Source: Streptomyces coelicoflavus | GTDB taxonomy: Bacteria; Actinomycetota; Actinomycetes; Streptomycetales; Streptomycetaceae | Length of the DNA stretch: 64,000 bases | Assembly (NCBI RefSeq): GCF_003112555.1 | Contig: NZ_BEWB01000020.1 | Coordinates: forward strand, 1 to 64,000 | Reading direction: 5' to 3' | Shown here: positions 1 to 64,000 of the stretch, piece after piece | How positions within the stretch are numbered: the first letter of the stretch is position 1 | Layout: every line of letters begins with the position of its first letter | Position numbers and translations under genes: made by a program | The notes under the pieces: generated by a model | The model's database searches: none | What the model was told of the DNA's origin: nothing | Seen by the model: the letters and a program-made list of their open reading frames with translations, nothing else

Positions 1-2
1 AG

Positions 3-1007
3 CCGGGCGTCGCTGAACGACTCATGGGTCACCCCCGGTCACTCGTGACGACCGACCAGCTCTTCGCTGACGCGTTGCACGCCCAGGAATCACTCGCCCT
101 TCGCTCCGACATGGTGCTCGCCTGGGACGAGGGCGACGCCCGCCCGGCCGTCCGTATCGCCTCAGCCGAGCGCCTCGCCCGGATGCGAACCACCTCGTCG
201 CGACTCGTCGAGGTAGTTCGGGCAATGCCTCGCGTGCCACGGCCAGAACTACGTAGCCTCCGGCAACTGCCCGTCCGCGGGAACAACACGCAGTGGCTGA
301 CGGCCCTCGACCACGCCAAGGAGCACGGTCTCATCCTGTGGTGTGACGACCGGGTCCTGCGGGCCGTCGCGCGGTCCGAAGGAGTGGCCACCTTCGGCAC
401 TCTCACGCTCCTCGACGCCCGCGTCGACGCGGGCCTGACCACGCCCGAGGAAGCCCTGCTGACCAAGGCCGAGCTACTGCGGAACCACTACGTCGACATC
501 CCCTTCTCCGCCGACCTCTACCACGCCGCCGCGCTGGCCGACGGTTGGCAGGCCGGAGCCGTCTCCGTGGCCCTCTCCCGTCCCTCCGCCTGGGCTGATG
601 CGAAGGCAACCGCTGCCTTCGCACTCAACGCCGCCTCCCGCGCCGTTGGTGCTCTGCCGCACGAGGCCGCAGACTGGATCAGCGCCGCGTACGACGGTCT
701 TCACCGAGCCACGCCGATCGCGCACCGGCGGCGCAACCTCCAAGCGTTCTCGCTGCAGGTCCTCTTGCAGCCCTGGATCTCGTCGTCCACCCTCCCCTTC
801 GCATGGGCGGGGCTGCGCGCCGGTGCGGAAGCCGGAAGCGACAGCGATGCTGTTCTGGAAGCAGCACTCACCCTCTACCACCGTGCCCTAGCCGAGGAAT
901 TGCCCCCCCTTGTTGCCGCCGGCACCTTGACGGCCATGTTCGTCCACGCCGATGAGGTGGACCGCGCCATGGCGGCCCGCGTCGTGCTGACCTCTCCCGA
1001 GTACTGA
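3..1007 (+). CDS. PIN-like domain protein, C-terminal part (5' end outside window)
   Basis: The reading frame is already open at the left edge, so the true start lies outside the window and the ATG at 24 need not be the start. Around residues 96-130 (counted from that ATG) the stretch HGLILWCDDRVLRAVARSEG followed by FGTLTLL resembles the C-terminal half of PIN-like nuclease domains at the end of long actinobacterial TPR-type conflict or stress proteins. The rest is Ala/Leu-rich and probably helical. RNA cleavage as a function is inferred from this resemblance only; substrate unknown. It is the last intact-looking gene before a scar-like stretch. Confidence 0.55.
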   Translation, partial: PGVAERLMGHPRSLVTTDQLFADALHAQESLALRSDMVLAWDEGDARPAVRIASAERLARMRTTSSRLVEVVRAMPRVPRPELRSLRQLPVRGNNTQWLTALDHAKEHGLILWCDDRVLRAVARSEGVATFGTLTLLDARVDAGLTTPEEALLTKAELLRNHYVDIPFSADLYHAAALADGWQAGAVSVALSRPSAWADAKATAAFALNAASRAVGALPHEAADWISAAYDGLHRATPIAHRRRNLQAFSLQVLLQPWISSSTLPFAWAGLRAGAEAGSDSDAVLEAALTLYHRALAEELPPLVAAGTLTAMFVHADEVDRAMAARVVLTSPEY

Positions 1008-1626
1008 GCCCGCAGCCCTCGGCTATAGGCCGCTCCATCAACTCCTGTGCCTTCGCTCGCCTGGCTCGCGCGACAGGCCACTCGTCCCCAGGGCGCGCGA
1101 GGATCGACCGGCACCGTCGGCCGAGGAGTTGGCATCGACCATCAGGACCATCCCGCAAGGCATCATGAGCGCCCGGCGTTCGACAACCAGGTTCCACACT
1201 CTCGTGGCAAAGGAGACAGCCGACGAGCGCGTACTGCCGTATAGAGCCGAAAGACACCGTCGGCAGTGGGATCCCTCTGGGACTTTTCTGGGACTTCTAG
1301 CCCCATCAAACGGCACGATCGTGAAAGAACCGAAAGACCATTCGCGCAGGTCATCGGCCATTGTGCACCCATCACGGCAGGTCACGGCGCTCGCTGGTCT
1401 CTTCCGGGACATCTGATCAGCACGACTCAGTAGGTCTGCGCTCAGCGTCGCCTGCCCTCGGCGCCCCATCGATACTCGCCACCTTGTCGGGGTCTGACCT
1501 GCCCAACAAGGCTCCTGACACACCATCAGGACGAGCGTCAAATGAGCGTCACGGGCGTCATTTCAGCGTCAAGATATCGCCCGTAACGCCCACACCGCAC
1601 ATAATGCGCACACGCAAAACCGCAGT
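1008..1626. other. Intergenic stretch with short direct repeats, no convincing gene
   Basis: No frame here reads like a Streptomyces protein. It holds two copies of TGGGACTT 11 bp apart (1278-1285, 1289-1296) and an 18-bp sequence, TTCGCGCAGGTCATCGGC (1341-1358), that recurs with 15/18 matches at 2271-2288. It also holds four phased GCGTCA repeats (1535-1571). Short phased direct repeats are typical of recombinase arm sites or operators. I read the stretch as a remnant of a mobile element, without proof. Confidence 0.4.
1535..1571. repeat. Four phased GCGTCA direct repeats
   Basis: GCGTCA starts at 1535, 1546, 1555 and 1566, so the copies are spaced 11, 9 and 11 bp, close to one helical turn each. 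That places them on one face of the DNA and suggests binding of a multimeric protein. They lie about 60 bp past the 3' end of the minus-strand hypothetical gene at 1627-2004. Confidence 0.45.
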
Positions 1627-2004
1627 TCAGGAGCCCTTTACGGCCGGTTCGAGGATCGCGACGCACTCCACATGATGGGTCATCGGAATCACATGGAGCC
1701 GATCAGCAAACCTCCTCTGCGCATCACGATCCTCCCGGACTTTCCGGTCCGTAGGGACTCCACCCCTCAGGTGAGCCTTGAGCTCGTCTGGCGTCGCTCC
1801 CCTGGGAGTGGGCATCCCTTGAAACCGGTTCAAGGGGTCGATCGACCTCGCGAATACGCATGCCCACTCCAACCCGCGTCTGGCCGATTCCAGAATCGGC
1901 TCCTCCAGGGCGCCACCCAGTTCGACAAGGCGACGATCCAGAGCGTCGCAATAGGCACCGAGTACGGCAACCTCTTGCCAGCGTCCCACCTGTTCACGAA
2001 GCAC
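1627..2004 (-). CDS. Hypothetical helical protein, possibly truncated
   Basis: A GTG at 2004 begins 125 codons that read like protein: an amphipathic helical N-terminus, then a segment with LEWACVFARSIDPLNRFQG and MPTPRGATPDEL. That pattern reminds me of small hypothetical proteins common around Streptomyces mobile DNA. Upstream in frame only 13 codons precede a stop and contain no good start, so the gene may have lost its 5' end. Codon third positions are less G+C-rich than in neighbouring host genes, which fits acquired DNA. No function can be assigned. Confidence 0.4.
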   Translation of the reverse strand: MLREQVGRWQEVAVLGAYCDALDRRLVELGGALEEPILESARRGLEWACVFARSIDPLNRFQGMPTPRGATPDELKAHLRGGVPTDRKVREDRDAQRRFADRLHVIPMTHHVECVAILEPAVKGS

Positions 2005-2270
2005 CTCTGCGAGTTGATCCCGAACGGCTCGCTTCTTTCGTCGTCATCGGGGTCGGGGAGACTCACACAACAGTGATGACCGTCTCAGAGCGCCTCAGCC
2101 CCTTGGTGGTCACTGATCGTGTCCACCGCAGAGGTGGCCTTCACCTCGTCGCCGCAGGTGAACTCGGCTTTCCGTGGGGAGAATCTGGGGAGTATCCGCG
2201 CCGCTGGGGAGCGCATGGGGAGGACCGGTGACATAACGCAGCACGAATCTGAAACGCCGTGAAAGACGCA

Positions 2271-2316
2271 TCCGCACAGGTCAGCGGCTGATGCGGCGGC
2301 ATCAACGCAGGTCAGC
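2271..2316. repeat. AGGTCAG repeats flanking a hairpin at the edge of a broken gene
   Basis: Two AGGTCAG copies (2278-2284 and 2309-2315) flank the inverted repeat TGATGC-N4-GCATCA (2289-2304). The right copy overlaps the point where gamma-glutamyltransferase homology stops. The 18 bp at 2271-2288 repeat those at 1341-1358 imperfectly. An 11-mer, CGCAGGTCAGC (2306-2316), recurs at the prophage junction (24615-24625). A recombination-site origin is an inference. Confidence 0.35.
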
Positions 2317-2380
2317 CCCACTCCGTGGACAACTCCATGCCGAAGGTGCCCTGGAGGGTGGGGCGGGTGGTGAACTGCAT
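2312..2380 (-). pseudogene. Gamma-glutamyltransferase, 5' fragment of 22 codons
   Basis: From an ATG at 2380, preceded by GAGGT, the fragment reads MQFTTRPTLQGTFGMELST and then EWG and a stop. The segment FTTRPTLQGTFGM followed by S-T-x-W matches, from memory, the start of actinobacterial gamma-glutamyltransferases (about 600 residues), whose next residues continue into the first helix. Everything after the Trp is missing and is replaced by the repeat-rich stretch at lower coordinates. The gene therefore appears broken by insertion or deletion right after codon 21. The promoter and ribosome site side is still present. Confidence 0.6.
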
Positions 2381-2408
2381 GCCTGACCTCGGTGTTCCTG
2401 TACGTCGA

Positions 2409-2437
2409 CGGGCCCGTGCGACAGCGGCACGGGCCCG
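2409..2437. terminator. Hairpin, 11-bp stem
   Basis: CGGGCCCGTGC (2409-2419) pairs perfectly with GCACGGGCCCG (2427-2437) across a 7-nt loop. It sits between the EF-hand gene and the gamma-glutamyltransferase fragment and could end minus-strand transcription, as a second barrier after the hairpin at 2533. Confidence 0.45.
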
Positions 2438-2532
2438 CGGGTCGGGCTGCCGGCGTCGGCCGCTGCCGCAGGCAGCGTAGATCCGCGCCACCGGCCGACG
2501 CCACCCTCCTCATCAGGTCGAACGCGTTTCCC

Positions 2533-2557
2533 GGGCAGACGGTGAGACCGTCTGCCC
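2533..2557 (-). terminator. Terminator hairpin of the EF-hand gene
   Basis: GGGCAGACGGT (2533-2543) pairs perfectly with ACCGTCTGCCC (2547-2557) across a 3-nt loop. It begins 8 bases past the EF-hand stop codon. There is no U-run, as usual in Streptomyces. Confidence 0.75.
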
Positions 2558-2564
2558 CGGCTCG

Positions 2565-3098
2565 TCAGGCCCGTGGGACCAGGTGGTCGCCGGCGATTCC
2601 GGACTTCTCGGGGCGGTAGTAGTCCCTGATGGCGTCGGCCCAGGTGGACACCCGCACGCGGTCCTCCCCGTCGGGGCCGAAGGCCTCGAAGAGGGCCTCG
2701 ATGTTGGGCCGTGCGAAGCCGATCGCGATCATCAGCGCGACGAACTCGGGGCGGGCGACGAAACCGTCGCCGTCCGGATCGCCCATCGCCGCGAGGGCTT
2801 CGGCGAACTCGTCGACGGCGGCGTCGAACCGCTGCGGGTTGAGGACGACGGAGGTGAACTCCTCGGGGCTGACCCGGCCGTCGCCGTTGGCGTCCAGCTC
2901 GGTCAGGAGCGTCTCACCGTAGCGGCGGAAGGCGCCGGCCATCCTTTCCTTGACGGCCTCCCGCGCGGCCGGCACGGAAGCCACCACGCGGTTGCTCATC
3001 AGGTCGAAGTCCGCGCGTTCCAGGTAGCCGTTGCCGTCGGCGTCGAAGAGGGAGAAGACCAGCTCGATGCGGTCCGTCGCCTCGGTGGTGGGCACCAT
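2565..3098 (-). CDS. EF-hand calcium-binding protein, calerythrin-like
   Basis: A 177-residue acidic protein with the spacing of a four-EF-hand sarcoplasmic or calerythrin-type protein. Three loops look functional: DADGNGYLERAD near residue 20, DANGDGRVSPEE near 68 and DPDGDGFVARPE near 108. Each has Asp at 1, 3 and 5 and an acidic residue at 12. The fourth (around GPDGEDRVRVST) has lost the first Asp and is probably inactive. There is no signal peptide, so a cytoplasmic Ca2+ buffer or sensor is likely; the family role is not settled. The ATG at 3098 follows an AAAGGCAGGG ribosome site. It is a single gene with its own terminator and a 171-bp gap upstream. Confidence 0.9.
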   Translation of the reverse strand: MVPTTEATDRIELVFSLFDADGNGYLERADFDLMSNRVVASVPAAREAVKERMAGAFRRYGETLLTELDANGDGRVSPEEFTSVVLNPQRFDAAVDEFAEALAAMGDPDGDGFVARPEFVALMIAIGFARPNIEALFEAFGPDGEDRVRVSTWADAIRDYYRPEKSGIAGDHLVPRA

Positions 3099-3269
3099 GG
3101 TGCACCCTGCCTTTCGTGGTGGGGCGTTGCCGTCAGAAGGCGCCGGGGAGCTGCCCCCGGCGGCCGACCCAACTATCCGGTCGTCCCGACCGGTTCGCCG
3201 GGAAACAACGGTCCTTCACACACGAACGGGGGGAAACCGTGGTTCCGTGCATGAAACGGGCCGGGCCGC

Positions 3270-4181
3270 TCACGCCGGTCCCGTCCTGTCCGCGAACACC
3301 CAGCGGTTGCCGGCCAGGGCGTCGTTCTCCTCGGGCAGCGGGCCGCGTCCGTGCCGGTGGGTGAAGTCGAAGGGGGTGTGGACCGACGTGGTCCAGCCCC
3401 TGCCCGTCAGACGGGCCGCGGAATCGGGCCGCGGCTCCAGGCTGAACAGGCCGAGCAGGTCGATGCCGAGTTGCCGGCGCGTGGACGTGTACAGCGGGCT
3501 GTCGCGGTACGCCGTCAGGTCCTTCTCGAGCTTGACCTCGTACGCCAGGGCGCTGCCGGGCGCACTCAGCCGGTCGACCGTGTCGATGAGCGCGGTCTCG
3601 GCGGCGCGGGGCAGGTAGAACAGCAGGCCTTCGACCAGCCACACGGTGGGGGTCGCGGGGTCGAAGCCGGCGGCCGTCAGCGCGCCGGCCCAGTCGGCTC
3701 GCAGGTCGACCCCGACCGGCACGCGCACCGCCCCGGGTTCGGCCGACAGGGCGTCGAGGACCTGGTGCTTGTACGCGAGGACTCCGTCCCTGTCGATCTC
3801 GAAGATCACGCAGTCGCAGGGCCAGTCGAGCCGGAACGCCCGCGCGTCCAGCCCGGCTCCCAGCAGCACCGCCTGACGGATGCCCGCCGCCCGGACCGAC
3901 CGGAGCAGGAAGTCGTCGAGAACCCGGGTGCGCAGCCCGAAGTAGCGGGCGAAGCGCCCCCAGAGGGGGTTCGTGTCCCCGCCCGGAGCCTGCTCCAGGC
4001 GGACCGGCCAGTGCGCGGACGCCTGGGCGCCCAGCACGAAGTGCTCCGCGTAGACGTCCTGGGCGAGGCTGTCGGGACGGTGCGTCTCGATCGCCCGCGC
4101 GGCGGCGACCAGGAGGGCCGTCAGCCCCACTCCCCCCTCCACGCCGTCCGTACCGGTGCTGAGCGGTGCCGTGTCGGCCAT
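3270..4181 (-). CDS. SAM-dependent O-methyltransferase, leucine carboxyl methyltransferase family
   Basis: This 303-residue protein has the layout of the actinobacterial TIGR00027 / LCM-type methyltransferases. The SAM-binding motif LGAGLDARAFRL lies near residue 109, an acidic strand FEIDRDGVLAYK follows, and WLVEGLLFYLP is the later conserved strand. Family members methylate carboxyl or hydroxyl groups of small molecules, but most are uncharacterised. GGAGAAGG precedes the ATG at 4181. It lies 79 bp after the alcohol dehydrogenase and is probably the last gene of the furan-type operon, where it could cap a carboxylate or hydroxyl (inference). Confidence 0.85.
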   Translation of the reverse strand: MADTAPLSTGTDGVEGGVGLTALLVAAARAIETHRPDSLAQDVYAEHFVLGAQASAHWPVRLEQAPGGDTNPLWGRFARYFGLRTRVLDDFLLRSVRAAGIRQAVLLGAGLDARAFRLDWPCDCVIFEIDRDGVLAYKHQVLDALSAEPGAVRVPVGVDLRADWAGALTAAGFDPATPTVWLVEGLLFYLPRAAETALIDTVDRLSAPGSALAYEVKLEKDLTAYRDSPLYTSTRRQLGIDLLGLFSLEPRPDSAARLTGRGWTTSVHTPFDFTHRHGRGPLPEENDALAGNRWVFADRTGPA

Positions 4182-4260
4182 GCCTTCTCCCTGGTGGGGT
4201 CGTGTGGGTCGGGCGTCCGCCGGAGGCGCCGGCCCGAACGGGCGGCGGTGCGCGGCGTGT

Positions 4261-5364
4261 TCAGTGCCGCCGGCCGTCCGGGACCAGGACGGGTTTGACG
4301 ACGCGACCCGTGTCGCAGTCGTGCTCGGCCTTGTTGATGTCGGCGAGCGGGTAGGTACGGATCAGCTGGTCGAAGGGGAAGAGCCCGGCCTGCCAGAGCG
4401 CGGTGAGCCGGGGGATCAGCAGTCCGGGGACGGCGTCGCCCTCGCAGATGTGGGAGATCGTGCGCCCGCGGTCCAGCGTTCCCGTCTCGAGCGGCAGCGT
4501 GTCGTGGAGCCGTGCCACGAGGCCGAGGCGGCCGGTCGGGCGCAGCGACCGGAGCGCGTCGTTGATCAGCGCGGCGGACCCCGTGGTGTCCAGCGCGTAC
4601 GTCACTCCTCCGCCGGTCAGCCGCCGGATGCGGTCGGCCGGGCCGGGCGGAGCGGCGAGGACCGGCAGGGCGTGGAGCCGCTCGGCGAGGGCCAGCCGCC
4701 CCGGATGCCGGTCCACGGCCACGGTCACCGCTCCGGCGGCGTGGGCGGCCATCACCGCGGCCAGGCCCACCGCGCCCGCGCCGAAGACGGCGAGGGTGTC
4801 GCCGGGGCCGACGCCGAAGGAGTTGAAGACCGCACCGGCGCCGGTGAGGAAGCCGCAGCCGAGCGGTCCGAGCAGTTCCAGGGGCAGTGCGGGATCGACC
4901 CGGACGGCGTTGCGGGCGGGGACCAGCGCGTACTCGGCGAACGAGGACTGCCCGAACCAGCGGGGGGCCAGGGCGGCCCCGGCCCCGTCGGTGAACCGTG
5001 CGGCGTGCTCCCGGCGCCCCCCGAACAGGTTCAGTGCGGCGAAGGAGTCGCAGTAGGCGGGGGCCGCGCCCAGGCAGTTGCGGCAGTGCCCGCAGGAGTC
5101 GAAGCTCAGCACCACGTGGTCGCCGACGCCCAGACCGGTGCCCGTTCCTCCCGTCTCCACCACGACTCCGGAGCCCTCGTGGCCGAGGACCGCCGGCAGG
5201 GGGGAGCGGCCCGCCGACCGCCGCACCGCGAGGTCGGTCCGGCACATCCCGCAGCCCGCGATCCGGACCAGGACCTCCCCCTCGGCCGGCCCCTCCGCCA
5301 GCACCACCTCCTCCACGGTGAACGGATCCTCGTACGCACGCAGTACCGCCGCGCCGAACCTCAC
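4261..5364 (-). CDS. Zinc-dependent alcohol dehydrogenase, aryl/benzyl-alcohol type
   Basis: A 367-residue medium-chain dehydrogenase. The catalytic zinc site is GCGMCRTD (near 37-44) with GHEGSG. The structural zinc lobe has the four cysteines of CGHCRNCLGAAPAYC. The NAD(P) fold has FGAGAVGLAAV near 195, and the C-terminal ADINKAEHD is typical of the aryl-alcohol branch. It should interconvert a ring-bound hydroxymethyl group and an aldehyde. The GTG at 5364 lies 19 bp after the aldehyde dehydrogenase stop, so the two are co-transcribed. Beside an mfnB-like gene, a hydroxymethyl- or formylfuran is a plausible substrate (inference). Confidence 0.9.
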   Translation of the reverse strand: MRFGAAVLRAYEDPFTVEEVVLAEGPAEGEVLVRIAGCGMCRTDLAVRRSAGRSPLPAVLGHEGSGVVVETGGTGTGLGVGDHVVLSFDSCGHCRNCLGAAPAYCDSFAALNLFGGRREHAARFTDGAGAALAPRWFGQSSFAEYALVPARNAVRVDPALPLELLGPLGCGFLTGAGAVFNSFGVGPGDTLAVFGAGAVGLAAVMAAHAAGAVTVAVDRHPGRLALAERLHALPVLAAPPGPADRIRRLTGGGVTYALDTTGSAALINDALRSLRPTGRLGLVARLHDTLPLETGTLDRGRTISHICEGDAVPGLLIPRLTALWQAGLFPFDQLIRTYPLADINKAEHDCDTGRVVKPVLVPDGRRH

Positions 5365-5383
5365 TTCACGCCTCCTGGGGACT

Positions 5384-6793
5384 TCACGCCTCCTGCGGGC
5401 GGTGCACGACGAACGGCCGGAGATTTCCGTAGAGCCCCCACGGTCCGCCCGCGACGCCGACCCCGCTGTCCTTGGCGCCCGCGAAGGGCTGCGCCAGGGA
5501 GAGTTCGGCGTGGTGGTTGATCCACGCCGTCCCGCACTCCAGGCGGTCGGCGACGGCCGCGGCCCGGTCGAGGTCGGTCCCCCACACCGAACCGCCCAGT
5601 CCGAAGCCGGTGTCGTTGGCCGCCCGTACGGCCTCGTCGAGACGGTCGTACGGCAGGACCGGCAGGACCGGGCCGAACTGCTCCTCGGTCACCACCGGGC
5701 TGCCGGCCGGTACGTCGGTGAGGATCGTCGGGGCGAAGAAGTACCCCGGCCGGTCCAGGCGGTGTCCACCGGCGGCGGCCCGGGCGCCGTCCGCCAGGGC
5801 CCGGGCCGTGCGGCGCTCGACCCGGGCGAGTTGCGGGGCGTTGTTGACCGGCCCGATCCGCGAGAGCGGGTCGAGCCCGGATCCGACGGCGGTCGTCCTC
5901 GCCCGGTGTGCGAGCGCCTCCACCACCCGGGCGTGGAGCCGGCGGGGGGCGTAGACGCGCTTGACCGCCATGCAGACCTGGCCGCAGTTGCGGAACGCCG
6001 CCCAGAACAGCCGGTCCGCGACCTTCTCCACGTCGACGTCGTCGAGCAGGACGGCGGCGTCGTTGCCTCCCAGTTCCAGGGTGACCCGCGCGAGCGAGGC
6101 CGCCGCGCCCGCGGCGACGGCCCGTCCGGTGGCCGTCGACCCGGTGAAGGTGACATGGCGGATCCCCGGGTGCGACGCGAGACGGGCACCGAGAGGCTCC
6201 CTCCCGGTGACGATCGTCAGGACGCCCTCGGGCAGGGCACCGGCGAGGACGGACCCCAGCATCCGGGTGGCGAGGGGTGTGAACGGCGACGGTTTGAGCA
6301 CCACCGTGTTGCCCGCCGCGAGCGCCGGCGCGAACTTCGCCGACGCCAGTTGCAGCGGGAAGTTCCACGGGACGATCGCGGCGACGGGCCCGAGCGACCG
6401 CCACCGCAGCCGGCTGTGCACGGGACGGTCGTCCGCGACGGGTTGCGTCCCGATGCGCAGCTCGGCGAAGTAGCGCAGCCGGGCGGCCGTGCGGGCCACC
6501 TCGGCGTACGACTCGGTCAGCGGCTTGCCCTGTTCACGGGTGAGGAGCGGGGCGAGAGCGGCGGCGGCCCTGTCGACGGCGTCCGCCGCCTCGCGCAGCG
6601 CCCTCCTGCGGGCGGCCTGGTCCGCCCGCCAGCCGTGCCAGGCCGTGTGGGCGCGGTCGACGATCGCGTCCAGTTCCTCCGGCCGCCGGTCGGGAGCCTC
6701 GCCGAAGGTCTCGCCGGTGGCCGGATCGACGACGGTGAAGGACCCGCCCCGGTCTGCGGGATCGTGCGCGGGGTGTCCGGTCGCCAGGGACAC
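5384..6793 (-). CDS. NAD(P)-dependent aldehyde dehydrogenase
   Basis: A 469-residue cytoplasmic enzyme of normal family length. Visible signatures are the cofactor region PWNFPLQLASAKFAPALAAG, the general base in LELGGNDAAV, the catalytic Cys in FRNCGQVCMAV, and the C-terminal NDTGFGLGGSVWGTD. It oxidises an aldehyde to a carboxylate. The GTG at 6793 starts 2 bp after the stop of the mfnB-like gene, so translation is coupled. Since MfnB makes a furan aldehyde phosphate, oxidation of that formyl group is the obvious hypothesis; succinate-semialdehyde-type activity is the alternative from sequence alone. Confidence 0.92.
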   Translation of the reverse strand: MSLATGHPAHDPADRGGSFTVVDPATGETFGEAPDRRPEELDAIVDRAHTAWHGWRADQAARRRALREAADAVDRAAAALAPLLTREQGKPLTESYAEVARTAARLRYFAELRIGTQPVADDRPVHSRLRWRSLGPVAAIVPWNFPLQLASAKFAPALAAGNTVVLKPSPFTPLATRMLGSVLAGALPEGVLTIVTGREPLGARLASHPGIRHVTFTGSTATGRAVAAGAAASLARVTLELGGNDAAVLLDDVDVEKVADRLFWAAFRNCGQVCMAVKRVYAPRRLHARVVEALAHRARTTAVGSGLDPLSRIGPVNNAPQLARVERRTARALADGARAAAGGHRLDRPGYFFAPTILTDVPAGSPVVTEEQFGPVLPVLPYDRLDEAVRAANDTGFGLGGSVWGTDLDRAAAVADRLECGTAWINHHAELSLAQPFAGAKDSGVGVAGGPWGLYGNLRPFVVHRPQEA

Positions 6794-6795
6794 GA

Positions 6796-7548
6796 TCAGC
6801 CCTGCGGGGCAGCGGCCGCGTGTTCCCGGACGTGCCGGTCCATCTCCGCCCGGAAGGCCGCCACCAGGTGCGGCCGGATCCGGCCCGCGTCGCGGTCCCC
6901 TCCCTCGCAGACCGCTCCGCGCACCCCGACGATGTCCGTCCCGATGCGGGCCAGTTCACCCAGGTCGCCGCTCCTGACGCTGCCCGCCAGCGCGGCGACG
7001 AGGCCGGCGTCGTGGGCACGGCGCACGAACTCGGCGCACACGTCGGGCGGCACGTGGTCGAACAGCCGCGTCCCGTCCTTGATCGCGGTGTCGAGCATGG
7101 CGGCGTCGGAGCCCGAACGGCGCGCGATGTCGGGCAGCGCGAGCGGGTTGACACACCCGATGCGGTGGGCGTCGGCGTACCCCGACGCGACGACGAAAGC
7201 GTCCGCCCGGTGCTCCTTCACCGCCCGCACGACCCCGCGCATGACCTCGACGGCCTGTTCGGGTGTCGCGCACCCGTAGAGACCGACCTTGATGTACGTG
7301 GCCCCGGACACGGCCGCGCCGAGCGCCGCCTGGGCCACCGTGCCGGGCTTGTACGGCACGTCCCCCACGGTGGCGGAGACCGGCTTGTCGGCCGGGACCG
7401 CCGCCCTGATCTCCCTGATGACCCACGGGTAGTTGGCCCCGAGCGAGCCCTCGTCGGGCTTCTTCACGTCGACGATGTCCAGGTGCTCGGCCGCCTTCGC
7501 GCAGTCGAGGGCCTCGTCGACACCGTCCGGAGAGATGAGAAGCAGCAA
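6796..7548 (-). CDS. mfnB: (5-formylfuran-3-yl)methyl phosphate synthase-like protein (MfnB family)
   Basis: MfnB condenses two glyceraldehyde-3-phosphates into 4-(hydroxymethyl)-2-furaldehyde phosphate, the first step to the furan of methanofuran. The 250 residues keep the family hallmarks: LLISPDG at the N-terminus, [20 protein letters not shown] with the Schiff-base Lys (Lys29 here, matching Lys27 of the archaeal enzyme), [21 protein letters not shown] and [14 protein letters not shown] chose the TTG at 7548 because it matches the family start and follows GGGGAAGGA; longer frames up to 7746 are unsupported. It is the first gene of an operon with aldehyde dehydrogenase, alcohol dehydrogenase and methyltransferase. 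The aminotransferase (MfnC) of the methanofuran route is absent. Confidence 0.85.
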
Positions 7549-7880
7549 GGTTGGGTCCTTCCCCGGCACACTCCACCTGCCCCGGAGGGGGCAGAGGTGC
7601 GGATTCGCCTGGCTCACATGCGGTCCGCACATCATTTCCCCGGGCGTCGTCCCCCGGCAGGGCGCGCGGAGTGACGAAAGGGTCGTAGCCGCGAGCGGCC
7701 CGCGCCCTGGACAACGCGCCCTCTGCGCTGGATCCCGCGCGCGCAATGGCGCCGTCGACCTACGATCCGCCGCTCTCGGCCGGGTGAACCTCTGTACGAA
7801 CTCCGTTTCCCCGTTGTATGACTTCTCCCTATGTGATGGCGGAGGCGTTCACCTCGGAGCGCTTGCTTCGATTGCCGCTT
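7549..7880. other. Divergent promoter region between the furan operon and the GH92 gene
   Basis: No gene is evident. Within the minus-strand leader of mfnB a hairpin can form from CACCTGCCCC (7574-7583) and GGGGCAG-A-GGTG (7588-7599, one bulge), 26-51 nt before the start. It could act on translation or readthrough. The rest should carry both divergent promoters, but I cannot pick hexamers with confidence. Confidence 0.4.
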
Positions 7881-7892
7881 GACAACGTTGTC
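7881..7892 (+). promoter_or_regulatory. LacI-type palindromic operator GACAACGTTGTC
   Basis: This perfect 12-bp palindrome with a central CG is typical of LacI-family sugar repressors. It lies 16 bp upstream of the GTG start of the secreted mannosidase and overlaps a TTGACA (7879-7884). A repressor here would block the promoter or the ribosome site region. Its position also argues that translation starts downstream, not at 7818. The regulator gene is not in the window. Confidence 0.55.
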
Positions 7893-7907
7893 CTACCGGA
7901 AGGGTCC

Positions 7908-10900
7908 GTGCTCGTCATGCCCGACAGATCCAAGAGACCGCCGATACGGCAGGCGATACGGCCGACGAGATCCCGGGCCCTGCGGTCCACGGTCGCCGCG
8001 GTGCTCGCCGGGGCGCTCGGCCTCGCCGCGCTGACGGGCGGCGGCACCGCCGTGGCCGTGCCCGGCCCGACCGCGTCCACCGCCGAGGGGACCTCCCGCG
8101 GCACCGACTACACGGAGCTCGTCGACCCGTTCGTGTCCACCGCCGGCGACGACGGCAACGACCTCCCCGGCGCCCAGGCCCCGCACGGACTCGCCAAGGT
8201 CAACCCCATGACCACCCCGGGCCGCAACCACTCCGGGTACGACTACGACGAGGACCGCATCGCCGGGTTCACCGCCACCAACCTGGACGGCGTGGGCGGT
8301 TCGGGCGGCGGCGGCGACCTGCTGGTCGTCCCGACGTCGGAGCGCTACGACAGCCGCCCGGCCACGAGCAGCTACGCGCACCCCTACAGCCACGACGACG
8401 AGTCGGCGTCGCCCGGCTCCTACCGGGTGGGCCTCGGGTCCCCCGCCGGGACCATCGACGCCGAGATGACCGCGACGACCCGCACCGCGCTCGAGCGGTA
8501 CCGCTTCCCCGCCGGATCGCGGCCCCAGCTCGTCCTCGACCTGGCGAACAACTTCACCAGCCGCACCCGCGCGACGCTCGACGCGACGAAGCTGAAGGAC
8601 GGGACGACCGCGATCAGCGGACTCGTCGCGGGGTCCTTCAACGGCGCCTCGTACCGCCTGTACTACTACGCCACCACGAACGTCCCCGTGACCTCGCTGC
8701 GCAGTTGGGGCGACGACGGCGCGCTCAGCGAGGCGACCGCGCAGGACGGTACCGACACGGGCGCCGTGCTCGGCTTCGACGAGGCCGACGGCGACGACAT
8801 CGAGCTGCGCGTCACCCTCTCGCCGATCAGCGCCGAACAGGCCGCGACCGACCAGCACAACGAGGTGGCGGGCCACGGCTTCGAGGAGGTGCGCGCGCGG
8901 ACGAAGGCGGACTGGAACGGCACGCTCGGCGCCGTCGCGGTGAAGGCCTCGAAGAAGGCCGACCCGGACTCGACGCTCACCAAGCAGTTCTACACGCACC
9001 TGTACCGCATGTACGCGCTGCCCGTGAACGCGACCAGTACCAGCGGCACCTACCGCGGCGTCGACGGGGCGGTGCACCAGGCGAACGGCTTCACCTACTA
9101 CGACGGCTGGTCCACCTGGGACGACTTCCGCAAGTACTCCGTCGAGGCGTACATCGACCCGGCGGCCTACCGGGACATGGTGCAGTCCGCGATCGTCCTC
9201 TTCGCCGACGCGCACGCCTCGGGCAAGAGCCTCGGCAGCCTCACCCACTCGGTGCCGACGGTGCGCTGGGAGCGCTCGGCGGTGGTGATCGCCGACGCGC
9301 TGTCGAAGGGGTTCAAGGACTTCGACCGGCTCGACGAGGCCTACCCGGCGCTGAAGTCGTACACCGGGTACTACACCGGGACGCAGCTGCGGCAGGGCTA
9401 CATCGCCGGTGACCCCGGTACGACGGTGCAGCGCGGCTACGACCAGTGGGCGCTGTCCGTCGTCGCGGACGCGCTCGGCGAGGACGCGGACGCGAAGAAG
9501 CTGCGCGAGCAGGCGACGATGGCGATCGACAACCTGGTCAGGCCCGGCGCCTGGACGGCGGACGACGGCACCGAGGTGGGTCTGCTCACCCCGCGCGACG
9601 GCGAGGGCGACTGGCAGGACGTCGACTACGAGAAGTTCGAGGAGGCCAGGCTCTACCAGGGCACCCTCTGGCAGTACCACTGGTACGACGCGTACGACAT
9701 GGCCGGCCTGGTCGAGGCCATGGGCGGCGAGAAGGCCGGCCGGGCCGCGATCCGGCACATGTTCGGCGAGGACTCCGACGCCGACGACGGCTCGACGATG
9801 CTGCACTCCAACGCCAACGAGATCGACCTCCAGGCCCCCTACCTCTTCAACTACGTCGGTGAGCCGAGCCTGACGCAGAAGTGGGTGCGCGCCATCTACA
9901 CGGACGAGACCTGGAACCGGTACATCGCCACCGGCTCCACCGGTGAAGCTCCCAGCTCCGGCGGCGAGTTCAGGCCGCCGGTCAGGACCAAGGCGTACGA
10001 ACTCGCCCCGGACGGCTTCCTGCCCACCATGGACAACGACGCGGGCACCATGTCGACGATGTTCGTCGCGGCCGCCCTCGGCCTGTTCCCGGTGACGGCG
10101 GGCTCCAGCCAGTTCCAGATCGGCAGCCCGTTCTTCGACTCCACGACGATCCGTTACGCCAACGGCGCCGAGTTCACCGTCGAGGCCGACGGGGTCTCGC
10201 CGAGCGACTACTACGTGCAGCGCGCCACGCTCAACGGCAAGCGGTTCACCAACACGTGGCTCGACTACGCGCAGATCGTCGCCGGCGGCACCCTGAAGTT
10301 CGACATGGGCTCCGAGCCGTCGTCCTGGGGCGCCCGCACCGAGCCCGCGTACTCGCTGAGCACCGACCCGGGCGACGGCGACGACGGCACCGGGCCGGGC
10401 CGGGGCACGACGGTCGTCTCCGCCCGTCCGCAGACCGTCGGCACCGACGCCGACGGCACCCTCGACACCGGTATCGGGCTCCGCCTGTCCGGCAGGGCGT
10501 CGTTCGCCGCGCGGAAGGGGACCAGCCTCACCGGGACCGGCGCGGCGAGCGTCACCGGCCTGCCCGACGGGGTCGAGGCCGATCTCCGCGTCACGGGCAG
10601 GCGCACGGCGTCGCTGAAGCTCACCGGCACCACGAAGACCGACGCGCGGATCGGCGTCGTCTTCCGCGACCGGGCCTTCCCGCACGGCATACCGGCCTCG
10701 ACGGTGACCGGCGCCGGCGTGTCCGTGACCGACCCGCTGGTCGTCTCGGCGGCGGCGGTGCACCGGGCGGGCCTCGACGCCCTCGTCGACGACGCGTCCC
10801 TCGTGCGTGAGGGCAACTACTCCGACGGCTCCTACGGCCTCTTCCGGGCGGCGCTGGAACGCGCGGTGACCGTCCTCGCGGACCGCGCCTCGCCGACCGG

Positions 10901-13900
10901 CACGCTCATGGCCGCGCACGACGCCCTGCGGTCCGCGATCGACGCGCTCACCCTGGACGAGGGCGGGTACGCCGTCCTCCAGGCCGAGGATCCCGACCGG
11001 ATGGAGGGCCCCAGCCTCGTCAAGGAGGCGTACTACTCGGACGGCGACCTCGGCGGCGTCACCGAGGGCGCCTGGGAGCAGTACACGCACCTGGACTTCG
11101 GCGGGGTCGCCCCGCGGAGCGTCTCCGTGCGCTACGCCAACTCACAGGCCCCCACGGCGGAACCGAGCAGTGTGGACATCCATGCCGGCGACGCCGACGG
11201 CCCCGTCGTCGCCACCGTCTCCCTGCCCGGCACCGGCGGCTGGCAGTACTACACCACCGTCGAGGCGGCCGTCACCGACCCGCAGGCCCTGCTGGACGCG
11301 TCGGCCGCGACGTTCGTGTTCCACGCGCCGTCGGGGCGGCAGTGGGTGTCGAACTTCGACTGGTACCGGTTCTCGCCCGAAGACGTCTCCGCGTCCGGCT
11401 CGAAGACGACACTGGCCTCGCTGACCACGGCCAACGCCTCGGCCACCGGCGACGGTTCACTGCCGCTGAAACTCTCGGGCGGCGTCTTCGAGAACGTGAC
11501 GAACGGCGCCTGGGCCGAGTGGCGGGACACCGACCTCGGTGACGGCGCGGACGCCGTCACCATCGGCTACGACAAGCCCCGCTCGCGTGCGGCGTCGGAC
11601 TCGCACATCGAACTGCGCCTCGGTTCGAAGGACGGTCCGACGAGCGTCGACATCCCCCTGGAGTACACCGGTTCCGGCTGGGGGACCGTCGCCGAGACCA
11701 CCGTGCCGCTCGACCCGCGTGTCTTCAAGGGTGCGCAGACCGTGTACGCCCTCTTCGTCTCCAGCACCCAGACCGACGCACAGCCCTACGTCGCCAACGT
11801 CCACTCGCTGACCCTGACCCGGCAGTCGGACGCCCCGGTGGTGTTCGACGCCACGGCGTTCGAGGGCAGCAGCGGGGGCGGGCTCAAGAGCGAGCCGGCC
11901 ACCTGGAGCGACGCGGGTTCCGCCACCAGCCTCGGCGGCACCTACGACGGCGCCTGGCTCGACTACGGGGACGTCGACTTCGGCGACTCCCCCAAGAACA
12001 CCGTCACGCTCACCTACGTCAACAACTCCGCCCGCTGCGGCACCGGTTCCGCCGTCCAGCTCTACCTGGACACCTTCGACCCGGACGCCCCCGGCACGCC
12101 GTACGCGACCGTTCCGCTGCCGGTCACCGGCGGTTCGTGGTCGTCGGGCGGGACGACCAGCGTGACCCTGCCGGAGGCGATCACCGGCACACACGCGGTG
12201 CACCTGCGGCTGACCACGCACGCGGACTCCGCGCACCCGTACGTCGCCAACCTCGGCCGGGTCACCTTCGGCCACGTCGAGCCGCCCGCGGAGACGGACC
12301 TGTCCGCCCTGCGGAAGGCCGTCGGCCAGTACGAGGGTCTGGCCGAGGACGCCGACCGGTACGGCACCGTCGACTTCGGCGTGTTCCGGCGCGAACTCGC
12401 CGCCGCCCGCGCCCTCCTCGGCGCGAAGGACGCGACGCAGCTCGAGGCCGACCTGCGGACCCGGAGCCTGACCCTGGCCGCGAACCAGCTGGTCCCGCTC
12501 CCGAGACTGAAGCTGGAGAACCTGGTCGCCACCGCGTCCGCCCTCCGCGACGAGCGCTACACGGACGCCTCGTGGACGGCGTTCACCACCGCGCTCACCG
12601 CGGCGAGGAAGGCCGTGGCGGACGACGCGGCCACGGACCGGACGCTCACCGCGCGGTACGACGGCCTCGACGACGCCATGTCGGCGCTCACCACGAAGCG
12701 CAGGACGGTGCCGGCCGCGCCCGACGCGGTGTCGGCGTCCGCGTCCGGCACCGGCGTGAAGGTCACCTGGTCCGCGCCCGAGGACGACGGCGGTTCGCCG
12801 GTCACCGGCTACGAGATCACGCTCGGCGACGGTCACCAGGTCGAGATCTCCGACCCGGACAGCCGGAGCACGGTGTTCACCCGGCTGAAGGACGGCACGT
12901 CGTACCCGGCGCGGGTCCGGGCGGTGAACGCCCTCGGCGACTCCCCCTGGAGCGCTTCGACGCAACCCGCCGTCACGGGCGACAACCGGCCCCAGGCGCC
13001 GGCCGTCACGGGCGTGGTCACCGACGGCAAGCGGGTCCGGGTGAGCTGGCGGCCGGCCAGTGACGGCGGTTTCCCGGTCGTCGGCTACACGGTGACCCTC
13101 GACGACGGAACGACCGCGCACGTGCCCGGCACCTCGGACACCGCGCTGCTCACGACCGCGGACAGGGCCGAGGGCCACTCCGCCACCGTGACCGCGACGA
13201 CCCTGGCGGGTGCCTCCGACGCCCCCGCCACGACGGCCGCGAGCACGGCCGCCGCCACGACCGGCACCGCCTCCGACCCGGCGGACTACGAACCGTCCCC
13301 CTTCCCGGACGACGTGCTGGACGCCTCCTACGCGTCGGACTCGTGGCCCGCGACCGACGACGGGAGCGACTACTTCAACGGGCTCCTCAGCGGCTTCGAG
13401 GACCTCGGCCCCGCCACCCTCGGCGCCAACGAGAAGCTGTCCGAGGGCACTTCGCCCACCGCGGAGAACGACACGATCACCGTCGGCATCAACAACGCGG
13501 CGACGCGGGCGCAGGTCGACCGGGCCGAGGTGGACGCCTCGAACAGCGCCACCGTCACGATGGCCGACGGCCTCGGCTCCCGGCTCGGCCCGCTGTACAC
13601 CGAAGCACTGAAGGAGGGCCGGCTGCCCAAGACCGGTGCGCTGTTCTCCCGCGTCACCGAGAACCTCGACACGCACGACGCGGCGAAGAACCACTACCAG
13701 TACCTGCGCCCGTACGTGCGGCTCGGCTTCGCCGGGGACGGCGGCGCGGTCTACGAGTCGCCGGACAGCTCGTACAGCGGACTCGCGGGGCAGGGCTCGT
13801 ACCCGAGCGGCCACACCTACGGCGGCTACGAGGCCGGGACGATCCTCGCCACGCTGCTGCCGGAGCTGGCGCCGTCGATCCTCGCGCGCACCTCGGAGTA

Positions 13901-14834
13901 CGGGGACAACCGGGTCGTCCTCGGGTTCCACTACCCGCTGGACGTCATGGGCGGCCGCGTCACCGCCCAGGCCACGGTGGCGCACCGCTGGGCGGACCCC
14001 GGTTTCGAGAAGCTGCTGCGGCAGGCCCACACCGAGATCGAGAACGTGCTGCTCGCGCGGTGCGAGGAGGAGGGCTACGGCGACACCCTGACGGCCTGCG
14101 CGGGCGACCCCTACGCCGGGCTGAGCACGGCCCAGCAGATCGATCAGTACACCCGGCGCCTGACCTACGGGTTCTCCCGGACCGGCAAGGCCGGGCAGAC
14201 CCTCGACGCGCCACCGGACGCGGCGGCGCTGCTGGTCACGGCGTTCCCGGACCTGACCGCCGAGCAGCGCACCCAGGTTCTGGAGCAGACCGCCACGGAC
14301 TCCGGGTACCCGCTCGACCTCACCGCGTCCGGCGGGCCGAGCTGGCAGCGGATCAACCTCGCGGCGGCGATGGCGGCGGACGTGGTCGTGAACGCCGACG
14401 GGTCGGTCACGGTGACCAGCTCCCCCGACGCCACGAAGGCGAGCATCGCCGACGCGTCCGCGATCACCGTGGGGGGCGTCGCGCTCGACGGGTTCGACCC
14501 GGAGGTGTCCACGTACGTCGTGGACTGGCCGAAGTACAAGCGGATCCCGGCCGTCGGTGCCGTGACGGCCGCTTCGGGTGCGCGGGTGAAGGTGACGTCC
14601 GGCAGCTCCACGGTCTCGTCGTCCCGGCGCGGGTTCACGACCCGCACCATCACGGTGACCTCGGCCAACGGCGCGTTCACCCGCGCCTACACGGTCGGCT
14701 TCCGGCCTACGACGGAGCGGCATCCGCACCGGCCGGGCGCGCGCTGGGACACCGGCGGCGGGACGGCCGGTGACGGCGGGGGCGGGGGCGGCCTGTGGTC
14801 TCCGGCACGCGAATGGGAACAGACCTCGAGATGA
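7908..14834 (+). CDS. Secreted multidomain GH92 glycosidase fused to PAP2 acid phosphatase
   Basis: About 2,308 residues. A signal peptide ends near TGGGTAVA. The GH92 domain spans roughly residues 70-800. At the general-acid position it has YQGTLWQYHW, with Gln584 instead of the usual Glu, while the two catalytic Asp are kept (Asp709 and Asp711 in PTMDNDAGTMS). Next come a FIVAR repeat (~958-1015), three sugar-binding-like beta modules (~1020-1457), two FIVAR-like repeats (~1463-1597) and two FN3 domains (~1600-1780). A PAP2 phosphatase (~1800-2090) has all three motifs: K1927-x6-R1934-P, PSGH with His1969, and R2002-x5-H2008-x3-D2012. A beta-sandwich (~2180-2265) ends it. From memory, GH92 enzymes with Gln at the acid position uncap mannose-phospho-mannose. 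The start is GTG 7908 (GGAAGG close by) or ATG 7917; 7818 is rejected. Confidence 0.9.
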   Translation: MLVMPDRSKRPPIRQAIRPTRSRALRSTVAAVLAGALGLAALTGGGTAVAVPGPTASTAEGTSRGTDYTELVDPFVSTAGDDGNDLPGAQAPHGLAKVNPMTTPGRNHSGYDYDEDRIAGFTATNLDGVGGSGGGGDLLVVPTSERYDSRPATSSYAHPYSHDDESASPGSYRVGLGSPAGTIDAEMTATTRTALERYRFPAGSRPQLVLDLANNFTSRTRATLDATKLKDGTTAISGLVAGSFNGASYRLYYYATTNVPVTSLRSWGDDGALSEATAQDGTDTGAVLGFDEADGDDIELRVTLSPISAEQAATDQHNEVAGHGFEEVRARTKADWNGTLGAVAVKASKKADPDSTLTKQFYTHLYRMYALPVNATSTSGTYRGVDGAVHQANGFTYYDGWSTWDDFRKYSVEAYIDPAAYRDMVQSAIVLFADAHASGKSLGSLTHSVPTVRWERSAVVIADALSKGFKDFDRLDEAYPALKSYTGYYTGTQLRQGYIAGDPGTTVQRGYDQWALSVVADALGEDADAKKLREQATMAIDNLVRPGAWTADDGTEVGLLTPRDGEGDWQDVDYEKFEEARLYQGTLWQYHWYDAYDMAGLVEAMGGEKAGRAAIRHMFGEDSDADDGSTMLHSNANEIDLQAPYLFNYVGEPSLTQKWVRAIYTDETWNRYIATGSTGEAPSSGGEFRPPVRTKAYELAPDGFLPTMDNDAGTMSTMFVAAALGLFPVTAGSSQFQIGSPFFDSTTIRYANGAEFTVEADGVSPSDYYVQRATLNGKRFTNTWLDYAQIVAGGTLKFDMGSEPSSWGARTEPAYSLSTDPGDGDDGTGPGRGTTVVSARPQTVGTDADGTLDTGIGLRLSGRASFAARKGTSLTGTGAASVTGLPDGVEADLRVTGRRTASLKLTGTTKTDARIGVVFRDRAFPHGIPASTVTGAGVSVTDPLVVSAAAVHRAGLDALVDDASLVREGNYSDGSYGLFRAALERAVTVLADRASPTGTLMAAHDALRSAIDALTLDEGGYAVLQAEDPDRMEGPSLVKEAYYSDGDLGGVTEGAWEQYTHLDFGGVAPRSVSVRYANSQAPTAEPSSVDIHAGDADGPVVATVSLPGTGGWQYYTTVEAAVTDPQALLDASAATFVFHAPSGRQWVSNFDWYRFSPEDVSASGSKTTLASLTTANASATGDGSLPLKLSGGVFENVTNGAWAEWRDTDLGDGADAVTIGYDKPRSRAASDSHIELRLGSKDGPTSVDIPLEYTGSGWGTVAETTVPLDPRVFKGAQTVYALFVSSTQTDAQPYVANVHSLTLTRQSDAPVVFDATAFEGSSGGGLKSEPATWSDAGSATSLGGTYDGAWLDYGDVDFGDSPKNTVTLTYVNNSARCGTGSAVQLYLDTFDPDAPGTPYATVPLPVTGGSWSSGGTTSVTLPEAITGTHAVHLRLTTHADSAHPYVANLGRVTFGHVEPPAETDLSALRKAVGQYEGLAEDADRYGTVDFGVFRRELAAARALLGAKDATQLEADLRTRSLTLAANQLVPLPRLKLENLVATASALRDERYTDASWTAFTTALTAARKAVADDAATDRTLTARYDGLDDAMSALTTKRRTVPAAPDAVSASASGTGVKVTWSAPEDDGGSPVTGYEITLGDGHQVEISDPDSRSTVFTRLKDGTSYPARVRAVNALGDSPWSASTQPAVTGDNRPQAPAVTGVVTDGKRVRVSWRPASDGGFPVVGYTVTLDDGTTAHVPGTSDTALLTTADRAEGHSATVTATTLAGASDAPATTAASTAAATTGTASDPADYEPSPFPDDVLDASYASDSWPATDDGSDYFNGLLSGFEDLGPATLGANEKLSEGTSPTAENDTITVGINNAATRAQVDRAEVDASNSATVTMADGLGSRLGPLYTEALKEGRLPKTGALFSRVTENLDTHDAAKNHYQYLRPYVRLGFAGDGGAVYESPDSSYSGLAGQGSYPSGHTYGGYEAGTILATLLPELAPSILARTSEYGDNRVVLGFHYPLDVMGGRVTAQATVAHRWADPGFEKLLRQAHTEIENVLLARCEEEGYGDTLTACAGDPYAGLSTAQQIDQYTRRLTYGFSRTGKAGQTLDAPPDAAALLVTAFPDLTAEQRTQVLEQTATDSGYPLDLTASGGPSWQRINLAAAMAADVVVNADGSVTVTSSPDATKASIADASAITVGGVALDGFDPEVSTYVVDWPKYKRIPAVGAVTAASGARVKVTSGSSTVSSSRRGFTTRTITVTSANGAFTRAYTVGFRPTTERHPHRPGARWDTGGGTAGDGGGGGGLWSPAREWEQTSR

Positions 14835-14853
14835 CCGCGGGATGACCGCGTGG

Positions 14854-14888
14854 ACCGCCCCGTCACGGCACGTCCGTGACGGGGCGGT
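14854..14888. terminator. Bidirectional terminator, 15-bp perfect stem
   Basis: ACCGCCCCGTCACGG (14854-14868) pairs with CCGTGACGGGGCGGT (14874-14888) over a 5-nt loop. It lies between the convergent GH92-PAP2 gene and the MFS exporter gene and can serve both. Confidence 0.85.
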
Positions 14889-14897
14889 CCGTCGTTC

Positions 14898-16193
14898 TCA
14901 CGTCGGGGTCGGCTCCTCGGCGCGCGGCCCGTTGCCCTCCTGGGCGCGGCGCAGGGCGTCCTCGTCGGTGCGGGCGTCGTAGCTGACGAGCCTCGGCAGC
15001 GCGGCGGTGAGCAGGCCCACGGCCGCGACACAGGCCACTCCGCCGGTCCAGATCGCCGGGCGGGCGCCGGTCCAGCCGGCCATCGCACCGGCACGGACCT
15101 GGCCGAGCTGCGGGCCGATGCTGTAGGAGAGGACCTCGATGCCGGCGAGCCGGCCGCGCAGCCGGTCGGGGATGGTCTGGTTCCAGATGGTGGAGCGGCC
15201 CAGGCCGCTGAGCATGTCCCCGGCTCCGGCCAGCGCGAGGCAGGCCAGCACCAGCCAGACGTTCGCGGTCCAGCCGGCCGCCGCGATGGCCAGACCCCAG
15301 CCCGTGGCGCCGAACACGACCAGCAGGCCGTGCCGCCGGGTTCTGGAGACCCAGCCGCTGGTCAGGCTGACCAGCACCGAGCCGACGGCACCGGCCGAGT
15401 ACATCAGGCCCAGCGCCCAGTCGGCGTCGAGTTCGTCGGCGAGGAAGGGGAAGATGGTGTTGGGGAAGGCGAAGAGCATCGCCGCCAGGTCGATCGCGTA
15501 GGTGCCCAGCAGCACCGGTCTCGACCAGGCGTACCGGGCGCCCTCGGCGATGCCGCGCAGCGAGGGCTTGGCCGCGTGTTCGGCGGGCGGCACCGGCGAG
15601 AGCCTGCGGCACATCAGGACCGAGCCGCAGAAGCAGGCCACGGTGGTGGTGTACGCGGGGACGTTGCCGGCGTAGGCGACGACGAGGCCGGCCAGCGCGG
15701 GTCCGGCGATGGCGCCGGCCTGCCAGCGCAGGGCGTTCAGGGCCGCGGCGGCCGCCAGTTGGTCGTGCGGCACGATCCGGGCCAGCAGCGAGTCCAGTGC
15801 GGGGCGTTGCAGTCCGGCGAGTGCGGCCACTCCGCCGGCGACCACGTACAGCGGCCAGAGCAGGGGGCTGGGCAGCAGCGCGTTCACCAGCAGGACGGCG
15901 GCCAGGAGGCCCAGGCCCGCCTCGGTGAGCACGATGACCCTGCGCCGGTCGACGGCGTCGGCGAGGGCGCCGCCGTAGAGCCCGAAGACCACGAGGGGGA
16001 CGAGTTCGACGGCGCCCATGACGCCGACGGCGAGCGGGGAGCCGGTCAGCTCCTTGATCTGGAGCGGGAGCGCGATCAGCGCCATCACGCTCCCGAGGTA
16101 GGTGACCAGTCCCTGCACCCACAGGAGGCGGAAGTCGCGGGAGGAGCGCCAGGGCGCGAGGTCGGGCAGCAGCGCGGTGAGCTTCGGGGTCAT
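14898..16193 (-). CDS. MFS exporter, EntS-like (probable siderophore exporter)
   Basis: A 431-residue, 12-helix major-facilitator protein. It starts with SSRDFRLLWVQGLVTYLGS, typical of the EntS/MefA branch, and has the loop motif GGALADAVDRRRV between helices 2 and 3. It exports hydrophobic or siderophore molecules by proton antiport. The ATG at 16193 overlaps the stop of the ATPase remnant by 4 bp, so the two were translated together. An iron box upstream of that remnant makes siderophore export the best guess. A longer in-frame start at 16787 is rejected because the extra N-terminus is frame-shadow sequence of the ATPase. Confidence 0.9.
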   Translation of the reverse strand: MTPKLTALLPDLAPWRSSRDFRLLWVQGLVTYLGSVMALIALPLQIKELTGSPLAVGVMGAVELVPLVVFGLYGGALADAVDRRRVIVLTEAGLGLLAAVLLVNALLPSPLLWPLYVVAGGVAALAGLQRPALDSLLARIVPHDQLAAAAALNALRWQAGAIAGPALAGLVVAYAGNVPAYTTTVACFCGSVLMCRRLSPVPPAEHAAKPSLRGIAEGARYAWSRPVLLGTYAIDLAAMLFAFPNTIFPFLADELDADWALGLMYSAGAVGSVLVSLTSGWVSRTRRHGLLVVFGATGWGLAIAAAGWTANVWLVLACLALAGAGDMLSGLGRSTIWNQTIPDRLRGRLAGIEVLSYSIGPQLGQVRAGAMAGWTGARPAIWTGGVACVAAVGLLTAALPRLVSYDARTDEDALRRAQEGNGPRAEEPTPT

Positions 16194-16774
16194 GGCCTTG
16201 CTTCGTTGTCTCCGGCGACGGTCGACGTGGGCGTCGTGGGCGTCGTGTGGTGGCGTCCGACGGGCAGGACCAGCGGCCTGCCGGAGACCGGGTCCTCGAT
16301 GACGCGGCTCTCCATGCCGTACACGGACCGTACCGTGTCCCCGGTCATCACCTCCTCCGTGTTTCCGGCGGCGTGCAGTCCTCCGGCCGCCGGCGCGATG
16401 AGCCGGTCCGCGTAGCGGGCGGCGAGGTTGAGGTCGTGCAGGACCATGACGATGGTGGTGCCGCGGGTCCGGTTGAGGTCGGTGAGCAGGTCGAGAACAG
16501 TGATGCCCTCGGGGGTGACCGGCGACTGGGGCAACAGGCCCAGGGTGCGGGCGAGTTCCTCGGCTGGGGTGCGGTGCACCTCCTTGCCGTCCAGGACGAC
16601 GCGTCCCGCGCGGGGCGCGGGCAGCCGGGACATGGAGCGCAGCAGGGTCGACTTGCCGCAGGCGTCGTCGCCGAAGTTGGCCTTGGCCATGCCGACGGGG
16701 ACGACGCCGAGGGCGAGTACGCGAAGGCGGGGTGTTCTCATCGACCCGGTATGCACTTTCGGGGAGTTGGGCAC
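16190..16774 (-). pseudogene. Siderophore ABC-transporter ATPase (FepC-like) with large internal deletion
   Basis: Parts of a FepC-type ATPase are clear: ACGKSTLLRSMSRL (Walker A, with its leading G-P-N changed to G-D-D), RTLGLLPQSPVTPEGITV (Q-loop), and then directly LDLLTDLNRTRGTTIVMVLH (H-loop) and DPVSGRPLVLPVGRHH. Family members have about 100 residues between the Q-loop and H-loop segments, including the LSGGQ signature and Walker B; all are missing here in frame. The first ~30 residues of the family are also unrecognisable. The protein cannot be a working ATPase. No fepD/fepG permease genes remain nearby. It stays coupled to the MFS gene, whose expression it may still carry. Confidence 0.8.
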
Positions 16775-16820
16775 GGGAGTCAGGCATGCGGAGCCGGCGG
16801 CAAGGGCCGCACCGCTTGAG

Positions 16821-16839
16821 TTAGGTAAGGCTTACCTTC
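16821..16839 (-). promoter_or_regulatory. Iron box (DmdR/IdeR operator)
   Basis: TTAGGTAAGGCTTACCTTC is a 19-bp near-palindrome close to the actinobacterial IdeR/DmdR consensus TTAGGTTAGGCTAACCTAA. It ends 47 bp upstream of the start of the ATPase remnant on the minus strand. This predicts repression of the ATPase-exporter unit by Fe2+ and expression in iron starvation. The AraC gene ends 100 bp further up and is not controlled from here. Confidence 0.78.
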
Positions 16840-16938
16840 ACTCCCCGCACAGATTAAGGAGCCGACGCACCCGTATCAATCGAGCCTTCCCGACAGCCCT
16901 TGTAGCGATCGGGACACCGGCCGCCGCGCCCGCCGCCC

Positions 16939-17709
16939 TCAGCGCACCCGGAACCGGCCCGGAGTGGTCCCCGTGGTCCGCCGGAAGGCCGCCCCGAAGG
17001 CGCTCGCCGAGCGGTAGCCCACCGCGTCGGCCACCACGTCCACCTCGAACCCGAGCGCCAGCAGGTGCACGGCGTGCTGGGCCCGGACCGAGGCGACCCA
17101 GCGGGCGAAACTCGTGCCCGTTTCGGTCCGGAAGGCGCGGGTCAGGGTGCGCGCGCTGCAACCGAGGGCCGTGGCCCAGCCGGTCAGGGTGCGCTGGTCG
17201 GAGGGGTCGGACCGGACCGCGTCCACGATCGGACGCAGCAGCTCGGACGTGGGCAGCTGCACCAGCAGCGCCCGGGGTGAGGGGCGCAGGACGTCCAGCA
17301 CCATGGCCTCGGTGACGTCCCGGGAGCGCGGCGGCAGGCCGGGCTCCCCGAGCCGGTCCAGGAGCAGCCTGAGCAGCGGGGTGATGTCCACGGCCACCGG
17401 CTCGTCGGGCAGCGCCGAGACCGTGCCGTGCCGGAAGAAGTGGGCACGGTAGGAGGTACCGGCGACGGCGGAGGCCGAGTGCAGTTGCCCCGCGGGCATC
17501 CACAGGCCGAGCGACGGGGTGATGCACCACAGCTGGGAACCGACCACGGCGGTCGACGCCCCGTGCGCGTTCCAGAGCAGTTCGTGCCACGGGTGGGAGT
17601 GCTCGTTCCAGGCCGTGTCGGCGGCGACGACCTCCTCGTACCCCTTGATCACGAAGGAGACGTCCACCTCGCCGGCGGCGAGCGCCGGCAACTCCCTGGT
17701 GACACGCAT
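16939..17709 (-). CDS. AraC-family transcriptional regulator
   Basis: 256 residues. The N-terminal cupin-like sensor contains HSHPWHELLWNAHG, WCITPSLGLWMPAGQLHSA and YRAHFF. The C-terminal double HTH runs from about residue 165: TLTGWATALGCSARTLTRAF, then the second helix pair AVGYRSASAFGAAFRRTTG and the final TPGRF. It probably senses a small ligand. Its place upstream of the iron-box unit suggests a link with siderophore genes, as for many AraC proteins, but that is inferred. The start is ATG 17709; the very long frame running upstream to 19188 is a shadow of the kinase and ligase genes. Confidence 0.85.
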   Translation of the reverse strand: MRVTRELPALAAGEVDVSFVIKGYEEVVAADTAWNEHSHPWHELLWNAHGASTAVVGSQLWCITPSLGLWMPAGQLHSASAVAGTSYRAHFFRHGTVSALPDEPVAVDITPLLRLLLDRLGEPGLPPRSRDVTEAMVLDVLRPSPRALLVQLPTSELLRPIVDAVRSDPSDQRTLTGWATALGCSARTLTRAFRTETGTSFARWVASVRAQHAVHLLALGFEVDVVADAVGYRSASAFGAAFRRTTGTTPGRFRVR

Positions 17710-17829
17710 GCGGCTCAGGCTAACCGGCGGGGGCCGGTCGTCCGGTCCGGCCCGTACGTGCCGGTGCGGGCCGGAAATGGGTGCGCGAACCGATGGACGC
17801 CCGTGCCGCGCGTCGCCGACGCTGCTGCC

Positions 17830-18810
17830 GTGCCCTTGTTCTGGAGAATCTCGCTGTTCAACTCGGTGGTGCTGATCGCCGCGACCGCGTTGCTGCTGGG
17901 ACCGGTCACCGTGTCGACGCCCGTCCTGCTCACCGAGGCCGCAATCCTCACGGTGGGACTGGTGGTGATCCTGGTCGCCAACGTCGTGCTGCTGCGCATC
18001 GGTCTCGGGCCGCTGCGGCAGCTCGCCCGCGCCATGACCACGACCGATCTGCTGCGGCCGCGGGTCCGTCCGGAGGTCGACGGCGACGGCGAGATCGCCG
18101 AGCTGATCACCACCTTCAACACGATGCTCGACCGGCTGGAGGCCGAGCGCGCGCTGAGCGCCGCCCGCACGCTGAGCGCGCAGGAGTCGGAACGCCACCG
18201 GGTGGCCCAGGAGCTGTACGACGAGGTGGGGCAGACCCTCGCCGCCGTGCTGCTGGACCTCAAGCGGGTGGCGGACCAGGCGCCCGACGATGTGCGTGAG
18301 CAGCTCTCCCAGGTGCAGGAGACGACCCGGGCCAGTCTGGACGAGATCCGCCGCATCGCCCGGCGGCTGCTCCCGGGGGTCCTGGAGGAGCTGGGCCTGA
18401 GCAGCGCCCTGAGGTCGCTGTCGGACGAGTTCACCGGGCCTTCGCTGACCGTGCGCCACGACATCGCCGCCGGCCTGCCCGCGCTCGGCGACAACGCCGA
18501 TCTGGTCCTCTACCGGGTCGCCCAGGAGGGCCTGACCAACGCGGCCCGGCACGCCGGGGCCCGCCTGGTGCTCCTCACCCTGGACCGGGCCGGGGACGCG
18601 GTCGAACTCCGGGTGCGCGACGACGGCCGGGGCTTCGACGGCTGCGGCGACACCGCCGAGGGGGCCGGGATCCGCGGCATGCGGGAGCGCGCCCTGCTGA
18701 TCGGTGCCGACCTCTCCGTGGGCCCGGCGCGCGGGGGCGGGACCGAGGTGCGGCTGACCGTGCCCGTGGGCGACCGGGTGGCCGAGCGGGTGGGCGACCG
18801 GGTCGGGTGA
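17830..18810 (+). CDS. Sensor histidine kinase with phosphoacceptor His replaced by Tyr
   Basis: 326 residues in the NarL-partner (HisKA_3) layout: two membrane helices, a HAMP segment around LGPLRQLARAM, a long coiled stretch, the dimerisation motif ERHRVAQELYDEVGQ, and an HATPase domain with VAQEGLTNAARHA, DDGRGF and GAGIRGMRERA. In the family the motif is ELHDEVGQ; here codon 18217-18219 is TAC, giving Tyr130 in place of the His that receives phosphate. It should not autophosphorylate normally. No response regulator is adjacent. The start is GTG 17830, which matches family N-termini (x-LFWRI); GTG 17803 is the alternative. It is divergent from the AraC gene. Confidence 0.82.
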   Translation: MPLFWRISLFNSVVLIAATALLLGPVTVSTPVLLTEAAILTVGLVVILVANVVLLRIGLGPLRQLARAMTTTDLLRPRVRPEVDGDGEIAELITTFNTMLDRLEAERALSAARTLSAQESERHRVAQELYDEVGQTLAAVLLDLKRVADQAPDDVREQLSQVQETTRASLDEIRRIARRLLPGVLEELGLSSALRSLSDEFTGPSLTVRHDIAAGLPALGDNADLVLYRVAQEGLTNAARHAGARLVLLTLDRAGDAVELRVRDDGRGFDGCGDTAEGAGIRGMRERALLIGADLSVGPARGGGTEVRLTVPVGDRVAERVGDRVG

Positions 18811-18907
18811 CCGTCCGGACCGGCACGGTGCGGGACGTCGCGGCAGGAGGCGGGAACACTCCGGCCGGGCGCACTGTTGCCTCCTGGTGCGGAACGGAGG
18901 CGGAACG

Positions 18908-19972
18908 GTGCACGGTGAATACAAGATCCCCGGCGGCAAGCTGGTCGTCGTGGACGTGGAGGCCGAGGACGGCGTGCTGCGGCACGTGCGGGTGGCGGGC
19001 GACTTCTTCCTGGAGCCGGACGAGGCGCTGGACGCCGTGAACCGCGCGCTGGAGGGCGCCCCGGCGGACACCGACGCGGCGGGACTCGCCGCGCGGATCG
19101 ACGCGGCCGTGCCCGAGGGCACCGTGATGTACGGGCTGACCTCGGAGGGCGTCGGCATCGCCGTGCGCCGCGCCCTGGCCCGCGCCACGGACTGGACGGA
19201 CTACGACTGGCAGCTGATCCACGAGGCCCCCGAGGCCCCGGCCCTGCACATGGCCCTGGACGAGGTGCTGACCGCCGAGGTCGCCGCGGGCCGGCGTCCG
19301 CCGACGCTGCGGGTGTGGGAGTGGGCCGCCCCGGCGGTGATCATCGGCAGTTTCCAGTCCCTGCGCAACGAGGTGGACCCCGAGGGCGCGGCCCGGCACG
19401 GCGTCGAGGTGGTCCGCCGCATCTCCGGCGGCGGCGCGATGTTCGTGGAGCCCGGCAACACGATCACCTACTCCCTGTCGGTGCCGGAGGCGCTGGTGCA
19501 GGGCCTCTCCTTCCAGGACAGCTACGCCTACCTCGACGACTGGGTGCTCGGCGCACTCGGCGACATGGGCATCCGCGCCTGGTACCAGCCGCTGAACGAC
19601 ATCGCCACCGACCAGGGCAAGATCGCGGGCGCCGCCCAGAAGCGCGTGGTGGGCCCCGGGGGCGGCCCGGGCGCCGTACTGCACCACGTGACCATGTCGT
19701 ACGACATCGACGCGGAGAAGATGCTCGACGTCCTGCGCATCGGCAAGGAGAAGATGTCCGACAAGGGCACCAAGAGCGCCAAGAAGCGCGTGGATCCGCT
19801 GCGCCGGCAGACCGGCCTGGCGCGCGAGACGGTGATCGAGCGGATGGTCGCCTCCTTCGGCGACCGGTACGGGCTGACCCGGGGCAAGGTGACGGACGAC
19901 GAGCTGGTCCGGGCCCGGGAGCTGGCGCGCACGAAGTTCTCCTCCCCCGAGTGGACCGCGCGGGTGCCCTGA
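18908..19972 (+). CDS. Lipoate-protein ligase A family protein
   Basis: 354 residues. An N-terminal domain of about 85 residues resembles the accessory LplA_C / LIAS-type domain (EYKIPGGKLV, GDFFLEPDEAL). The BPL/LplA catalytic domain follows, with HMALDEVL, VIIGSFQSLRNEVD, RRISGGGAMFVEPGN and DIATDQGKIAGAAQKR, whose Lys contacts the lipoyl-AMP. It attaches lipoate or a related acyl group to E2 or GcvH proteins in the cytoplasm. Here the accessory domain comes first, the reverse of E. coli LplA. GGAGG sits 7 bp before GTG 18908. It is a single gene. Confidence 0.88.
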   Translation: MHGEYKIPGGKLVVVDVEAEDGVLRHVRVAGDFFLEPDEALDAVNRALEGAPADTDAAGLAARIDAAVPEGTVMYGLTSEGVGIAVRRALARATDWTDYDWQLIHEAPEAPALHMALDEVLTAEVAAGRRPPTLRVWEWAAPAVIIGSFQSLRNEVDPEGAARHGVEVVRRISGGGAMFVEPGNTITYSLSVPEALVQGLSFQDSYAYLDDWVLGALGDMGIRAWYQPLNDIATDQGKIAGAAQKRVVGPGGGPGAVLHHVTMSYDIDAEKMLDVLRIGKEKMSDKGTKSAKKRVDPLRRQTGLARETVIERMVASFGDRYGLTRGKVTDDELVRARELARTKFSSPEWTARVP

Positions 19973-19979
19973 GGCGCGG

Positions 19980-20663
19980 CTAGGACCCTGCCCGCACCGT
20001 GACCAGGCCGGACTGGTAGGCGAACACGACGAGTTGGGCCCGGTCGCGGGCGCCCAGCTTGGTCATCGCACGGCTGATGTGCGTCTTGGCGGTCAGCGGG
20101 CTGATCACCATGTGGGCGGCGATCTCCTCGTTGCTCAGGCCGCGCGCGGCGAGCGCGGTGACCTCGCGTTCCCGGCGGGTGAGGGAGTCCAGTCCGGGCG
20201 CGGTGGTCCGGTCCGGGGGCCGGGCGACGAACTCGCCGATCAGGGTCCGGGTGACCGAGGGGGAGAGCAGGGCCTCGCCGTGCGCGACGACGTCGATGGC
20301 CTGGAGCAGGTCGGCGGGCTCGGTGTCCTTGAGGAGGAAGCCGCTGGCCCCCGCCCGCAGCGCTTCGAAGACGTACTCGTCGAGGCCGTAGTTGGTGAGG
20401 ATGACGACACGAACGGCGGCGAGGCCGGGGTCTGCGGCGATGCGACGGGTCGCCTCGATGCCCGACATCACCGGCATCTGCACGTCGAGCAGCACCACGT
20501 CGGGCACCTGGGCCCGCACCAGCGCCACCCCCTGCTCCCCGTCCGCGGCCTCACCGACCACCTCGATGCCGTCCTCGGCGTCGAGCAGCGCCCGGAATCC
20601 GGCCCGCATCAGCGCCTGGTCGTCGACGAGCGCGACCCGGAGGACACCGCTCCCGGCGTTCAT
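19980..20663 (-). CDS. NarL/FixJ-family response regulator
   Basis: 227 residues. The receiver domain has the acidic pair VDD near 13-15, phospho-acceptor Asp60 in VVLLDVQMP, and the Lys of LLKDTEP. The LuxR-type HTH runs from about residue 155 (LTRREREVTALAARGLSNEE to AKTHISRAMTKLGARDRAQL). It is the partner of the kinase that ends 4 bp into it (ATGA overlap at 20660-20663), so kinase and regulator form one minus-strand operon. A dyad upstream of the kinase (21841-21862) is a candidate binding site. Confidence 0.93.
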   Translation of the reverse strand: MNAGSGVLRVALVDDQALMRAGFRALLDAEDGIEVVGEAADGEQGVALVRAQVPDVVLLDVQMPVMSGIEATRRIAADPGLAAVRVVILTNYGLDEYVFEALRAGASGFLLKDTEPADLLQAIDVVAHGEALLSPSVTRTLIGEFVARPPDRTTAPGLDSLTRREREVTALAARGLSNEEIAAHMVISPLTAKTHISRAMTKLGARDRAQLVVFAYQSGLVTVRAGS

Positions 20664-21784
20664 ACCGCCTCCCCCAGCGGGAGCCGTGCCCGCACCGCGA
20701 AGCCGCCCTCCGCGCGCGGGGCGGCACTCAGGGTGCCGCCGAGCGCGCCCACCCGTTCGCGCATGCCGGTCAGGCCGGTGCCGGGCACCGGCGGGCGGTC
20801 CGGATCGGCGGCCCCGTCGTCGTCCACGTCTATCGCCAACTCCCCCACGGCTCCCCCGGTGTTCCCCGTGCCGTAGTCGATGCGGACCCGTACCTTCGCG
20901 GGTCCGGCGTGTCGCGCCGCGTTGGTGAGGGCCTCCTGCACGATGCGGTAGGCGGTCAGGTCGACGGCCCGGGGCAGCGGCCGCTCGTCCCCGGTGACGG
21001 TCAGGTCGACGGCGAGCCCCGCCGCGCGGGCCCGCTCGACGAGCAGCGCCGGGGTGCCGGTGGGTTCGTCGGCCCGCAGCACCTGGAGGGCGGAGCGCAG
21101 TTCACGCATCGCCTCGCCACTGGCCTCCTGGATGGCCAGCAGTGCGGGAGGCACCTCGTCACCGCGCTTGCGCGCGAGGTGCACGGCGACACCGGCCCGG
21201 AGCTTGACGATGGAGATGCTGTGGGTCAGCGAGTCGTGCAACTCGCGGGCGATCCGCAGCCGTTCCTCCCCGGCGCGGCGCAGGGCCGCCTCCTCCCTGG
21301 TGCGCTCGGCCTCCAGGGCACGCTGTTCGGTCTGGCGCAGGTACGCCTGCCAGTTCCGGTCGGCGAGCCCGGTCACCACGGCGCACAGGAACCAGCCGGC
21401 GAGCAGCCCGGCCCGCTCGGCCACGTGCTGCGTGCCGGGCCCCGTGGCGACGTACCCGGCGAGGAACACGGCGCCGCCGGCCGCCGCGACGCCCCGGTGG
21501 CCGACCCGGGCCGCGGTGTGCACGGCGCCCAGGACGGGCAGCGCGGACAGTGGTCCCGGGTGCGCGTGCACGACGTACGCGGTGCCGAGGACGGTGGCGA
21601 CGGCCAGCACCGCGCGCGGGGCGGCGCGGTGGAAGGCGAGCGCCGCCGAGGCGAGGGCGACGAGCGCGTGGTCGAGAGCCGTGGTGCCGTCGTCGAAGGC
21701 GGCGACCGCCGTGCCGAGGGCGCCGACCACGGCCGCGAGGGCCATGTCGGCGAGCCGTCCGCGATCGATCCGACGCCCACTCAT
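20660..21784 (-). CDS. Two-component sensor histidine kinase, NarL-partner type
   Basis: 374 residues. About five membrane helices without a clear extracellular sensor domain are followed by a coiled coil, the phosphoacceptor motif RLRIARELHDSLTHSISIVK with an intact His, and an HATPase domain with QEALTNAARHAGP and the G-box GTGLTGMRERV. It probably detects a membrane or envelope signal and phosphorylates the downstream regulator. I chose ATG 21784 (MSGRRIDRG); the longer frame up to 21961 runs into the divergent promoter. Confidence 0.92.
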   Translation of the reverse strand: MSGRRIDRGRLADMALAAVVGALGTAVAAFDDGTTALDHALVALASAALAFHRAAPRAVLAVATVLGTAYVVHAHPGPLSALPVLGAVHTAARVGHRGVAAAGGAVFLAGYVATGPGTQHVAERAGLLAGWFLCAVVTGLADRNWQAYLRQTEQRALEAERTREEAALRRAGEERLRIARELHDSLTHSISIVKLRAGVAVHLARKRGDEVPPALLAIQEASGEAMRELRSALQVLRADEPTGTPALLVERARAAGLAVDLTVTGDERPLPRAVDLTAYRIVQEALTNAARHAGPAKVRVRIDYGTGNTGGAVGELAIDVDDDGAADPDRPPVPGTGLTGMRERVGALGGTLSAAPRAEGGFAVRARLPLGEAV

Positions 21785-21840
21785 GTTCGCACCATAGACG
21801 GCCCGGCCCGCAGTCGCGTCGGCCCTGTGGACGGCTTCGC

Positions 21841-21862
21841 GACTACTACCGGCGAAGTAGTC
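21841..21862. promoter_or_regulatory. Dyad GACTACT-N8-AGTAGTC between divergent genes
   Basis: The perfect 7-bp arms are 21841-21847 and 21856-21862. The site lies 57 bp upstream of the kinase start and 90 bp upstream of the AhpD-like gene. Its size suits a LuxR-type response-regulator dimer, so autoregulation and control of the divergent gene are possible. Confidence 0.4.
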
Positions 21863-21951
21863 CGCCGCCCGACCGGGTCCCGGCGGCGCAACGCCAACCG
21901 CATCCGACCGTACGACGACCCCGGGCACCCGGACGGCGCAGGCTGCTGTCC

Positions 21952-22965
21952 ATGCCCACACCCTTCCGTCACACCGAACCCCTGCCGCCGAAGGCGGCCA
22001 CCGGCCGCGTCGCCGAGGTCTACGCGCAGGCCGCGCGGGACTTCGGCATCCCCGAACCGGCCCCGTTCGTGGCCCTCTCCTCGGCTCCCGCGCTCGTCGC
22101 CCCCGCCTGGGCGCTGATGCGCGAGTCCCTGCTCGCCGGCCCCGGCGACCGGACCGGGAAGGAGGTCGCCGCCTTCGGGGTGTCCGAGGCCAACAGGTGC
22201 CGGTTCTGCGTGGACGCGCACACCATGCTGCTGCACGCCACCGGCGACCACGCCCTGGCCGAGCGGCTGGCCCGGGGCCAGGAGCCGGCCGACGAGCGGC
22301 ACGCGCGCGTGCTCGACTGGGCGCGGCGCACCCGGGTCCCGGGCGCCGCGCGGGAGCCGTACCCGTTCCCGCCCGAGGAGGCTCCCGGCTACCTCGGCAC
22401 CGTGCTGGCCTTCCACTTCATCAACCGCGTCGTGTCGTCCCTGGTGACCGAGAAACTGCTCCCGGCCGACGCGCAACGGCTGCGCCCGGTGCGGAGCCTG
22501 GCGGGCCGGACGCTGTCCCGCACCGTGCGGCGAACCGCCGTGCCCGGCGCCTCCCTTCCCCTGCTGGACGACCCCGGCCAGGGACCGGCGTGGGCGGCGG
22601 GGACGCCGGTCGGCCCGGCGTACGCGGCGCTGAGCGCCACGGCCCCGATGGGCGCCGGTCTCCTGGACGCCGACGACCAGGACCTCGTACGCGCCACCCT
22701 GCGGGACTGGGACGGGTCGCACCCGCCCCAGACTCCGGACCCGTTCCCGGACCGGCGGGAGCGGCCCGGAGCCCGGCTGGCGCTGCTGGCCGCGCTCGCG
22801 CCGTACCGGATGACGGACGCGGACGTGGCGGCCTGGCGCCGGCCGGAGCACACCGACCACTGCCTGGTGCACCTCGTCGCGTACGGCGCGTTCGCCGCGG
22901 TGGACCGCATCGAGACGGCCCTGACCGCGCCGGCCGCCCGGCCCGCCGATCGGGAGGCCTCATGA
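21952..22965 (+). CDS. AhpD-like / carboxymuconolactone decarboxylase-fold protein
   Basis: 337 residues with the helical CMD fold. The redox motif NRCRFCVDAH (Cys83, Cys86, His90) is the C-x2-C-x3-H site of AhpD-type thiol peroxidase partners. A second, shorter CMD-like repeat may lie in the C-terminal half, around CLVHLVAYGAFAAVDRIE. The likely role is peroxide or alkylhydroperoxide handling in the cytoplasm. The ATG at 21952 fits family starts, although the ribosome site is weak. It is divergent from the two-component operon and overlaps the next small frame by ATGA. Confidence 0.8.
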   Translation: MPTPFRHTEPLPPKAATGRVAEVYAQAARDFGIPEPAPFVALSSAPALVAPAWALMRESLLAGPGDRTGKEVAAFGVSEANRCRFCVDAHTMLLHATGDHALAERLARGQEPADERHARVLDWARRTRVPGAAREPYPFPPEEAPGYLGTVLAFHFINRVVSSLVTEKLLPADAQRLRPVRSLAGRTLSRTVRRTAVPGASLPLLDDPGQGPAWAAGTPVGPAYAALSATAPMGAGLLDADDQDLVRATLRDWDGSHPPQTPDPFPDRRERPGARLALLAALAPYRMTDADVAAWRRPEHTDHCLVHLVAYGAFAAVDRIETALTAPAARPADREAS

Positions 22966-23162
22966 CCGTCGTCACCGGCTCCCGCCGGGTGCCCGGTTCC
23001 GACGCGGTCCGGGGCGCCGCCGACTTCCTGCTGTCGCGCTACCCGGGCCGTCCCCTGCCCTCCGGACGGCTCGCCGGACCGGAGGCGGCGCCGCTCCTTC
23101 GCCTGCGTCACCGCGCGGCCACGCAGCGAGTTCGCCCTTCCGCCCCACGGGGACTCGTGTGA
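22962..23162 (+). CDS. Small hypothetical protein, translationally coupled
   Basis: 66 codons start on the ATG that overlaps the AhpD-like stop (ATGA). The first 45 residues (MTVVTGSRRVPGSDAVRGAA onward, with FLLSRYPGRPL) read like protein; the last 20 are Arg-rich and less convincing. It may be the 5' remnant of a longer coupled gene. Confidence 0.35.
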   Translation: MTVVTGSRRVPGSDAVRGAADFLLSRYPGRPLPSGRLAGPEAAPLLRLRHRAATQRVRPSAPRGLV

Positions 23163-23222
23163 CACTGGCGTCCCGTCCGCCGTGCGGACCCCCTCCGCAC
23201 CATCCCCCACGAGAAGTGCGCC

Positions 23223-23882
23223 TTGCGTTCTCTTCCTCTGCCGCTCGCCCTGACCGCCCGTCTGGCGCCGGTCGCCGTGCTCGCCACGGCGGGCTGGGCA
23301 ATGTCGTCCGGGCCGGACACCTCACCGGCCGCGAAGGACAGGACGCCGGCGCCCGACACCACCAGCAGATCGGCGTCCGCCCCGGCGACCGAGGCGGCGA
23401 CGAAGACGTACGCCGCCGCCCCGGCGCCCTGCGAGGCGCTGGCCGGGAAGACGGTCACCTCTCTGGTGCCGGGCGCGAAGGCGGACGGCAAGGAGATCCC
23501 GTCCACGGACACCAAGGTGCGCCGCACCTGTTCCTGGAACGCCCTCAAGGGATACGACTACCGCTGGCTCGACGTCTCCTTCGAGGTGATGGAGACGGAC
23601 GAGGCGGCGCAGAAGTCGTACAAGGAGCGCGTCGCCGACCGCAGCGGCGGCGGTGACGTCCCGGGTCTCGGCGACAGCGCCTACTCCGTCGTGAACCTCA
23701 CCACCGAGGACAAGCAGCAGACCCGCGAGGGCACCGTGCTGGTCCGCGCCGCCAACGCCCTGGTGGTGATCACGTACAACGGCAGCGACTTCGAGTCGAA
23801 GAAGGCCCCCGCTACGACCGAGATCAACAAGGGGGCCATCAAGGCGGCCAAGGAGGCCGTGGCCGCCTTGCAGGACGGCTAG
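23223..23882 (+). CDS. Secreted DUF3558-like protein
   Basis: 219 residues: a signal-like N-terminus (LALTARLAPVAVLATAGWAM), a Ser/Thr/Ala/Pro-rich linker, then a compact domain with two cysteines (APCEAL and RRTCSW) about 35 residues apart. That arrangement resembles DUF3558-type actinobacterial envelope lipoproteins. Where a lipobox Cys is expected (T-A-G-C) the codon is TGG (Trp), so lipidation is lost unless the true signal differs. The start is TTG 23223 after GAGAAG. Its stop overlaps the convergent permease remnant by 4 bp. Confidence 0.68.
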   Translation: MRSLPLPLALTARLAPVAVLATAGWAMSSGPDTSPAAKDRTPAPDTTSRSASAPATEAATKTYAAAPAPCEALAGKTVTSLVPGAKADGKEIPSTDTKVRRTCSWNALKGYDYRWLDVSFEVMETDEAAQKSYKERVADRSGGGDVPGLGDSAYSVVNLTTEDKQQTREGTVLVRAANALVVITYNGSDFESKKAPATTEINKGAIKAAKEAVAALQDG

Positions 23883-24610
23883 GGGATGCCTCCGGAGCGA
23901 GCCGGATCCGCTCCGGCCGCCTCGGCACCGGGCCGGGTGGCGGGCAGCAGCATCAGGGCCAGGTAGAGGATCAGGGACGTGCCCAGACCCACCGCCCAGC
24001 CGTAGTCGGCCAGCGGTTCGAGGAACGGTACGGGGCGGCCGTCGACCAGCGGGTGGAAGTCCGCGCCGCCGATGGCCAGGACGCCGCCGACGGCGAACGC
24101 GAGGACCGCACGCCAGTTCCAGCCTCCGCCGTACCAGTAGCGGCCGCCCCGGCAGTACAGGTCGACGAGGTGCAGCCGGGCGCGGCGCAGGATCCAGTAG
24201 TCGGCGATGAGGATTCCGGCCACCGTGCCGAGCAGCCCGCCGACCAGGCCGAGCCAGGTGAAGATGTAGCCCTGCGGGTCGGAGTACAGCTTCCACGGGA
24301 AGATCAGTACGGCGAGGACGGACGTGATGAGCGCGCCCGCCCGGAAACTGACCTTGCGCGGCGCGACGTTGGAGAAGTCGAAGGCCGGGGAGACCAGGTT
24401 GGCGGCGATGTTGACGGACAGGGTCGCCACCAGCACGGTCACCAGGGCGAAGAGCAGACCGACCACGTTGTCGGTCTTCGCGGCGAGCTGGACCGGGTCC
24501 CAGATCGGTTCGCCGTAGACGGCCTGCGAGCCGGAGGTGACCATCACGGAGAGGAAGGCGAAGAGCGTCATCGTCGTCGGCAGGCCGAACGCTGATGAAA
24601 GCCTCCCCAA
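23879..24610 (-). pseudogene. NCS1 (cytosine/uracil/allantoin-type) permease, C-terminal half, cut by prophage
   Basis: The visible ~240 residues match the second half of NCS1 nucleobase permeases: FGLPTTMTLFAFLSVMVTSG, GEPIWDPV, SVNIAANLVSPAFDFSN, PRKVSFRAG, FPWKLYSDPQGYIFTWLGL, ILIADYWILRRARL, YWYGGGWN. Full members have about 480-500 residues and 12 helices; here the first ~250 residues are missing. The reading frame runs straight into phage DNA near 24600-24612, so the other half should lie past the right end of the prophage. The ATG-like start at 24610 is fortuitous. The fragment is probably not translated into a useful product. Confidence 0.85.
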
Positions 24611-24625
24611 GCCTCGCAGGTCAGC
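24595..24625. other. Probable left attachment junction of the prophage
   Basis: NCS1 permease homology on the left ends here, and the first phage-side gene ends at 24621 on the right. The crossover must lie in this short interval. Integration inside a conserved protein-coding gene is typical of serine integrases, but the enzyme and attR are outside the window. The stretch contains CGCAGGTCAGC (24615-24625), also found at the broken gamma-glutamyltransferase. Confidence 0.6.
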
Positions 24626-24914
24626 GACCGGCCATGCTCTTGAGCACGCGCAGTAGACCAGTGCGGGAGGGATCTCGAGACCAGTTGCCCTGACTCGTGA
24701 CGCGGTCCAGGTACCTGTTCCACTCGTCGTAGAGCTGCCGATCCATGCTGCCCGGCCGGACGATGATCAGCGTGACGTCGTCGAGCTCGACCTCCATCAT
24801 CATGCGCCCTGGCGGAAGCTCGAATCCCCGCGCCCCCAGGGGCAGTTCGTCACTGAAACAGATCTGCGCCCGGACGGCCTTACGGACAGTCGCGGTCGAG
24901 CAGTCTTCCGGCAT
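24621..24914 (-). CDS. Prophage left-end hypothetical protein
   Basis: 97 residues from ATG 24914 (preceded by GGTGGGGG) to a stop only a few bases inside the junction. The sequence has alternating strands (RMMMEVELDDVTLIIVRPGS) and a C-terminal helix (YDEWNRYLDRV), but no family is recognised. It lies at the end of the prophage next to the repressor and on the same strand, so it may be expressed in the lysogen. A longer start at 24941 is possible but lacks a ribosome site. Confidence 0.6.
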   Translation of the reverse strand: MPEDCSTATVRKAVRAQICFSDELPLGARGFELPPGRMMMEVELDDVTLIIVRPGSMDRQLYDEWNRYLDRVTSQGNWSRDPSRTGLLRVLKSMAGR

Positions 24915-24946
24915 GGAACCCCCACCTACGCGCCACATCACAAATT

Positions 24947-24987
24947 CGATAGCCCGTTCGAACGAAAATCGTTCCGGCAGGCTATCG
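24947..24987. repeat. Nested inverted repeat near the prophage left end
   Basis: Outer arms CGATAGCC (24947-24954) and GGCTATCG (24980-24987) enclose an inner dyad GAACGA-AAA-TCGTTC (24960-24974), which overlaps the palindrome CGTTCGAACG. The stretch is AT-richer than its surroundings and lies upstream of the left-end gene and beyond the repressor stop. It could be a regulatory site, a terminator for the repressor gene, or a recombinase/excisionase site. Confidence 0.45.
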
Positions 24988-25121
24988 CAACACCACGCTT
25001 CCCAGGCGGATCAGCAATGCTGCCACCTTGAACATCTTCCGACTACACCCGGACAGGAACAATCACACTCGGTAGCCGTCGTGGCCAATGATCCTGCCGG
25101 GGATTCAGGGGGATTGCCCGA

Positions 25122-25523
25122 TTACTGACCCTCGGTCAGTGAACGCATCAGCGCCCGGATTGCCTCACGCTGCTGCGCGGTCAGCCGGTCGGCGTCCTCG
25201 AGGAAAGCCTGCGCCTCCGCCGACTCCGAGAACACCTTCTCCGTGCCGAAGAACTGAGCGGACGCCGCGTCCTGCAGGACGCCCACGTCTACGCCGAGGC
25301 CGGCCTCCATTCCGCGGAGCATCTCGTAGCTGGGCGGCTCGACGGGCTCGCCGGTGACCAGCCGGTGCAGCCAGGAGGACTTCACGACCTGCTCGCCTGA
25401 TTCCGGGTCGACGCAGCGCGCAGCGAGCCTCTGATAGCCGAGGCCGAGAGCTTCTTTCCTCTCGCTGACGATGTCGCGGAACTGCGTCCGCTGGTTCGCC
25501 GCCGTCTGATCGTGCGCCGTCAT
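25122..25523 (-). CDS. XRE-type HTH regulator, candidate prophage repressor
   Basis: 133 residues. The N-terminal half has a Cro/CI-like HTH (YQRLAARCVDPESGEQVVKS, then WLHRLVTG), followed by an acidic helical tail (AEAQAFLEDADRLTAQQREA). It is the only leftward regulator next to a divergent promoter region with operator pairs, which is the usual place of a lysogeny repressor. I chose ATG 25523 because AGGA lies 8 bp upstream; ATG 25532 is possible. Repression of the rightward early operon is inferred from position. Confidence 0.75.
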   Translation of the reverse strand: MTAHDQTAANQRTQFRDIVSERKEALGLGYQRLAARCVDPESGEQVVKSSWLHRLVTGEPVEPPSYEMLRGMEAGLGVDVGVLQDAASAQFFGTEKVFSESAEAQAFLEDADRLTAQQREAIRALMRSLTEGQ

Positions 25524-25644
25524 GAGGCTCATCCTGCCACTCCGAGTCGCGTCATGGGCCGTGGGGTGTCCATGGGACCAGTGGGGCGTGAGGCAGATTC
25601 CCGCTGGTGGCGCATGGCCCGACAGTCAGTGCGCCGGACAGAGT

Positions 25645-25660
25645 GTCCACGCAAATGGAC
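25645..25660. promoter_or_regulatory. Operator 1, GTCCA-N6-TGGAC
   Basis: Arms are 25645-25649 and 25656-25660, extended as GTGTCCA on one side. Its centre is 64 bp (about six turns) from operator 2. A related GTCCATGGGAC lies nearer the repressor start (25568-25578). The set suggests cooperative binding by one of the flanking HTH proteins. Confidence 0.55.
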
Positions 25661-25708
25661 GCTCGGCGCTAGTGCACTCAGTGCCTTTGGCGAAATCACA
25701 ACCCAACC

Positions 25709-25724
25709 GTCCAAGGCAATGGAC
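25709..25724. promoter_or_regulatory. Operator 2, GTCCA-N6-TGGAC
   Basis: Arms are 25709-25713 and 25720-25724. Read on the minus strand it begins GTGTCCA like operator 1. A possible rightward -10 (TATCTA, 25750-25755) lies about 26 bp further on, so occupancy could control the early operon. Confidence 0.55.
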
Positions 25725-25802
25725 ACATCGTCCGCCGCGTGCAATGCTCTATCTATCCAAGCGGTGCAACACCGCTAGGCGATCCATTGCATGAGGTGGA
25801 CG

Positions 25803-26090
25803 TTGAGCACACCAGCCCAGAAGCAAGAGCCACTCTTCGAAGTGGACCGCGACCTGCTGAAGCGCCTGATGCGGCGCACCAAGACCGGCTCCGAGATGAC
25901 CGGACGAGGCCTCGCGGAAGCGGCCGGCCTCGCCCACGGGACGGTCGGGAACATCCTCAGCGGCGAGACCGAGCAGGTCTTCGCCTCGACGGCTGAAGCC
26001 ATCTGCCACGCGATCGGTGTCGAACTGCTCGTCCTGTGCACGCCGGTGTTCCGGCTGGCCGTGGTGCGGCAGAAGGCGCTGACGGCATGA
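25803..26090 (+). CDS. XRE-type HTH regulator, Cro-like
   Basis: 95 residues with a clear HTH: LLKRLMRRTKTG, GRGLAEAAGLAHGTVGNILS, then STAEAICHAIGVELLVLC. It is small and single-domain, like Cro or antirepressor-type proteins, and is the first rightward gene of the prophage. The TTG at 25803 is preferred because GAGGTGGA lies just upstream; ATG 25791 has no ribosome site. It overlaps the next gene by ATGA. It probably competes with the leftward repressor for the GTCCA operators (inference). Confidence 0.8.
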   Translation: MSTPAQKQEPLFEVDRDLLKRLMRRTKTGSEMTGRGLAEAAGLAHGTVGNILSGETEQVFASTAEAICHAIGVELLVLCTPVFRLAVVRQKALTA

Positions 26091-26272
26091 GCGGCCAGCC
26101 GTTCTCCCTCGCTGACGCGCAGGCGTCCTTCAGCCAGGAGGACATGGAGCACATCGACCGCCAGGTCGCTGCCGCTCCCTCCTTCCGGCCGGAGCTGCGC
26201 GAGCAGTTGCGTGCGGTCTTCGCCTCGTCCCGCGCTTCGCGGAGGGCGACGTCGGCGGCGAAGGCCGCCTGA
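26087..26272 (+). CDS. Small hypothetical early protein
   Basis: 61 residues coupled to the HTH gene by ATGA. Acidic/Gln-rich N-terminus (SLADAQASFSQEDMEHIDRQ) and basic C-terminus (SSRASRRATSAAKAA). No family recognised. Confidence 0.65.
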   Translation: MSGQPFSLADAQASFSQEDMEHIDRQVAAAPSFRPELREQLRAVFASSRASRRATSAAKAA

Positions 26273-26362
26273 CCCCATCAACGCCGAAGGGCCGCTCCGA
26301 CTGTGCCGGCCTGAGCAGCCCAACGACTCGGCGACCATCACCATCCAGAAAGTGAGGCCCCC

Positions 26363-26689
26363 GTGGCCGCATCATCTCAGATCCCCCAGCTCGGTCCCTC
26401 GACCGCGCTGGTGCAGCTCATCAGCGAGCACCCCGAACTGGCGCCCGCGACGTGGCGCATCGACCGCGACGGTCTCCTCTCGGGCACCGTCGCCTACAAC
26501 GCGGACTTCGACGTCCGGCCGGCCATGGCGGCGTACGCGGACGTGCTGGGTGCGGTGTTGCACGAGACGCCGGTGGCGTACGAGGGCGAGACGCACGCGA
26601 CGTTCCACATCTTCGCGAAGTGGCGGGACGTGCAGGTGAACGTGTGGGCGTCGTGCGCGGCTGCGGCTGTTTCGGCGGTGGCGGCATGA
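26363..26689 (+). CDS. Hypothetical early protein
   Basis: 108 residues from GTG 26363 behind GTGAGG. It has a mixed alpha/beta pattern (STALVQLISEHPELAPATWR, then GTVAYNADFDVRPAMAAYAD and FHIFAKWRDVQVNVWA), like small single-domain phage proteins found repeatedly in Streptomyces mobile DNA. Function unknown. It overlaps the next gene by ATGA. Confidence 0.65.
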   Translation: MAASSQIPQLGPSTALVQLISEHPELAPATWRIDRDGLLSGTVAYNADFDVRPAMAAYADVLGAVLHETPVAYEGETHATFHIFAKWRDVQVNVWASCAAAAVSAVAA

Positions 26690-27387
26690 GTGCCCCTCTG
26701 GTGGTCAACACCCGTGACGGCGCGTGCTGGACGCGGCGGACGGTGACGGAGGGCGGGATCGCCCTGTACGCGCTGGCCGACGTCTGCCAGTGCCCCACTT
26801 TCGTGATGGCGACGCTGGACGAGCTGGCGGCGCGGGGGATCGCGGGGTCGGCGGATGTGCTGCCGATGCCGGCGGGCCCGGAGCCGAAGCCGTCCGATGG
26901 CTTCCGCGTCGTGGTGAATGTGTGGAACGCGGACGACCGTGCCGACGCGGAGTGGGCTGCTGAGCTGGCTCAGAACGCTCTGGAGGGTCAGGGCTTCAAG
27001 GTGTTCGCGACGGTCGACGAGGGCGAGCCGGATGTGGCCGCGCTGCGGGCCCAGGTCGCCGCCCTGGAAGCCGAGCGGCACACGACGAACGCAGCCCTGT
27101 CCGACGCGGCCGAGCAGCTGCGCGTGGACCGGGACCGGATTGCCGAGCTGGAGGACGCGCCGACCGGAGGTGGCTACCCGCCCGTGCTGCCGTGGGCGAA
27201 GCACATGGACGCCGACGACCTCGAAGGCTTCCTCGCCGACCTGGCCGACGCCGCGTCCGGAGACGACGACCTCACCACGCTCGCCGCGGTGGAGGACGCG
27301 ATCGGCCGGTGGCGGGTGATCGGTGAGGCGCAGCACGCGCACAACACCGCGCCGGGCCCGAACGCCGGGGCGGGTGACGGGTCGTGA
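26686..27387 (+). CDS. Hypothetical protein with coiled coil
   Basis: 233 residues. The N-terminal half is alpha/beta (GACWTRRTVTEGGIALYALA, then CQCPTFVMATLDELAARG). Residues ~120-155 form a coiled coil (VAALRAQVAALEAERHTTNA). An acidic C-terminus follows (MDADDLEGFLADLADAASGD). It may act as an adaptor in the early operon; nothing identifies a partner. Confidence 0.65.
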   Translation: MSAPLVVNTRDGACWTRRTVTEGGIALYALADVCQCPTFVMATLDELAARGIAGSADVLPMPAGPEPKPSDGFRVVVNVWNADDRADAEWAAELAQNALEGQGFKVFATVDEGEPDVAALRAQVAALEAERHTTNAALSDAAEQLRVDRDRIAELEDAPTGGGYPPVLPWAKHMDADDLEGFLADLADAASGDDDLTTLAAVEDAIGRWRVIGEAQHAHNTAPGPNAGAGDGS

Positions 27388-27509
27388 CCTTCCTCGAAGC
27401 CCTCATGTGGTTCGCGATCGCCTGGGCCGTGTTCTTCGGCTACTGCGCGAGCGACCTCCCCTCCCTCCTGTCCCGCCTGATCCACCGCCACCACGGAGGC
27501 CGGTCGTGA
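27384..27509 (+). CDS. 41-residue membrane peptide
   Basis: GTG 27384 overlaps the previous stop (GTGA), and the stop overlaps the next GTG. One hydrophobic helix (ALMWFAIAWAVFFGYCA) is followed by a short basic tail (RLIHRHHGGRS). Coupling on both sides supports real translation. Confidence 0.55.
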   Translation: MTFLEALMWFAIAWAVFFGYCASDLPSLLSRLIHRHHGGRS

Positions 27510-27940
27510 AGCTCATCCGCGCCGGGCGCCTCGCCCGATTCATCGCCACCATCCGCCGCCACAACCTCGGCACCATCCGCGTCGGCGCCACCGGCATCCA
27601 GGTGACCCGCATCGCAGGCGGCGCCGCCCTCGGCCTCACCGACGCCCTGCGCCCCGCTGTCCTGGACCTCGCCGAGATGCACGCCGAGGACCCCGGATCG
27701 CTGGCCTCCATGCTGGAGGAGATCTGGGACCTGGCCGGTGCGGCCGGCGGGCGGGACTCGCACGCCCGGCATGAGCTGGACGAGCGGGTGGCCGTGCTCC
27801 TGGAGGCGGTGGGCGCGCACGAGGTGCGGGTCTACGACGGGCAGGTGGAGCGGCTGGCGTCGTTGCTGTGGGAGTGCCGTGGGCAGCAGGCTCCGGTGTC
27901 GCTTCCGGCTCAGCGCCGCGAAGGCGGTGCCGCCGCATGA
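27506..27940 (+). CDS. Hypothetical early protein
   Basis: 144 residues from GTG 27506. Basic N-terminus (KLIRAGRLARFIATIRRHNL), then a helical body (HAEDPGSLASMLEEIWDLAG). No family recognised. Coupled to both neighbours by 4-bp overlaps. Confidence 0.65.
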   Translation: MKLIRAGRLARFIATIRRHNLGTIRVGATGIQVTRIAGGAALGLTDALRPAVLDLAEMHAEDPGSLASMLEEIWDLAGAAGGRDSHARHELDERVAVLLEAVGAHEVRVYDGQVERLASLLWECRGQQAPVSLPAQRREGGAAA

Positions 27941-28470
27941 GGGCCGCCGACCAGACCGAGTACATCGTGCAGTGCATCCGCGAGGCCGGGTCCATGTACG
28001 AGGACGACGCCCGAGCGTTCCTCGCTGAGCACGACGCGCACGTCCGCGCCGAGGTGCTCACCGAGCTGGCCGCGAAGGCCAACCAGCGCATGGCCGTCGG
28101 CACGTCCCGCCTCGTCACCAAGACGACCGTCCGCCACTTCCTCGAACTGGAGGCGTCCGCCGCCCGGAAGGCCGCCACCCGCGCGGCCACCACCCGCGAC
28201 GACACCCCGGCCGCCGACGCACCGGACCCCGAGATCGCAGCGGACACCGCGCGCCGCGCGCAGCTGCTGTACGCCATGGCCACCCAGGGCGGCCACTGGA
28301 AGTCCGGCCGCGTCCTCCGCTGGTACGCCCTGCACGGCTACGAGGGGCTCGGCGTCCGCGACGCCCGCCAAGACCTCGCCGCCCTCCGCGACCGCGGCCA
28401 CATCCACCAGCACGACGCCAGCGGCTGCCGGTTCTTCACCACCAGCCTGACCAACAAGGGGGAATCCTGA
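27937..28470 (+). CDS. Hypothetical protein with winged-helix-like C-terminus
   Basis: 177 residues. The central part is helical and Ala/Arg-rich. The last ~60 residues (LLYAMATQGGHWKSGRVLRW, then GVRDARQDLAALRDRGHIHQ) fit a winged-helix module that tests whether a DNA-binding wing is present in small phage regulators. Its ligand is unknown. It lies just upstream of the recombination genes. Confidence 0.65.
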   Translation: MRAADQTEYIVQCIREAGSMYEDDARAFLAEHDAHVRAEVLTELAAKANQRMAVGTSRLVTKTTVRHFLELEASAARKAATRAATTRDDTPAADAPDPEIAADTARRAQLLYAMATQGGHWKSGRVLRWYALHGYEGLGVRDARQDLAALRDRGHIHQHDASGCRFFTTSLTNKGES

Positions 28471-28871
28471 TGGACTTCCGCACCGCACTCGGCATCGTCC
28501 TGGCCGAACTCGACCCCAAGCCGTGGGGCTACACCACCCCCGACGGCACCCTGACCGTCGTCCCCGCCGGCTTCCGCGCCGACAAGGACGAGGCCGACGT
28601 CATCGTCCGCGTCAGCGACGACGTCGAGGAGTGGGTGAAGACCCCCGAGGTCGCCAAGCTCGTGACGGCCCTCCGCGAGGGCGTGTCCTGGTCGGATCTG
28701 TGCTCCGGCTGGGGCACCGAGGTCACCGTCGACGCGCTCGGCGTGACCGTCGCCGTGTGGCAGAAGGGCGTGCCCACCTCGGTCACGCTGCCGTCCGCGC
28801 AGCGCCTCCCGCTGGCCTCCGCGCTGGAGCGGGCGCTGGACGTCGCCCGCGGCTGGGAGGACGAGGCCTGA
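28470..28871 (+). CDS. Hypothetical early protein
   Basis: 133 residues, start and stop each sharing one base with the neighbours. Alpha/beta pattern with an acidic first half (FRADKDEADVIVRVSDDVEE). It directly precedes the YqaJ exonuclease, which hints at a role in recombination, unproven. Confidence 0.6.
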   Translation: MDFRTALGIVLAELDPKPWGYTTPDGTLTVVPAGFRADKDEADVIVRVSDDVEEWVKTPEVAKLVTALREGVSWSDLCSGWGTEVTVDALGVTVAVWQKGVPTSVTLPSAQRLPLASALERALDVARGWEDEA

Positions 28872-29923
28872 TGAGCACGACCGCGCAGGCCGGGGCGGCC
28901 ACCACCGCCCCGGCCGCCGGCCGCAGGGTCACCCCCACCGGCCGCCTCATCCTCCCCGCCGACGCCGACCGCGCCGACTGGCTCACCGGCCGCCGCTCCG
29001 GCCTCGGCTCCTCCGACATCGCTGCCGTCCTCGGCATCAGCCGCTACGGCAACGCCCTCTCCGTCTACCACGACAAGACTGGCGGGCTGCCCCTGGAGTC
29101 CGACGACAGCGAACCCGCCCTGTGGGGGCGTGCGTTCGAGGAGACCGTCGCCCGCGAGTGGGCCCGCCGCAACCGGTCGGTCGTCCGCCGCGTCGGCCTC
29201 GTCCAGAACACCGACCGCCCGTGGCAGATGTGCACCCTCGACCGCCGCGTCCTGGAGTGCCCGCTCGCCGATGGCGCCGAGAAGTGCGCGGTCGAGATCA
29301 AGTGCCGCGACAAGATGAAGGCCTCCCAGTTCCGGGCCGGTGTCGCGGACGACGTCCTCGTCCAGACGCTGTGGCAGGCCGACGTGTGCGGCTTCGACCA
29401 CATCCACGCCGCCGTGCTGATCGGCGGCAACGACTACCGGCAGTACGTCATCCGCGTCGCCGACCACGCCCAACTCGTCGCCGACCTGCGGGCCGCCGGG
29501 GAACTGGCCTGGCAGCAGATCACCGACCGCCGCCCGCCGGTCCTCGCCCACGACGCCGACCCGGACGTCCTCCTCGACCTGTACGGCCGCCTCCACCCGG
29601 AGCGCGCCGGGGTCGTGGACATCACCCGCGACGTGGATACGCAGGAGGCCGTCGACGAGTACCTCGACGCGCACCAGGACGTCGTGGCCGCCGAGAAGCG
29701 GAAGAAGGCGGCGAAGGCCCGGATCCTCGCCGGGCTCGCCGGGGCCGAGGCCGCCACGGTCCTGGACCGGGTGCACGTCTCGCTCGACGAGCGCACCAAG
29801 CGCGCCGCCGATCTGTCCCGGCTGGCCGAGCGCTGGCCGGACGCCTACGCGGACTGCGTCGAGGACCGCACCCACTACCAGCTGAACATTCCCCGCTCTG
29901 TCCGTGAGGAGCACGCCGCATGA
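28871..29923 (+). CDS. YqaJ-type viral recombinase (5'-3' exonuclease)
   Basis: 350 residues of the lambda-exonuclease-like YqaJ family. Landmarks are DWLTGRRSGLGSSDIAAVLG near the N-terminus, LWGRAFEETVAREWARRN, the acidic and lysine core CAVEIKCRDK, and the helical C-terminus with VAAEKRKKAAKARIL. It resects double-stranded DNA ends so that the annealing protein encoded next can load. The two genes overlap by 4 bp, as in other phage exonuclease-annealase pairs. Cytoplasmic; acts on replicating or damaged phage DNA. Confidence 0.9.
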   Translation: MSTTAQAGAATTAPAAGRRVTPTGRLILPADADRADWLTGRRSGLGSSDIAAVLGISRYGNALSVYHDKTGGLPLESDDSEPALWGRAFEETVAREWARRNRSVVRRVGLVQNTDRPWQMCTLDRRVLECPLADGAEKCAVEIKCRDKMKASQFRAGVADDVLVQTLWQADVCGFDHIHAAVLIGGNDYRQYVIRVADHAQLVADLRAAGELAWQQITDRRPPVLAHDADPDVLLDLYGRLHPERAGVVDITRDVDTQEAVDEYLDAHQDVVAAEKRKKAAKARILAGLAGAEAATVLDRVHVSLDERTKRAADLSRLAERWPDAYADCVEDRTHYQLNIPRSVREEHAA

Positions 29924-30699
29924 CCACGATCACCGAGCGGGCCGCCGCAGCCGCCGGCCGCACCGACACCACCGCGGGCCCGGCCGAAGACACGCCACCC
30001 GCCGAGGACTACGCACCCACGGCCGCACCGATGGTCGACTACGAGCCCGGCGAAGACGACCCCGAGATGATCCCCGTCCACCTCGCCTGGCTCCGCGTCC
30101 GCAAGGACATCCGCGGCATCGCCAAGGGCGAGGAGTACAACGACGGCTACTCCCGCTACAACTTTCGCGGAGTCGACGCCACCGTGCAGGCCTTCGCGCC
30201 CGTCACCATGCGGCATGGCGTCAACGTCATCCCCCACCAGGTGGACGCCACCTACCGCGACACCAAGACCGCCAAGGGCAAGGCCACCCGCGAGTGCACC
30301 GTCACGATCACGTGGCACATCATCGGCCCGCGCGGAGACGTGCTCGTCGCCCAGTCCCAGGGCGAGGCCCTCGACTCCGGCGACAAGGGCACCGCCAAGG
30401 CGCAGAGTGTCGCCCTCCGCGTCCTCCTCCTCAACGGCGGCCTGGTGCCGACCGGCGACCCCGACCCGGGCAGCAGCACCATCGACCGGGGCGAGGCGTC
30501 CGTTCGCTCGGCAGTGTCGTACCTCGACGAGATCTGCGACCCCAACACCAGCGCCGGACGGCTCCGCCAGGTCCACTTCGAGCTGAAGCAGGGCAACTTG
30601 CTCGGCGCGCTGATCACCAACGAGGTCGGCGTCGAGGAGCGGATCGGCGACATGGTCGTCCGCATCGGCAAGGAGCGCGCTGGCGGGGGTGCCGAATGA
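29920..30699 (+). CDS. ERF-family single-strand annealing protein
   Basis: 259 residues. A disordered Ala/Thr/Pro N-terminus of about 50 residues precedes the ERF core: YNFRGVDATVQAFAPVTMRH, TVTITWHIIGPRG, GEALDSGDKGTAKAQSVALR. ERF proteins form rings on single strands and anneal homologous DNA. It is the partner of the YqaJ exonuclease just upstream. The C-terminus is short and probably binds exonuclease or SSB. Confidence 0.88.
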   Translation: MTTITERAAAAAGRTDTTAGPAEDTPPAEDYAPTAAPMVDYEPGEDDPEMIPVHLAWLRVRKDIRGIAKGEEYNDGYSRYNFRGVDATVQAFAPVTMRHGVNVIPHQVDATYRDTKTAKGKATRECTVTITWHIIGPRGDVLVAQSQGEALDSGDKGTAKAQSVALRVLLLNGGLVPTGDPDPGSSTIDRGEASVRSAVSYLDEICDPNTSAGRLRQVHFELKQGNLLGALITNEVGVEERIGDMVVRIGKERAGGGAE

Positions 30700-31535
30700 T
30701 CCCCTGGCACCTCCAGCGCATGGCCGCCCTCGACTTCGAGTCCAGCGACAAGGACGCCGACACCGCCCGCATCGTCACCTGCGCCCTGATCCTCGTCAAC
30801 GGCGGCATCCCCACCGACACCCGCACCTGGCTCCTCAACCCGGGCATCCCCATGGAGCCCGGAGCGATCGCGGTGCACGGCATCACCGACGAGTACGCCG
30901 CCGAGCACGGCATGCCGCCGGAGCAAGGCGTCGCCGAAATCGCCAAGGCCATCACCGAGGAAGTCGCCGCCGGCGTCCCGCTGGTCGGCCACAACATCGG
31001 CGGCTACGACCTCAACCTCCTCGACCGCGAGTGCCTCCGCCACCTCGGCGACAGCCTCGAAGGCATCCTGCGGCAGCCGCTGACCCGGGTCATCGACACG
31101 ATGGTCCTCGACCGGCAGGCCGCACCGTTCCGGAAGCGGGTCAGCGACACACAGGGCCCGTACCAGATGCGGACGACCGCCGAGACGTACGGCCTGCCGT
31201 GGGACGAGGACCAGGCGCACGGCGCCGAGTACGACGCGCTGCAGTCGGCCCGAGCCGCGTACCGGATGGGCGCCATCGCGCACACCCCTTACCGGGACCG
31301 CCCGGACTGGGTGCTGGCCCTGCGACCGAACCGCTTCAACTCCCTACGCGACGTGACGGTCGAGGAGCTGCACGAGCGTCAGATCGGCTGGTACCGGGAG
31401 GACGCCGAGCGCTACCAGGCGTGGCTGCGGAACCCGGCGAAGGCTGGCGAGAAGCACGACCCGAAGGCCGTGATCCCGACCGAGTGGCCGCTGCGGCCGG
31501 TCCCGGCGCAGCGTGAGGCGGGTGACGCGTCGTGA
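30696..31535 (+). CDS. 3'-5' exonuclease, DnaQ/epsilon-like
   Basis: 279 residues with the DEDD fold: exo I AALDFESSD (Asp13, Glu15), then AVHGITDEYA, exo II VGHNIGGYDLNLLD, and exo III HGAEYDALQSARA with His and Asp. It may proofread or trim ends in the phage recombination pathway. The C-terminal third (QIGWYREDAERYQAWLRNPA) matches extensions seen in actinophage exonucleases. Coupled to ERF upstream (ATGA). Confidence 0.88.
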   Translation: MIPWHLQRMAALDFESSDKDADTARIVTCALILVNGGIPTDTRTWLLNPGIPMEPGAIAVHGITDEYAAEHGMPPEQGVAEIAKAITEEVAAGVPLVGHNIGGYDLNLLDRECLRHLGDSLEGILRQPLTRVIDTMVLDRQAAPFRKRVSDTQGPYQMRTTAETYGLPWDEDQAHGAEYDALQSARAAYRMGAIAHTPYRDRPDWVLALRPNRFNSLRDVTVEELHERQIGWYREDAERYQAWLRNPAKAGEKHDPKAVIPTEWPLRPVPAQREAGDAS

Positions 31536-31801
31536 GCCAGTTCGCCGCCGCCCTCGGCGCGGCCGTCACCACCGTCGGAGTCGGCGCCGTCGTCATGGCC
31601 CGCGGCTGGCCGACCCCGACCGGCCGGCACCGCGCGCCTCGCCCGCCCGCCGACACGGAGCTGCTGCGCCCCGCCGAGGCCCTCGACGCCTTCGAGGCGT
31701 ACTGCCCGGCCGAGGACCGGCCCACGTTGCAGCTCCGCCTCCGCCTCGGCGGCGTCCGCTGCACCGAATGCCACAACGACCCCGTGGAGGCTGCCCAGTG
31801 A
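31532..31801 (+). CDS. Small hypothetical protein with C-terminal CxxC
   Basis: 89 residues from GTG 31532. A hydrophobic N-terminal stretch (FAAALGAAVTTVGVGAVVMA) could anchor it in the membrane. The C-terminus carries CTEC. No family recognised. Confidence 0.6.
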   Translation: MSQFAAALGAAVTTVGVGAVVMARGWPTPTGRHRAPRPPADTELLRPAEALDAFEAYCPAEDRPTLQLRLRLGGVRCTECHNDPVEAAQ

Positions 31802-32430
31802 CCACGCTGTTCACCGTCGAGGCTCCGGCCGCCCCCGCGGCGGCCGGGCCCCGGCCCCTCACCATCCCCACCGTCTACGGCCTCGATCTCTCCCTCACCT
31901 CCACCGGCATCAGCGACGGCACCACCGCCGACGCCCTCATCCCCGGCCCCCGTACCGGACACGACCGCCTGGAGTTCCACCGCCGGGCCATCCGCGACCG
32001 CGTGCCCGACGACACCAGCCTCGTCGTCATCGAGGGCGTCGCCATGTCCGTCGGCTACCGGCCCGGCGTCGAAGAGATGACCTATCTTCGGGGCCTCATC
32101 CGCCACGACCTGTGGCGCCGCAACATCCCGATCGCGATCTGCCCGCCGCAGCACCGCATCATCTACGCCTGCGGACGCGCCAACCCTGCCAAGGACCACC
32201 CCGCGAACAAGCGGAAGACGATCGCGAAGGGCATGGTCCGCGACGCCGTCGTTGAGCGCTACGGCGTGCCCTGCGAAGGCCGCGGACGCTACGACCAGGC
32301 CGACGCCACGATCCTCGCCGCGATGGGCCTGCACTGGCTCGGCTACCCGCTGACCGTCCTTCCGGACACGCACCGGCGGGCGCTGGACGGAGTGACGTGG
32401 CCGCTGAACATCCCGGCGGTGGCCCGATGA
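31798..32430 (+). CDS. RuvC-like Holliday-junction nuclease
   Basis: 210 residues with the RNase-H fold of RuvC: first Asp in VYGLDLSLTSTG, Glu in LVVIEGVAMSV, and the late acidic pair in GRYDQADATILAAMGL. Family members cut four-way junctions before packaging. The KRKTIAKGMVRDAV stretch is basic, for DNA contact. It lies between the exonuclease and the DNA methyltransferase in the recombination block. Confidence 0.85.
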   Translation: MTTLFTVEAPAAPAAAGPRPLTIPTVYGLDLSLTSTGISDGTTADALIPGPRTGHDRLEFHRRAIRDRVPDDTSLVVIEGVAMSVGYRPGVEEMTYLRGLIRHDLWRRNIPIAICPPQHRIIYACGRANPAKDHPANKRKTIAKGMVRDAVVERYGVPCEGRGRYDQADATILAAMGLHWLGYPLTVLPDTHRRALDGVTWPLNIPAVAR

Positions 32431-34193
32431 AGACGAAGGCCCGCACCGCCACCCACCGACCGGCCACCCGGCACCGCCGCTTCCGCCACGACGAGTACAC
32501 CGCCGTCGACCTCTTCAGCGGCTTCGGCGGCCTCACCGAAGGCATCCGCCGCGCCGGATTCACCACGATCATGGCCGCGAACCACAACCCCTACAAGGTC
32601 CAGGTCCACGAGGCCAACCACCCCGACGCCGAACACTGGATCGCCGACCTGGTCAACCCCGAGGCCGCGGACTACCACTCCGCCCGCGACCTCCCCCGGG
32701 CCGACCTCCTCGCCGCCGGCGTGAGCTGCGTCAACCACAGCCAGGCCAACACCATCAAGGCGTACGAGCAGGGCGGGACGCTCTTCGACCTGGAGGACCC
32801 CGACTACGAGGCCCGCGTCACCCGCTCCGAACGCGACCGCGCCACCGCCAACTGCGTCCTGCACTACGCAGCCAAGCACCACCCGTGGCTGATCCTCATC
32901 GAGTGCACGACCGGCCTCCAGTCGTGGGGCCCGGCCATCCCCGGCCGCCCGAAAATCGGCGACGGCAGCACCTACCGGTGGTGGCTCAAGCAGTTCGACC
33001 TGCTCGGCTACGACCACAAGGTCATGTTCCTGAACTCGCAGTTCTTCGGAGTGCCACAGTCCCGGAACCGCGGCTACTGGGCGTTCTGGAAGAAGTCCCT
33101 GCCCGCCCCGGACCTGGAGCACCGGCCGGTCTCCCGCTGCCACCGCTGCGACAAGGACGTCGAAGCAGTGTGGACCTGGCGCACCGGCGTCCCGGCGTCC
33201 GGGCTGGTGGAGTACGGCAAGCAGTACGACTACCGCTGCCCCTCGTGCCGCCGCGAGGTCGTGCCGCCGATGACGCCGTCGCTGGCGGCGCTGGACCTGA
33301 CCGACCTCGGAGTCCGGATCGGCGACAAGCCGGTCAAGACGTTCAAGGACGGGTTCGTCGGTCCGCTGGCCCGCTCCACGATGGCCCGGGCTGAGCGGTG
33401 CCGTCAGCGGTTCGCGGACTTCCCCGCCGTGTTCATGCCCGCGAAGGGTGTGCACGGGATCGAGAAGCACCCGTGGCAGCCGCTGGCGACGCAGACCAGC
33501 CAGCAGGAGACGTCGATCCTGTCGACCGGCGCGCTCATGGCGGCCGCGGGGAACACCTTCGAGCGGCCCGGGTCCGACTGCCGTAGTCGCGGCTTCGACC
33601 AGCCGCTGTGGGCGCAGACCGCCACGAACACCACGGGGCTCATCACTCCGCCCGTGGCGCTGGCCGTGGACAACTACCAGGGCGCCCCGCGCAGTGGCCA
33701 CGAGCCGCTGCCCACCCAGGTCGGATCGGAGACCCTCGCCGTCGTCTCGTCCGGCGTCGTCCCGTACCGCAAGCACACCGTGCCCACGATGCACGCCGAG
33801 GCGATGCCCGCCTTCACCTCGGACCAGATCCCGGGCCTGCTCACGGCCGCCGGCTGGTACAAGGAGAACGGCAAGACCGCCCCGCACCCCGTGACCGACG
33901 CACTCGGGACGGTCACCGCCACCGACACCACCGCGCTCCTCACCGCGCAGTGGCGGGCCGCCCTCGCCGACCTCCCGCTCGAGGACTGCTACTTCCGCAT
34001 GATGCGGGAGTACGAGATCGGCCGAGGCTGCGGCTTCGACGTCAACTTCGGCGACTACCGCGGCACCTTCAAGGTCTGGGGCACCGCCCGCAACCAGGTC
34101 GACGGGTTCGGCAACGCCGTCTCCCCGCAGGTCGGGGAGTGGATCGGCGAGCGACTCCGGGCCAGCCTCCACCGGGCGGAGGTGGCGGCCTGA
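32427..34193 (+). CDS. DNA (cytosine-5) methyltransferase-like protein with atypical motif IV
   Basis: 588 residues. Motif I is DLFSGFGGLTEG (28-39). The catalytic loop reads AAGVSCVNHSQAN with Cys101, where classical C5-methyltransferases have G-P-P-C-Q. Motif VI is LIECTTGL (Glu159) instead of E-N-V, and motif VIII QSRNR (211-215) is intact. A zinc-ribbon-like insert has four Cys (238, 241, 271, 274) before the target-recognition region, and the C-terminal GFGNAVSPQVGEWI closes the fold. It probably methylates phage DNA against host restriction, but the altered loop leaves room for a different pyrimidine modification. It is coupled to the genes on both sides. Confidence 0.85.
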   Translation: MKTKARTATHRPATRHRRFRHDEYTAVDLFSGFGGLTEGIRRAGFTTIMAANHNPYKVQVHEANHPDAEHWIADLVNPEAADYHSARDLPRADLLAAGVSCVNHSQANTIKAYEQGGTLFDLEDPDYEARVTRSERDRATANCVLHYAAKHHPWLILIECTTGLQSWGPAIPGRPKIGDGSTYRWWLKQFDLLGYDHKVMFLNSQFFGVPQSRNRGYWAFWKKSLPAPDLEHRPVSRCHRCDKDVEAVWTWRTGVPASGLVEYGKQYDYRCPSCRREVVPPMTPSLAALDLTDLGVRIGDKPVKTFKDGFVGPLARSTMARAERCRQRFADFPAVFMPAKGVHGIEKHPWQPLATQTSQQETSILSTGALMAAAGNTFERPGSDCRSRGFDQPLWAQTATNTTGLITPPVALAVDNYQGAPRSGHEPLPTQVGSETLAVVSSGVVPYRKHTVPTMHAEAMPAFTSDQIPGLLTAAGWYKENGKTAPHPVTDALGTVTATDTTALLTAQWRAALADLPLEDCYFRMMREYEIGRGCGFDVNFGDYRGTFKVWGTARNQVDGFGNAVSPQVGEWIGERLRASLHRAEVAA

Positions 34194-34642
34194 TGCCCGG
34201 ACCCGCAGGCGTCCCCCGCGCCGACATCATCCCCCTCCTCCGCGAAGGCCTCTCCGACCGCGCCATCGGCCGCACCCTCCACACCAACCCCAAGCGCGTC
34301 GGCCGGATCCGCCGCGAACTCGGCCTGCCCGAAGCCGCCCGCGGCACCACCCTCACTCGGGAACAGGCATGGGCCGCCCACACCCGGCCCGCGGGCCCGG
34401 ACGGGGAGCACCTCGTGTGGACCGGCTACCACCGCGCCGGGACGTTCCCCGTCCTCAAGTACCGCAGCATCGACTGGTCCGCCCGCCGTATCGCCTTCGA
34501 GATCGAGCACGGGCGCCCGCCGGTCGGCCGGGTCCTGCCCGACTGCGACGTGCCCCGCTGCATCCGGCCGGCCTGCACCACCGACGAGCCGATGCGGCAG
34601 TCCGACGCCCTGTACGAGCAGATCTTCGGGGCCGCTGCGTGA
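34193..34642 (+). CDS. HTH-HNH-like endonuclease
   Basis: 149 residues. The N-terminal HTH (IIPLLREGLSDRAIGRTLHT, then PKRVGRIRRELGLP) is followed by a domain resembling actinophage HNH endonucleases (SARRIAFEIEHGRPPVGRVL and DCDVPRCIRPACTTDEPMRQ). The His usually found in the last motif is replaced (PAC), so activity is uncertain. It may be a free-standing homing-type nuclease or a regulator. Confidence 0.65.
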   Translation: MPGPAGVPRADIIPLLREGLSDRAIGRTLHTNPKRVGRIRRELGLPEAARGTTLTREQAWAAHTRPAGPDGEHLVWTGYHRAGTFPVLKYRSIDWSARRIAFEIEHGRPPVGRVLPDCDVPRCIRPACTTDEPMRQSDALYEQIFGAAA

Positions 34643-34884
34643 GCGGCAGCCGGCGCCGACGCGCCCCACCGCCGGAACCGGAGTACCGGCCGGGCCAGCT
34701 CCTGAACTGGAACAACTCCGCGCACTGGGACTACGAGCAGGCCCGGCCCTGCCGCTACTGCGGGCTCGACACCCACCTCCGCGACTCGAAGAAGGCCCCG
34801 GCGCACAAGACGTGCGCCGAGGCCGCCCTCGCCCAACAGGCCGCCGAAGCAGCCGACGCCTACCAGAACGGACACACCACGTGA
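34639..34884 (+). CDS. Small zinc-binding protein
   Basis: 81 residues from GTG 34639. CRYCGLDTHLRDSKKAPAHK followed by TC gives a C-x2-C-xn-H-x-x-C finger, common in phage DNA-linked proteins. Arg-rich N-terminus. Function unknown. Confidence 0.65.
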   Translation: MSGSRRRRAPPPEPEYRPGQLLNWNNSAHWDYEQARPCRYCGLDTHLRDSKKAPAHKTCAEAALAQQAAEAADAYQNGHTT

Positions 34885-35105
34885 ACGACCAGACCCCCAC
34901 CCCGCCGAAGCCGGGCCAGCAGCTCCGCGGCACCGCCCGCACCACCACCGCACAGACCGCCGCCGACCTGTACGCCCAGGGCTGCACCATCCGCTCGATC
35001 GGCCAGCAGATCGGTCGCTCGTACGGGGCCACCAGGGCGCTGCTGCTGGAGGCCGGCGTGCGACTGCGGGCCCGCGGCGGCGGCATCCGGAAGGCGGCCG
35101 CCTGA
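34881..35105 (+). CDS. Small HTH protein
   Basis: 74 residues. The body TAADLYAQGCTIRSIGQQIG followed by RSYGATRALLLEAGV is the short HTH seen in many small actinobacterial proteins (HTH_58-like). The Arg/Gly tail could bind DNA. Possible regulator of the early operon. Confidence 0.7.
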   Translation: MNDQTPTPPKPGQQLRGTARTTTAQTAADLYAQGCTIRSIGQQIGRSYGATRALLLEAGVRLRARGGGIRKAAA

Positions 35106-35428
35106 TGGGGATGTACCACACCAGCTACCTGGCCTACGGCTTCCAGATCCCGGACACCGACGGCAACGTCATCGAGGCCGCCCTCGCCGGTCAACCGGAG
35201 ACACACCGGGTCGGCTACCTCCACGCCGGTGACTACGACCGGGACAAGACCTTCCTCACCACCGAGTGCCACGAGGTCGACCTCGGCGACTTCAAGGTCA
35301 TCACGCCGGAGTCCTTCCAGCGGTACGAGGTTCCCGCCTGGAATGCCGCGCTGCACGAGGCCGCGGTGAAGCTCGGCCACGCCGACCACCCCGAGCCCGG
35401 TTGGCTCCTGGTCCCCGATCTGAGCTGA
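35105..35428 (+). CDS. Hypothetical protein, last gene of the early operon
   Basis: 107 residues, mostly alpha/beta (MYHTSYLAYGFQIPDTDGNV; then DLGDFKVITPESFQRYEVPA). Similar small proteins are common in Streptomyces phages, without known role. A strong hairpin follows 17 bp after the stop. Confidence 0.65.
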   Translation: MGMYHTSYLAYGFQIPDTDGNVIEAALAGQPETHRVGYLHAGDYDRDKTFLTTECHEVDLGDFKVITPESFQRYEVPAWNAALHEAAVKLGHADHPEPGWLLVPDLS

Positions 35429-35444
35429 CCGACCGCACGACGAA

Positions 35445-35469
35445 GCCCCGCACCAGCACGGTGCGGGGC
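35445..35469 (+). terminator. Terminator of the early operon
   Basis: GCCCCGCACC (35445-35454) pairs with GGTGCGGGGC (35460-35469) over 5 nt, between the plus-strand operon and the convergent small gene. Works for either direction. Confidence 0.8.
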
Positions 35470-35496
35470 CCGGAGAAGAAAAGGGAGAGGGCAGTG

Positions 35497-35706
35497 TCAG
35501 GACTTCGGTGCCGGGGCGATCTTCGCCACCCACTCGCGCGTGAAGCCGGTCAGCTTCGCCATGTGCGACGGGCCCTTGCCGGCCGCCCGCCCCTGCCGCA
35601 GCAGCTCACGGAGCTCGGAGTCGGCGCTGAGGAAGGCGTTCTCCGCCCGAACCCTCTTCTTCGTGGCGGCCACGATCCGCTCGTCCAAGTCATCCATGGC
35701 GGTCAT
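35497..35706 (-). CDS. Small minus-strand HTH-like protein
   Basis: 69 residues from ATG 35706 (ATG 35697 is equally possible; neither has a strong ribosome site). Helical N-terminus (DLDERIVAATKKRVRAENAF) and a C-terminal HTH-like end (GKGPSHMAKLTGFTREWVAK). It faces a repeat-rich promoter and is one of few leftward genes in the prophage, so it is a good candidate for a regulator of the replication gene. Confidence 0.6.
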   Translation of the reverse strand: MTAMDDLDERIVAATKKRVRAENAFLSADSELRELLRQGRAAGKGPSHMAKLTGFTREWVAKIAPAPKS

Positions 35707-35707
35707 G

Positions 35708-35862
35708 GTGACACAGATTGTCACGGTCGCGCTACGCGTTCGCGGTCAGCACTCGCGAACGTCATGCGCGAACGGTATTCTCATCAGAGGGTCGACGCAA
35801 AGCCGCCCTGAACAGGGGGTTTCACCGTCATGCCCTGACCAGCACGACCGAGAGAAGGACCG
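35708..35862. promoter_or_regulatory. Divergent regulatory region of the replication gene
   Basis: Holds GTGACA-N5-TGTCAC (35708-35724) beside the minus-strand gene, then GTTCGCG (35738-35744) inverted against CGCGAAC (35754-35760), with a direct copy of CGCGAAC at 35767-35773. TATTCT (35776-35781) could be the rightward -10. The arrangement suggests repression of the replication promoter by the small HTH protein. Confidence 0.5.
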
Positions 35863-36693
35863 TTGAGCCTCGACGCACAGGACTGGGTCTGGAACCACTC
35901 CCAGGCCAAAGGCACCGCCCGTCTCGTGCTACTGGCGATCGCCGACAAGGCCTCAGGCAAGGACTGCTCGGCCTACGCCGGCACGACCATGCTCGTCCAG
36001 CGCAGCAACGCGGCCCGGTCCTCCGTCGTCGTCGCCGTCGACAAGCTCCTCGACTCCGGCGAACTCGCCGTCGTCGAAGGCACCACCGGCCCCCGCGGCG
36101 AGACCCGCTACAGCCTCCCGAAAGCCGTCGGCCACCGCCGCGAAGGGGGTCCGAAATCCGGACCCCCCCGGAAATCGGACCGGTCCGAAAACCGGACCCC
36201 CAGGGGTACAGAATCCGGACCCCCCCGGTCCGAAAACCGGACCCCCACCGGTCCGGATTCCGGACCCCATAACGCAGTTAACGCAGAGACAACAGAAGGA
36301 ACGCAGAGAGGGGGGACGCGCACCAGCCGTAACACCAACACCGGCCAGTCCCAGAGCACCCGGCCTGACGGCCGCCTCCCCCTCGACGACGCCGACTTCC
36401 GCATCACCGACACCATGCGCCGCTGGGCCGCCGCCACCTTCCCCACCCTCGACGTCGACTACGAAACCCAGCAGTTCATCAGCCACTACCGCGCCGACGG
36501 CACCCGCCGTCGCTCCTGGCCCGACGAATGGCAGAAGTGGATCCGCCGCTCCGCAAAGTTCGCGTCCGAGCGCACCTCCACCCCTGGCGCCGCAGTCGTC
36601 CCCTTCCGCGACCGCCAACAGCAGCACACCGACGACCTCTTCGACCGCGCCATGACCCGCGCCAAGACCCGCATGCAGCAGGAGGCCCAGTGA
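35863..36693 (+). CDS. Phage replication initiator with internal origin repeats
   Basis: 276 residues from TTG 35863, preceded by AGAGAAGGA. The N-terminal winged helix (WVWNHSQAKGTARLVLLAIA, then TTMLVQRSNAARSSVVVAVD) is the DNA-binding domain usual in phage O-like replication proteins. The middle (~95-150) is a low-complexity run rich in Gly, Pro, Ser, Arg (KSGPPRKSDRSENRTP and related copies) encoded by DNA iterons. The C-terminal ~100 residues (ITDTMRRWAAATFPTLDVDY, WQKWIRRSAK) resemble the helicase-recruiting end of such proteins. Modelled on lambda O, it would bind the iterons inside its own gene and load the helicase. Confidence 0.8.
   Translation: MSLDAQDWVWNHSQAKGTARLVLLAIADKASGKDCSAYAGTTMLVQRSNAARSSVVVAVDKLLDSGELAVVEGTTGPRGETRYSLPKAVGHRREGGPKSGPPRKSDRSENRTPRGTESGPPRSENRTPTGPDSGPHNAVNAETTEGTQRGGTRTSRNTNTGQSQSTRPDGRLPLDDADFRITDTMRRWAAATFPTLDVDYETQQFISHYRADGTRRRSWPDEWQKWIRRSAKFASERTSTPGAAVVPFRDRQQQHTDDLFDRAMTRAKTRMQQEAQ
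36145..36308. repeat. Iteron-type replication origin inside the initiator gene
   Basis: The hexamer CGGACC occurs six times (starts 36159, 36176, 36193, 36216, 36238, 36261; spacings 17, 17, 23, 22, 23). In four cases it closes an inverted repeat GGTCCG-N5-CGGACC (starts 36148, 36182, 36227, 36250), the first extended to 9-bp arms. Immediately downstream is an AT-richer tract with AACGCAG repeated (36271, 36280, 36300). Iterons next to an AT-rich unwinding region within the initiator gene is the lambda-type origin layout. Confidence 0.75.
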
Positions 36694-37220
36694 CCCCCGA
36701 CGAGACCGTCATCCTCGCCCGCTACGTCCGCGCTCTCTGCCCCCAGCAGAAGTTCGACGAGTACACCCCCGACGCCTGGCACGACGTCCTCGGCGACCTC
36801 CCCCTCGACGGAGCCCGCGCAGCCGCCGCCACCGTCGCCCGCCGACAGCCCTTCGTCAGCCCCGCCGAAATCCGCACCGCCTACATCAGCCAGCGCGAGC
36901 AGGCCGCCGCCGACATCCAAGGCCCCGGCCTCCCCGCCGCCATCCCCGACGCCGACCCCGACGACGTCCACGCCTACCTCGCCGCCGTCAAAGAGCAACG
37001 CACCCGCGCCGCGGACGGCACAGAGAAGCGCCGCCCCGTCGCCGAGCTGCTGGCCGGCGTCGGCCGACAGATCCCCACCCAGACCCGACAGACCGGACCG
37101 CTGTCCGTGGCCTGCCCCTACTGCGGCGTCAGGCCCCTCCACCGCTGCCGCCGCGGGGAGACCGGCCTCCTCGTCGGCTTCCACCCCTCCCGCATCGACG
37201 AGGCGAAGGCCAGCGCATGA
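36690..37220 (+). CDS. Replication-accessory candidate with zinc ribbon
   Basis: 176 residues from GTG 36690. The helical N-terminal domain (TVILARYVRALCPQQKFDEY, then PDAWHDVLGDLPLDGARAAA) looks like helicase-loader or primosome-type proteins that follow O-like genes in phages. The C-terminus has CPYCGVRPLHRC, a small zinc ribbon. A helicase-loading role is inferred from position. Confidence 0.65.
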   Translation: MTPDETVILARYVRALCPQQKFDEYTPDAWHDVLGDLPLDGARAAAATVARRQPFVSPAEIRTAYISQREQAAADIQGPGLPAAIPDADPDDVHAYLAAVKEQRTRAADGTEKRRPVAELLAGVGRQIPTQTRQTGPLSVACPYCGVRPLHRCRRGETGLLVGFHPSRIDEAKASA

Positions 37221-37387
37221 CCAGCCACGACCACCCCGAATGGGCCATCCGCTGCCCCTGGTGCGGCGCCAGCCCCGGCAACCGCTGCACCACCCCCACC
37301 GGACGACGCATAGCCATCCCCAGCCACGACGCCCGCATCACCACCTGGACCAACACCCAGCCCACCGAGAACGAGGCCACCGCATGA
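37217..37387 (+). CDS. Small zinc-ribbon protein
   Basis: 56 residues, ATG 37217. RCPWCGASPGNRCTTPTGRR with a later SHDAR matches the C-x2-C-xn-C-xn-H zinc finger frequent in actinobacterial mobile DNA. The same finger type ends the preceding gene, suggesting duplication. Confidence 0.7.
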   Translation: MTSHDHPEWAIRCPWCGASPGNRCTTPTGRRIAIPSHDARITTWTNTQPTENEATA

Positions 37388-37761
37388 AGCACTCCCTCTG
37401 CAAGCACCGCTTCCCCGTCCAACCCCCGAACGGCTCGATCCTCCACCCCGGCAACTGCGACCGCTGCGGCCAGACGTGGGCCGACGTCCAAGCCGAACTG
37501 GACCGACAGCAGAACGCCCTCCGCCTCGGCACCGCCCACCGCGCACCCTGCGCCGGCTGCGGCCACACCCGCATGGTCTTCCGCTACCAGCGCGAACAAC
37601 AGCCCTGGGACGAGCAGGAGCCGCCCGTCATCTGGCTCTGCGTCCGCGACTGGAGCTACGCACGCGAACGCGAAGAGACCACCGGCTTCATCGACTTCAA
37701 CGACGTCTTCCAGCACGGCACCGACGACCAGCTCCTCGCCGCCCTCCGAGGCACCCTGTGA
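37384..37761 (+). CDS. Hypothetical protein with two cysteine pairs
   Basis: 125 residues. CDRCGQTW near 26 and CAGCGHTRMVF near 56 give one rubredoxin-like or ribbon site. The C-terminal half is acidic (IDFNDVFQHGTDDQLLAALR). Third zinc-type protein in a row after the initiator. Confidence 0.65.
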   Translation: MKHSLCKHRFPVQPPNGSILHPGNCDRCGQTWADVQAELDRQQNALRLGTAHRAPCAGCGHTRMVFRYQREQQPWDEQEPPVIWLCVRDWSYAREREETTGFIDFNDVFQHGTDDQLLAALRGTL

Positions 37762-37949
37762 GCCCGCTGGACCGGCTGGACGCCGAGTCCGTCCCGACCC
37801 GACCGACTCCCGCGCCCCGACCGTGCCCCTGGTCCCGACAGCAACAAGACGCCCACTGGCAAGCCCTCTGCCACGCCGTCGGCACCCCAGGCGCCCAACG
37901 ACCCACCACACCCACGAACAAGCCCCACACGGGCCACCAGGCCGCCTGA
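37758..37949 (+). CDS. Small hypothetical protein
   Basis: 63 residues from GTG 37758, Pro/Thr/Gln-rich (TRPTPAPRPCPWSRQQQDAH). Probably disordered. Real by tight coupling only. Confidence 0.45.
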   Translation: MSPLDRLDAESVPTRPTPAPRPCPWSRQQQDAHWQALCHAVGTPGAQRPTTPTNKPHTGHQAA

Positions 37950-38048
37950 GCGCGCAGATCCGGATACAGCCCGCCACGCGCGAACACCAAACCGATCACT
38001 ACCCCGCGTAACCCACCACCACCGAACACCGAACCCACAGGAGCAGCC

Positions 38049-38411
38049 ATGACCGACCGCCTCACCAGCCAGCAGCTCGCCGACATCACCGCCCGCGCAG
38101 AAGCCGCCACCCCCGGTCCCTGGTGCACCGACGCTTGGGAGATCTACCAGGGCACCGAGTACCAGCCCGGCCTGTCCCAGTGGATCGGCGAGACCTGCCG
38201 CGGCACCACGTCGCCCGAGCAGGACCGTGCGGACGCCGCATTCGTGGCCGCCGCCCGGACCGACGTGCCCGCGCTGCTCGCCGAGGTTCGCCGCCTCCAG
38301 GACGACCTGGCCGCCTCGGCCGAGGACGTCGCGTGGCTCCGCTGCCTGGAGGGCGCGGGCGTCGACAACTGGGAGGGCATCGACACCGCGATCGAGATGC
38401 GCGGCGAGTAG
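38049..38411 (+). CDS. Ead/Ea22-like phage protein
   Basis: 120 residues. [20 protein letters not shown] and [20 protein letters not shown] are hallmarks of Ea22-type proteins, non-essential accessory proteins of lambdoid and actinobacterial phages. Role unclear. It has its own leader (38,000-38,048) and a strong hairpin 12 bp after the stop. Confidence 0.75.
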
Positions 38412-38423
38412 CCACCTCACAGG

Positions 38424-38458
38424 CCGGCCGCCCCGCAGTCGAGTTGCGGGGCGGCCGG
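38424..38458 (+). terminator. Terminator, 14-bp perfect stem
   Basis: CCGGCCGCCCCGCA (38424-38437) pairs with TGCGGGGCGGCCGG (38445-38458) over 7 nt, directly after the Ea22-like gene. Confidence 0.8.
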
Positions 38459-38493
38459 TGCCCGAACCCTACCCACCCACCACGGAGGACACC

Positions 38494-39213
38494 GTGACCA
38501 ACCACCACATCGGCCGCTCGTTCCCCGGCATGAGCGCCGACATCGAAGCCGCCTGCCCCTGCCCGAAAGCATCGTGCGGCCTCGTCATCGAGGAGCAGGT
38601 GACGGAGGCGTGCGATCAGCATCACTGGTCGGCGTCGAAGACGATGCGGCAGTCGCACCCGGCGGACGAGTGCCCGGGTGCGTCTGTCGTGTCGCTGCCG
38701 CCCGCCGACCAGACCGCGCTCCGCGACCGCATCGCCCAGGCGCTCGCCGCCTACGACCTGCCCTACTTCGACCACAGGCACCAGTACGAGGTCGCCGACG
38801 CGGTGCTGGCCGTGCTGCCCGCGACCACCGACCAGACCGCCGACCGGGCTGCCGTCCTCCGCGAAGCCGCCGACCACCTCGACAACTCCGAGCGCCTGCG
38901 CGACCTCACCGACGATCACATGCTGGACATCAACGCCGCCGCGAACGAGCTGCGCCGTATGGCCGACGAGACACAGCCCGCCGAGACCGAAGGCGCGCGC
39001 TGCTCCTGCGGCGGCCGATTCCCCGTCAGCCACCTGCACGCCGACGCCCACCAGCCCGCCGCCGGGGCGCAGCCGGAGTGCACCGCGTCCCTGAGCGGCT
39101 CCTGCCTCCGCGAAGCCGAGTCGGAGACGGCCTGCGACACCGAGGACGGCGAGTGCGTGCACGGTGGGCAGCCCGCCGCCGGGGCGCGGCAGGACGGGGC
39201 GCAGCCGTCGTGA
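38494..39213 (+). CDS. Hypothetical Cys-rich protein
   Basis: 239 residues from GTG 38494 (CACGGAGGA upstream). The N-terminus has [15 protein letters not shown]. The middle is helical ([20 protein letters not shown]), a shape found in other Streptomyces phage proteins with [13 protein letters not shown]. The C-terminus has further Cys (CSCGGRF, CVHGGQP). Unknown role. Confidence 0.65.
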
Positions 39214-39536
39214 ATGCCTACGCCATCGCCACCCAGTACGCCGTGACCCTCCTCCCCGAGACGGACATCAACAGCCCGTTCTACGAGATCACCGTCGACT
39301 ACCGCGGCCACGGCCTGTGGGCCATCACCCGCCACCGCGAGTGCATGAACCACGACGGCAGCTGGGACTGGGAACCCATCCCGTCCGAGCGCACCGACGA
39401 GTGGATCGCCGCGCACCGATTCGACCTCGACACCGCGCTGCGCCTCGCAAAGGAAGCCGCACCGCACGTCACCGTGAACGGAATCACCGCCGTCGAAGCC
39501 CTGGCCCGGTCAGCACGGCGGGAGGCGCAGCAGTGA
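39210..39536 (+). CDS. Hypothetical protein
   Basis: 108 residues from GTG 39210. Beta-rich N-terminus ([20 protein letters not shown]) and a helical end ([20 protein letters not shown]). No family recognised. Coupled to both neighbours. Confidence 0.65.
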
Positions 39537-39775
39537 TCGCTGAAGCCGTCGACACCCTCCGCCTCCTCATCCTCGCCGCCGGCATCTGGTTCATCGCCGG
39601 AGCCGTCGCCGTCGGTCTCGCCCTGGCCGCCATCCTCGTGGCGCTGTACGGCGCTGTACGGGCCGCATGGCGCCTCATACGGCCCGGGCGTCGCCCGCGC
39701 CCCTCCTGGGCCCGTGGACGCGCCGCAGCCCGCCGCTACGCCCGCCGCGAGCCCGACTACGAGGAAGCCGCATGA
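39533..39775 (+). CDS. Small membrane protein
   Basis: 80 residues: a long hydrophobic segment, possibly two helices (LLILAAGIWFIAGAVAVGLA onward), then a basic tail (WRLIRPGRRPRPSWARGRAA). Inner-membrane location; role unknown. Confidence 0.6.
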   Translation: MIAEAVDTLRLLILAAGIWFIAGAVAVGLALAAILVALYGAVRAAWRLIRPGRRPRPSWARGRAAARRYARREPDYEEAA

Positions 39776-39954
39776 CCGAGCAGCTCGCCCTCGACTGCGA
39801 CCCCGACTGGACCGACGAGCCCGACGACGACCTCGACCGGCCGCCCAGCCCGTTCGCCCTCCGACAAGCCGAACTCCGCGACCAACAAGACCAGGGCGCC
39901 AGCCGCTACGCCCTCTGGACCGCCCACAACGTCCCCACCGGGAGCTACCTGTGA
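39772..39954 (+). CDS. Small acidic protein
   Basis: 60 residues. DCDPDWTDEPDDDLDRPPSP followed by a polar helix (ALRQAELRDQQDQGASRYAL). No family recognised; could be a mimic or inhibitor but nothing shows this. Confidence 0.55.
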   Translation: MTEQLALDCDPDWTDEPDDDLDRPPSPFALRQAELRDQQDQGASRYALWTAHNVPTGSYL

Positions 39955-40154
39955 CCCACCGCACCGACGCCGCCGCCAGCATCATCGCCGCCCGCGACGT
40001 CCTCGCCGAGATCGAAGGCCAACGCACCTCCACCGACATCACCATCGCCAACGCCGCCCGCGCCCAGGCCATCGCCACCGCGGCCGTCGCCCAGGCGATC
40101 CTCGCGCTCGGCGACACGATCAGCTCCCAGCGCAACGTCAGGACCACGCAGTGA
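39951..40154 (+). CDS. Small helical protein
   Basis: 67 residues from GTG 39951, almost all Ala-rich helix (DITIANAARAQAIATAAVAQ). Similar short proteins occur in actinophage early regions. Unknown role. Confidence 0.55.
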   Translation: MTHRTDAAASIIAARDVLAEIEGQRTSTDITIANAARAQAIATAAVAQAILALGDTISSQRNVRTTQ

Positions 40155-40492
40155 CCGCCGCCCGCAAGGCCCGGGCCTGCCACGCCGGCGCCCTCGCCTC
40201 CGTCATCACCGCGATCTACCCGGCCACCCAGCACCCGGCGTTCGGCATCCCCGGCCTGGTCTCGGCCGCGATCCTGCTGCTCGTCTCCGCGTCGTACGAG
40301 CGGGAGGCCCGCGAGGACGCGGCCCGCGCGGCCCGAGTTTGCGGCGCCCCGCACCACCTGTACCCCGAGACCCTGTGCACCGAGCCCGCCGGCCACTACG
40401 TCCGCGACCGCGACTCCCACGCCGGACCGCTGATCATCAGCGGTCGTGAGCGCGGCGGCGCAGCGTGGGACGAGCCACGGGCCGCGGCATGA
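40151..40492 (+). CDS. Small membrane protein
   Basis: 113 residues. Two hydrophobic segments (ACHAGALASVITAIYPA; FGIPGLVSAAILLLVSASYE) then a soluble tail with Cys/His (VCGAPHHLYPETLC, GHYVRDRDSHAG). Unknown role. Confidence 0.6.
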   Translation: MTAARKARACHAGALASVITAIYPATQHPAFGIPGLVSAAILLLVSASYEREAREDAARAARVCGAPHHLYPETLCTEPAGHYVRDRDSHAGPLIISGRERGGAAWDEPRAAA

Positions 40493-40668
40493 CCGGCCCG
40501 AGCAGCACACCCCGGGGCGAGCACCAGCCCGCCCCGGGCGTCACCTGGCAGACCCGTCTCGTCCGCGTCGAGCAGCTCGTCGACGACGAGACCCCCGACC
40601 CCCGACCGAACCGGAAGACCCGCCGCGCGGCCACGCGCGCCACCCGCAAGAAGGGAAACCGCCGATGA
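40489..40668 (+). CDS. Small basic protein
   Basis: 59 residues ending in RPNRKTRRAATRATRKKGNR, a strongly basic tail that could bind nucleic acid. Coupled to both neighbours. Confidence 0.55.
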   Translation: MTGPSSTPRGEHQPAPGVTWQTRLVRVEQLVDDETPDPRPNRKTRRAATRATRKKGNRR

Positions 40669-41033
40669 TCCGCGAGGACCGATTCGTCATGTCACGCAAG
40701 CAGTACGCCGTCGACCTCGGCAGCCTCGACACGAGCGACCCGGACCGGCCGACCATGCGAGCCGTCTGGTACCGGCGCCGCCGCGGCGTGACCGTGGCCT
40801 GCATCGGCGACCTGTGGGACGCGCAGGACAGCGTGCCCGAGAGCGCCGCCGAGTTCCTCGACCGGCACGACGACGGCCGCCACGGAGGCGACTGTCAGGG
40901 CCGGTGGGACGGCGAACGCTACTGGGGAGCGCAGAGGCCCGAGGTCATCGAGGAACACCTCGCGCTGCTGCGGCCGATGCTCGACAACTGCCCCACCGTG
41001 CCCGACGGCTACGACGGATGGTGGCGATTCTGA
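40665..41033 (+). CDS. Hypothetical protein
   Basis: 122 residues from ATG 40665, alpha/beta with many aromatic residues at the end (RWDGERYWGAQRPE; DGYDGWWRF). No family recognised. Last gene before a hairpin. Confidence 0.6.
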   Translation: MIREDRFVMSRKQYAVDLGSLDTSDPDRPTMRAVWYRRRRGVTVACIGDLWDAQDSVPESAAEFLDRHDDGRHGGDCQGRWDGERYWGAQRPEVIEEHLALLRPMLDNCPTVPDGYDGWWRF

Positions 41034-41053
41034 GCCGCCCCTGACACGACGAC

Positions 41054-41090
41054 GGGGCGCCCCCATCCGGCCAGATGTCCGGGGCGCCCC
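41054..41090 (+). terminator. Terminator hairpin
   Basis: Two copies of the self-complementary GGGGCGCCCC (41054-41063, 41081-41090) enclose 17 nt and pair as a GC-rich stem 20 bp after the stop. Confidence 0.75.
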
Positions 41091-41138
41091 ATGCGCGGTG
41101 TGATCAGCCTACGCCCCACCCAGCACACGGAGCGCACG

Positions 41139-41879
41139 ATGACCAGCACCGCCACCCACCTCCGCACCATCGCCCTCCACTGGACCGACCTCCACGAAGC
41201 CGCCGGCCAACCCGTCACCGTCGGCGCCTTCGGCCTCGGCCTCCGCGGCTACCTCGCCCGCCTCGACGCCGACGAGGCCGAAGCGCGCACCCACAAAGCC
41301 GCCGCCCTCCGCGCCCTGGAACGCGACCCGCTTCAGATCGGCCAGCGCCCGATCCCGGTCCGGCTGCACATCCTCGACACCATGGCCGGCATTCACGCTG
41401 AGCTCCTCGAATGCGCCGACGCGATCGCCGAGACCGTGCAGCGGAAGCCGATCCGGCCGCCGGCACCGCGTCGTGCCGCTGTAGCCCGGACCCGCGCGGA
41501 GCGGCTCGTCTGGGAAGACCACGCCCGCCGTGTCGAGGCGGCGCAGGCTGATGCCGCGGACCGGCGTCGGTGGCGGTGGACCGGGCCCCGGCCGGACGCG
41601 CCGTACACCGCGCTGTGGCTCCTCGGCCGGATGCAAGGCGCGCCGGGCCCGTTCCGTCCGGTCACCTCCGCGGAGGAGGAGCGGATCGCCTCGGTGGCCC
41701 GGTCGGCGGCCGGTCGAGTAGAGCGGGCCCTCGACATCGCAGCGCAGCAACGGACGCTGGAGCAGCGGTGCGCGTGCGGCGGCGCGATCGATGTCCACGG
41801 CGGGGAGGGCCGGACGCCCGTCGCGCACTGCACCGGGTGCGGCAGGATCTGGGCCGAGAGCGGGGTGATCGCGGCATGA
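41139..41879 (+). CDS. Hypothetical protein with C-terminal zinc ribbon
   Basis: 246 residues. The N-terminal ~90 are helical (LRTIALHWTDLHEAAGQPVT), then a basic linker. The end carries CACGGAIDVHGG and AHCTGCGRIW, a four-Cys ribbon. The layout (helical body plus terminal ribbon) recurs in Streptomyces phages; it may bind DNA. Confidence 0.65.
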   Translation: MTSTATHLRTIALHWTDLHEAAGQPVTVGAFGLGLRGYLARLDADEAEARTHKAAALRALERDPLQIGQRPIPVRLHILDTMAGIHAELLECADAIAETVQRKPIRPPAPRRAAVARTRAERLVWEDHARRVEAAQADAADRRRWRWTGPRPDAPYTALWLLGRMQGAPGPFRPVTSAEEERIASVARSAAGRVERALDIAAQQRTLEQRCACGGAIDVHGGEGRTPVAHCTGCGRIWAESGVIAA

Positions 41880-42043
41880 ACGACGACGAGGCCCGGAAGT
41901 TCGCGGAGATCCTTCGCGCAGAGCTGTTGCGAGAGCATCCCGAGGTGGCGCGGGAGGTGCCACAGATGCGGCGTGGCATGCGCAGCCCGAGCCGGATCTT
42001 CCTGATCGAAGAGCGGCGCAGCGACGGCGACGTGGCATCCTGA
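41876..42043 (+). CDS. Small hypothetical protein
   Basis: 55 residues coupled by ATGA. Helical acidic start (MNDDEARKFAEILRAELLRE), basic end. No family recognised. Confidence 0.55.
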   Translation: MNDDEARKFAEILRAELLREHPEVAREVPQMRRGMRSPSRIFLIEERRSDGDVAS

Positions 42044-42047
42044 GCGC

Positions 42048-42110
42048 GGCGGTCCGGAAGACCGGGTGGCGACCGGTGCCGGTGGGATACGGGAGCCTGC
42101 CCGGACCGCC
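42048..42110. other. Structured 63-nt element closed by a 10-bp perfect stem
   Basis: GGCGGTCCGG (42048-42057) pairs with CCGGACCGCC (42101-42110). The 43-nt interior contains several ACCGG/CCGGT elements able to form inner stems. It begins 5 bp after a stop codon. A large terminator is the simplest reading; a small structured RNA is possible. It lacks T-loop and anticodon features, so it is not a tRNA. Confidence 0.4.
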
Positions 42111-42203
42111 CTGATCAGCACGGGGCCCGCCGTCCCCAGTGGGTGCGGCTGGCCCATTGGAAGGTGCCCCCTCCCGTGCCCTGCGACCGTACGATGCCGT
42201 CGG

Positions 42204-42419
42204 TCAGTGCGTCCAGACGTCCGGCCCGCCCCCACGCCACTCGATCAGCGCGCTGCGGACGACGTCCATCTCGTCGAAGCCCTGCAACCCGGCCTCCTGC
42301 ATGAACGCCGCCACGTCCTGCACACCGTACGCCAGCCCCAGAATCGCCCCGTCGACCCGCACACGCCGGCCGCCCTGCTCATCGGGTGGGTACACGATCA
42401 CGGGACGGTCGGTGGCCAT
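42204..42419 (-). CDS. Small hypothetical protein, minus strand
   Basis: 71 residues (MATDRPVIVYPPDEQGGRRV, then GAILGLAYGVQDVAAFMQEA). Reads as a compact alpha/beta protein typical of Streptomyces mobile DNA. Divergent from the next plus-strand gene. Confidence 0.6.
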   Translation of the reverse strand: MATDRPVIVYPPDEQGGRRVRVDGAILGLAYGVQDVAAFMQEAGLQGFDEMDVVRSALIEWRGGGPDVWTH

Positions 42420-42477
42420 ACACCCATCGTCCGCGCGCCGACCGGCGAGAGCACGGCAGGCGGCGCATCCTGGTGAC

Positions 42478-42672
42478 GTGCACCCCGACCGCTACCACCT
42501 CGTCCTCTCCCTCGACGGCCGGCCGACCATGCACGGCTGGTGGGCGGACGAGACCGTGGCCCGCGGCAGGTTCACCGCCTGGGTCGGCGCCTACGGCCAG
42601 GCCGGCGCGCGCATCACCCTCACCGACGACGAGACGGGCACCGTGTTGACGGAGTGGCCGGACCCCGGGTGA
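42478..42672 (+). CDS. Small hypothetical protein
   Basis: 64 residues from GTG 42478. RYHLVLSLDGRPTMHGWWAD and ARITLTDDETGTVLTEWPD look like a small beta sheet, as in many accessory Streptomyces proteins. Unknown role. Confidence 0.6.
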   Translation: MHPDRYHLVLSLDGRPTMHGWWADETVARGRFTAWVGAYGQAGARITLTDDETGTVLTEWPDPG

Positions 42673-42693
42673 TCGTCTGCCATCCTGTCCGGC

Positions 42694-42840
42694 ATGGCTC
42701 ACCGTCCGTACCCCGTCGCCGCCCGCGCGCTGCGGCAGATCATGCGCCGCCACGGCAACCAGCTCCCACCCCTGCCCGGGCCGCGCACACCCCAAGGTCC
42801 GGCCGGCGATTACCGACTGTCGACCCGCCGCGGGCAGTAG
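42694..42840 (+). CDS. 48-residue basic peptide
   Basis: MAHRPYPVAARALRQIMRRH then a Pro/Gly/Arg tail. An Arg-rich helix suggests nucleic-acid contact. It is followed by a terminator, which supports a real transcription unit. Confidence 0.45.
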   Translation: MAHRPYPVAARALRQIMRRHGNQLPPLPGPRTPQGPAGDYRLSTRRGQ

Positions 42841-42855
42841 GGCCCCGGACACGAC

Positions 42856-42888
42856 GAAGCCCCCGCCTCGCTGGAGGACGGGGGCTTC
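42856..42888. terminator. Bidirectional terminator
   Basis: GAAGCCCCCG (42856-42865) pairs with CGGGGGCTTC (42879-42888). It separates converging transcription units (ends at 42840 and 42901). Confidence 0.8.
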
Positions 42889-42900
42889 GGTGCGGGCGGG

Positions 42901-43305
42901 CTACGGCCGCCACGACTCCTGGTATCCGGGACGGTCCGCGTAGGGCAACGCGAACAGGCGCAGCACCTCACTTAGGACGTCACGCCTGTGGATGGCGGTT
43001 GCTCGGTCCATCTCCGGCATGAGCGTGCTCTGCCCCTCGGCCTTCACCCTCTCGATCAGGGCGGCGAGTTCCGCCATGCGATCGACGGCCGTGATGTACT
43101 TCGCGATCACCTGCCGCTTGGCGTCGATCTCGCGCAGCACCCGCGCCGGTTCATGCTCGGCCATGTGCTCGCGTACCTCGGAGGAGAGGTCGGTGCCGTA
43201 GATCGCGATGTCGCTCGCGGTCCACTCGCCGTTGCCAGGGCAAGCGCGCGCCTTCGCCTCATCGGCGTCGAGCTGCGCGCGTAGCCACTGCACCAGGTCA
43301 TCCAT
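42901..43305 (-). CDS. DUF6221-like protein
   Basis: 134 residues. MDDLVQWLRAQLDADEAKAR at the start, HMAEHEPARVLREIDAKRQV in the middle and LFALPYADRPGYQESWRP at the end match the DUF6221 proteins common in Streptomyces genomes and mobile DNA. Function unknown. Start ATG 43305 overlaps the upstream HTH gene by 8 bp, so the pair forms one operon under the double operator at 43619. Confidence 0.8.
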   Translation of the reverse strand: MDDLVQWLRAQLDADEAKARACPGNGEWTASDIAIYGTDLSSEVREHMAEHEPARVLREIDAKRQVIAKYITAVDRMAELAALIERVKAEGQSTLMPEMDRATAIHRRDVLSEVLRLFALPYADRPGYQESWRP

Positions 43306-43573
43306 CGTGTGCCTCCATTTGCTTGGCCGGGTCGTCGGCGATGATCTGCCGGACACGTCCGAAGCTGATCCCCGAGGCGTCCGCGATCTGCCGGTAAGAC
43401 ATGCCGCGCTCGACCATCTCGAGCACGGCGTCGCGCCGCTCCTTCCGGACCTTCTCTCCGACCGACTTGAGCAGCTCGGTCAGTCTCTTGGCCCGCGCCT
43501 CGGGCGGCTCCCCGTCCGTGACCGCGTCGATCGCTTCCAGCACTCGCCGCACCTCCTCTGCCCGGTCGTCCAT
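43298..43573 (-). CDS. Small HTH regulator (sigma-4-like HTH)
   Basis: 91 residues. A helical N-terminus (VLEAIDAVTDGEPPEARAKR) precedes an HTH of the sigma-region-4 / RNA-polymerase type (AVLEMVERGMSYRQIADASG, then ISFGRVRQIIADDP). It is first in a two-gene minus-strand operon whose promoter region carries a 38-bp operator palindrome, so autoregulation is likely. It may also control the divergent spread-type operon. Confidence 0.78.
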   Translation of the reverse strand: MDDRAEEVRRVLEAIDAVTDGEPPEARAKRLTELLKSVGEKVRKERRDAVLEMVERGMSYRQIADASGISFGRVRQIIADDPAKQMEAHDG

Positions 43574-43618
43574 GTCCGTTCCTTCCCGGGGCTCGGGAGG
43601 CGGATCTTCCTTACCGTC

Positions 43619-43656
43619 TTGTGTAGGAACCTACACGCGTGTAGCTTCCTACACAA
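43619..43656. promoter_or_regulatory. Double operator: two GTGTAG-N4-CTACAC sites in a 38-bp palindrome
   Basis: Site A (43621-43636) and site B (43639-43654) each read GTGTAG-N4-CTACAC and are 18 bp apart. Together with flanking TT/AA they form a 38-bp palindrome with one mismatched pair. It lies 46 bp before the HTH gene on the minus strand and 115 bp before the plus-strand operon. Confidence 0.75.
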
Positions 43657-43692
43657 CGGTTCGGAGGTTCCGCCTCCGACCTGATGCACAAA

Positions 43693-43732
43693 GCCCCCGG
43701 CCCGGCGCTGGAACGCCATATGGGCCGGGGGC
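43693..43732. terminator. Hairpin in the leader of the spread-type operon
   Basis: GCCCCCGGCCC (43693-43703) pairs with GGGCCGGGGGC (43722-43732); GGCG/CGCC inside can extend the stem. It lies between the operator and the first plus-strand gene, so it could attenuate transcription or stop antisense transcription. Confidence 0.5.
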
Positions 43733-43770
43733 GGACCCACCCACAACCGCGACGAAGGAGCAGGTCCGCC

Positions 43771-43920
43771 ATGGAGCGTACCGACCAGCAGCAGCCCCAG
43801 CCCAGCCCCACGCCCGTCACCCAGGACGTCAACGCGTCGGCCGCCGAGCTCCAGCAGCGCGCCGCCAACGACTACGCCGTCGCCCAGGCCGCCCGGGAAG
43901 CGCAGGGGAACCGCCGATGA
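43771..43920 (+). CDS. Small hypothetical protein, first of the spread-type operon
   Basis: 49 residues from ATG 43771 with GAAGGAG upstream. Gln/Pro-rich start, then a short helix (AAELQQRAANDYAVAQAARE). No family recognised. Confidence 0.6.
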   Translation: MERTDQQQPQPSPTPVTQDVNASAAELQQRAANDYAVAQAAREAQGNRR

Positions 43921-44195
43921 ACACCAACCCCTGGCAGCACCCGATCGTCACCAACATCGACGAGAACGCCCAGTACACCGCCACCCTCAGCGACAACGCC
44001 GGCGCCACCTGGAACGACGACACCCACCCCCACCCCATCGTCTGCGGCGGACACGTCCAGATCGAGGCCGCCAAGACCCTGCAGGCTCTGGCCGCCGGAG
44101 CGTCGGACTGCCGGGTTCTCTCCGAGGACGACGCGGCCGTCGTGACCATCCAGCGCGGTGACTCCGTCGTCAAGTGGACGCGGAGGGCCGCCTGA
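43917..44195 (+). CDS. Hypothetical protein
   Basis: 92 residues. NAQYTATLSDNAGATWNDDT and VVTIQRGDSVVKWTRRAA suggest a small beta-rich domain. Coupled by ATGA upstream and a 1-bp overlap downstream. Confidence 0.6.
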   Translation: MNTNPWQHPIVTNIDENAQYTATLSDNAGATWNDDTHPHPIVCGGHVQIEAAKTLQALAAGASDCRVLSEDDAAVVTIQRGDSVVKWTRRAA

Positions 44196-44383
44196 TGCCC
44201 ATGCACGTCATCGACGAGAAGGCCGTCCTCCCCGAGACCGGACAGCACGGCAACACCGTCCCCGTCCGCGTCCTCTCCGACGACGGCACCACCGCCCGCG
44301 TCCAGATCGAAGGCTGCGGCATCCACCTGCGCCAGGGCGCCGTCCACACCGTCGCGTCGACCGCGGTGAGGAGGAGCCGCTGA
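44195..44383 (+). CDS. Hypothetical beta-rich protein
   Basis: 62 residues. TVPVRVLSDDGTTARVQIEG followed by HLRQGAVHTV looks like a small SH3-like or KOW-like barrel. Unknown role. Confidence 0.58.
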   Translation: MPMHVIDEKAVLPETGQHGNTVPVRVLSDDGTTARVQIEGCGIHLRQGAVHTVASTAVRRSR

Positions 44384-44577
44384 TGGGTCTGTTCTCGCGT
44401 CGCGCGCAGTCCACCCGCGCCTACCCCGCCGCCGGCACCTCCGTCACCGGCGACGCCGCCCGGTTCCGCCGCGCCAAGACGTCCGGCGCCCGCGAGGCCG
44501 GCGATGCCGCCGAGAAGTGGGAGAAGGCCGACCGGGCGCGCATGAAGCGCGGCGGCACCTTCCGCTGGACGAACTGA
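44383..44577 (+). CDS. Small basic protein
   Basis: 64 residues, Arg/Lys/Ala-rich (GLFSRRAQSTRAYPAAGTSV; AEKWEKADRARMKRGGTFRW). Similar short basic proteins accompany DUF2637 genes in Streptomyces elements. Unknown role. Confidence 0.55.
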   Translation: MGLFSRRAQSTRAYPAAGTSVTGDAARFRRAKTSGAREAGDAAEKWEKADRARMKRGGTFRWTN

Positions 44578-44654
44578 TGCGCGCCCTCTACATCCTCGCC
44601 ATGGTCTGGCCGCTGATCCTCGCCGCCGTCCTCATCGGCCGGCACTTCGCCTGA
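44577..44654 (+). CDS. 25-residue membrane peptide
   Basis: ATG 44577 shares a base with the preceding stop. MRALYILAMVWPLILAAVLI plus RHFA is a single membrane helix. Tiny hydrophobic peptides are typical of spread-gene clusters. Confidence 0.5.
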   Translation: MRALYILAMVWPLILAAVLIGRHFA

Positions 44655-44722
44655 CCCACCGACCGGCCGGGCCGCGAACCTCCCCCCGCGGCCCGGCCCC
44701 CACTCCGGAAGGACCAGATCCG

Positions 44723-44998
44723 ATGTTCGCCTTCCTCACCCGTCGCAAGGAGACCACCGTGCCCGAGACCACCCCCGCACCCGCCGAGGCCAAGAGCAAC
44801 GTCCTGATGCGGTTCCTCACCCAGGGCGGCGCCACCGTCGAACTCCGCAAGGAGGCGAAGCCGGGCCGCCTCGTCTACCCGTACCTCTGCCTGGGCTGCG
44901 ACTACGAGTTCGACAACTACGACTCGATCGTTCACGCCCGCGGCGAGGCCAACGAGCACGCCGCCACCTGCCGTGCCATGCCCAAGCCCACCGCCTGA
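44723..44998 (+). CDS. Small zinc-finger-like protein
   Basis: 91 residues, GGAAGGACCAGATCC upstream. LVYPYLCLGCDYEFDNYDSI followed by EHAATC gives a C-x2-C-xn-H-x3-C finger. Found in my recollection beside DUF2637 genes in integrative elements. Function unknown. Confidence 0.65.
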   Translation: MFAFLTRRKETTVPETTPAPAEAKSNVLMRFLTQGGATVELRKEAKPGRLVYPYLCLGCDYEFDNYDSIVHARGEANEHAATCRAMPKPTA

Positions 44999-45062
44999 CC
45001 ACCCCCTCCACCGCCGCGCCCAACGACACACAACCCGGGCGCGGCCCCAAGGAAGGACCCCG

Positions 45063-46175
45063 ATGGAACGCCTCCGCCGCCTCGACGTGTTCGCCGTCGT
45101 CGAGAAGCTCCTCACCCTCGCCGCGCTCACCCTCGTCGCCATCACCGTCGGCGGCCAGCTCGGCCCCATGCTCGGCCTCGACGGCCGCCTCGGCCACATC
45201 GCCGGATGGTCCATCGCCCTCGTCTACGACGCCCTCTGGATCGGCGCCCTCCGCATGTCGGAGGTCGCGATCCGGCAGCGCTCCCGCCTCGGCATGGCCG
45301 TCATGCTCGGCCTGTCCCTCGCCGCGCTCGGCGTGTCCACCGGAACCCTCCTGATCCTCGGCCACGCCAAGGTGTTCGCGTTCGTGCCCCTGGCCGCCGC
45401 CCTCTTCATGGCGCTGCGCCTGTTCGTCGGCAACGTCCTCGCCGACGGCACCACCGCCAACGAGATCGCTGGCCAGTCCGCCGCCGACCGCAACGCCCGC
45501 GCCCGCGCCGCCGCCGACGCCCGCCACCTCCGTGCGGCCGCCGTCACCGACGTCGTCACCGAGACCGCCGGCCACCTCGGCGAGATGGAGCGTCAGATCG
45601 CCCGCGCGCAGACCCTCACCGTCGCGGAGGCCCGCATCGCGAAGGCCCGCGCGAAGGCAGAGAAGCGCCTCGAGAAGGCCGACAAGAAGCACGGCGAGAA
45701 GGCCGCGGCGTTCGCGACACGCGCCCTGACGCTCGCCGTGTCGACCCCTGACACGACCGTGTCGGCCGCCGTCACGGCACCCGACACAGACCGTCCCGCC
45801 ATCGCCCCGGCCACAGCTCCCGAGACCACCCCCGACACGACCGCCCCGCACCCCGTGCCGCCCACCGACACGCAGGTCACCGACCCCACCGACGCGACCG
45901 CCGACACGGCCGAAGCGGCCCCGACACAGTCCGTCACGCTCGCCGAGTTGGCCGCCGTCGCGGGCGTGTCGACCCCCGTGACGGGCGAGCCGCTCACCGA
46001 CACACAGCTCGGCGTCGTCCTGCGGCACCTGCGGTACACCGACGACCCGCCCCGCTCCTACAGGCACGCCCAGAAGGAGTTCCGCGACCGCGGATTCGTC
46101 GGCAGCGACGAACGCCTGCGCCGCGTCTGGGGCGCCCTCCTCACCCACGAAGAGACCACCCCCGTCAGCGAGTAG
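45063..46175 (+). CDS. DUF2637 membrane protein (spread/transfer-associated)
   Basis: 370 residues. Four membrane helices lie in the first ~135 residues (LLTLAALTLVAITVGG; WSIALVYDALWIGAL; MAVMLGLSLAALGVSTGTLL; VFAFVPLAAALFMALRLFVG). A coiled coil (AEARIAKARAKAEKRLEKAD) and a long Pro/Thr/Asp linker follow. The C-terminal winged-helix-like domain runs from TDTQLGVVLRHLRYTDDPPR to RDRGFVGSDERLRRVWGALL. DUF2637 proteins are frequent in Streptomyces conjugative elements, where similar membrane proteins assist intramycelial spread. A DNA-binding end on a membrane protein suggests tethering of the element's DNA. Confidence 0.8.
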   Translation: MERLRRLDVFAVVEKLLTLAALTLVAITVGGQLGPMLGLDGRLGHIAGWSIALVYDALWIGALRMSEVAIRQRSRLGMAVMLGLSLAALGVSTGTLLILGHAKVFAFVPLAAALFMALRLFVGNVLADGTTANEIAGQSAADRNARARAAADARHLRAAAVTDVVTETAGHLGEMERQIARAQTLTVAEARIAKARAKAEKRLEKADKKHGEKAAAFATRALTLAVSTPDTTVSAAVTAPDTDRPAIAPATAPETTPDTTAPHPVPPTDTQVTDPTDATADTAEAAPTQSVTLAELAAVAGVSTPVTGEPLTDTQLGVVLRHLRYTDDPPRSYRHAQKEFRDRGFVGSDERLRRVWGALLTHEETTPVSE

Positions 46176-46264
46176 CCCCGGCTTCCGACACCACCAGTGG
46201 CGGCCAGCACCCCGTGTTCTGGCCCTCGCTGCGACTGCCGGAAGCAGTCCACCACCGGCGAGCA

Positions 46265-46331
46265 GACCCGGCGAGCAGCACCCGTGCAGACCCGGCGAGC
46301 AGACCCGAACCGCCCCGTCCCGTCGACCCGA
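46265..46331 (+). repeat. GACCCG direct repeats, similar to conjugation-locus repeats
   Basis: GACCCGG at 46265 and 46289, GACCCGA at 46302 and 46325, and a diverged CACCCGT at 46279, within GGCGAGCAG-type repeats. Spacing is 10-14 bp, then 23. Streptomyces TraB translocases recognise clusters of the 8-mer GACCCGGA spaced similarly. The block lies between two membrane-protein genes. No traB gene is visible in the window. Confidence 0.5.
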
Positions 46332-46340
46332 GGACCCCGC

Positions 46341-47027
46341 ATGATCAGCCAGGGCGCCGACGAGCGCCGCATCCGTAGCCTCCTCGTTCAGGCAGGCGTC
46401 GGGCCACAGGCCGGCCCCACCCCGGCCCCCGCCGCGCCCGCGGCACCGCCCTCCAACGACCCGTCCGACGCGTGGTGGGACAGGCTGTACGCCAGCGAGC
46501 AGCCGGCCCCGCCCGCACCAGTCCGGCGGCCGTCGACTCGGCTGCCGGACTGGTGGGCGGCCAAGCCCGACCGTCTCCCCGCCCCGCCTGCCGACACGGA
46601 GGACGACACGGCCGACACGGCCCCCGTCACGCCCCCGACCAGCAGCCCGCCGACCAACGTCACGCCACCCGACACACCCCCGGCACACCCCACGGCACAG
46701 GAGACGACACGGCGACACGCTCCGCCCCAGTCCCTCCTCGACGCCTGGGCCAGCATCCGCCCCCGCACCCGCTGGCTCATCCACCACACCACCGCAGCCG
46801 CCGCAGGCTGGCCCCTCGGCCTTGTCGACTGGGGCACCAGCACAGCCGCCTGGTACGCCCACGGCCACTGGACCACCCCCTCCGCGTGGGTCCTGTACGG
46901 CCTCGGCGCCTGCGCCATCAGCCTCTACCGGCGCGCCCGCACCTGGGCCTGGCCCCTCGCCTGGGCCGCCGCCATCCCCGTCTCGTCTGTCTCCGCCGGC
47001 CTGCTCCTCTACGGCACCGGCGCCTGA
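46341..47027 (+). CDS. Spread-type membrane protein
   Basis: 228 residues. A long cytoplasmic Pro/Thr/Ala-rich N-terminal part with SDAWWDRLYASEQPAPP and RLPDWWAAKPDRLP is followed by about three membrane helices (AAAAGWPLGLVDWGTSTAAW; PSAWVLYGLGACAISLY; WAWPLAWAAAIPVSSVSAGL). This layout is typical of SpdB-like proteins encoded by Streptomyces conjugative elements. Probably forms part of a septal or membrane complex. Confidence 0.7.
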   Translation: MISQGADERRIRSLLVQAGVGPQAGPTPAPAAPAAPPSNDPSDAWWDRLYASEQPAPPAPVRRPSTRLPDWWAAKPDRLPAPPADTEDDTADTAPVTPPTSSPPTNVTPPDTPPAHPTAQETTRRHAPPQSLLDAWASIRPRTRWLIHHTTAAAAGWPLGLVDWGTSTAAWYAHGHWTTPSAWVLYGLGACAISLYRRARTWAWPLAWAAAIPVSSVSAGLLLYGTGA

Positions 47028-47042
47028 CCCCGAAGGAACCTC

Positions 47043-47447
47043 GTGGACTCCCTGTTCGGCAACCTCGGCATCGTCGGCCTCGCCGTCGCCCTGACCGTGT
47101 TGCTGCTGGTCGGCATCAAGGGCGGCGGCAAGGTCAAGCCGCTCGGCTGGTGGCCCTGCCTCATCCTCGGCATGCTCGCCGGATCGTCCTATGCGGCGGC
47201 CGGCGGCCTGTTCAAGCTGGTCCCGGACCTGGTCGGCTCGCTGTTGGACGTGGCGCAGGGCATCGTGCCGGGCGTCACCATGCCCGCCGTAGCCCTGACG
47301 CTGGCGATCGTCATTCTGTTCAAGAAGCTCGACACCAAGCAGGTCGCCCTGTTGGGCATCGTGTTCTGGTACGCGGCGTCCGGCGCGGGCGGCCTGTGGA
47401 GCACCGTCTCCGAGGCCATCGCCAACCTCGGCCAGCAGGTCGCCTGA
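47043..47447 (+). CDS. Spread-type integral membrane protein
   Basis: 134 residues from GTG 47043 (CCGAAGGAACC upstream). Four hydrophobic segments (IVGLAVALTVLLLVGI; CLILGMLAGSSYAAAGGL; PAVALTLAIVILF; VALLGIVFWYAASGAGGL), almost no soluble part. Same size and feel as small Spd proteins. Confidence 0.7.
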   Translation: MDSLFGNLGIVGLAVALTVLLLVGIKGGGKVKPLGWWPCLILGMLAGSSYAAAGGLFKLVPDLVGSLLDVAQGIVPGVTMPAVALTLAIVILFKKLDTKQVALLGIVFWYAASGAGGLWSTVSEAIANLGQQVA

Positions 47448-48079
47448 TGGTCACCCGCACGGCCGACAAGGTCCGCGCCCTGCTGCCCCTGCTGGGGTCG
47501 CTCGGCGCGGGCTCCCGGGCCCTGCTGCTGCGCCTCGCGGGACGGCTGGGCTGGAAGGGCACGCTCGCTGTCCTCGTCGTCGCCGGGTACGCGGTGGCCC
47601 GGTACCGGCCGGCGTTCGCGTGGCTGCTCGCCGCCTGGTGCGTCGCCGCGTGGATGCACGCCCCCGACCGCCGGGAGCAGCCCGTCGAGGAGGCAGGGGA
47701 GCAGCCCCCCGCCGAGGTCCCCCACGACCCGCTCCCGGGCATCCTCTGGGACCTCATCGGCGAGGCCCCCGGCGTCCACGTGAAGCGGGTCGTCGAGCAC
47801 CTCCACGAGACCGGGCAGGACCCCACCTGCCAGGCGGCCGACGTGCGCGCCGCTCTCGGCCGCCGCGGCATCCCTCTGCGGGCGTCCGTCCGGGACGCCG
47901 CGGGCCGGGTGAATCAGGGGGTGCACCGGGAGGACCTCACCGTCTGGGAAGAGGCACTCTCCCCGGGCGCTCCCGCGCCCCTCTCCAAGACCCGTAGCAA
48001 CCCCGCTACTACGCCTCTGACCAGCGGTGTAGCAGACGCCGCTACAGCCGTAGCTACGCCTCCTACGCCCGCGAACTGA
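47447..48079 (+). CDS. Spread-type membrane protein with C-terminal helical domain
   Basis: 210 residues. One or two helices (TLAVLVVAGYAVARYRPAFA; WLLAAWCVAAWMHAP) precede a soluble domain (GILWDLIGEAPGVHVKRVVE to GRVNQGVHREDL) that I recall from Streptomyces plasmids and integrative elements. Its shape fits a winged helix. The C-terminal 40 residues are Thr/Ala/Pro-rich. Confidence 0.72.
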   Translation: MVTRTADKVRALLPLLGSLGAGSRALLLRLAGRLGWKGTLAVLVVAGYAVARYRPAFAWLLAAWCVAAWMHAPDRREQPVEEAGEQPPAEVPHDPLPGILWDLIGEAPGVHVKRVVEHLHETGQDPTCQAADVRAALGRRGIPLRASVRDAAGRVNQGVHREDLTVWEEALSPGAPAPLSKTRSNPATTPLTSGVADAATAVATPPTPAN

Positions 48080-48101
48080 CCCGCCCGGAAGGACCCCTGT
48101 C

Positions 48102-48350
48102 ATGCCGTACGAGTACTGGTGCCGCCAGTGCAAGGCCGTCTCACCGGAGCGCCGCGGTCGCAGCGCGGACGCCGAGGACGAGCTCGTCGAGCACCGGCGT
48201 ACCGCGCACGGAGGGCTGGCGCCGGCCGCGGGTGACGGGGTCCGGGCGGTGCACGACGAGGCGCGTGGCGACGGGTGTCTGCCGTCGGGGAGCTTCCTGT
48301 TCGTCGCGTTTCTGATCTTCGCGGTCCTGGCGAACTGCTGGGGCCGCTGA
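48102..48350 (+). CDS. Small zinc-finger protein of mobile elements
   Basis: 82 residues. YEYWCRQCKAVSPERRGRSA with RRTAHGGLAP is a C-x2-C...H finger of a type frequent next to spread genes in Streptomyces integrative elements. A C-terminal hydrophobic helix (GSFLFVAFLIFAVLANCWG) adds a membrane anchor. Confidence 0.7.
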   Translation: MPYEYWCRQCKAVSPERRGRSADAEDELVEHRRTAHGGLAPAAGDGVRAVHDEARGDGCLPSGSFLFVAFLIFAVLANCWGR

Positions 48351-48358
48351 CCACAAGC

Positions 48359-48401
48359 CCCGGGGCGGCCGCCCGCCTGCCAGCTAGCCGGCCGCCCCGG
48401 G
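48359..48401 (+). terminator. Terminator of the spread-type operon
   Basis: CCCGGGGCGGCCG (48359-48371) pairs with CGGCCGCCCCGGG (48389-48401) over 17 nt, 8 bp after the stop. Confidence 0.75.
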
Positions 48402-48433
48402 TTCCATCCCAACCACGAGACGGAGAGCCCATC

Positions 48434-48568
48434 ATGGCACTCGGATTCAAGAAGCCGATCAAGCCCGACGACCCGAGGTTGAAGGGTAAGGAGACGGAGT
48501 ATCAGGCCAGCCGCGGCGGCTGGTTCCCCCGGGAGAAGAAGCCCGTCCCCGGCGCCCCGAAGAAGTAG
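48434..48568 (+). CDS. 44-residue basic protein
   Basis: MALGFKKPIKPDDPRLKGKE then GGWFPREKKPVPGAPKK. Highly basic. Separate from the previous operon by a terminator. Unknown role. Confidence 0.5.
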   Translation: MALGFKKPIKPDDPRLKGKETEYQASRGGWFPREKKPVPGAPKK

Positions 48569-48689
48569 CGGCCCAGCGACAAGCCTTCCGCTTCGTCACG
48601 ATCAGGTGAATCCTGCCTACCTGAGGCAACCACACGCCACCCTCACGAGTCGCACACTCGCACAACACGAACAGCACCAGGGGGGACCC

Positions 48690-49256
48690 ATGTCCAACAC
48701 CACGCCACCCATGCCCGACTTCCCACCACCCACCCCGCCGGCCACCCCGAAGAAGTCCCGCACCAACGCCATCATCATCGGCGCCGCAGCCGCCGTCATC
48801 GCCGCGATCGTCGGCACCGGCATCGTCGTCGTGCAGGCCCAGGACGACGACAGCAAGCCAGCCGCCACCGCAGAGTCGAGCGCCCCGACCGAGGCCCCGG
48901 CAACCACGGTTGCCGAGGAGCCCGAACCCGAGCTGGAACCGAGCTACGTCGAGGTTGACCCCGACAGCTTTACGATCGAGCTGCGCACCACCGACCGGCA
49001 GTGCTTCGGCTCCGCGGGCTGCAACATGACGGTCGAGCCAAAGCTGACCTTCGTCGGCGACAGCACGGACATCGATCCGGACGCTGTGTACGAGATCACC
49101 TACGAGATCCGGGGTGGCGATTCAGGGCCGGTCATCGAGACGGCCGAACTGTCGGACCAGACGAGCTTGAACTTCATGCCGACGATGCTCAGTACGGCCT
49201 CGGCGGGTTCGAAGCTGTCCGTGAAGATCACCGATGTGGTGGCTCAGGGAGTGTGA
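48690..49256 (+). CDS. Membrane-anchored surface protein, cargo gene A
   Basis: 188 residues. Pro-rich cytoplasmic start, one membrane helix (NAIIIGAAAAVIAAIVGTGI), an acidic Ala/Thr/Pro linker, and an external beta-rich domain with a Cys pair (DRQCFGSAGCNMTV) and repeated beta strands. The sequence CCAGGGGGGACCCATG at its start is identical to that of gene B (49438). Own terminator at 49279. Position and layout suggest expression in the lysogen, for example in superinfection exclusion, but this is inference. Confidence 0.7.
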   Translation: MSNTTPPMPDFPPPTPPATPKKSRTNAIIIGAAAAVIAAIVGTGIVVVQAQDDDSKPAATAESSAPTEAPATTVAEEPEPELEPSYVEVDPDSFTIELRTTDRQCFGSAGCNMTVEPKLTFVGDSTDIDPDAVYEITYEIRGGDSGPVIETAELSDQTSLNFMPTMLSTASAGSKLSVKITDVVAQGV

Positions 49257-49278
49257 GGCGTTGTAGCTGCGCCGATCG

Positions 49279-49308
49279 GGGGCCCGTCGTTCCGTGACGG
49301 CGGGCCCC
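49279..49308 (+). terminator. Terminator of cargo gene A
   Basis: GGGGCCCG (49279-49286) pairs with CGGGCCCC (49301-49308); GTC/GAC inside lengthens the stem. 22 bp after the stop. Confidence 0.7.
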
Positions 49309-49437
49309 GCCTGTGCACCTAGTTGCAAAACCGGGGATCATGACGCATCCTGAGGCCAGTCCTGGCATGCCCGGAACCGGAAGCCTCGGACGCGGCATCA
49401 TTCCCCCCGTATCTCACATCCGTCCCAGGGGGGACCC
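49309..49437. other. Leader of cargo gene B
   Basis: AT-richer than its surroundings (contains TAGTTGCAAAACC near 49320) and probably carries a promoter for gene B. No coding signal. Confidence 0.35.
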
Positions 49438-49866
49438 ATGAGCCACCAACCGCCAGCACGAAACCCAAGACCCGGCATCGGCCGGAAGATCCTTACCTTC
49501 GGCTGCCTGCCCCTCGCCGTCCTCTTCGGCGCTTTGATCGCCCTCGGCGTGGCGCTCGACGACGGCGACGACGAGAGCGACGCCAAGGCCACCACCTCCG
49601 CGACACCCAGTACCCCCGCGCCGTCGTCGAAGAAGCCAGCCCCCAGCCCTTCCGAGTCCGACGAGGGGCCGGGTATCAGCAAGCGGCGCATGACGGAACT
49701 CAGCGTCGGCCTGGTCTGGGACAAGTACAGCGACGCGCAGAAAGACGTGCTGTGCACCGGCGTCGAGGCCTACGGGCCCGAGTGGCTGGCCGACCAGTTG
49801 CAGAGCGACAACCTCGACCACGAGTACGCTGGCCAGCTTGTTGAGGAGAAGTGCGCCAACCGCTGA
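49438..49866 (+). CDS. Membrane-anchored surface protein, cargo gene B
   Basis: 142 residues. Basic Pro-rich start, one membrane helix (ILTFGCLPLAVLFGALIALG), an acidic-Thr/Ser/Pro linker, and a short external domain (MTELSVGLVWDKYSDAQKDV, then CTGVEAYGPEWLADQLQ and ...EKCANR with two Cys). Same plan and same ribosome-site block as gene A, so the two look like diverged tandem units. Followed by its own terminator just before the late operon. Confidence 0.7.
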   Translation: MSHQPPARNPRPGIGRKILTFGCLPLAVLFGALIALGVALDDGDDESDAKATTSATPSTPAPSSKKPAPSPSESDEGPGISKRRMTELSVGLVWDKYSDAQKDVLCTGVEAYGPEWLADQLQSDNLDHEYAGQLVEEKCANR

Positions 49867-49885
49867 CCCGCAGCATCCACTGACT

Positions 49886-49918
49886 GGCCCGGCCGTGACC
49901 CGTTCCCACGGCCGGGCC
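49886..49918 (+). terminator. Terminator before the late operon
   Basis: GGCCCGGCCGTG (49886-49897) pairs with CACGGCCGGGCC (49907-49918), followed by TT. Confidence 0.8.
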
Positions 49919-49944
49919 TTCGCACGCCCCAAGGGAGGTGACCC

Positions 49945-50478
49945 GTGGCCAACCAGAACACCAACCCGGTCACCGAAGCGGAACTCCAGCAGATCCGCGA
50001 GCTGCACGCACAGGGCAAGGGCCGCAACGAGATCTCCCGGATCGTCGGCCGCAGCCTCCGCACCATCAGCGTCCACGCTGAACAACTCGGGCTCACCTTC
50101 GACCGCACCGCTACCGCCGTCGCCACCGAGGCCCGCAAAGTCGACGCCAAGGCGCGCCGCACCGCCATCATCGAGCGCGCCTACAGCCGCGTGGAGAAGC
50201 TCCTCGACCACCTCGACGCAGCCGAACGTGGCCAGTTCAAATTCACCACCGGCACCGTCAACGGCATCGAGACTCAAAGCCTCGACCACGTCCCAGGCCA
50301 AGAAGAGAAAGCCCTCGCAGGGGCCATCACCCAGTACCTCAACCAGGCCGTCAAGCTCGAGCAGCTCGACGGCGACCCCGGGGTGGACGCCGCCCGCTCG
50401 ATGCTCGGCTCCCTCGCCGAGGGCCTGAACAAGCTGGCCGGCCTCGACGGTGGAGGGGACGACAGCGGGGAGGGCTGA
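49945..50478 (+). CDS. Terminase small subunit
   Basis: 177 residues from GTG 49945 (AAGGGAGGTGACCC upstream). N-terminal HTH (EAELQQIRELHAQGKGRNEI, SRIVGRSLRTISVHAEQLG) recognises the packaging site. A central helical region for oligomerisation follows, then a C-terminal segment that contacts the large subunit. Overlaps the large subunit by 1 bp. First gene of the late module. Confidence 0.85.
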   Translation: MANQNTNPVTEAELQQIRELHAQGKGRNEISRIVGRSLRTISVHAEQLGLTFDRTATAVATEARKVDAKARRTAIIERAYSRVEKLLDHLDAAERGQFKFTTGTVNGIETQSLDHVPGQEEKALAGAITQYLNQAVKLEQLDGDPGVDAARSMLGSLAEGLNKLAGLDGGGDDSGEG

Positions 50479-51749
50479 TGCTCGACTCGCTGCCACTCTC
50501 CCGCGCGCAGATCCGCTCGATCGCCGCCGCGACCGCGCGCATCAACATCTGGCACGGAGCCATCCGCTCCGGCAAGACGATCGCCTCGCTGATCGCCTTC
50601 CTGATCGCCGTCGCTGCGGCGCCGGCGTCCGGGCTGATCGTGATCGTGGGCCGGTCGCTGCAGACGATCGAACGGAACGTCCTCGACCCGCTTCAGGACG
50701 AGGCGCTGTTCGGGGCGGTCGCGAAGCTCGTCGTCCATACCCGCGGCGCGACGACGGCGACGATCCTCGGCCGGACGGTGCACCTGATCGGTGCGGCGGA
50801 CTCCCGCGCCGAGGGCCGTCTGCGCGGGCTGACCGCGTGCCTGGCGTACGTGGACGAGGCGACGCTGATGCCGCGCGGCTTCTGGAACCAGCTCCTCGGC
50901 CGCTTGTCGGTGCCGGGGGCGCGGTTGATGGCCACGACCAACCCGGACAACCCGGGGCACTGGCTGAAGAAGGAGTTCCTCGACCGCGCCGACCAGCTCG
51001 ACTTGCGCGCGTGGCACTTCACCCTCGACGACAACCCGGCGTTGGACCCCGCCTACGTCGCCTCGCTCAAGGCCGAGTACGTGGGTCTCTGGTACCGGCG
51101 GTTCATCTCCGGGCACTGGGTGCAGTCCGAGGGCGCGATCTACGAGATGTTCGACGCGCAGAAGCACGTCGTCCGGACGTTGCCGCGGATCGAACGCTGG
51201 CTGTGCGACTCGATCGACTACGGCACCGTCAACCCCTACGCCGACCTCCTCGTCGGTGTCGGCGCGGACCGGCGCCTGTACGTCGTCTCGGAGTACCGGC
51301 ACGACTCGCGGACCGCACGCCGGCAGATGACCGACAGCGAGTACTCGAAGGCGCGGCGGGCGTGGCTCGCCCGGGTGCCGCAGCCGGAGACGAACGTGCT
51401 CGGGGTCGCCCCGGAGTGGACGATCGTGGACCCGTCCGCGTCGTCGTACATCGAGCAGCTCCACCGCGACGGCGTGTCCGGTGTGACGGCCGCCGACAAC
51501 TCGGTCCTCGACGGGATCCGCACCGTCTCCTCGCTGTTCTCCACCGGGGACCTGCTCGTGCACGAGTCCGCGCAGGGCCTGATCGACGAGCTGCCCGGCT
51601 ACTCCTGGGACGACAAGGCGGCCGAGCGCGGCGAGGACAAGCCGATCAAGGAGAACGACCACAGCGTCGACGCACTCCGCTACGGCGTACGGACGACCGA
51701 GGCCCTGTGGCGGCCATACCTACCGACCCGGTTGGAGGTGGCCGCCTGA
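50478..51749 (+). CDS. Terminase large subunit (PBSX/XtmB-like)
   Basis: 423 residues. ATPase domain: Walker A GAIRSGKT near 27, Walker B LAYVDEAT near 120, coupling motif MATTNPDNPGHW. Nuclease domain: DSIDYGT near 237, DPSASSYIEQL, and the late acidic DHSVDALRYG. It cleaves concatemers and pumps DNA into the prohead. Length fits the PBSX family of headful or cos phages. Confidence 0.93.
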   Translation: MLDSLPLSRAQIRSIAAATARINIWHGAIRSGKTIASLIAFLIAVAAAPASGLIVIVGRSLQTIERNVLDPLQDEALFGAVAKLVVHTRGATTATILGRTVHLIGAADSRAEGRLRGLTACLAYVDEATLMPRGFWNQLLGRLSVPGARLMATTNPDNPGHWLKKEFLDRADQLDLRAWHFTLDDNPALDPAYVASLKAEYVGLWYRRFISGHWVQSEGAIYEMFDAQKHVVRTLPRIERWLCDSIDYGTVNPYADLLVGVGADRRLYVVSEYRHDSRTARRQMTDSEYSKARRAWLARVPQPETNVLGVAPEWTIVDPSASSYIEQLHRDGVSGVTAADNSVLDGIRTVSSLFSTGDLLVHESAQGLIDELPGYSWDDKAAERGEDKPIKENDHSVDALRYGVRTTEALWRPYLPTRLEVAA

Positions 51750-51955
51750 TGGCCGCAGAGGTCAAGATGCCTGTCCGTCTCCAGCTCGGGGACCTCCCGC
51801 CGTACGAGGTCGGGGCGCTGACCTTCGATCTCTCCGACGGGCCGGACAGCTTCACCACGAACCTCGCCGCAGCCCTCCGTGCAGCGGCCGACGAGATCGA
51901 ACGCCCGAAGGGCAACGACCAAGGGGAGGTGCCGGATGCCGCTGCCCACGGGTAA
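51749..51955 (+). CDS. Small hypothetical protein between terminase and portal
   Basis: 68 residues, beta-rich N-terminus (MPVRLQLGDLPPYEVGALTF) and one helix (NLAAALRAAADEIERP). Overlaps the portal start by 20 bp. Typical of small actinophage genes at this place; role unknown. Confidence 0.6.
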   Translation: MAAEVKMPVRLQLGDLPPYEVGALTFDLSDGPDSFTTNLAAALRAAADEIERPKGNDQGEVPDAAAHG

Positions 51956-53456
51956 CACCGCCTGGCCGCCCCCGTACCTCGGCCCCGCCCTCGACGCCAT
52001 GCACGGCTGGGACTCCTGGTGGTCCGGAGACCCCGACCGGCTGGAAGCCCTGTACGGCGGCCGGTCCGGTGGCGGCCCCGACCCGAAGCGTCTCGCCGCG
52101 ACGATGAGCGGCGGCGTCTGGGGCCGGATCTCGCGCTGGTGGTGGGGCACTCCCACCGCGGCCGGGGAGCGGCGGACGAAGCTTCACGTTCCGATCGCCG
52201 GGGACCTGTGCGGCGGCAGCGCGGACCTGCTCTTCAGTGAGCCGCCGAAGTTCACCGTCGACGACGACACGACGCAGACCCGTCTCGACACCCTCGCCGA
52301 CGACGGCATGCTCGCCACCCTCCAGACCGCAGCCGAGATCGGCGCCGCCCTCGGCGGGATCTACCTCCGGCCCGTCTACGACCAGGACGTCGCCGACCGG
52401 GCGTGGATCCACGCCGAGCACGCCGACCGCGCCTTGCCCGAATTCACCTGGGGCCGCCTCTCCGCAGTCACGTTCTGGCGGATCGTCCGCGAAGAGGACG
52501 GTCAGGTCTGGCGCCACCTCCAGCGGCACGAGCGCGGCCGCATCCTCCACGGCCTGTACCAGGGCACCAAGGACAACCTCGGCCGCCCGGTCCCGCTCGA
52601 GGACTCGTCGGCCACCGAGGACTACGCGCCGCTGGTCGACGCCGAGGGCGCCATGCCCACCGGCTACGACGGTCTCGACGTGGTCTACATCCCGAACCAG
52701 ACGTCCCGCCGGTGGCGGTGCAAGCCGAAGCTCGCAGAGTTCGGCCGCTCCGACCTCGACGGCGTCGAACCGCTCATGGACTCCCTGGACGAGACCTACT
52801 CCAGCTGGATGCGGGACATCCGCCTCGGCAAGGGCCGCATCATCGTCCCGAACGCCTACCTCAACTCCAACGGGCCCGGGCGCGGCAGCAGCTGGAACCC
52901 GGACCAGGAGGCCTACGCCGGCCTGGAGATGCTGGTGCGGCAGGACGTCAACCAGCAGCTCACTGTGGCTCAGTTCCAGATTCGTGTGCAGGAGCACCGG
53001 GACACGGCCGAGGACCTGGTCAACCAGATCCTGCGGTCGGCCGGCTACTCCGGGCAGACCTTCGGGATCGGCGGCGACGTCGCCGTGACCGCGACCGAAG
53101 TGACGGCGCGGGAGCGGCGATCGATGACGACCCGCGGGAAGAAGATCCTGCGGTGGCGGCCCGCGCTGGCGCAGCTGGTGGAGGCGCTCCTCGCCGTCGA
53201 CCAGTACGCGTTCGGCGGCGGCACCAAGCCGCAGCGGCCGACGGTCGAGTTCGAGGACAGCGTGCAGGAGGACCCGCTGTCCCTGGCGAACACCACGGAC
53301 GTCCTCCGGCGGGCGCAGGCCGCGTCGACGGACACGCTGGTGCGGATGGCCCACCCCGAGTGGGACGACACGCAGGTGGCCGCCGAGGTGGCGCTGATCC
53401 AGCAGGAGAACGGTACCGGGGTGCCGGACCCGTTCCAGACGGGCGAGATGCCGTAG
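51936..53456 (+). CDS. Portal protein (SPP1 gp6-like)
   Basis: 506 residues. N-terminal WWSGDPDRLEALYGG and WGRISRWWWGTP are usual in actinophage portals. The wing and stem follow (EIGAALGGIYLRPVYDQDVA), then the crown helices (TATEVTARERRSMTTRGKKI; DTLVRMAHPEWDDTQVAAEV). It forms the dodecameric DNA channel at the head vertex. ATG 51936 has AGGGGAGGTG upstream and is inside the preceding gene. Confidence 0.92.
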   Translation: MPLPTGNTAWPPPYLGPALDAMHGWDSWWSGDPDRLEALYGGRSGGGPDPKRLAATMSGGVWGRISRWWWGTPTAAGERRTKLHVPIAGDLCGGSADLLFSEPPKFTVDDDTTQTRLDTLADDGMLATLQTAAEIGAALGGIYLRPVYDQDVADRAWIHAEHADRALPEFTWGRLSAVTFWRIVREEDGQVWRHLQRHERGRILHGLYQGTKDNLGRPVPLEDSSATEDYAPLVDAEGAMPTGYDGLDVVYIPNQTSRRWRCKPKLAEFGRSDLDGVEPLMDSLDETYSSWMRDIRLGKGRIIVPNAYLNSNGPGRGSSWNPDQEAYAGLEMLVRQDVNQQLTVAQFQIRVQEHRDTAEDLVNQILRSAGYSGQTFGIGGDVAVTATEVTARERRSMTTRGKKILRWRPALAQLVEALLAVDQYAFGGGTKPQRPTVEFEDSVQEDPLSLANTTDVLRRAQAASTDTLVRMAHPEWDDTQVAAEVALIQQENGTGVPDPFQTGEMP

Positions 53457-53471
53457 AGGTGGTGAGCCGCG

Positions 53472-54587
53472 GTGGCCGTGTCGCCGGAGATGTCCGAGGA
53501 CCTGGCCGCCGCGGTCGCCGACCTGTACGAGGCCGCCGAGGGCGTACTGATCGACAAGATCCGCCGCGCCCTCACCGAAGGCTGGGACTCGCCGGTCTGG
53601 GCCGAGCTGAAGTTGGCCGCCGTCGGCAACCTCGCGTCGGCGGTCCGAGACGTGATCACGGCGCTCCAGACCGACGCCTCCGGGGCAATCGGGCAGGCTC
53701 TCGCCGAGGCGTACGACCGCGGCCAGCAGGCCGCTGTCGCCGAGCTGGGGGCCCTCGGAGTCGGCCAGGCCGCCGCGGCTGCGGTCGCTCTGCCGGCGGC
53801 CCCGGTCGTGGATCGGCTGGCGCAGGCGGTCATCGCCGACACCGGGCCCGTGTACCTGCGGATGCTCCGAGTGTCGGTGGACACGTACCGGGACGTCGTG
53901 GCCCGTGCGGCGGCGGCCCCGCTCCTCGGCGCGCAGACCCGACGACAGGCAGCACAGCGGGCGTTCGACGACTTCGCGGCCCGTGGGGTGCGCGGCTTCG
54001 TCGACCGGTCGGGACGGTCGTGGGAGCTGAGGTCGTACATCGAGGCGGCGATGCGGTCGGCGACCGCGCGCGCGTCGCTGGAGGCGCACTCGGACCGGCT
54101 TGGCGCGGCCGGGATCGATCTGGTGCTGGTGTCGCAGGCGCCGGAGGAGTGTCCGCTGTGCCGTCCGTGGGAGCGCAAGGTGCTCGCGCGCTCGGGCGCG
54201 CCCGGGAAGCGGACGGTGGAGGTCGAGCACGGTACCGAGGACGGCGAGATGGTCCGCGTGGAGGTGGCGGGGTCGCTGCCCGAGGCGCGGGCGGCGGGGC
54301 TGATGCACCCGAACTGCCGTCACCGGGTGTCGGCATATCTGCCCGGTGTCTCCCGGGTCCCGAAGGCTCAGCCGTCGCGGGGGACGTACGAGGACACGCA
54401 GCGGCAGCGGTACTACGAGCGGCAGATCCGGAAGTGGAAGCGGCTGGCGGATGCGGCCATGGATGAGCCCACGGCGAAGGCCAGGCGGGCGCGTGTGCGC
54501 GCGTATCAGGCCCGAATCCGGGAGCTGGTCGCTGAGACGGGGCTGCCCCGCAAGAGCCGCCGCGAGCAGCTCACCACGGCCCGCTGA
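53472..54587 (+). CDS. Minor head protein (MuF / phage minor capsid 2 family)
   Basis: 371 residues from GTG 53472. Long helical N-terminal half; the conserved core ECPLCRPWERKVLARSG and GLMHPNCRHRVSAYLPG has the Cys and His of minor capsid protein 2. The basic C-terminal coil (YYERQIRKWKRLADAAMDEP) is likely to bind DNA or portal. It is a head protein co-packaged in procapsids. No toxin domain is fused, unlike many MuF proteins. Confidence 0.88.
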   Translation: MAVSPEMSEDLAAAVADLYEAAEGVLIDKIRRALTEGWDSPVWAELKLAAVGNLASAVRDVITALQTDASGAIGQALAEAYDRGQQAAVAELGALGVGQAAAAAVALPAAPVVDRLAQAVIADTGPVYLRMLRVSVDTYRDVVARAAAAPLLGAQTRRQAAQRAFDDFAARGVRGFVDRSGRSWELRSYIEAAMRSATARASLEAHSDRLGAAGIDLVLVSQAPEECPLCRPWERKVLARSGAPGKRTVEVEHGTEDGEMVRVEVAGSLPEARAAGLMHPNCRHRVSAYLPGVSRVPKAQPSRGTYEDTQRQRYYERQIRKWKRLADAAMDEPTAKARRARVRAYQARIRELVAETGLPRKSRREQLTTAR

Positions 54588-54607
54588 CCGGGCCCCACAG
54601 TCTTCCG

Positions 54608-54652
54608 CCCGCCAGGCGCGGGACGGACTGCACAACCCCCGCCAGGCGCGGG
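54608..54652 (+). repeat. Tandem 15-bp hairpin repeats upstream of the scaffold gene
   Basis: CCCGCCAGGCGCGGG occurs at 54608-54622 and again at 54638-54652, exactly 30 bp apart. Each copy can fold into a small hairpin (CCCGC/GCGGG). They lie in the 100-bp gap between the minor head protein and scaffold, the widest gap in the late operon so far, and could set the higher expression of scaffold and coat. Confidence 0.5.
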
Positions 54653-54687
54653 GCCGAACCATTCCGACGCGCACCAGGAGTGCACGC

Positions 54688-55470
54688 ATGCAGAAGCGAA
54701 CCCTTCCCAGGCTGGCCGGTGCTGGCTGGACGCACCCCTACCCCAAGGGCCCTTTCGACCCCTGGCTGTACGCCGACGGCGGGGACGGAGACGACTCCGG
54801 ATCCGACAACGACGACAACGGTGACGAAGGCGGCGACGGCGGCCAGGACGACGACGCCGGCGGGACCGGCGACGACGACACCAAGGCCGACGACGAGGGC
54901 AAGGGCGAGAAGCCCAAGCCGAAGCCGCCCGCGAAGAAGGACGGCGAGGACCCGGCGGCCGAACTGGCGCGGCTCCGCAAGGAGCTGAAGGACGCCAACG
55001 CCGAGGCGGCCAAGGCCCGCACCGGGGCGAAGAAGCAGGCGGCCGAGGAGGCCAAGGCGCAGCTCGTCCAGGAGATGGGCAAGGCGCTCGGCCTGATCAA
55101 GGACGACAAGGACGAGGCGCCGGACCCGGCGAAGCTCACCGCCGAGATCGAGCGGACGCAGAAGGCGCACCGTGAGACGGCGATCGAGCTGGCCGTGTTC
55201 CGCGGGGCCGGGAAGCACAGCGCGGATGCGTCGGCGCTGACCGACTCCCGCTCGTTCCTGAAGTCCATCGCCGACTTGGACCCGTCTGCCGAAGGGTTCG
55301 ACAAGGCCGTGTCCGCCGCCATCAAGGCCGCGGTCGCGGACAACCCCAAGCTCAAGGCGCAGACCGCGCCCGCGCGCAACAGCAGCGACTTCTCCGGCAG
55401 CTCGGAGAAGCCCAACAAGCCAACCGGCATCGAGGCCCAGCGCGAAGCACGCCGCAAGGCGCGCGCCTGA
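54688..55470 (+). CDS. Scaffolding protein
   Basis: 260 residues. After WTHPYPKGPFDPWLYADGG comes a very acidic Asp/Gly stretch, then Lys-rich and a coiled coil (AAELARLRKELKDANAEAAK; KKQAAEEAKAQLVQEMGKAL), and a basic C-terminus (GIEAQREARRKARA) that would bind coat protein. The fold, size and place directly before the coat gene are typical of phage scaffolds. The first 30 residues match a leader found in actinophage scaffolds. Confidence 0.85.
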   Translation: MQKRTLPRLAGAGWTHPYPKGPFDPWLYADGGDGDDSGSDNDDNGDEGGDGGQDDDAGGTGDDDTKADDEGKGEKPKPKPPAKKDGEDPAAELARLRKELKDANAEAAKARTGAKKQAAEEAKAQLVQEMGKALGLIKDDKDEAPDPAKLTAEIERTQKAHRETAIELAVFRGAGKHSADASALTDSRSFLKSIADLDPSAEGFDKAVSAAIKAAVADNPKLKAQTAPARNSSDFSGSSEKPNKPTGIEAQREARRKARA

Positions 55471-55496
55471 GCCTCTCCACGTAGAGAGGGCCCGCA

Positions 55497-56372
55497 ATGG
55501 CCAACACGTTCCTGACCCCCGAGATCATCGCCACGCGGGCACTCGCCACGCTGTACGAGACGACCGTCATGGCGCAGCTCGTCCACCGCGACTACGACGG
55601 CGACTTCCGCGGCAAGCAGGGCGACACCATCACCGTCCGCAAGCCCGCCACGTTCACCGCGGCCGAGTTCAACCGCAACACCGGCATCGTGCCGCAGAAC
55701 GCGACCGAGACCGGCGTCGACGTCACCCTGAACCACTTCTCCGACGTCAGCTTCAACGTGACGACGGAGCAGCTCACGCTGGAGATCGAGGACTTCGGTA
55801 CGCAGCTCCTCGACCCGGCGATGGAGGCGATCGCCCAGAAGATCGACACCGACCTGCTGGCGCTCCGCAACGACGTTGTGCAGACCGTCGGCACGACCAC
55901 CGGCCGGACGCTGACGGAGCCGGAGATCCTCATCGACGCCGGTAAGGTCCTCAACCAGGCCAAGGTGCCGACCACGGACCGGCACGCGGTGATCGGGCCG
56001 GTCGCGAACGCGGACTGGCTGGACTCGGACGTCCTGAAGAAGGTCAACGAGTCCGGGTCCACGGAGGCGCTGCGGGAGGCGTACCTGGGGCGGCGGCTGT
56101 TCGGGTTCGACCCGTACTGGACGCAGCACGTCACGGAGCCGGAGGAGGGTGTCGCCTTCCACCGCACGGCGTTCGCGCTGGTGACGCGGCCGCTGGAGGT
56201 GCCGCCGGGAGCCCAGGACGCCGTGATCATGAACTACAAGGGGTTCGGGCTGCGCGTGGTCTACGACTACGACATCAAGTACAAGCAGACCGTCGTCTCG
56301 GTCGACTGCCTGTACGGCACGAAGACCCTCGACGCGAACCGGGCCGTCCTGCTCCAGGGCGCCGGTTCCTGA
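55497..56372 (+). CDS. Major capsid protein (P22 coat-like)
   Basis: 291 residues. MANTFLTPEIIATRALATLY, RDYDGDFRGKQGDTITVRKP and SFNVTTEQLTLEIEDFGTQL match the P22-coat branch of HK97-fold proteins used by many actinophages. The C-terminus (YKGFGLRVVYDYDIKYKQTV, SVDCLYGTKTLDANRAVLLQ) closes the fold. A strong start: ATG 55497 with GAGAGGG upstream. It is the presumed acceptor of the sugars made by the next four genes. Confidence 0.9.
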   Translation: MANTFLTPEIIATRALATLYETTVMAQLVHRDYDGDFRGKQGDTITVRKPATFTAAEFNRNTGIVPQNATETGVDVTLNHFSDVSFNVTTEQLTLEIEDFGTQLLDPAMEAIAQKIDTDLLALRNDVVQTVGTTTGRTLTEPEILIDAGKVLNQAKVPTTDRHAVIGPVANADWLDSDVLKKVNESGSTEALREAYLGRRLFGFDPYWTQHVTEPEEGVAFHRTAFALVTRPLEVPPGAQDAVIMNYKGFGLRVVYDYDIKYKQTVVSVDCLYGTKTLDANRAVLLQGAGS

Positions 56373-56412
56373 GCCCTCCTCGGGTGGAGGTTGGTGGGTG
56401 AGAGGGGGCGCC

Positions 56413-57339
56413 GTGCGCTGCATTGTGCTCGGCGCCCCTCGCCCGCTGCACCTCAACCGCTGGAAGGACTGCCTCACCGAAGGCGGCCAGGATCTCGGCT
56501 GGGACATGCTCCACCTCCCCGCCCGAGGCATCACGACCGCCGACGTGGTGAACGCGTGCCGTGGGGCGGACATGCTGATCTGGGCCCGCACCCACGGCCA
56601 CCAACCTGCCGGGGACATCCCCGGCATGCTGTGCGCGATCGAGGACGCAGGCACCGCCACCGTGGCCCTGCACCTCGACCTGTACTGGGGCATCCCGCAC
56701 CGCGAGCAGCAGATCGGCGTGGACCCGTGGTGGTCGTGCCAGTGGGTGTTCACCGCGGACGGCGGGCACCAGGCGGAGTTCCTCGCCCGCGGCATCAATC
56801 ATCACTGGCTGCCGCCGCCGCTCGGCCGCCGCTGGCTCGGCCGTAGCCGTCCGGACCGGGCCCGCTTTCCCGGCCGGATCGTGTTCGTCGGCGGTTACTC
56901 TCCCGGCATCCACGGCCAGCACCGCGCCGAGCTGCTCACGTGGGCCCGTCGCCGCTACGCGTTCGGGTTCCAGCAGTACGGGCGCGGCCGGCCGGTGTGG
57001 GGCGTCGATCTCGGTGCCCTGTACGCGTCGGCTGAGGTGGTCCTCGGCGACTCGGCTCCTGCCGCCCGGTACTGGTCGGACCGGGTGGTGTGCACGCTCG
57101 GGCGTGGGGGCCTGCTCGCGCACCCGCGCACGCAGGGCATGACCGAGCTCGGGTTCACGGACGACGTGATGCTGACCTACGACCGAGGCGACTTCCCCGG
57201 CCTCGGCGACCGCATCGACGCACTGACCGCCGCCCGCCGTCGGGAGATGACCGACGCAGCGCTCACCCTCGTCGAGGAACGGCACCTCTGGAGCCATCGC
57301 CTGCTGGACGTCGCGGAGGTGGTGTTCGGGTGCGGGTGA
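56413..57339 (+). CDS. GT-B glycosyltransferase, CgeB-like
   Basis: 308 residues from GTG 56413 (AGAGGGGG upstream). The N-terminal Rossmann half begins RCIVLGAPRPLHLNRWK. The C-terminal half carries the nucleotide-sugar-binding features of CgeB-like Glyco_trans_1_2 proteins: IVFVGGYSPGIHGQHRAELL, GVDLGALYASAEVVLGDSAP, LGRGGLLAHPRTQGMTELGF and YDRGDFPGLGDRIDAL. It should transfer a sugar in the cytoplasm. It is the first gene of a cassette inserted after the coat gene. Acceptor (coat or another head protein) is inferred. Confidence 0.82.
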   Translation: MRCIVLGAPRPLHLNRWKDCLTEGGQDLGWDMLHLPARGITTADVVNACRGADMLIWARTHGHQPAGDIPGMLCAIEDAGTATVALHLDLYWGIPHREQQIGVDPWWSCQWVFTADGGHQAEFLARGINHHWLPPPLGRRWLGRSRPDRARFPGRIVFVGGYSPGIHGQHRAELLTWARRRYAFGFQQYGRGRPVWGVDLGALYASAEVVLGDSAPAARYWSDRVVCTLGRGGLLAHPRTQGMTELGFTDDVMLTYDRGDFPGLGDRIDALTAARRREMTDAALTLVEERHLWSHRLLDVAEVVFGCG

Positions 57340-58004
57340 TCATCGCGTGCGGTGGCCCACAGACGAAGTGGGGCGCCCACCTGGGGGTGCCGTCGCACCT
57401 GGTGCCGCTCCGCACCCATCACGGAGTGCCGCTGCTGTACCGCACCGTCGGCCAGGCCCGGGAGATCAGCGACGACGTCCACATCACCGCGCCCGCCGGA
57501 GACCACCGGTACAAGATCCCCGGCACCACCCTGCACGAGCAGGACGGCCGCGCACCCTCCGAGTACGCGGCCACCCGCGACCTGTGGAACCCGCGCGGCC
57601 GAACCGTGCTGCTGCTCGGCGACGTCTACTTCACCGACGCCGCCATGGCCACGATCGCCGCCTGGCGGGCGCACACCTACCGGGTGTTCGGCCGCTCCCA
57701 CGGCAGCCTCATCACCGGCACCCCGTACGGCGAGATCTTCGCCGCCTCCTGGTGGCCCAGCCAGCACACCCGCCTGGACGCCCACCTCGCCGTCGTCCAC
57801 GAGACTCGCGCGGCCGGCACCGTCACCCGGCCCCCGGGCTGGATGCTGCTCCGGGCGTGGCAGCGGACCCCGCTCGACCGGCACACGGTGAACCCGGCGT
57901 GCTTCTCCGAGATCCACGACTGGACCGACGACATCGACACCCCGCGCGACTATGCGCGGCACCCAGCAACCCGGGAAGGACCCGCCCCGTGGGCAACGTC
58001 ATGA
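57330..58004 (+). CDS. Sugar nucleotidyltransferase (MobA/NTP_transf-like)
   Basis: 224 residues from GTG 57330 (GGAGGTGG upstream; 10-bp overlap). The GT-A-like fold is visible: VIIACGGPQTKWGAHLG (nucleotide loop), SHLVPLRTHHGVPLLYRTVG, metal-binding VLLLGDVYFTD, and the typical C-terminal DDIDTPRDYARH. Such enzymes activate a sugar phosphate with NTP. It may supply a dedicated donor to the neighbouring transferases; a role as transferase itself cannot be excluded. Confidence 0.72.
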   Translation: MRVIIACGGPQTKWGAHLGVPSHLVPLRTHHGVPLLYRTVGQAREISDDVHITAPAGDHRYKIPGTTLHEQDGRAPSEYAATRDLWNPRGRTVLLLGDVYFTDAAMATIAAWRAHTYRVFGRSHGSLITGTPYGEIFAASWWPSQHTRLDAHLAVVHETRAAGTVTRPPGWMLLRAWQRTPLDRHTVNPACFSEIHDWTDDIDTPRDYARHPATREGPAPWATS

Positions 58005-58624
58005 GGGCCCTGCCCGCCCTGCTGAAGCAGCTCGAATGGACACCGGCCCATCTGGTGCACGTCGGCGCCCACGAGGGCCAGGAGATGCCGTTCTACCGGG
58101 AGGCGGGCATCGGGCAGATCACTCTTGTCGAGCCGATCCCTGCGCTGGCCGCGCGCCTGCACCGGGCGTACCCGGAGGCGCTGGTGCACCAGTGCGCGTG
58201 CGGCAGCCAGCCCGGCCGCGAGCAGCTGCACATCATGGCCCGCACCAACCTCTCCACCCTCGCCGCACCGCAGGACATCGACCGCGTCGCGGACACGATC
58301 GACGTGGACGTCCGCCGCCTCGACGACCTCGCCCCCACCGCCGACGCCGCAGTGATCGACGCGCAGGGCCGAGAGCTGGACGTCCTCGCCGCAGCCCCGT
58401 GGCCGTCGCTGAGCCTCCTCATCGTCGAGACCTGCACCGTCGACGACCCCACCATGGCCAGCCCCTACCGGGATGTCGCCAACCTCGCCGCGAGCCACGG
58501 GTTCACCGAGGTCGCCCGCTGGGTCCGCGACTACGACTGGGTGTCCGAGTGGGGCCGCGGCCGAGGCCTGCCGCCGCGCAACGCCGAGGTCCGCGACGTC
58601 GTCTTCTACCGGCCCCGATCGTGA
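57989..58624 (+). CDS. FkbM-family methyltransferase
   Basis: 211 residues from GTG 57989 (GGAAGGA upstream, 16-bp overlap); ATG 58001 is an alternative. SAM site VHVGAHEGQEMPFYREAG, LVEPIPALAARL, then RRLDDL, AVIDAQGRELDVLAAAPW and LLIVETCT match FkbM proteins, which O-methylate sugars and polyketides. In a glycosyltransferase cassette it most likely methylates the added sugar. Confidence 0.85.
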   Translation: MGNVMRALPALLKQLEWTPAHLVHVGAHEGQEMPFYREAGIGQITLVEPIPALAARLHRAYPEALVHQCACGSQPGREQLHIMARTNLSTLAAPQDIDRVADTIDVDVRRLDDLAPTADAAVIDAQGRELDVLAAAPWPSLSLLIVETCTVDDPTMASPYRDVANLAASHGFTEVARWVRDYDWVSEWGRGRGLPPRNAEVRDVVFYRPRS

Positions 58625-59601
58625 CCGTGGCCATCCTCGTACCGTGGCGTGCCGACGGCGGCCCCCGCCAGACCGTATGGGCCTGGGTGCGACGGCAGTG
58701 GGCGCGCTGGCCGGACTGGCAGATCGTCACCGGCAGCCCGCCGGACGGGCCCTGGTCCAAGGGCGCGGCCGTCGCCGACGCTCTCCGGCAGACCGATGCT
58801 GACGTCCTGGTCGTTGCCGACGCCGACGTCTGGTCGGACGGCATCCCTGCCGCCGTCAACGCGGTGGCCGGCGGGCGGGCGCGGTGGGCGATGCCGCATC
58901 AGCTGGTGCGCCGCCTCACCGAGGACGCCACCCGTGCGGTCCTCGACGGCGCCCCGCTCGACGGACAGCCCACACAGGAGACCCACCCGGGCATGCCCGG
59001 CGGCGGCCTCGTCGTCCTCGCCCGCGACGTCCTCACCGGCGTCCCCATGGACCCGCACTTCGAGGGCTGGGGGCAGGAAGACCAGGCGTGGGCGCTCGCC
59101 CTCACCACGCTCGCCGGGCCGATGTGGCGCGGCACCGCCGACCTCACGCACCTGTGGCACCCGCCCGCCCCGCGCCGCTCCCGCGCAGTCGGCTCGACAG
59201 CGTCACTCGCCCGCTACCGCCGCTACCAGGCGGCCTCTGGCCAGGTCTCGCAGATGCGGGCGCTGGTCGCCACCTTCTGTCCGACCCCGCTGGAGGGATC
59301 ACCGATGACGTACAGGTACCGCAACGGCAACACCGGGGACGAGGTGGAGTACCCGCAGCCCAACGCCCGGCTGGAGATGCTCCCGAACTGGGAGCGCATC
59401 GCCGCCCCCGCACCGGAGCCGGAGGAGCAGCCTTCCCCGGTGACAGTCCCGCCGGAGCGGCCCTCGCAGCAGGCCCCCAAGGCCGCGTGGATCGAGTACG
59501 CCACCTCGCGCGCACAGGGCACCGAGGAGGCCGCCGAGGTCGCGACGCTCACGAAGGCCGAGCTGATCGACCGCTACGGCAAGGAGACCACCGATGGCTG
59601 A
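58621..59601 (+). CDS. GT-A glycosyltransferase fused in frame to a head protein
   Basis: 326 residues. Residues 1-~220 are a GT-A transferase: TVAILVPWRADGGPRQTVWA, DXD motif VVADADVW (67-69), PGMPGGGLVVLARDV, and GWGQEDQAW (149-157), where the Glu-Asp pair is usual in GT2/GT7 enzymes. From residue 229 the sequence changes to MTYRYRNGNTGDEVEYPQPN, a small actinophage head protein, with no stop between. An internal ATG at 59305 behind GGAGGG could make the head protein alone. Overlaps the FkbM gene by 4 bp. Confidence 0.82.
   Translation: MTVAILVPWRADGGPRQTVWAWVRRQWARWPDWQIVTGSPPDGPWSKGAAVADALRQTDADVLVVADADVWSDGIPAAVNAVAGGRARWAMPHQLVRRLTEDATRAVLDGAPLDGQPTQETHPGMPGGGLVVLARDVLTGVPMDPHFEGWGQEDQAWALALTTLAGPMWRGTADLTHLWHPPAPRRSRAVGSTASLARYRRYQAASGQVSQMRALVATFCPTPLEGSPMTYRYRNGNTGDEVEYPQPNARLEMLPNWERIAAPAPEPEEQPSPVTVPPERPSQQAPKAAWIEYATSRAQGTEEAAEVATLTKAELIDRYGKETTDG
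59305..59601 (+). CDS. Head protein domain, internal in-frame start
   Basis: 98 residues if translated from ATG 59305, which has GGAGGGATCACCG directly upstream. MTYRYRNGNTGDEVEYPQPN, LEMLPNWERI and, at the end, a helical AELIDRYGK look like the short protein that follows coat genes in many actinophages. Whether it is made separately, only as the fusion, or both cannot be read from sequence. Confidence 0.55.
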   Translation: MTYRYRNGNTGDEVEYPQPNARLEMLPNWERIAAPAPEPEEQPSPVTVPPERPSQQAPKAAWIEYATSRAQGTEEAAEVATLTKAELIDRYGKETTDG

Positions 59602-60052
59602 CCTCGTCACGAACTTCGGGAAGGGCCGCCACGTCCACTACGCGGCGCAGGCCCAGGCCGGCACGGGCGGTGCGCAGCTCGTCGCCGTGGTGCTGGAAGC
59701 CACAGGCCTGGAGGGCGACGACGCGCTCCAGGACTACGACACGCTCGCCGCGCTCCTCGCCGGAGCCAGCAACGAGCAGACGGTGATGGGCCGCAAAACG
59801 CTGACCGGGGTCACGGTGACCGTGGACGACACCGGAAACAAGACGTCGTGGACGGCCGGGGACCTGGTGTGGGCGGACGCGACGGGCAACCCCACGGGAA
59901 AGATCGTCATCGTGTTCGACCCGACCGGGGCCGGAACGGACGCGGACCTGCTGCCGCTCACGCTGCACGACTTCGTGGTCACCCCGGACGGCACGTCGAT
60001 CACCGCATCCGTCGGCGCCGGCGGCATCGCCATCTCCGAGAACGCCGCATAA
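59594..60052 (+). CDS. Head decoration-type structural protein
   Basis: 152 residues, coupled by an 8-bp overlap. Mostly beta strands (HVHYAAQAQAGTGGAQLVAV; KTLTGVTVTVDDTGNKTSWT; LHDFVVTPDGTSITASVGAG). Size, place and beta-rich pattern suit a decoration or head-stabilising protein. No clear family. Confidence 0.65.
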   Translation: MADLVTNFGKGRHVHYAAQAQAGTGGAQLVAVVLEATGLEGDDALQDYDTLAALLAGASNEQTVMGRKTLTGVTVTVDDTGNKTSWTAGDLVWADATGNPTGKIVIVFDPTGAGTDADLLPLTLHDFVVTPDGTSITASVGAGGIAISENAA

Positions 60053-60072
60053 GGGGAAGGGGGGCGAACGCC

Positions 60073-61866
60073 ATGCCCGTCATCGCGCTCGCCCCCGCCA
60101 GCGAAACCACCACCGCCGGACCCCTGCCCGGCCGGATCGCAACCCCCACCGCCGACCTCGTCGACGACTTCAACGACAACATCCTCGACACCGAGCTGTG
60201 GCCCGACTCGTACGGCGGCGTCACCGAGGCAGACGGCCGCGCCCAGGTGCCGTGCGGCCTGGACTACGCCGCCTACGCCTCCGGGAAGATCTACACCCTG
60301 CGGAACTCCCAGCTGTCCGTCCGCATGTACCCGGCACCGCTCGGTGATGCGCTGGTCGCCTGCTGGACTCAGCTCCTCATTCAGACCGGCACCGCGGGGA
60401 CCGACCTCGTCGCCGAGTACAACGCGGTCCCCGGCACTCTCGGCATGGCCCTGCGGGTCGGCTACTTCGACCCCGAGTACCTCTCCATCCCGTACGACCC
60501 TGTGGAGCACGCGTACCTGCGTATCCGGCAGACCGGCACCGACCTGATGTGGGAGACCAGCCCCGACGGCAACACGTGGACGACCCGCCGTACCAGCCCG
60601 GCGCCCGCCTGGGTGTCTGACCCGACGCTCCAGGTGCAGCTCATCGCGCACCGCGACGACGGCACGGCGAACGTCGCGGAGTTCGATGACGTCAACGTGA
60701 TCCCGCCCGTAGTGGTGGCGCCGATCGGTACGGCCGGCGGGCAGGCTGGCGCCGCCTCGTACAGCACAGCGAAGGCCACCGCGCTGACGGCTGCTGGTAC
60801 AGCGGATACGGCTGGCACGGTTACGGGCGTGCGGCACATCGTGCTGGGGGCGGCCGTCGAGCAGTCGACCGGCGGACTGGCCGGGCATGCGCGTACGGCG
60901 ACGGTAGGCCCGGCCCGGGAATCCGCCGGCGCGGGTTCTGTCGGGCACGCACGCGGAATGGTGCTGGGCCCCGCGGCAGAGGGAACAGCCGCCGGACCGG
61001 CAGCTGCCGTCAAGGGCGCTGGCCTTGGCCCGGCGGTCGGCGGCGAGCAGGCACGAGCCCTGACCAGCCTCGGGGAAATCCGGCTCTCAGACGCCCGCAC
61101 GGTGGACAGCGGGCAGCCGGTGACCGGCAGCAAGACCACCTCCACCGGCCGAGCGGGGGCCGTGGACGATGCGCTGCCGGTCACCGCGGCCAAGACCAGC
61201 CCCTTCACGACTGCGGCCGCAGCAGACAGGGCGCAGCCCCTTGCCGTGGCCCGGGCGCAGGAGCTGACGGCCGCACGCGAGCAGGCGACCGTGGGCACGC
61301 TGACGCTGAGGAAACGGCTGACGCTGGGCACGGCCACCGCCCGCGCCCGTGCCCGCGTGCTGCACCTCCGTTCCTCCGGCGACATCGGCGCCGCCTGGAG
61401 CACCGACGACGCCAACCGGCTCCCGCTGTCCAAGCGGCTCCCGGTCGGCACTGCGCGCGCGGCAGAGGCCAGCGCCGCGCTCGCCGCCGGCCACAAGGTC
61501 CCGGTTGGCGTCGCGTCGTCGGCGGACCGTGCTGTCGAGGTGGCTGCGGGCAAGGCGCTGCCTCTCGGCGTAGCGCGCTGCACCGAGCAGGCCGCCACGA
61601 CCACAGCCCGAAAGCACCGGCTGCTCCACCGGGCTGGTTGCGCAGAGGCTGGCGGCCTGATCCGGCAGCCGTTCCAGACCCGCCGCCTCCGCGCAGCGCT
61701 CGGCACGGACCGGGCGGGCCCGGTCGCGGGCATGAAGGAACGGCCGGCCGACCAGCTCACGCCCTCGTCGGGCGGTCCGAGGCTGGAGCCGTCGGTCGCC
61801 GGGCCGTCCCTCACCGCTTCGACTGTCGGCCCTTCGCTGGCCGCGACATCCACTGGAGGTGGCTGA
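60073..61866 (+). CDS. Virion protein with LamG-like domain and degenerate 20-residue repeats
   Basis: 597 residues. The first ~215 form a concanavalin-like domain (VDDFNDNILDTELWPDSYGG; LGMALRVGYFDPEY; VAEFDDVNVI), commonly sugar-binding. The rest is a tandem array of about 20 residues with pattern P-(V/L)-G-x-A-x-x-x-(D/E)-x-A...-K: PVGTARAAEASAALAAGHKV, PVGVASSADRAVEVAAGKAL, PLGVARCTEQAATTTARKHR. Actinophage structural genes carry related repeats with a sharper motif. A fibre or head-surface adhesin is likely; placement next to the glycosylation cassette is notable. Confidence 0.72.
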   Translation: MPVIALAPASETTTAGPLPGRIATPTADLVDDFNDNILDTELWPDSYGGVTEADGRAQVPCGLDYAAYASGKIYTLRNSQLSVRMYPAPLGDALVACWTQLLIQTGTAGTDLVAEYNAVPGTLGMALRVGYFDPEYLSIPYDPVEHAYLRIRQTGTDLMWETSPDGNTWTTRRTSPAPAWVSDPTLQVQLIAHRDDGTANVAEFDDVNVIPPVVVAPIGTAGGQAGAASYSTAKATALTAAGTADTAGTVTGVRHIVLGAAVEQSTGGLAGHARTATVGPARESAGAGSVGHARGMVLGPAAEGTAAGPAAAVKGAGLGPAVGGEQARALTSLGEIRLSDARTVDSGQPVTGSKTTSTGRAGAVDDALPVTAAKTSPFTTAAAADRAQPLAVARAQELTAAREQATVGTLTLRKRLTLGTATARARARVLHLRSSGDIGAAWSTDDANRLPLSKRLPVGTARAAEASAALAAGHKVPVGVASSADRAVEVAAGKALPLGVARCTEQAATTTARKHRLLHRAGCAEAGGLIRQPFQTRRLRAALGTDRAGPVAGMKERPADQLTPSSGGPRLEPSVAGPSLTASTVGPSLAATSTGGG

Positions 61867-62549
61867 TGCCTGACGTGGGAGACGTGGTCACCGCGCAGCT
61901 CGTGGTGGCGCCGTACGACGGGACCACCCAGGCCGCGTTGACGGTGACCGCTCCGGACGGCAGTCTGTCGACGCCGGTCACCTCGAGCGAGGACGGCGGC
62001 CAGACGTGGACGGCGCCACTCACGTACACGGCGGCTGGAGTCTGGCTGCTGCACTGGACCGTGACCGGCACGGGCGCCTCGGTCGAGAACGAGCAGATCG
62101 CCGTCGCCCCCACCCCGGGCGTGAGCGCGGACGCGCGCACCTACGCGACGACGACCGACCTCGCGAACTACCTGCGAGCCGCACCGCCGCTCAACGCCCC
62201 CGGACTCCTCGCGGACGCGTCCCTGATGCTGGAGACCCGCGTCCTCGCGTACTGCCGGTATGACGTCGACGACGAGGGCATGCCCTCCGACCCGGACGTC
62301 GCCAAGGCGATCGCTCGGGCGGTGTGCGCGCAGGTCGCCTGGTGGGACGAGGTCGGCGACAGCACCGGCGCGGCCGGGGTCGGATACGGATCGGTAGCGA
62401 TCGGCTCGGTGAACCTCGGCCGCTCCGTGACCAGCGTGTCGGGCGACGACTCGGCGGCCCGGCAGATCGCCCCGCAGGTCGCCGACGAACTCCGCGCCCC
62501 GCACCTCCACGACAAGCTGTACATCGGCGCGCTGACGGTGCCCTGGTGA
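61866..62549 (+). CDS. Head-tail connector with N-terminal Ig-like domain
   Basis: 227 residues. Residues 1-~85 resemble an Ig-like or BIg-type sandwich (ALTVTAPDGSLSTPVTSSED; GVWLLHWTVTGTGASVENEQ). The C-terminal half is the connector core (YATTTDLANYLRAAPPLNAP; LMLETRVLAYCRYDVDDEGM; DVAKAIARAVCAQVAWWDEV) found in gp6/gp15-like adaptors. It joins portal and tail. The extra sandwich may display a surface domain. Confidence 0.8.
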   Translation: MPDVGDVVTAQLVVAPYDGTTQAALTVTAPDGSLSTPVTSSEDGGQTWTAPLTYTAAGVWLLHWTVTGTGASVENEQIAVAPTPGVSADARTYATTTDLANYLRAAPPLNAPGLLADASLMLETRVLAYCRYDVDDEGMPSDPDVAKAIARAVCAQVAWWDEVGDSTGAAGVGYGSVAIGSVNLGRSVTSVSGDDSAARQIAPQVADELRAPHLHDKLYIGALTVPW

Positions 62550-62863
62550 GCCGCGTCCCAGGCTGGCTGCTACGCCACCGCATCATCATCGAGCCGTACC
62601 TGGGGGACTCCAGCACCGGCGCCCTGTACGGGGCGGCGCAGCAGGTGCGTGCGTTCGTCGACGAGCAGACCCGCGCCGTGGTCTCAGCCGGAGGCGAGCA
62701 GGTCACCTCCTCGTCGACGGCCTACACAGCGCCCGGGGTGACGGCGCCGCCGCTGTCCCGCGTGACGCTCCCCTCCGGCCGCGTCACCACGGTCATCGCC
62801 GCTCTGTCCCGCGACGGCGGCGGCCTGCCCACACCGGACCACGTGGAGATCCAACTCCAGTAA
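62546..62863 (+). CDS. Head-tail stopper protein
   Basis: 105 residues from GTG 62546 (GTGA overlap). LLRHRIIIEPYLGDSSTGAL and the final TVIAALSRDGGGLPTPDHVE match small actinophage head-closure proteins placed between connector and gp10-like genes. Confidence 0.72.
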   Translation: MSRVPGWLLRHRIIIEPYLGDSSTGALYGAAQQVRAFVDEQTRAVVSAGGEQVTSSSTAYTAPGVTAPPLSRVTLPSGRVTTVIAALSRDGGGLPTPDHVEIQLQ

Positions 62864-62873
62864 GGGGGCTGTC

Positions 62874-63224
62874 GTGGCGCAGCGTTTCCGACTCGACTTC
62901 AACGGGGCAGCGGTCGAGCGGAACCTCCGCGCCGCCGCCGCCCGCGGCCTGCTCCTGGCCGCCGAGCACGTGCTGGCCGAGTCCCAGGCGGTCGTCCCCC
63001 TCGACGAGGGGCCGCTCCAGAACTCGGGCACGGCCAGCGTCGACGAGGGCGACCTGACGGCCGCCGTCGCCTACGACACCCCGTATGCCGTCCGCCAGCA
63101 CGAGGAGCTGGACTGGCGGCACGCGCCCGGCAGGCAGGCTAAGTACCTGGAACAGCCACTGAACGCGAACCGCGGGCCGGTGCAGCGGCTCATCGCTGCG
63201 GAGCTGAGGCGGGCCCTGCGGTGA
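62874..63224 (+). CDS. HK97 gp10-like head-tail protein
   Basis: 116 residues. A long helix (RNLRAAAARGLLLAAEHVLA) and then SGTASVDEGDLTAAVAYDTP, YAVRQHEELDWRHAPGRQAK and a final helix are hallmarks of gp10-like tail-completion proteins. GTG 62874 follows AAGGGGG. Confidence 0.82.
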   Translation: MAQRFRLDFNGAAVERNLRAAAARGLLLAAEHVLAESQAVVPLDEGPLQNSGTASVDEGDLTAAVAYDTPYAVRQHEELDWRHAPGRQAKYLEQPLNANRGPVQRLIAAELRRALR

Positions 63225-63655
63225 GTACCCACGACGCTGATCTGTTCCGGGGCGTCGCCGAGCTCCTCGACGCCGAGGGGGTCGGCACGTTCGCCCCGGA
63301 CGCGGTCCTGCCGGCCGACGTGACGGGCATCGTCCTCGGCAAGGTCCCGGACGGCCCCGACCGGGTGCTGGGCCTGACCCCGTACCCGGTGGCCGACGAC
63401 GACAGCACCGACTCGGTCACCGGCATCCAGGCGCGCATGCGCTGGGGCACGGACGCGACCGGGCTCGTCGCGCTGGCCGACGACGTCTTCAACGTCCTCC
63501 ACAACCGGCGTAGCTACCTGCTGCGCGGGGTGTGGGTGGAGATCTCCTGGCGCAACTCGCAGGCGTGGATCGGCCAGGACACGCGCGGCCGCATGGAGCT
63601 GGTCGGCAACTACTACTTCCGGACCGTGCGGACCGGACCTCACCTGAACCCCTGA
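63221..63655 (+). CDS. Tail terminator protein
   Basis: 144 residues. LFRGVAELLDAEGVGTFAPD, IQARMRWGTDATGLVALADD and VFNVLHNRRSYLLRGVWVEI follow the minor-tail U/terminator pattern. It caps the tail tube before joining to the head. Coupled to the gene before (4-bp overlap). Confidence 0.8.
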   Translation: MSTHDADLFRGVAELLDAEGVGTFAPDAVLPADVTGIVLGKVPDGPDRVLGLTPYPVADDDSTDSVTGIQARMRWGTDATGLVALADDVFNVLHNRRSYLLRGVWVEISWRNSQAWIGQDTRGRMELVGNYYFRTVRTGPHLNP

Positions 63656-63665
63656 GGAGGGCCTG

Positions 63666-64000
63666 ATGTCGACTCCTGTCGAGACCACCGAGACCGAGCT
63701 GGCACGCGAGTGGCGGCTCGAAGTGAACATGGGCACCGACGAGGCTCCGGACTGGCAGCTCTGCCCGGGCGTCCGCGAGTTCCAGCCGTCGGCCGAGCCC
63801 AACATCGAGGACTCCAGCGACTACGACTCGGACGGCTGGGCCGGAAACACGAAGACCGCGCAGGCCTGGGAGCTGTCGGTCACGATCCGCCGCAAGGCGA
63901 ACAAGGCGCAGAAGGTGTACCACCCCGTCCACGAGGCGATCCGTGTGGCGTCCGACGAGTACGGCGAGGCAAACCTCGTGCCCCTGCGGTGGATGAACCG
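63666..64000 (+). CDS. Major tail protein (cut by window edge)
   Basis: 111 complete codons from ATG 63666 (TGAGGAGGG upstream), still open at the right edge. ETELAREWRLEVNMGTDEAP, EDSSDYDSDGWAGNTKTAQA and WELSVTIRRKAN are typical of siphophage tail-tube proteins. The long-tailed (siphovirus) assignment rests mainly on this gene and the terminator before it. Confidence 0.85.
   Translation, partial: MSTPVETTETELAREWRLEVNMGTDEAPDWQLCPGVREFQPSAEPNIEDSSDYDSDGWAGNTKTAQAWELSVTIRRKANKAQKVYHPVHEAIRVASDEYGEANLVPLRWMN

Follow-up and report, generated by a model that had tools for sequence, protein, structure and literature searches.

A glutamine-type GH92 domain fused to an acid-phosphatase-like PAP2 domain in a predicted secreted protein of Streptomyces

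The window, the 64,000-nucleotide stretch of DNA analysed here, contains a gene whose product joins a GH92 glycosidase domain, with Gln at the general-acid position, to a PAP2 domain. Judging from sequence comparisons, the protein is probably a secreted scavenger of alpha-mannosyl phosphodiesters that works in two steps, uncapping its substrate and then removing the exposed phosphate. We favor this reading because the GH92 domain falls in the clade of CcMan5, the PAP2 module has an acid-phosphatase-like fold in its model, the pairing recurs among relatives, and the gene has the operator of mannoside genes. The two halves are of known kinds, and the novelty is their fusion, none being described among the literature matches listed. 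The genome comprises 8.7 Mb in 41 contigs, and the closest named relatives of the gene are from Streptomyces.

The initial annotation of this DNA had read the two domains as one protein, and they indeed lie in a single unbroken open reading frame on the plus strand (7818–14834; 2338 codons without a stop), in which GH92N, GH92, three CBM6 stretches, fn3 and PAP2 each score above the Pfam cut-off. The frame has three in-frame starts, ATG 7818 (the first), GTG 7908 (the start used initially) and ATG 7917. The true start is probably ATG 7917 (or GTG 7908) and not ATG 7818, since ATG 7818 falls in a conserved promoter element, 5′ of the predicted operator. Residue numbers below are those of the full frame; counted from 7908, YQGTLW begins at 583 and the Asp-Asn-Asp motif spans 709–711. 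The features of the locus are as follows.

7794–7826, plus strand: conserved promoter element made up of 11-bp units, three in tandem, GTACGAACTCC, GTTTCCCCGTT and GTATGACTTCT
7880–7892 (core 7881–7892), plus strand: predicted LacI-type palindromic operator, TGACAACGTTGTC, repeated exactly in the genome
7917–14834, plus strand: coding sequence of the GH92-CBM6-fn3-PAP2 fusion, from the probable start ATG 7917
7917–8099, plus strand: signal-peptide-like N-terminus read from the sequence, with a basic stretch, a hydrophobic stretch and an Ala-rich end
8118–8822, plus strand: GH92 N-terminal domain, PF17678 (Pfam; residues 101–335 of the full frame)
8838–10313, plus strand: GH92 catalytic domain, PF07971, CcMan5-like, in two pieces (8838–9902 and 9987–10313), from residue 341
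9657–9659, plus strand: codon of Q614 (Gln584 when counted from 7908), at the general-acid position, which is Glu in ordinary GH92 enzymes
10032–10040, plus strand: D739-N740-D741, catalytic Asp motif (sequence motif and alignment)
10980–12407 (end approximate), plus strand: three CBM6/CBM35-type modules (Pfam), from residue 1055
12510–12689, plus strand: FIVAR-like segment, under Pfam's cut-off
12717–13211, plus strand: linker of two fibronectin type III repeats, the limits of the second taken from an overlapping Ig-type match
13293–14117, plus strand: PAP2 module, with the Pfam PAP2 match at 13674–13982 (residues 1953–2055)

The first half of the protein belongs to GH92 by its profile matches (PF07971, 287 bits; PF17678, 181.8 bits; TIGR01180, 289.1 bits against a cut-off of 249.55). 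Like the ordinary GH92 alpha-mannosidases BT3130, BT3990 and Neobacillus NnGH92, it has the two-domain GH92 fold and the Asp motif, and the Asp pair that had been reported as intact at 709 and 711 is indeed there as D739 and D741. Unlike these enzymes, which are described as having a Glu acid (PMC5930347, PMC10167667), the fusion has Gln at the aligned place. Specifically, Q614 lies opposite the Glu of BT3130 in the alignment to 6f8z, which bears out the Gln first noticed as residue 584. PMC5930347 assigns acid catalysis in BT3130, BT3965 and BT3990 to a Glu, which is equated with the Glu aligned in 6f8z through the motif. We regard the fusion domain as an exception inside GH92, because CcMan5, called a member of the family in PMC5930347, has the same exception. 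The protein also resembles ShAM1 of Streptomyces hygroscopicus in being a secreted Streptomyces GH92 protein; ShAM1 is a 113.7-kDa alpha-mannosidase assayed on pNP-alpha-mannose, and the excerpted text of PMC10269736 mentions no phosphatase domain.

The closest solved relative of the GH92 domain is CcMan5 (PDB 2xsg and 4aq0), a GH92 enzyme of Cellulosimicrobium cellulans reportedly studied by Tiels et al. in 2012. These two entries are the best matches of the domain in the PDB (phmmer; 1100 bits over the whole domain), and QGTLWQYHW and MDNDAGTMST are common to both proteins. CcMan5 is described as acting on Man-alpha-1,6-PO4-Man linkages (PMC5930347), and a C. cellulans alpha-mannosidase is described as being used for uncapping mannose-1-phosphate-6-mannose (PMC9246025). 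Furthermore, the C. cellulans locus L049 encodes an orthologue of CcMan5 (1659 bits to 2xsg, with few differences), whose GH92 domain is 67% identical to that of the fusion and is likewise followed by CBM6 modules on the 3′ side. In a quick maximum-likelihood tree (LG+G4; 94 rows, with L065 and L080 left out for broken or truncated frames), a branch with an SH-aLRT of 100 separates the 80 rows with QGT.WQ from the remaining 14 GH92 rows. The fusion lies on the Gln side together with L049; fine placements in the tree are unsure because the tool warns of long branches.

A phosphate leaving group needs no acid catalyst, which would account for Gln at the acid position. Gln by itself is no proof of phosphodiester specificity, because a Glu-to-Gln variant of an ordinary GH92 acid is reported to retain some activity on mannobiose (PMC10167667). 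That residual activity would also suit an ordinary, slow alpha-mannosidase that tolerates Gln and has the PAP2 module as an unrelated passenger, but the whole clade is fixed for Gln, and Q614, D739 and D741 are invariant in 44/44 full-length fusions (window included). The clade moreover includes the orthologue of CcMan5, whose activity is published, and the catalytic residues of PAP2 are conserved as well, which makes the slow-mannosidase reading very improbable.

The second half of the protein contains all three PAP2 motifs that had been read from the sequence, with the usual spacing (K1957-x6-RP, P1996SGH and R2032-x5-H2038-x3-D2042). The signature of class A non-specific acid phosphatases is KX6RP, PSGH and SRX5HX3D, with Ser as the usual residue preceding Arg in the last motif. 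Here Asn replaces that Ser in 49/49 rows with a residue there, while the usual Ser is visible in the alignments to class A acid phosphatases. Across the 44 full-length fusions (window included; L022, L065 and L069 left out for broken or truncated frames), R1964, P1965, S1997, H1999, R2032, H2038 and D2042 are invariant, and K1957 and G1998 are altered in one row (L017) and kept in the others.

The initial reading of this module as a phosphatase also agrees with structure prediction. The best of five AlphaFold2 models has a pLDDT of 83.2 and a pTM of 0.84 (the other four, pLDDT 50.9–70.7), and Foldseek gives it 29 matches at E ≤ 0.001, every one an acid phosphatase of class A type (E. blattae, PhoC, PhoN and Shigella enzymes included). 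Agreement in fold is moderate, with TM scores of 0.59–0.69 by target length and 0.49–0.57 by query length and an rmsd of 4.0–9.7, and the sequence profile matches agree with it. The module is PhoC-like and not PhoC, because it scores 64.9 bits against a cut-off of 430 for the PhoC equivalog NF045654. According to the model, it is class A acid-phosphatase-like and is predicted to have phosphatase activity. The module shares the model fold and three catalytic motifs with the class A acid phosphatases (E. blattae 1d2t, 1eoi and 1iw8, PhoC and PhoN); it differs in sitting at the C-terminus of a protein some 2300 residues long, the PDB chains matched being 217–274 residues in length.

To follow the pairing among relatives, we searched 84,980 species genomes using the GH92 domain as query. 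Of the stretches found, 82 were confirmed and the best 80 retained, giving 77 loci, each with QGT.WQ in one frame. PAP2 lies in the same open reading frame as the Gln-type GH92 domain at 45 of the 77 loci, all from other genome records (L022 is cut by a contig end, and L033 and L065 have GH92 in two frames). We therefore conclude that the fusion is genuine and not the product of chance or of an assembly join. At four further loci the PAP2 subtype is encoded next to GH92 by a gene of its own: 9 and 81 bp downstream in two Cellulosimicrobium loci (L041 and L044), 669 bp upstream in Bifidobacterium psychraerophilum (L081), and convergent at 169 bp in Luteimicrobium (L074), with distances taken between stop-to-stop frames. 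The neighbour state requires three changes on the tree. In B. jacchi (L069), PAP2 comes first, the GH92 start follows in the same frame, and the remainder of GH92 lies in another frame. These five loci represent three separate lineages.

The PAP2 subtype is present at none of 52 control GH92 loci (same class, stretches of 6.3 to 20 kb), ruling out that linkage to this phosphatase is a common GH92 trait; 35 of these loci gave a GH92 frame above 150 bits in the table of acid residues and 17 gave none, and the PAP2 count covers all 52. Among 394 genomes of the class, GH92 is found in 99 and the PAP2 subtype in at least 8 (up to six candidates scored per genome). The pair is not obligatory, since PAP2 is missing from the fetched flanks at 27 of the 77 Gln loci, and a search of 23 genomes with an unfused Gln-type GH92 left 20 in which the subtype was not found anywhere. 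The other three (C. cellulans, C. composti and Micrococcales KH10) have it elsewhere. In C. cellulans the two genes are unlinked: unlike the fusion, the L049 protein has no detected PAP2 domain, and the PAP2 subtype is a separate gene elsewhere in that genome. As a side observation, metallophosphatase domains occur in at least 2 of 81 neighbours at 16 unfused Gln-type GH92 loci (81 of 94 neighbours; 25 of 74 families listed).

The predicted operator ahead of the gene, TGACAACGTTGTC, occurs exactly three times in the 8.7-Mb genome. One copy is 5′ of the fusion gene. Another separates the gene of a sugar solute-binding protein from a second GH92 gene with a long N-terminal stretch, and the last separates the gene of a ROK sugar kinase from that of a LacI-family regulator. 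One operator is thus common to genes for GH92 proteins, an importer, a regulator and a kinase, as in an alpha-mannoside regulon. The 12-base core is present at the 5′ end of the GH92 frame at 33 of 45 fused loci versus 20 of 52 control GH92 loci; it is therefore a general GH92/mannoside operator and not a mark of the fusion alone. A count restricted to cores within 500 bp of the GH92 domain (33/44 fused versus 4/56 control rows) suggests a fusion-specific mark, which we rejected; in many control proteins a long stretch precedes the domain, and the contrast is therefore misleading. This count skipped rows with fewer than 300 bases upstream (L022 of the 45 fused, 2 of 38 unfused and any such controls), and the exact core occurs in 3 of 35 unfused Gln rows (L003, the window's own stretch, excluded).

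The operator is also found at stand-alone PAP2 genes. A plasmid-borne copy in Streptomyces sp. NBC_01324 (L207) has the core 37 bp ahead of its annotated start, counted from where the core begins, and at a copy in a further member of the window's genus (L082) the distance to the first start codon is about 86 bp. Both stretches have the operator and no GH92 match, so that the PAP2 subtype is linked to the mannoside regulon in its own right. The operator was not found at stand-alone PAP2 loci of other families (L083–L086) or at the Cellulosimicrobium copies L210 and L211, and it is absent or degenerate in the fusions of Micromonosporaceae and Microbacteriaceae. At the CcMan5 orthologue, the core is inexact, with two mismatches. 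Taken with the separate neighbour genes, the shared operator gives independent support, at the level of gene organization, to the initial suggestion that uncapping is followed by dephosphorylation.

These data also bear on how closely the two predicted activities are coupled. NSAP-like PAP2 enzymes are broad in substrate and non-specific, the closest relatives of the module are non-specific class A acid phosphatases, and stand-alone members of the subtype occur; the PAP2 half could accordingly be a general secreted acid phosphatase, displayed together with a Man-P-Man hydrolase but uncoupled from it and acting on any sugar phosphate or nucleotide. We consider this unlikely: the subtype is uncommon, yet it is fused or adjacent to Gln-type GH92 in four lineages, and both stand-alone Streptomycetaceae copies examined have the mannoside operator.

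Membership of the fusion gene in the Pho regulon is not supported by its upstream sequence. In the window, the best GTTCACC tandem score (13.0) is close to that of shuffled sequences (12.7 ± 0.8) and is reached by 15 of 40 shuffles, and PHO-box control is rejected by this measure. Clear PHO boxes were found at the six pstS loci inspected out of 30 fetched, the window's own genome included; the PhoD loci were unusable as a training set because their GTTCGCC sits in an inverted repeat. A strong GTTCACC-like array stands ahead of some relatives (for example L044, L048, L055, L057, L058 and L077), and z exceeds 2.5 in 18 of 82 Gln-clade rows (duplicates included) versus 4 of 43 controls. Since the window has no PHO box and 4 of 43 controls pass the threshold too, we do not assign the gene to the regulon. 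The 33-bp promoter array, which is no canonical PHO box, is nearly invariant in close Streptomyces orthologues; the genome holds one other match to it, a weak one.

On the two-step reading, the gene would be controlled by a LacI-family repressor of the alpha-mannoside regulon, together with the second GH92, the solute-binding protein and the ROK kinase, and would be induced through that protein; repressor binding and the nature of the inducer are predicted from the operator. The product would be secreted, and its CBM6 modules may anchor it to polysaccharide. The GH92 domain would then cleave a terminal Man-alpha-1-P-6-Man bond, water attacking C1 with the assistance of Asp and the phosphomonoester departing without an acid catalyst. 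This step would free mannose and leave mannose-6-phosphate exposed on the glycan, from which the PAP2 domain would strip the phosphate through a phosphohistidine intermediate. The sugar produced may be taken up and used by the co-regulated importer and kinase. We infer both activities and their order from the architecture, conservation and linkage described above.

The natural substrate predicted from these comparisons is most likely fungal phosphomannan. A bacterial or other polymer of alpha-mannosyl-1-phosphate diesters, or a compound of low molecular weight (for example, a sugar nucleotide or alpha-mannose-1-phosphate), deserves consideration, as poly(glycosyl 1-phosphate) polymers occur in actinobacterial walls, the chemistry would suit any good phosphate leaving group, and no match was found in the genome to GH76, the endo-mannanase family of the fungal alpha-mannan backbone that was searched for. 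We think such a substrate improbable, since CBM6 modules suggest polysaccharide binding, the regulon has a second GH92 beside a sugar-binding protein, and the characterised relative is described as working on yeast-type Man-P-Man glycans (PMC5930347, PMC9246025).

Without a GH76 match, the use of whole mannan is not implied. The initial annotation had proposed one-enzyme access to yeast-type phosphorylated mannans, which is too wide, because both predicted activities would act on chain ends, GH76 is unmatched, and 20 of the 23 genomes with an unfused Gln-type GH92 have no PAP2 subtype; the initial interpretation as a whole is therefore partly supported.

A more elaborate version of the two-step reading, which we hold to be quite doubtful, is an alternating exo-depolymerase of phosphodiester-linked mannans, in which the cycle of GH92 and PAP2 would repeat wherever the next unit is linked through a C1 phosphate. 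In that case, one tethered protein could strip poly(Man-1-P-6) chains from the end, with yeast exophosphomannans or actinobacterial poly(glycosyl phosphates) as examples of substrates. The cell would gain carbon and phosphorus at once, with a sugar operator in control, joined in some lineages (Cellulosimicrobium) by a PHO-box-like array.

Joining a predicted uncapping enzyme to a predicted consumer of its product suggests that the simple two-step scavenger serves in nature to obtain mannose and phosphate from phosphomannan. With the fusion, the function of Gln-type GH92 enzymes becomes open to direct test. A C. cellulans mannosidase of this kind is described as being used in making mannose-6-phosphate glycans for lysosomal enzyme therapy (PMC9246025; the excerpted text names no natural role for such enzymes), and the fusion is a potential one-protein tool for uncapping and dephosphorylating glycans. 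The PAP2 half may further act as a genome marker of uncapping activity. At present, the NCBI name of one relative, WP_326844251.1, is merely 'glycoside hydrolase domain-containing protein'.

Glutamine at the aligned acid position is also found in a second GH92 group (L093, L103, L106, L116, L127, L128 and L129), which has frames of 815-875 aa and the acid-site motif QGT/QGS-x-ATY. In the tree, the two rows used from this group, L093 and L103, separate from the CcMan5-like clade, the Gln-type (QGT.WQ) rows that include the window domain. In a further GH92 group (L091, L101, L110, L111 and L136), the aligned acid column holds Thr (TETNGW), and this group probably either represents a different subfamily or has its acid misaligned.

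The fusion gene is neighboured in the window by the following genes, which show no obvious connection to mannan:
within 3270-7746, minus strand: 4-HFC-P synthase (MfnB-like)
within 3270-7746, minus strand: aldehyde dehydrogenase
within 3270-7746, minus strand: zinc alcohol dehydrogenase
within 3270-7746, minus strand: LCM-type methyltransferase

In Bifidobacterium jacchi (L069:3-7437), PAP2 lies ahead of GH92, the order opposite to that of the Streptomyces fusion, and the GH92 is split across two frames. Compostimonas suwonensis (L063:3864-15679) carries a tandem pair of Gln-type GH92 genes, neither of which has PAP2. The fusion of Streptomyces sp. NBC_01558 (L208:3709-10596) is borne on a 678-kb linear plasmid and adjoined by an IS200/IS605-TnpB pair.

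Other sequence elements of the window:
7794-7826: array of three 11-bp units, preceding the fusion gene
24461-24472: copy of the LacI-type operator core, GACCACGTTGTC, with one mismatch

The three-unit array is nearly invariant before the gene among close Streptomyces relatives, and has one further match in the genome, a weak one (C5:73446-73469).
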